A stretch of 9,191 nucleotides of DNA from Chloroflexota bacterium. Its GTDB lineage: Bacteria; Chloroflexota; Anaerolineae; Promineifilales; Promineifilaceae. The notes beneath the pieces were generated by a model. That model worked only from the letters and a program-made list of their open reading frames with translations. It ran no database searches and had not been told where the DNA came from. A program made the translations under genes and the position numbers. Positions within the stretch are counted from its first letter, which is position 1, and each line of letters opens with the position of its first letter. Location: positions 503,421 through 512,611 of the forward strand of contig CP070688.1 of the NCBI GenBank assembly GCA_020353135.1. The letters run 5' to 3'. This document shows, one piece after another, positions 1 through 9,191 of the stretch.

Positions 1-1
1 C

Positions 2-30
2 TTGACTGGAACACTTGTTCGTGCTATACT
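2..30 (+). promoter_or_regulatory. lexA promoter (sigma70-type)
   Basis: A -35 box TTGACT (2-7) and a -10 box TATACT (25-30) are separated by 17 bases, close to the sigma70 consensus. Transcription should start near position 37, about 70 bases before the chosen lexA start codon. The LexA operator fills the spacer, so bound repressor would block RNA polymerase, as expected for autoregulation. Confidence 0.85.
9..20 (+). promoter_or_regulatory. LexA operator (SOS box) of lexA
   Basis: GAACACTTGTTC is an inverted repeat of the GAAC-N4-GTTC type known for LexA of Bacillus, mycobacteria and relatives. It sits between the -35 and -10 boxes of the lexA promoter. A weaker half-site, GAAC followed by a degenerate GAGC (34-45), lies near the transcription start and could be a second low-affinity site. 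The almost identical box at 894-905 supports the assignment. Confidence 0.85.
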
Positions 31-107
31 GTCGAACAAATGAGCGTATTGGGTCGCCCCTCGGGCGTTTCTGCCAGAGGTGGCCGGGTGAATTCCGAGG
101 TAAGATC

Positions 108-821
108 ATGGCAAATAAGGGTCAAAAACCGCCCAAGAAAGGAAAGCGGTCAAAGCAACAGCAGATGTCGAAGCGCCAACAAAGAATGCTGAAATACATC
201 TCCGAGTATATACAGGATGCAGGCCGGCCGCCTACTATTCGCGAGATCGGAACGGCGGCCGATATCAGTTCGACTTCGGTGGTTAATTATAACCTGACCA
301 AGCTGACAGAGAAGGGCTACATCGATCGAGACGCCGAGGTGTCTCGAGGGTTGCGACTGACCGAGAAGGCCAGGGAGCTGTATGGCGCGGCCGAAGAAGC
401 CGTGGAACGCTTCATCAAGGTCCCGTTGCTAGGCAACATCGTCGCCAGCGAGCCAGTTGAAGTCGGCAATGACAGCTTCGCCACATATGATGACGAGGAC
501 GCCATCGAACTGAGTCGCACGTTGTTGGACGACAAGGCGCCGGAAGATCTCTTCGCCTTACGGGTCAGCGGTGACTCGATGATCGACGCCATGGTGAATG
601 ACGGCGACATCGTGATCATGCGCCAGCAGAAGAGCGCGCGCAATGGCGACATGGTAGCCATCTGGCTGACGCCAGACGGGACGACCACCCTGAAATACTT
701 CTACAACGAGGGTGAGCAGGTGCGTTTGCAGCCGGCCAACCCAACCATGGAACCCATCTACGTCAACCCGGCCGACGTCGACGTCCAGGGGAAAGTCATG
801 ATGGTTCTACGCAACACCTGA
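108..821 (+). CDS. lexA: SOS repressor LexA
   Basis: A transcriptional repressor of DNA-damage genes that cleaves itself when activated by RecA. The 237-residue product has a Lys-rich extension (about 1-20), a LexA-type winged helix (about 22-86; PPTIREIG at 41-48 and the recognition helix near SSTSVVNY) and an S24-type peptidase domain (about 105-237). The catalytic Ser is S157 in SGDSM and the catalytic Lys is K196 in TTLKYF. The scissile position reads VAS (A113-S114) instead of the usual Ala-Gly. The start at 108 is chosen because GAGG at 97-100 is 7 bases upstream; the reading frame is open back to position 15, but that lies upstream of the expected transcript start. The gene is monocistronic, with a terminator at 851-880. 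It is likely autoregulated through the box at 9-20. Confidence 0.95.
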   Translation: MANKGQKPPKKGKRSKQQQMSKRQQRMLKYISEYIQDAGRPPTIREIGTAADISSTSVVNYNLTKLTEKGYIDRDAEVSRGLRLTEKARELYGAAEEAVERFIKVPLLGNIVASEPVEVGNDSFATYDDEDAIELSRTLLDDKAPEDLFALRVSGDSMIDAMVNDGDIVIMRQQKSARNGDMVAIWLTPDGTTTLKYFYNEGEQVRLQPANPTMEPIYVNPADVDVQGKVMMVLRNT

Positions 822-850
822 CCGAAGACCTCGAAGCACGCTCATGAAGC

Positions 851-880
851 TGGGCGGCCGTTGTGGCCGCCCACTTTTTT
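851..880 (+). terminator. Intrinsic terminator of lexA
   Basis: A perfect stem GGGCGGCC/GGCCGCCC (852-859 with 865-872), extended by a T-A pair (851/873) and with a five-base loop, is followed by a run of six T (875-880). This is a textbook Rho-independent terminator 30 bases after the lexA stop. It separates lexA from the following gene, which therefore needs its own promoter. Confidence 0.85.
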
Positions 881-883
881 GGG

Positions 884-911
884 TTGTAGATCAGAACATT
901 TGTTCTTGATA
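884..911 (+). promoter_or_regulatory. Putative promoter of the FtsK-like gene
   Basis: A weak -35 (TTGTAG, 884-889) and a -10 (TTGATA, 906-911) with a 16-base spacer lie just after the lexA terminator. The LexA box occupies the spacer, the same layout as at the lexA promoter. The hexamers are poor, so the exact elements are uncertain, but a promoter is required here because of the terminator. Confidence 0.5.
894..905 (+). promoter_or_regulatory. LexA operator upstream of the FtsK-like gene
   Basis: GAACATTTGTTC is a perfect GAAC-N4-GTTC box and matches the lexA operator at 11 of 12 positions. It lies about 40 bases before the start codon of the next gene and downstream of the lexA terminator, so it should control that gene and probably the small gene after it. 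Binding by LexA is inferred from the match. Confidence 0.85.
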
Positions 912-944
912 CGGAGCCGCTAGCTAGTACTCAGCGGAGGCATG

Positions 945-2819
945 ATGGGCACGCAGCATCGACAGGAATGGGTGGAGCCTGACGAATTAGGTGAACAGCG
1001 CAGTTGGAGCCATCCGCAGCGGCGTCTCCAACACCAGGTCGAGATACAGTCTCATCGAATAGAACAGGTCCTGTCCCGACACCAGGTGCCGGCTGACGTC
1101 AGTGGCGGCTCCGTTCGGCCGCATTGGGTTAGTTTTGACCTGGCCACCCAATTGAGCGGAAGCTGGGATCGCCTGAGGAAATTGACCGGCGAATTGACCA
1201 GCGCACTGGGAGTGCCCGAAGTTCGCCTCGACCGGCGTGAAGGCAGATTGCGGCTGGCCGTCAAGCGCTATGAGCCCCATCCGGTCGACTTGCTCGACCT
1301 GTTAGAGCTGCTTCCGGAAGTCCGTGACCTGTCGCTGGCGCTTGGCCTGGACCACCAGGGCTGCCCGGTGATGTTGAACCTGGCCCAAGATGATTTACAT
1401 AATGTACTAGTCACCGGCATTCCTGGGGCCGGCAAGAGCTCGCTAATGCGCACCGTGGCCATCGCCGTGGCCATGACCTGCCGCCAATCGGTAGCCCAGC
1501 TGTCAGTGGTCAGCATCGGCTCGGAGCCCAGCGGCATCACTTCGCGGCCGGACCCGCTAGCCCCGGTCAATTACCTGCCACATATGCTGTTTCCTCTGGC
1601 CGATACGCTTGAGGATGCGGTAGAAGCGCTGGCCTACCTGGTCGACGAGGCGGCCTATCGGGCTGAAGCAGGCATTCGTACACCTTCGCTCATCGTGCTC
1701 ATAGACGATGCGGACATGTTGCTGCGCCGGGCGGGAAGCATCGCCGGCGAACAACTGGGCGCGCTGCTGCACGCCCCGGCTGAATCGGGGCTGCGCGTTA
1801 TCTTCGGCGCTGCCAATCCGGAATTGCCCGACTTGCGGGCGCTGCTACAACATAACGCCGATTTGCGTATCGTCGGCCGCATGGCCGACGAGCGGTCAGC
1901 GCTGGCGGCCGCCGGCCGGGATGGCACCTACGCCCAATACCTGGAGGGCAAGGGCGATTTCCTGGCCGTCTCGGCCGCCGGCGTGGTGCCGTTTCAGGCG
2001 GCCTACATCGACGACTATGACTTGCACCTGACTTTGACCGAGCTTCACCGGGCATCGGATCCGGTCCTGCTCGCTCAGCACGCGGACGAAGGACGGGCGA
2101 CGACTTCTTCCAGGTCGTCGCTCGAGAACCAGTCGTTCACATATGACGGCGTGAGTCAGAGGGCCAGTTTCGAGACATCTGACCGTTCGGACATGGCTAC
2201 GGTTGACGGCGACCGGGCAGATGAAACAGCAGGCGCTGATCCAGACGATGATCTGTCCTGGTTGGATGAGGCGGGCGGTCCGGCGGTGATGCTTGTAGAT
2301 AGAGTGCGGCCGACCGGGCAGGACGATCACGGCGGGCCTGCGGCTTACGAGTTGCCCGAGGATTCTGTGCTTGACGATGCCGCGTCCTCGTCGGTCCAGG
2401 ATGAAGCGTTGCCGGTTGTGCGCGCGGTCGGTCCTCGCATTGCGGGTCAGAGTGGTTCTTCTGAGGCTTCGTCCGATCATGCCGACGGTGAAGAGGTCGT
2501 CGCGGCCGGGGCTGAATCAACTGAAGAGGGGGCGATTTCGGATGTCTCGGCGCTGCAGCCGGCGCATGAATTGCCTGACGATGACGAATCTGGCGGCGGA
2601 AGTTACGAGATGCTGCCTTTTGACCAGCCGTCAACGTTGGGCGAAGAGGCCGACGATGGTTCCGTTGTCGGCGACTTGGATCAGGCGGGCGCCGGAGGTT
2701 CACCAGCAGAGGGCGCCCAGGTCCTCTGGCCGGTCGAGCCTACCTACACCGATATCGACGACGACATGTGGGACGCAGGTGAGGTCGACGAAGATGACTG
2801 GCGCAAGAGATTGCATTAG
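945..2819 (+). CDS. SOS-controlled FtsK/SpoIIIE-like P-loop ATPase with acidic tail
   Basis: A 624-residue protein. Residues about 30-110 resemble the alpha/beta domain that precedes the FtsK motor. A RecA-like ATPase core follows, with Walker A GIPGAGKS (158-165) and Walker B LIVLIDDAD (249-257). The stretch around GKGDFLAV (336-343) matches the end of FtsK motor domains. Two features are atypical: the catalytic Glu after the Walker B Asp is Asp, and the TQRP-like sensor segment reads AANP. There are no membrane segments and no FtsK gamma domain. About 240 C-terminal residues are Asp/Glu/Ser/Gly-rich and probably disordered. ATG 945 is preferred over ATG 942 because GGAGG at 936-940 leaves only one base before 942. 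The gene is probably SOS-induced and cotranscribed with the small gene 65 bases downstream. DNA translocation or remodelling during repair is inference; the partner is unknown. Confidence 0.8.
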   Translation: MGTQHRQEWVEPDELGEQRSWSHPQRRLQHQVEIQSHRIEQVLSRHQVPADVSGGSVRPHWVSFDLATQLSGSWDRLRKLTGELTSALGVPEVRLDRREGRLRLAVKRYEPHPVDLLDLLELLPEVRDLSLALGLDHQGCPVMLNLAQDDLHNVLVTGIPGAGKSSLMRTVAIAVAMTCRQSVAQLSVVSIGSEPSGITSRPDPLAPVNYLPHMLFPLADTLEDAVEALAYLVDEAAYRAEAGIRTPSLIVLIDDADMLLRRAGSIAGEQLGALLHAPAESGLRVIFGAANPELPDLRALLQHNADLRIVGRMADERSALAAAGRDGTYAQYLEGKGDFLAVSAAGVVPFQAAYIDDYDLHLTLTELHRASDPVLLAQHADEGRATTSSRSSLENQSFTYDGVSQRASFETSDRSDMATVDGDRADETAGADPDDDLSWLDEAGGPAVMLVDRVRPTGQDDHGGPAAYELPEDSVLDDAASSSVQDEALPVVRAVGPRIAGQSGSSEASSDHADGEEVVAAGAESTEEGAISDVSALQPAHELPDDDESGGGSYEMLPFDQPSTLGEEADDGSVVGDLDQAGAGGSPAEGAQVLWPVEPTYTDIDDDMWDAGEVDEDDWRKRLH

Positions 2820-2884
2820 GAGCTTAAGCGGCCGGCAAGAGGTTGATAGCTCGAAGCCGGCAGCTAGATACCAGGAGCGTACCG

Positions 2885-3109
2885 ATGAATGTTGGCATGT
2901 TATGGCTAGACGACGACAAGCAGACCTCCTTTGAGGACAAGGTCCTCCGTGCGGCCGACTATTACCGTGAGAAGTACGGCCGGGCGCCTAATCTTTGCCT
3001 GGTGAACAAGACCATGGTCGAAGACGAACAGCGGGTCGGCAAGATCCAGGTCCAGCCGGTCAAGAATGTCTTGCCCAACCATTTCTGGATAGGCGTCAGC
3101 GCCGGTTGA
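2885..3109 (+). CDS. Small conserved-looking protein in the SOS operon, function unknown
   Basis: A 74-residue soluble protein. The start is set by AGGAG at 2873-2877, seven bases before ATG 2885; the frame is open further upstream (TTG at 2843) but with a poorer site. The N-terminus is hydrophobic then acidic (MLWLDDD, about 5-11), followed by a probable helix (about 16-32, ending YYREKYGR) and a beta-rich C-terminal half (LCLVNKT, VGKIQVQPVKNVLP). No catalytic motif, Cys pair or membrane segment is seen. It follows the FtsK-like gene after 65 bases with no terminator between, so the pair is probably one LexA-controlled transcript. I believe similar short proteins occur in other Chloroflexota, but this is from memory and untested. 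The function is not known. Confidence 0.75.
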   Translation: MNVGMLWLDDDKQTSFEDKVLRAADYYREKYGRAPNLCLVNKTMVEDEQRVGKIQVQPVKNVLPNHFWIGVSAG

Positions 3110-3117
3110 GTCGCCCT

Positions 3118-3160
3118 TCATTAGCCATTACTTATTCACAGTTCACCATTAACCGCTAAT
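3118..3160 (+). repeat. Degenerate CCATTA-type intergenic repeat
   Basis: An AT-richer stretch with imperfectly repeated short words: CCATTA at 3125-3130 and 3146-3151, TTCAC at 3135-3139 and 3142-3146, and GCTAA at the end. It resembles drifting short tandem repeats found between genes. It overlaps the putative -35 of the following gene, so it may have supplied promoter sequence. Confidence 0.45.
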
Positions 3161-3170
3161 CCGTTATAGT
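3142..3170 (+). promoter_or_regulatory. Putative leaderless promoter of the beta-propeller gene
   Basis: TTCACC (3142-3147), a 17-base spacer and TATAGT (3165-3170) form a plausible sigma70 promoter. The start codon begins only seven bases after the -10 box, exactly where transcription should begin. No Shine-Dalgarno sequence is present, so the mRNA is predicted to be leaderless. Confidence 0.55.
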
Positions 3171-3177
3171 TGTCCGC

Positions 3178-4596
3178 ATGAAGATGCGGGAGTGGATGGT
3201 CGCCGCGGCCGGTCTGTTGACCGGCGTTTTGCTGTTGTTAGCCTGGTTGTCGCCTCGGATCAAGGACCGGCAGCCCGAAGGCGAGGCCCTGTCAGCCTGG
3301 ACGCCCATCGCCATCACCCTAAACCGCCCGGTTCGCCCGGAGACCGTCGCCGGCCGCTTCGAATTGTCGCCCGAAGTCAACGGCCAGCTGCGCATCGAGG
3401 GCGATCAAGTCGTCTTCCAGCCGGCAGAAGCGCTGAATTACGGCCGGACCTACACAGTCACACTTCGGCCGGGCGCCAGCGGAACCAACCGCCTGCCTAT
3501 GCTGCGCGGCGCCGATTGGTCCTTTGAAGTCCGGCCGCCCCGCCTGCTGTACTTGCGCCAAGAGGGCGACATCGCCAACCTATGGCTGCTGGAAAGTGAC
3601 GGCTCTGACCGGCAATTGACCTCCGAGCCAGGCGGTGTCTGGGACTTCGCGGCCCTGCCTGGCGGCCGGGGTGTCGTTTACTCGGCTTTCGACGAGGATG
3701 GCTCCCTCGACCTGGTCCTGCTGACGGCCGGCGGCGGGCGCGAACTGCTGCTGGATTGCGCCGGAGCGCTATGTCGTTCTCCGGTCGTCCAGCCCTTCGG
3801 CCGCTGGCTGGCCTACGAGCGCCAGGCCCTCGACGGCGACCTTTTGGCCAGCGAATTGTGGCTGCTGGACCTGGCCTCGGGCGAGACGTCCCCGGCGCCC
3901 GTGCCAGGCGACCTGGCTGCGGCCGGTTTCGCCGCGCCTCTGGGTCGTTTTCCTCGCTGGTCGCCCGACGGCCGTTACCTGGCCTTCTACAAGCCCGACG
4001 CCAACATGGTCATCATTCACGATTTTGCCGCTGACGACGCCGGCTCGGCGTCGTTCACGCCGGCCACAGTCACCATCCCGGCCAACCTGGAGGCCATGGG
4101 CGATTGGTCGCCCGACAGCCGCCGGCTGGCTTACAGCGAGCTGGCCTTTGGCGAAACAGAAGCCCACGAGCACGACGACGGCGCTGGCGCCGTCATCTCC
4201 CACACCCGGCCGTCCCTGTACAACCACGTCGTCGTGGCTGACATTCCAGACGAAACGGTCGGCGATTTAAGCGCCGGCCTGGAAGTCGACGAAGGTCGCC
4301 CGGCCTGGCATCCTAACGGCCAAGCGCTGGCCATGACCCGCACGTCCACCGGCGGCGGCCGCCAGATCTGGCTGGTACCGCTCGACGGCCGCCCGGCCAC
4401 GCAGTTAACCGACGATCCCTTATTCGACCACACCGCCCTGTCCTGGTCCCCCGACGGCCGTTCCCTGGCCTACATGCGCGTACCCCGCCCCAGCGCCACA
4501 GGCAGCGCCATCCCGGTCCTGATGGTCATCGATCTCGAAACCGGCCAGGCCGAATCCATAGCCGAAGCAGCCTTCACCCCCGCCTGGTGGCCGTAG
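3178..4596 (+). CDS. Membrane-anchored Ig-like/TolB-type beta-propeller protein
   Basis: A 472-residue protein with an N-terminal membrane segment (about 8-24, after MKMREW), either a signal anchor or an uncleaved signal. Residues about 37-118 look like a bacterial Ig-like (SbsA/Big_5) domain, with NRPVRPETVAGRFELSP and YGRTYTVTLRPGA. The rest is a PD40/TolB-like beta-propeller, with WSPDG-type blades at about 258-271, 307-320, 375-387 and 421-433, and a closing FTPAWWP. One inter-blade loop (about 327-342) is His/Asp-rich (EAHEHDDG). No enzymatic residues are evident, so a role in extracytoplasmic protein binding or scaffolding is inferred. ATG 3178 has no ribosome site, consistent with a leaderless transcript from the adjacent -10; ATG 3184 is an alternative. 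The gene probably stands alone. Confidence 0.85.
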   Translation: MKMREWMVAAAGLLTGVLLLLAWLSPRIKDRQPEGEALSAWTPIAITLNRPVRPETVAGRFELSPEVNGQLRIEGDQVVFQPAEALNYGRTYTVTLRPGASGTNRLPMLRGADWSFEVRPPRLLYLRQEGDIANLWLLESDGSDRQLTSEPGGVWDFAALPGGRGVVYSAFDEDGSLDLVLLTAGGGRELLLDCAGALCRSPVVQPFGRWLAYERQALDGDLLASELWLLDLASGETSPAPVPGDLAAAGFAAPLGRFPRWSPDGRYLAFYKPDANMVIIHDFAADDAGSASFTPATVTIPANLEAMGDWSPDSRRLAYSELAFGETEAHEHDDGAGAVISHTRPSLYNHVVVADIPDETVGDLSAGLEVDEGRPAWHPNGQALAMTRTSTGGGRQIWLVPLDGRPATQLTDDPLFDHTALSWSPDGRSLAYMRVPRPSATGSAIPVLMVIDLETGQAESIAEAAFTPAWWP

Positions 4597-4630
4597 GGCA
4601 GTGCCTGGCTTTTCGCTAACCGAAGACTGA

Positions 4631-4680
4631 AAGCTTGCAGCTAATCGCTCGCAGCTAACAGCTCATGGCTAAAGGCTATA
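4631..4680 (+). repeat. AGCT-type degenerate repeat, copy 1
   Basis: Tandem variants of a unit of roughly ten bases (AGCTAAC, AGCTCATGGCTAA, GCTCGC). The section 4639-4678 aligns without gaps to 6295-6334 in the same orientation, with differences at only a handful of positions. Both copies contain GCTCGCAGCTAAC. It is probably a dispersed intergenic repeat family of the genome. Confidence 0.7.
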
Positions 4681-4918
4681 GAAATCTCTCCCGCGGCCGC
4701 TTCAACGAAAAGCTCTTCCTGCGCTGGCCCCGTCTGCCCCTTGACCGCCGGACGACCGGCCCGCTATCCAGCGTCGTATAACCAACACGCGAGCGAACGT
4801 GCCCCCACACCAACAGCAGCAACATCAGCCGGGCCAGCTCCGGCGATCGCCTCATCTGGCTCGTCAACGCTGCCATCACGGCCGCCTTGCGTTTGCTCAC
4901 TTCAGGTGGCTTGGCCAT
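4676..4918 (-). CDS. Possible small basic protein or gene remnant
   Basis: An 80-residue reading frame with strongly GC-rich third codon positions. It has a basic N-terminus (AKPPEVSKRK), a short hydrophobic stretch (LMLLLLVWGH at about 31-40) and a very Arg-rich C-terminus. I do not recognise it. There is no Shine-Dalgarno site before ATG 4918; TACAAT on the minus strand (4924-4929) lies five bases upstream and could be a leaderless -10, but no good -35 accompanies it. Its TAG stop lies in the edge of the AGCT repeat, as does that of the kinase-like gene at 6311. It could equally be noncoding or the end of a decayed gene. Confidence 0.2.
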   Translation of the reverse strand: MAKPPEVSKRKAAVMAALTSQMRRSPELARLMLLLLVWGHVRSRVGYTTLDSGPVVRRSRGRRGQRRKSFSLKRPRERFL

Positions 4919-5008
4919 ACCCAATTGTAATCATGATCGTCCATTCAGGTCCAGCGCATTGCATCTGCTTATCGTCTCGAAGAACAACAGGCATTCTGAG
5001 GCACTCTC

Positions 5009-5074
5009 GTAGCGCGGGATTGCATCCCGCCTCTTGTAGCACGGGATCGTATCCCGCTATTGTACGAGGCTCGT
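5009..5074. repeat. Cluster of short palindromic repeat units
   Basis: Two close copies of GTAGCRCGGGAT-NNN-ATCCCGC begin at 5009 and 5036, 27 bases apart. The first forms GCGGGAT/ATCCCGC (5014-5020 with 5024-5030) and the second CGGGAT/ATCCCG (5042-5047 with 5051-5056). A diverged third unit begins at 5062, with ACGAG/CTCGT at 5064-5074. Period and hairpin form suggest a REP-like dispersed element. Confidence 0.65.
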
Positions 5075-5132
5075 GTCTTCGAGTTCGCCACCAGCATCCG
5101 TACATCCATCACCATCACAATAGACGAACTAC

Positions 5133-5160
5133 TTGTCAGAACTGTCGGAATCCCTACACT
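5133..5160 (+). promoter_or_regulatory. Promoter of the methyltransferase gene
   Basis: TTGTCA (5133-5138) and TACACT (5155-5160), spaced by 16 bases, each match the sigma70 consensus at five of six positions. Transcription would start near 5167, giving a leader of about 24 bases that contains the AAGGAG ribosome site at 5178-5183. This placement rules out the upstream in-frame ATG at 5164. Confidence 0.6.
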
Positions 5161-5190
5161 CATATGACTGCGCATGGAAGGAGTCTTCTG

Positions 5191-6180
5191 ATGACCGGCT
5201 CAAAGCCTCAACCACTGATCCTGGACAGTCTCGATGAATTGGTCTATCGGGCAACTACTACCCTGGCAGGGATACAGCTCGATCTGTTTACAGCGCTCAA
5301 AGATGGGCCGCTGAGCGCTGCTCAGATTGCAGAATCAATTGGTGTAGAAACAGCCAAGTTACAACCGCTGCTCTATGCGCTAGTCATTGTCGGTCTACTT
5401 ACGGTGGAGGAGGGTTCCTTTGCGAATACGGCTGAAGCCGATTATTACTTGGTACGGGGTCGCCCTGGTTACCAGGGGCACCGGCACAAATACTGGTCAG
5501 ACATTTGGCGCGCAGTTTTGACCGTCGGTGAATCCATCCGAACTGGATTGCCACAGGCGAAGCACGATTACTCAGCCATGCCTGCATACGAATTGGAGGA
5601 GTTTCTGCATGGCTTGTACCCTTGGACTTACGACACAGGCCAGTGGTTGGCCCAGAATCATGATTTCTCGTCATGTCAGGTCGTGTTGGATGCTGGTGGG
5701 GGTTCGGGTGCTCTGGCGATAGCGATGACAACAGCGCTACCTCATCTCAAAGCGATAGTTGTTGAACAAGCAGCGGTTGCACCGGTCACACAACGCTTTG
5801 TAGAGCGGCTTGGTGCTTCCGATCGTGTTCAGGTGAAGGCTGTTGATTTGACTCGACATCCGTTGTCCGGCCCCTTTGATGCGGCCTTCTTGAAAGCGGT
5901 CATTCAAACAATCTCGTTAGAAGAAGCCTGTCTCGTGCTTCAAAACATTTATGAGGCGCTCAGACCAGGTGGCACTGTTTACGTTTTGGATGGGCCACTG
6001 GACAATTCCCGTTTGACACCACCGGATTTAGTCTTGTTCAATGCGGTTTTTACGGCTATCTATGACCATGGTCAGAAATACACCATCCAAGAGTACAGAG
6101 ACGTGCTCACAGATGCAGGATTTGAGGGTTTTGCGCTGGATGCGGACAGAATCATAACGGCTCGAAAGCCACCATCCTAA
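5191..6180 (+). CDS. SAM-dependent methyltransferase, O-methyltransferase family 2 type
   Basis: A 329-residue protein with the two-domain build of the Methyltransf_2 (CrtF/caffeate OMT-like) family: an N-terminal winged-helix dimerisation domain (about 12-85; LSAAQIAESIGVETAKLQPLL) and a Rossmann domain (about 155-326). The glycine-rich SAM-binding motif I is VVLDAGGGSGA (164-174). The acidic residue for SAM ribose is probably E192 in IVVEQ, and LRPGGTVYVLD (257-267) is the usual later strand motif. The His-Asp pair (HDW) typical of catalytic base motifs is replaced here (FLKAVIQTIS, 233-242), so the chemistry may differ. The start at 5191 has AAGGAG seven bases upstream. Base and codon use is visibly less GC-rich than in neighbouring genes, and the gene lies between two direct repeats, suggesting acquisition. 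The substrate is unknown. Confidence 0.85.
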   Translation: MTGSKPQPLILDSLDELVYRATTTLAGIQLDLFTALKDGPLSAAQIAESIGVETAKLQPLLYALVIVGLLTVEEGSFANTAEADYYLVRGRPGYQGHRHKYWSDIWRAVLTVGESIRTGLPQAKHDYSAMPAYELEEFLHGLYPWTYDTGQWLAQNHDFSSCQVVLDAGGGSGALAIAMTTALPHLKAIVVEQAAVAPVTQRFVERLGASDRVQVKAVDLTRHPLSGPFDAAFLKAVIQTISLEEACLVLQNIYEALRPGGTVYVLDGPLDNSRLTPPDLVLFNAVFTAIYDHGQKYTIQEYRDVLTDAGFEGFALDADRIITARKPPS

Positions 6181-6181
6181 T

Positions 6182-6205
6182 CCAAGGATCCTTGGAACCG
6201 GTTCC
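6182..6205. repeat. Two overlapping perfect palindromes
   Basis: CCAAGGATCCTTGG (6182-6195) and GGAACCGGTTCC (6194-6205) are perfect palindromes overlapping by two bases, starting one base after the methyltransferase stop. They could fold as alternative hairpins or bind a dimeric protein. There is no T-run, so this is not a standard terminator. Confidence 0.6.
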
Positions 6206-6272
6206 TATCACATAATCCTGCACGAATATGCAAGGTACCCCCACTAGTTCCCAGTGGACAACTCAGTGCCAG

Positions 6273-6335
6273 TAGCTCAAAGCTCGCAGCTCATAGCTAG
6301 CAGCTCGCAGCTAACGTCTCATAGCTAAGAGCTCA
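6273..6335 (+). repeat. AGCT-type degenerate repeat, copy 2
   Basis: Tandem variants of AGCTCGCAGCTCATAGCTA. Section 6295-6334 matches 4639-4678 in the same orientation. The repeat overlaps the last codons and stop of the minus-strand kinase-like gene, whose final residues are therefore encoded by repeat sequence. Confidence 0.75.
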
Positions 6336-7087
6336 TCACACGCGGCCGTAATTTCCCTTCTGAACCGTGCGATATCGTCGTGATCGTTGGCAACTCTATT
6401 GATAATAGTTCCCTGTTCGGCCCAGTGTCGGGCTTGGTCTGGGTCCAGGTCGCCGCCCTCGGCCGCGAACCGGTCGAACTCCCGGTCCGGCACACAGTCA
6501 ATCCGTCGATGGTTTCTTTCTCGCCGTGTCGCGTAGCTTGCCTCGATCAAGATCCACTTGACACGAGCCGCTTCAACTCCGGCCTCCCCCAATCTCAAGA
6601 AGAGATCGGCGACTGTATGGCAGAAGGGGTTCTCGCCTCGAGGCTTCGTATTAGTGCCAAACCCGGCTTCAACCACGATCGGTTTGCCCTCGGCCGCCCG
6701 GGTCAGAACCTGGCGTCCCAATTCAAGCCTGACCGTGTCCATCCAATTGCAAGAGCCGGCCGGAACCGTGTCATAGACATCATCGTCAATGTCGAACAGC
6801 AAGTTGCTCAAATCTACAGTTGACAATTCCTCGCCAGGACGCAGCCAAATGGCGGCTAATGGACCGGCCAGACGCACGGAGCCGTCGGCCTCAACGGTTC
6901 GCACTAAGTCCGATTCACCACCCTGAAGAACATGATAAACGACATGCCGGCCGAGAAGAACGCGGTCGCTTATGAAGATGACCTGGCCCTCGCCGCCCAG
7001 GTGGTCAACCAGCGTCCTGGCTGCTGTCGTTTTCCCCGAGGCCCACTGCCCCAAAACGCCGACGATAAGTTCTCTGGCCATGTCCAT
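6311..7087 (-). CDS. P-loop kinase-like NTPase, substrate unknown
   Basis: A 258-residue soluble protein with a classic kinase-type Walker A loop near the N-terminus, GQWASGKTT (13-21), and a strand ending in a carboxylate (PIVVEAGFG, 136-144). An Arg-rich segment (ATRRERNHRR, 186-195) resembles the lid of small-molecule or nucleotide kinases. This order is typical of P-loop kinases that phosphorylate nucleotides or other small molecules. I cannot assign a substrate. The start at 7087 is chosen because GGAGG (7098-7102 on the complement) lies 10 bases upstream; the frame is open to 7123, but the longer version would place this site inside the gene. The final residues (about DELLAMRR) and the stop lie in the AGCT repeat, so the end may have been rewritten. 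The gene is downstream of, and on the same strand as, the pentapeptide-repeat gene, 156 bases apart. Confidence 0.8.
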   Translation of the reverse strand: MDMARELIVGVLGQWASGKTTAARTLVDHLGGEGQVIFISDRVLLGRHVVYHVLQGGESDLVRTVEADGSVRLAGPLAAIWLRPGEELSTVDLSNLLFDIDDDVYDTVPAGSCNWMDTVRLELGRQVLTRAAEGKPIVVEAGFGTNTKPRGENPFCHTVADLFLRLGEAGVEAARVKWILIEASYATRRERNHRRIDCVPDREFDRFAAEGGDLDPDQARHWAEQGTIINRVANDHDDIARFRREITAACDELLAMRR

Positions 7088-7243
7088 GGCAACACCACCT
7101 CCAGTGCACCGCCCGCCGACCATGCCCCGGCCGGCTGCTCGTGGCGGCGCGAGATTATTACTATTTAGCGTGGCAGAAGCCAGGCGGATCCAGGTGTTTT
7201 CCGCTTCGGCCGCGCATTCGGCGATGCGCCGCCCTGGCCAGCG

Positions 7244-8749
7244 CTAATCCGACCCCATCAACGAGGCCTCGATCTGCTGTCGACGCTCGGCGAATTCATT
7301 GGCCTTGCCCTGCGCAGGGGCAATGACGCCGTCCGCCAGCGTCGCGATGAGCTTCTCCGGATCCCCGTAGAGAAAGGGCAGTAGCACACCTGGACAGTCC
7401 TGGAAGTCGCGGAACATCTCGTGGTCGTACTGCTGCTCCTGCACAATGGGTTGTACAGGCAACGAAGGCAGGTCCTTCACGACGAATTGCAGCTCCCGGG
7501 CGATATCGCGGGCATCCGTGATATCGGCGATCACGAAGCGAGCCATTTGGGCCAGAGCCGTCACGGTTTTTGTCAGATTGGGGTGCTCGCCGAGCTCAAA
7601 GTCAAACGATACCGGCAGATAGTCGCGTTGACGCAGCTCATCCCGCATGGCGTGCAATTCAGGCTTCCTGTCCTCGCCGAACCGGCCGAGAACGAGTACT
7701 ACCTTCTCGCCAATGGTTTTGACGACCCGGCCGATCTTGTCGTTGTGCAGCATCAAATGGACGAACTGAGCCACCTCGACGTCGTCTACCGTGATAACAG
7801 GCTGATCTAACGGGGTAATTATCAGATCCAACTGTATCGAATTGGTTAGCGTGAGATCCCAGGCCGACATTCCGTAGACCCAAGAACCAGTGAGATCCGC
7901 GTCATCCAGAATCGCCTTGACCAACATCGCCCTGAAGAGATAGGCGCGGCGCAGGTTGGTCCCGGTCAGGTTGGACTCGACGAGGCTGGCCGCGCCCAGA
8001 TCGGCCCATCTCAGGTCGGCTCTGGTCAGATCGGCCTGGCCAAGGTTGGCGCCGCTCAGGTCGGCTCCACTCAAGTCGGCGTCGCTCAGGTCGGCCTGGC
8101 ACAAATCGGCGCCGCTCAGGCTGGCTCTGCTGAGGTCAGCGCTGCTCAGGTCGGCGCCGCTCAGGTCAACGCCGCTCAGGTCGGCCGTGGTCAAGTTGGC
8201 GTTGCCCAGCTTGGCCTCGCTCAAATCGGCGCCGCTCAGATTGGCTCTACTCAGGTCGGCCGCGACCAGGTTGGCTCTACGCAAGTCGGCCCCGCTTAGC
8301 TGGGCCCCGGCCAGGTTGGCCTTGACCAGGTCGCTCTCGACCAGGTCGACCTCGACCAGGCTGGCGCTAGGCAGGTTAGCGCCGATCAGGTTAGCCCAGC
8401 GCAGGATCGCCCCGTCCAGCCTGGCCTCGCTCAAGTCGGACCTGTTCAGGAAGGCCCGGCTCAAGTTGGCCCCAATCAGATAGGCGCGGCTCAAGTCGGC
8501 TCCGATCAGGTCGGCGCCGATCAGGCTGGCCCTGCTCAGGTAGGCCTCGCTCAAGTCGGCTCTGTCCAGGTTGGCTCCGACCAGGTTGGCCCGGCTCAGG
8601 TAGGCATCGCTCAGGTCGGCCCCAACCAGGCTGGCCCCGTCGAGGTCGGCCGCGGTCAAATCAGGCGCTTCCGCAGGGTTATCGTTTCTCCACCGATTCC
8701 AGTCTTCCTGGCTTTCTACCAGAATCGCTAACTGTTCCTGGTTGGCCAT
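7244..8749 (-). CDS. Pentapeptide-repeat protein with C-terminal TIR-like domain
   Basis: A 501-residue protein. A short head (1-30) is followed by 52 consecutive pentapeptides (about 27-290) of form A(D/N)LSx. The central Leu occurs at every fifth residue from L31 to L286 without a break, predicting a right-handed quadrilateral beta-helix of about 13 coils. A linker (about 290-345) leads to an alpha/beta domain (about 347-475): VVLVLGRFGED, then RDELRQRDYLPVSFDFE, then RFVIADITDARDIARELQ. This resembles TIR-like or nucleoside-deoxyribosyltransferase-like folds, with E419 a candidate catalytic Glu. Family knowledge: such repeats act as protein scaffolds or DNA mimics. A sensor-effector role is inference. 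The start at 8749 has GGAG three bases upstream, a short spacing; the frame is open to TTG 8779, so the start is uncertain. Confidence 0.85.
   Translation of the reverse strand: MANQEQLAILVESQEDWNRWRNDNPAEAPDLTAADLDGASLVGADLSDAYLSRANLVGANLDRADLSEAYLSRASLIGADLIGADLSRAYLIGANLSRAFLNRSDLSEARLDGAILRWANLIGANLPSASLVEVDLVESDLVKANLAGAQLSGADLRRANLVAADLSRANLSGADLSEAKLGNANLTTADLSGVDLSGADLSSADLSRASLSGADLCQADLSDADLSGADLSGANLGQADLTRADLRWADLGAASLVESNLTGTNLRRAYLFRAMLVKAILDDADLTGSWVYGMSAWDLTLTNSIQLDLIITPLDQPVITVDDVEVAQFVHLMLHNDKIGRVVKTIGEKVVLVLGRFGEDRKPELHAMRDELRQRDYLPVSFDFELGEHPNLTKTVTALAQMARFVIADITDARDIARELQFVVKDLPSLPVQPIVQEQQYDHEMFRDFQDCPGVLLPFLYGDPEKLIATLADGVIAPAQGKANEFAERRQQIEASLMGSD
7880..8659 (-). repeat. 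15-base coding tandem repeat (pentapeptide array)
   Basis: DNA-level trace of the pentapeptide region: a 15-base period, read on the + strand as variants of CTCAGGTCGGCGCCG. The copies are diverged but keep the Leu codon and frame throughout. The array also creates long open frames on the opposite strand that are not genes. Confidence 0.9.
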
Positions 8750-8801
8750 TGTCTCCGCGCTCGTCTTTATCCAAGCCAAAATCTGTCAGGTAGTTAGCAG
8801 C

Positions 8802-8827
8802 CGGCGCGAGGATTAATCCTCGCGCCG
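8802..8827. repeat. Perfect 26-base palindrome
   Basis: CGGCGCGAGG (8802-8811), the centre ATTAAT and the exact complement CCTCGCGCCG (8818-8827) form a perfect 26-base palindrome. It lies between the stop of the hydrolase gene and the start of the pentapeptide-repeat gene. It can form a 10-pair GC-rich hairpin and might stop leftward transcription, but no T-run follows on either strand. A REP-like dispersed element or a binding site is equally possible. Confidence 0.7.
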
Positions 8828-8843
8828 ACAAGTCTCATTCAGC

Positions 8844-9191
8844 TCAGGGGCATGGCGTGGCCAGCAAATGGGGGCCGTCTGTGAAGGCGCAGCCAAAAGC
8901 GGGGTCGGCCACGGCGGCCGGGTCCAGCCAGTTGTCGCCGGCCGGTTTGACGCCGGCTTCGACCCAGGTCACCAGGTCGACAAAGGCGGCGACCATTTCG
9001 GCCGGCGTGAAGTCACAGTGCCCCACGCCGCGAATGGCGCGCTGCACCAGCAGATCGCTCTTTCCCTGGCCGGCAACCCGCTGGGCATAGACGACTTCAT
9101 TGTGGACCGGCACAAACAGATCTCCCAAGTTATGCAATGTCAGAACCGGAATGGTGATGTCGCCGCTGATGACCGGCACCTGGGCCAGGCC
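8844..9191 (-). CDS. Alpha/beta hydrolase, C-terminal part (5' end outside window)
   Basis: The last 115 residues of a larger protein; the frame is open to the window edge and no start is visible with support (GTG at 9179 lies within a conserved-looking strand). The piece ITIPVLTLHNLGDLFVPV carries the acid residue (D24 of the visible part) and RGVGHCDF the catalytic His (H58), in the order and spacing normal for the end of an alpha/beta hydrolase or esterase. The nucleophile would lie upstream, outside the window. The C-terminus (DGPHLLATPCP) has no anchor. It could be an esterase or a secreted peptidase-like hydrolase; the substrate is unknown. A 26-base palindrome follows the stop. Confidence 0.75.
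   Translation of the reverse strand, partial: GLAQVPVISGDITIPVLTLHNLGDLFVPVHNEVVYAQRVAGQGKSDLLVQRAIRGVGHCDFTPAEMVAAFVDLVTWVEAGVKPAGDNWLDPAAVADPAFGCAFTDGPHLLATPCP

Follow-up and report, generated by a model that had tools for sequence, protein, structure and literature searches.

A conserved, predicted LexA-controlled operon of Chloroflexota pairs an FtsK-like ATPase with an unnamed family of small proteins

Most known effectors of the SOS response were described in a small number of intensively studied phyla. A locus of a Chloroflexota bacterium, in which lexA is followed by genes for an FtsK-like ATPase and a 74-residue protein, raises the question of whether these two genes form a DNA-damage operon and, if so, what the pair might do. 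At the start of the window, by which we mean the whole stretch of 9,191 nucleotides analysed, a promoter-like site (2-30, plus strand; TTGACT, 17 nt, TATACT, with 10 of 12 consensus matches and a TG preceding the second hexamer) encloses a first LexA box, GAACACTTGTTC (9-20), and is followed by lexA itself (108-821, plus strand; TIGR00498 180.3 bits against a cut-off of 110.95, PF01726 and PF00717 above cut-off). The lexA unit is predicted to end at a terminator-like hairpin followed by a T run (851-873, plus strand). Downstream of this hairpin, and 36 bp ahead of the ATPase ATG at 942, lies the predicted LexA box of the operon, GAACATTTGTTC (894-905), with A..T flanks at 893 and 906. The first-pass annotation had described a box one base away from the lexA operator, placed after the lexA terminator and directly upstream of an FtsK-like ATPase gene and a short gene with its own ribosome site. 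This layout is borne out: both sites are exact GAACN4GTTC matches that differ at a single base, and the small gene is preceded by a ribosome-binding-like AGGAG (2873-2877, plus strand) 7 nt ahead of its ATG. The self-cleavage site of the window LexA (108-821), placed by analogy with known LexA proteins, is presumably VAS-EP (Ala-Ser); Ala-Gly occupies the presumed site in 21 of the 26 LexA homologues listed, Ala-Ser recurs in L024 and, less clearly, in L018, and the pattern found no site in three entries.

Motif statistics alone were rejected as proof of the operon box, as the window has no excess of one-mismatch sites over shuffled sequence (4 found against 3.46 expected). Exact boxes would be expected about 0.14 times in the window (4^-8 per position, by hand arithmetic), and AGAACN4GTTCT occurs 27 times genome-wide against 13 for a reversed control, an approximately twofold excess (five genomes, one strand). 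Genes behind other boxes in five genomes (L111-L126), read by eye, formed no clear regulon. Since motif counts alone are weak, the argument for the box rests on its conserved position.

The small gene (2885-3109, plus strand) encodes a 74-residue protein modelled with a pLDDT of 93.4, which has no match in Pfam, PHROGs or PADLOC and only a chance-level match in NCBIfam (E 0.17). No membrane segment was found in it (highest 19-residue mean hydropathy 0.34). Searches for a known fold gave a best E of 0.17 for the small-protein profile against PDB sequences and middling matches with the model. Searching the genome collection with the profile identified 230 stretches that encode the protein. Only the 80 best of these were retained, so that the sample is biased towards copies resembling that of the window; together with the window these gave 81 loci. 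A diverged set comprised 40 of 41 weaker matches of the profile in a set of 251 genomes of one phylum, retrieved with flanks and each containing a small-protein frame. Profile-profile comparison of the first and diverged halves (probability 99.7%, E 3.1e-26) indicates that both are one family. In database searches, all listed proteins that bear an organism name belong to Chloroflexota groups, the listings covering 120 of 136 proteins with the first half and 120 of 251 with the diverged half. Within the phylum set, the profile matched 55 of 251 genomes (including the gene-positive G001), 50 of the 55 with a single match.

Across the 81 loci the FtsK-like gene lies directly upstream of the small gene in 63, with a gap of 50 bp or less in 54 of these and an overlap of 4 bp in 10; the remaining 18 loci lack an FtsK-like gene upstream, making the small protein the more widely conserved partner. 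Boxes were sought from -400 to +120 of the operon start, leaving out nine loci whose upstream sequence was shorter than 300 bp. An exact box was present in 44 of 72 loci, whereas random windows drawn from these loci had one in 85 of 9158 cases; as the loci are kin to each other, these counts are not independent trials. Among 25 loci with the order lexA-ATPase-small gene, 13 possess an exact box, 8 a seven-of-eight core flanked by A..T and 4 neither, and a box precedes lexA in all 21 with enough sequence. Of 38 ATPase-small gene loci away from lexA, 30 had enough sequence, giving 21 exact and 9 seven-of-eight boxes, and of 18 loci with the small gene only, 17 had enough, giving 10 exact boxes and 7 with neither kind; of 2971 random windows for this split, 1.6% had an exact box and 0.3% a seven-of-eight one. 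The four central bases of the box vary while its core stays, with or without lexA alongside. Among the diverged loci, searched from -700 to +60 with one of 40 left out for having less than 700 bp upstream, an exact box was found in 24 of 39 compared to 34 of 7775 random windows, and the reversed pattern in none of the 39 over the same interval. Absence of the box and of the gene pair from relatives had been named at the outset as what would speak against the operon; both were found in many relatives. The locus of the cultured Anaerolinea thermolimosa (L044) belongs to the set of relatives. Based on this conservation, LexA control of the operon appears almost certain, and a functional pairing of the ATPase with the small protein highly probable. 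LexA co-occurrence was discarded as a test, as a LexA-domain match is present in 246 of 251 genomes and is hence uninformative. One locus (L052, 8939-9050) possesses three exact boxes in tandem ahead of the ATPase-small gene operon, the last ending just before the ATPase start.

Further along the window, the small gene is followed by a gene for a beta-propeller/Ig-like protein (3178-4593; PF07676, PF13205), which seems to lie outside the module because a related gene follows in only four genomic loci. Also present are an O-methyltransferase with a dimerisation domain (5191-6177; PF00891 77 bits) and, on the minus strand, a pentapeptide-repeat protein (7247-8749; PF00805 263 bits) with a C-terminal part of approximately 150 residues beyond the repeats.

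The ATPase gene (942-2819, plus strand, 625 codons) may start at 942 or 945. The latter is probably the true start, as the second Met is where homologues begin, and it suits a ribosome-binding-like GGAGG (936-940, plus strand). A confidently modelled motor core (residues ~24-380; 1011-2081, plus strand) contains a Walker A motif GIPGAGKS (residues 159-166; 1416-1439, plus strand) and a Walker B-like LIVLIDD (residues 250-256; 1689-1709, plus strand), whose D255 is invariant in homologue alignments. PF01580 matches at 26.2 bits, slightly over its cut-off of 24, and together with the motifs and the fold model this places a RecA-like beta domain with Walker A and B in the protein. The alpha domain, PF17854, scores 21.0 bits against a cut-off of 22.9, with a fold alignment covering residues 29-373; in one relative (L206) it exceeds the cut-off at 50.4 bits. 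Fold searches with the model are topped by FtsK, not RecA, and no Pfam match to the RecA family was found at E up to 1. Hydropathy revealed no membrane segment (highest 19-residue mean 1.43), and hence no FtsK N-terminal membrane domain, and the FtsK gamma (winged-helix) domain gave no Pfam match at E up to 1, the C-terminal part being disordered in the model. This part is an acidic tail (residues 381-625; 2082-2816, plus strand) with 61 D/E and 12 K/R, mostly at pLDDT below 50. The description of a soluble FtsK-like motor with an acidic tail thus agrees with profile, fold model and composition, with the proviso that the long tail and its common short motifs recur in close relatives (P0123-P0127) and were not seen in aligned members of approximately 400 residues.

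Forty-three homologues of the ATPase were identified, including one partial protein labelled Planctomycetota (P0128). In 8 of 29 short operon ATPases (L027, L039, L044, L049, L068, L069, L070 and L078) the G-x4-GK[ST] motif is missing, a count that leaves out L029 and L079 (contig ends), L048 and L060 (no motor match) and L067 (another kind). This suggests that ATP hydrolysis may have been lost repeatedly among the short ATPases.

An upstream ORF of a single BLAST cluster was identified in 12 of the 40 diverged loci, and of four such ORFs compared to Pfam, one corresponds to DUF6504 (33.7 bits, cut-off 24.2) and three do not. DUF6504 is above cut-off in 34 of 251 genomes, and lies approximately 50 bp ahead of the small gene in six (G039, G048, G075, G083, G107 and G115). 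At L207 its neighbours are an IMS-family gene on one side and a C-family polymerase on the other, with all three identified by Pfam; at L210 the IMS-family gene and DUF6504 were assigned by Pfam and the C-family polymerase by eye. Four more loci (L200, L202, L205 and L209) resemble the L207 layout by eye, the upstream gene of L202 being without a Pfam match. Exact boxes occur near the start of this unit in L200, L202, L207 and L209, and none in L205 or L210; other DUF6504 loci read (e.g. L167-L176) had neither a polymerase-type partner nor a box. Genome G016 combines two further arrangements: a box, AGAACATATGTTCT, followed by an FtsK-like gene (PF01580 91.9 bits, PF17854 50.4 bits) and, about 580 bp on, DUF6504 (L206), and a RecA-family gene that has a box and, after it, an ImuB-like frame (L225). 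At L178, a radical SAM gene precedes DUF6504, with a box near the start. Standalone ImuB-C domains are described, in section 7 of PMC3765255, as moving between operons for mutagenic polymerases and a photolyase of the radical SAM type, and DUF6504 fits this context. The resemblance is one of context: the lone outside ImuB tested (Cupriavidus) matched IMS only.

A Y-family search with an ImuB-like protein across 22 Anaerolineae-type small-gene genomes gave one match in 14 (frames of 353-452 codons) and none in 8; G016, a 23rd genome of another kind, was left out of this count. Neighbours of the matches, read by eye, included no ImuB-type cassette in the 22 genomes. The window operon likewise contains no polymerase gene, and the window neither imuB nor dnaE2, so that the link to translesion synthesis comes from relatives and not from the window.

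Tails of at least 20 residues were identified in 27 of 271 small-family sequences. In four of these (L137, L142, L156 and L163), long and of low complexity, [ST]LW occurs a few residues after a Gln. With patterns chosen after reading the tails, an SLWD/G form is found in three compared to 0.01 expected by shuffling, and a Gln-anchored form in three (L142, L156 and L163) compared to 0.19. No such motif occurs in the window proteins. The clamp motif of Mycobacterium tuberculosis ImuB is given as QLPLWG in PMC10421592. Two genomes, G097 and G201, encode both a small protein with the clamp-like motif (L163 and L137) and a DUF6504 gene beside a DnaE2-like gene (L200 and L202).

Read at the level of sequence, the box, the conserved pairing, a boxed small family in several Chloroflexota lineages, the FtsK fold and the partner changes involving DUF6504 can be accommodated by a plausible, if tentative, model in which the operon is LexA-repressed, the motor is an ImuA-like accessory of damage tolerance and the small protein its adaptor. 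DNA damage would activate RecA, upon which LexA would cleave itself and release the box at 894-905, to which it is predicted to bind, thus inducing the operon. A cytosolic FtsK-type motor with a beta and a putative alpha domain would then be produced, and with it the small protein, which is soluble and of alpha/beta type. The motor would assemble on double-stranded DNA, with ATP driving movement or remodelling wherever damage or stalling occurs. The small protein might connect it to the replication or translesion machinery, either through the sliding clamp or through a translesion polymerase complex. In these bacteria the role of the pair would be comparable to that of ImuA, the RecA-fold accessory protein of ImuA-ImuB-DnaE2. 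Several observations weigh against this model: the operon itself lacks a polymerase gene, no ImuB-type cassette was found in the 22 genomes searched, the clamp-like motif is confined to 4 of 27 tails, 8 of 29 short ATPases have no G-x4-GK[ST], 7 of 17 small-only and 4 of 25 lexA-adjacent loci have neither kind of box, and the box pattern exceeds its reversed control only about twofold. Of the roles suggested by the first-pass annotation, a step in repair is favoured by the DUF6504 partner changes and the clamp-motif-like tails of a few distant members. A broader and rather doubtful extension is that the small family represents a Chloroflexota SOS effector with interchangeable partners (FtsK-type motor, DUF6504), in which an ATP-driven translocase of FtsK type replaces the RecA-like ImuA and actively clears DNA or replisomes, or remodels them, so that translesion synthesis can proceed; this would be a type of damage-tolerance machine undescribed in other phyla.

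The occurrence of the small protein at 30 IMG/VR loci (L081-L110; viral status being the call of IMG/VR) bears on several alternatives. Matches among nine nearby viral proteins that were scanned include clamp-like, Erf-like, SSB, ParA, ParB (two) and terminase proteins, one further protein belonging to a family of unknown function and one having no match; the small gene lies two genes past a clamp-like gene (phrog_947) in L083, and close to partition genes in L095, L102 and L109. Such neighbourhoods, along with weak PADLOC matches to mad8 and SspH, chiefly across the P-loop region, would be consistent with a mobile-element or defence module that has been domesticated and lies under LexA by chance. 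We consider this highly improbable: a LexA box was found at none of the 28 viral loci with enough sequence and an FtsK-like gene upstream at only 1 of 30, whereas the family occurs as a single match in 50 of 55 matching genomes, many of them boxed. Phage or plasmid origin was rejected, as tblastn with the small protein found nothing among 50,697 phage and 72,556 plasmid records, though the IMG/VR loci exist; an anti-phage system was likewise set aside, the matches being weak and chiefly to the P-loop. SOS responses are also tuned by RecA or LexA modulators such as DinI and phage gp7, and the small protein could act likewise, with the motor as a partner clearing filaments or DNA. A small soluble protein under a predicted LexA box, adjoining lexA in 25 of 81 loci and encoded unboxed at the viral loci, would suit such a role; that lexA is not the gene directly upstream in 56 of 81 loci, that neither sequence nor fold gives a significant match to a known modulator, and that the FtsK-type motor is left unexplained make it quite unlikely.

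SulA and YneA are SOS division inhibitors, and the pair could similarly delay division or segregation during damage, the motor then working at the septum as it closes or on DNA that is trapped. In addition to SOS control by a conserved box and the kinship with FtsK, a weak positional hint for such a checkpoint comes from mraZ-, rsmH- and division-transpeptidase-like genes, recognised by eye upstream on the other strand in 7, 8 and 9 of 40 diverged loci (rsmH-like, mostly with the other two, in L127, L145, L146, L151, L153, L161, L162 and L164). However, these neighbours were named by eye and all come from one group of related loci, neither protein has a membrane segment, and copies of the small protein lie beside replication or partition genes in several of the predicted viral contigs, and we regard a checkpoint as unlikely. 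A HerA-like repair translocase, in which the motor would drive DNA for end processing or recombination with the small protein as loader or regulator, appears very doubtful. The HerA score of the ATPase is below that of FtsK, and no nuclease partner to complete a HerA-NurA arrangement was seen; the small protein has no Pfam match, though a diverged nuclease could escape Pfam. The damage-tolerance accessory is the reading that we favour.

A search of titles and abstracts, in which subscription journals were thinly covered, returned no description of this pair, and the main texts of PMC3765255, PMC6511836 and PMC12926913 mention neither FtsK nor Chloroflex-. As judged from sequence, what appears novel is an accessory cassette under predicted SOS control that combines an unusual motor with a small protein of a family as yet unnamed. 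Several Chloroflexota lineages possess a LexA-boxed family that has no match in Pfam, PHROGs or PADLOC and is paired with an FtsK-type motor distinct from the divisome FtsK. If this motor acts in damage tolerance, it would represent a new job for the FtsK motor family, whereas an action on division would amount to a new checkpoint. Either reading could be tested in cultured members.

Among known systems, type VII secretion ATPases resemble the window ATPase in fold, its RecA-like domain fitting EccC/EssC at an rmsd of 2.0-2.6. A secretion ATPase was nonetheless rejected, as NCBIfam scores are far under the cut-offs for EccCb (26.1 bits against 346.55), EccCa (14.9 against 509.15) and EssC (15.5 against 778.4); unlike those proteins it has a single motor domain, and no secretion genes were read in the window. 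With the motor domain of FtsK (an alpha-beta translocase) it has in common the RecA-like beta fold, and differs in having no membrane domain and no gamma match, and in its acidic disordered tail, LexA box and 74-residue partner; alpha and beta together fit at an rmsd of 11.4 only, which may mean a different angle between the domains. The standalone ImuB-C of SOS operons (PMC3765255, section 7) parallels the small protein and DUF6504 in being a small SOS-operon protein that shifts between polymerase and repair contexts, although the small protein is a separate family. ImuA-ImuB-DnaE2 resembles the operon as a LexA-controlled cassette (a control predicted here) with a RecA-fold accessory protein, and ImuA groups include members with and without Walker motifs, according to PMC12926913. 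The motor of the window operon is FtsK-type rather than RecA-type and the operon includes no ImuB or DnaE2, yet DUF6504 is common to the ImuB/DnaE2-like cassettes (L207 and L210) and to small-gene operons of relatives.
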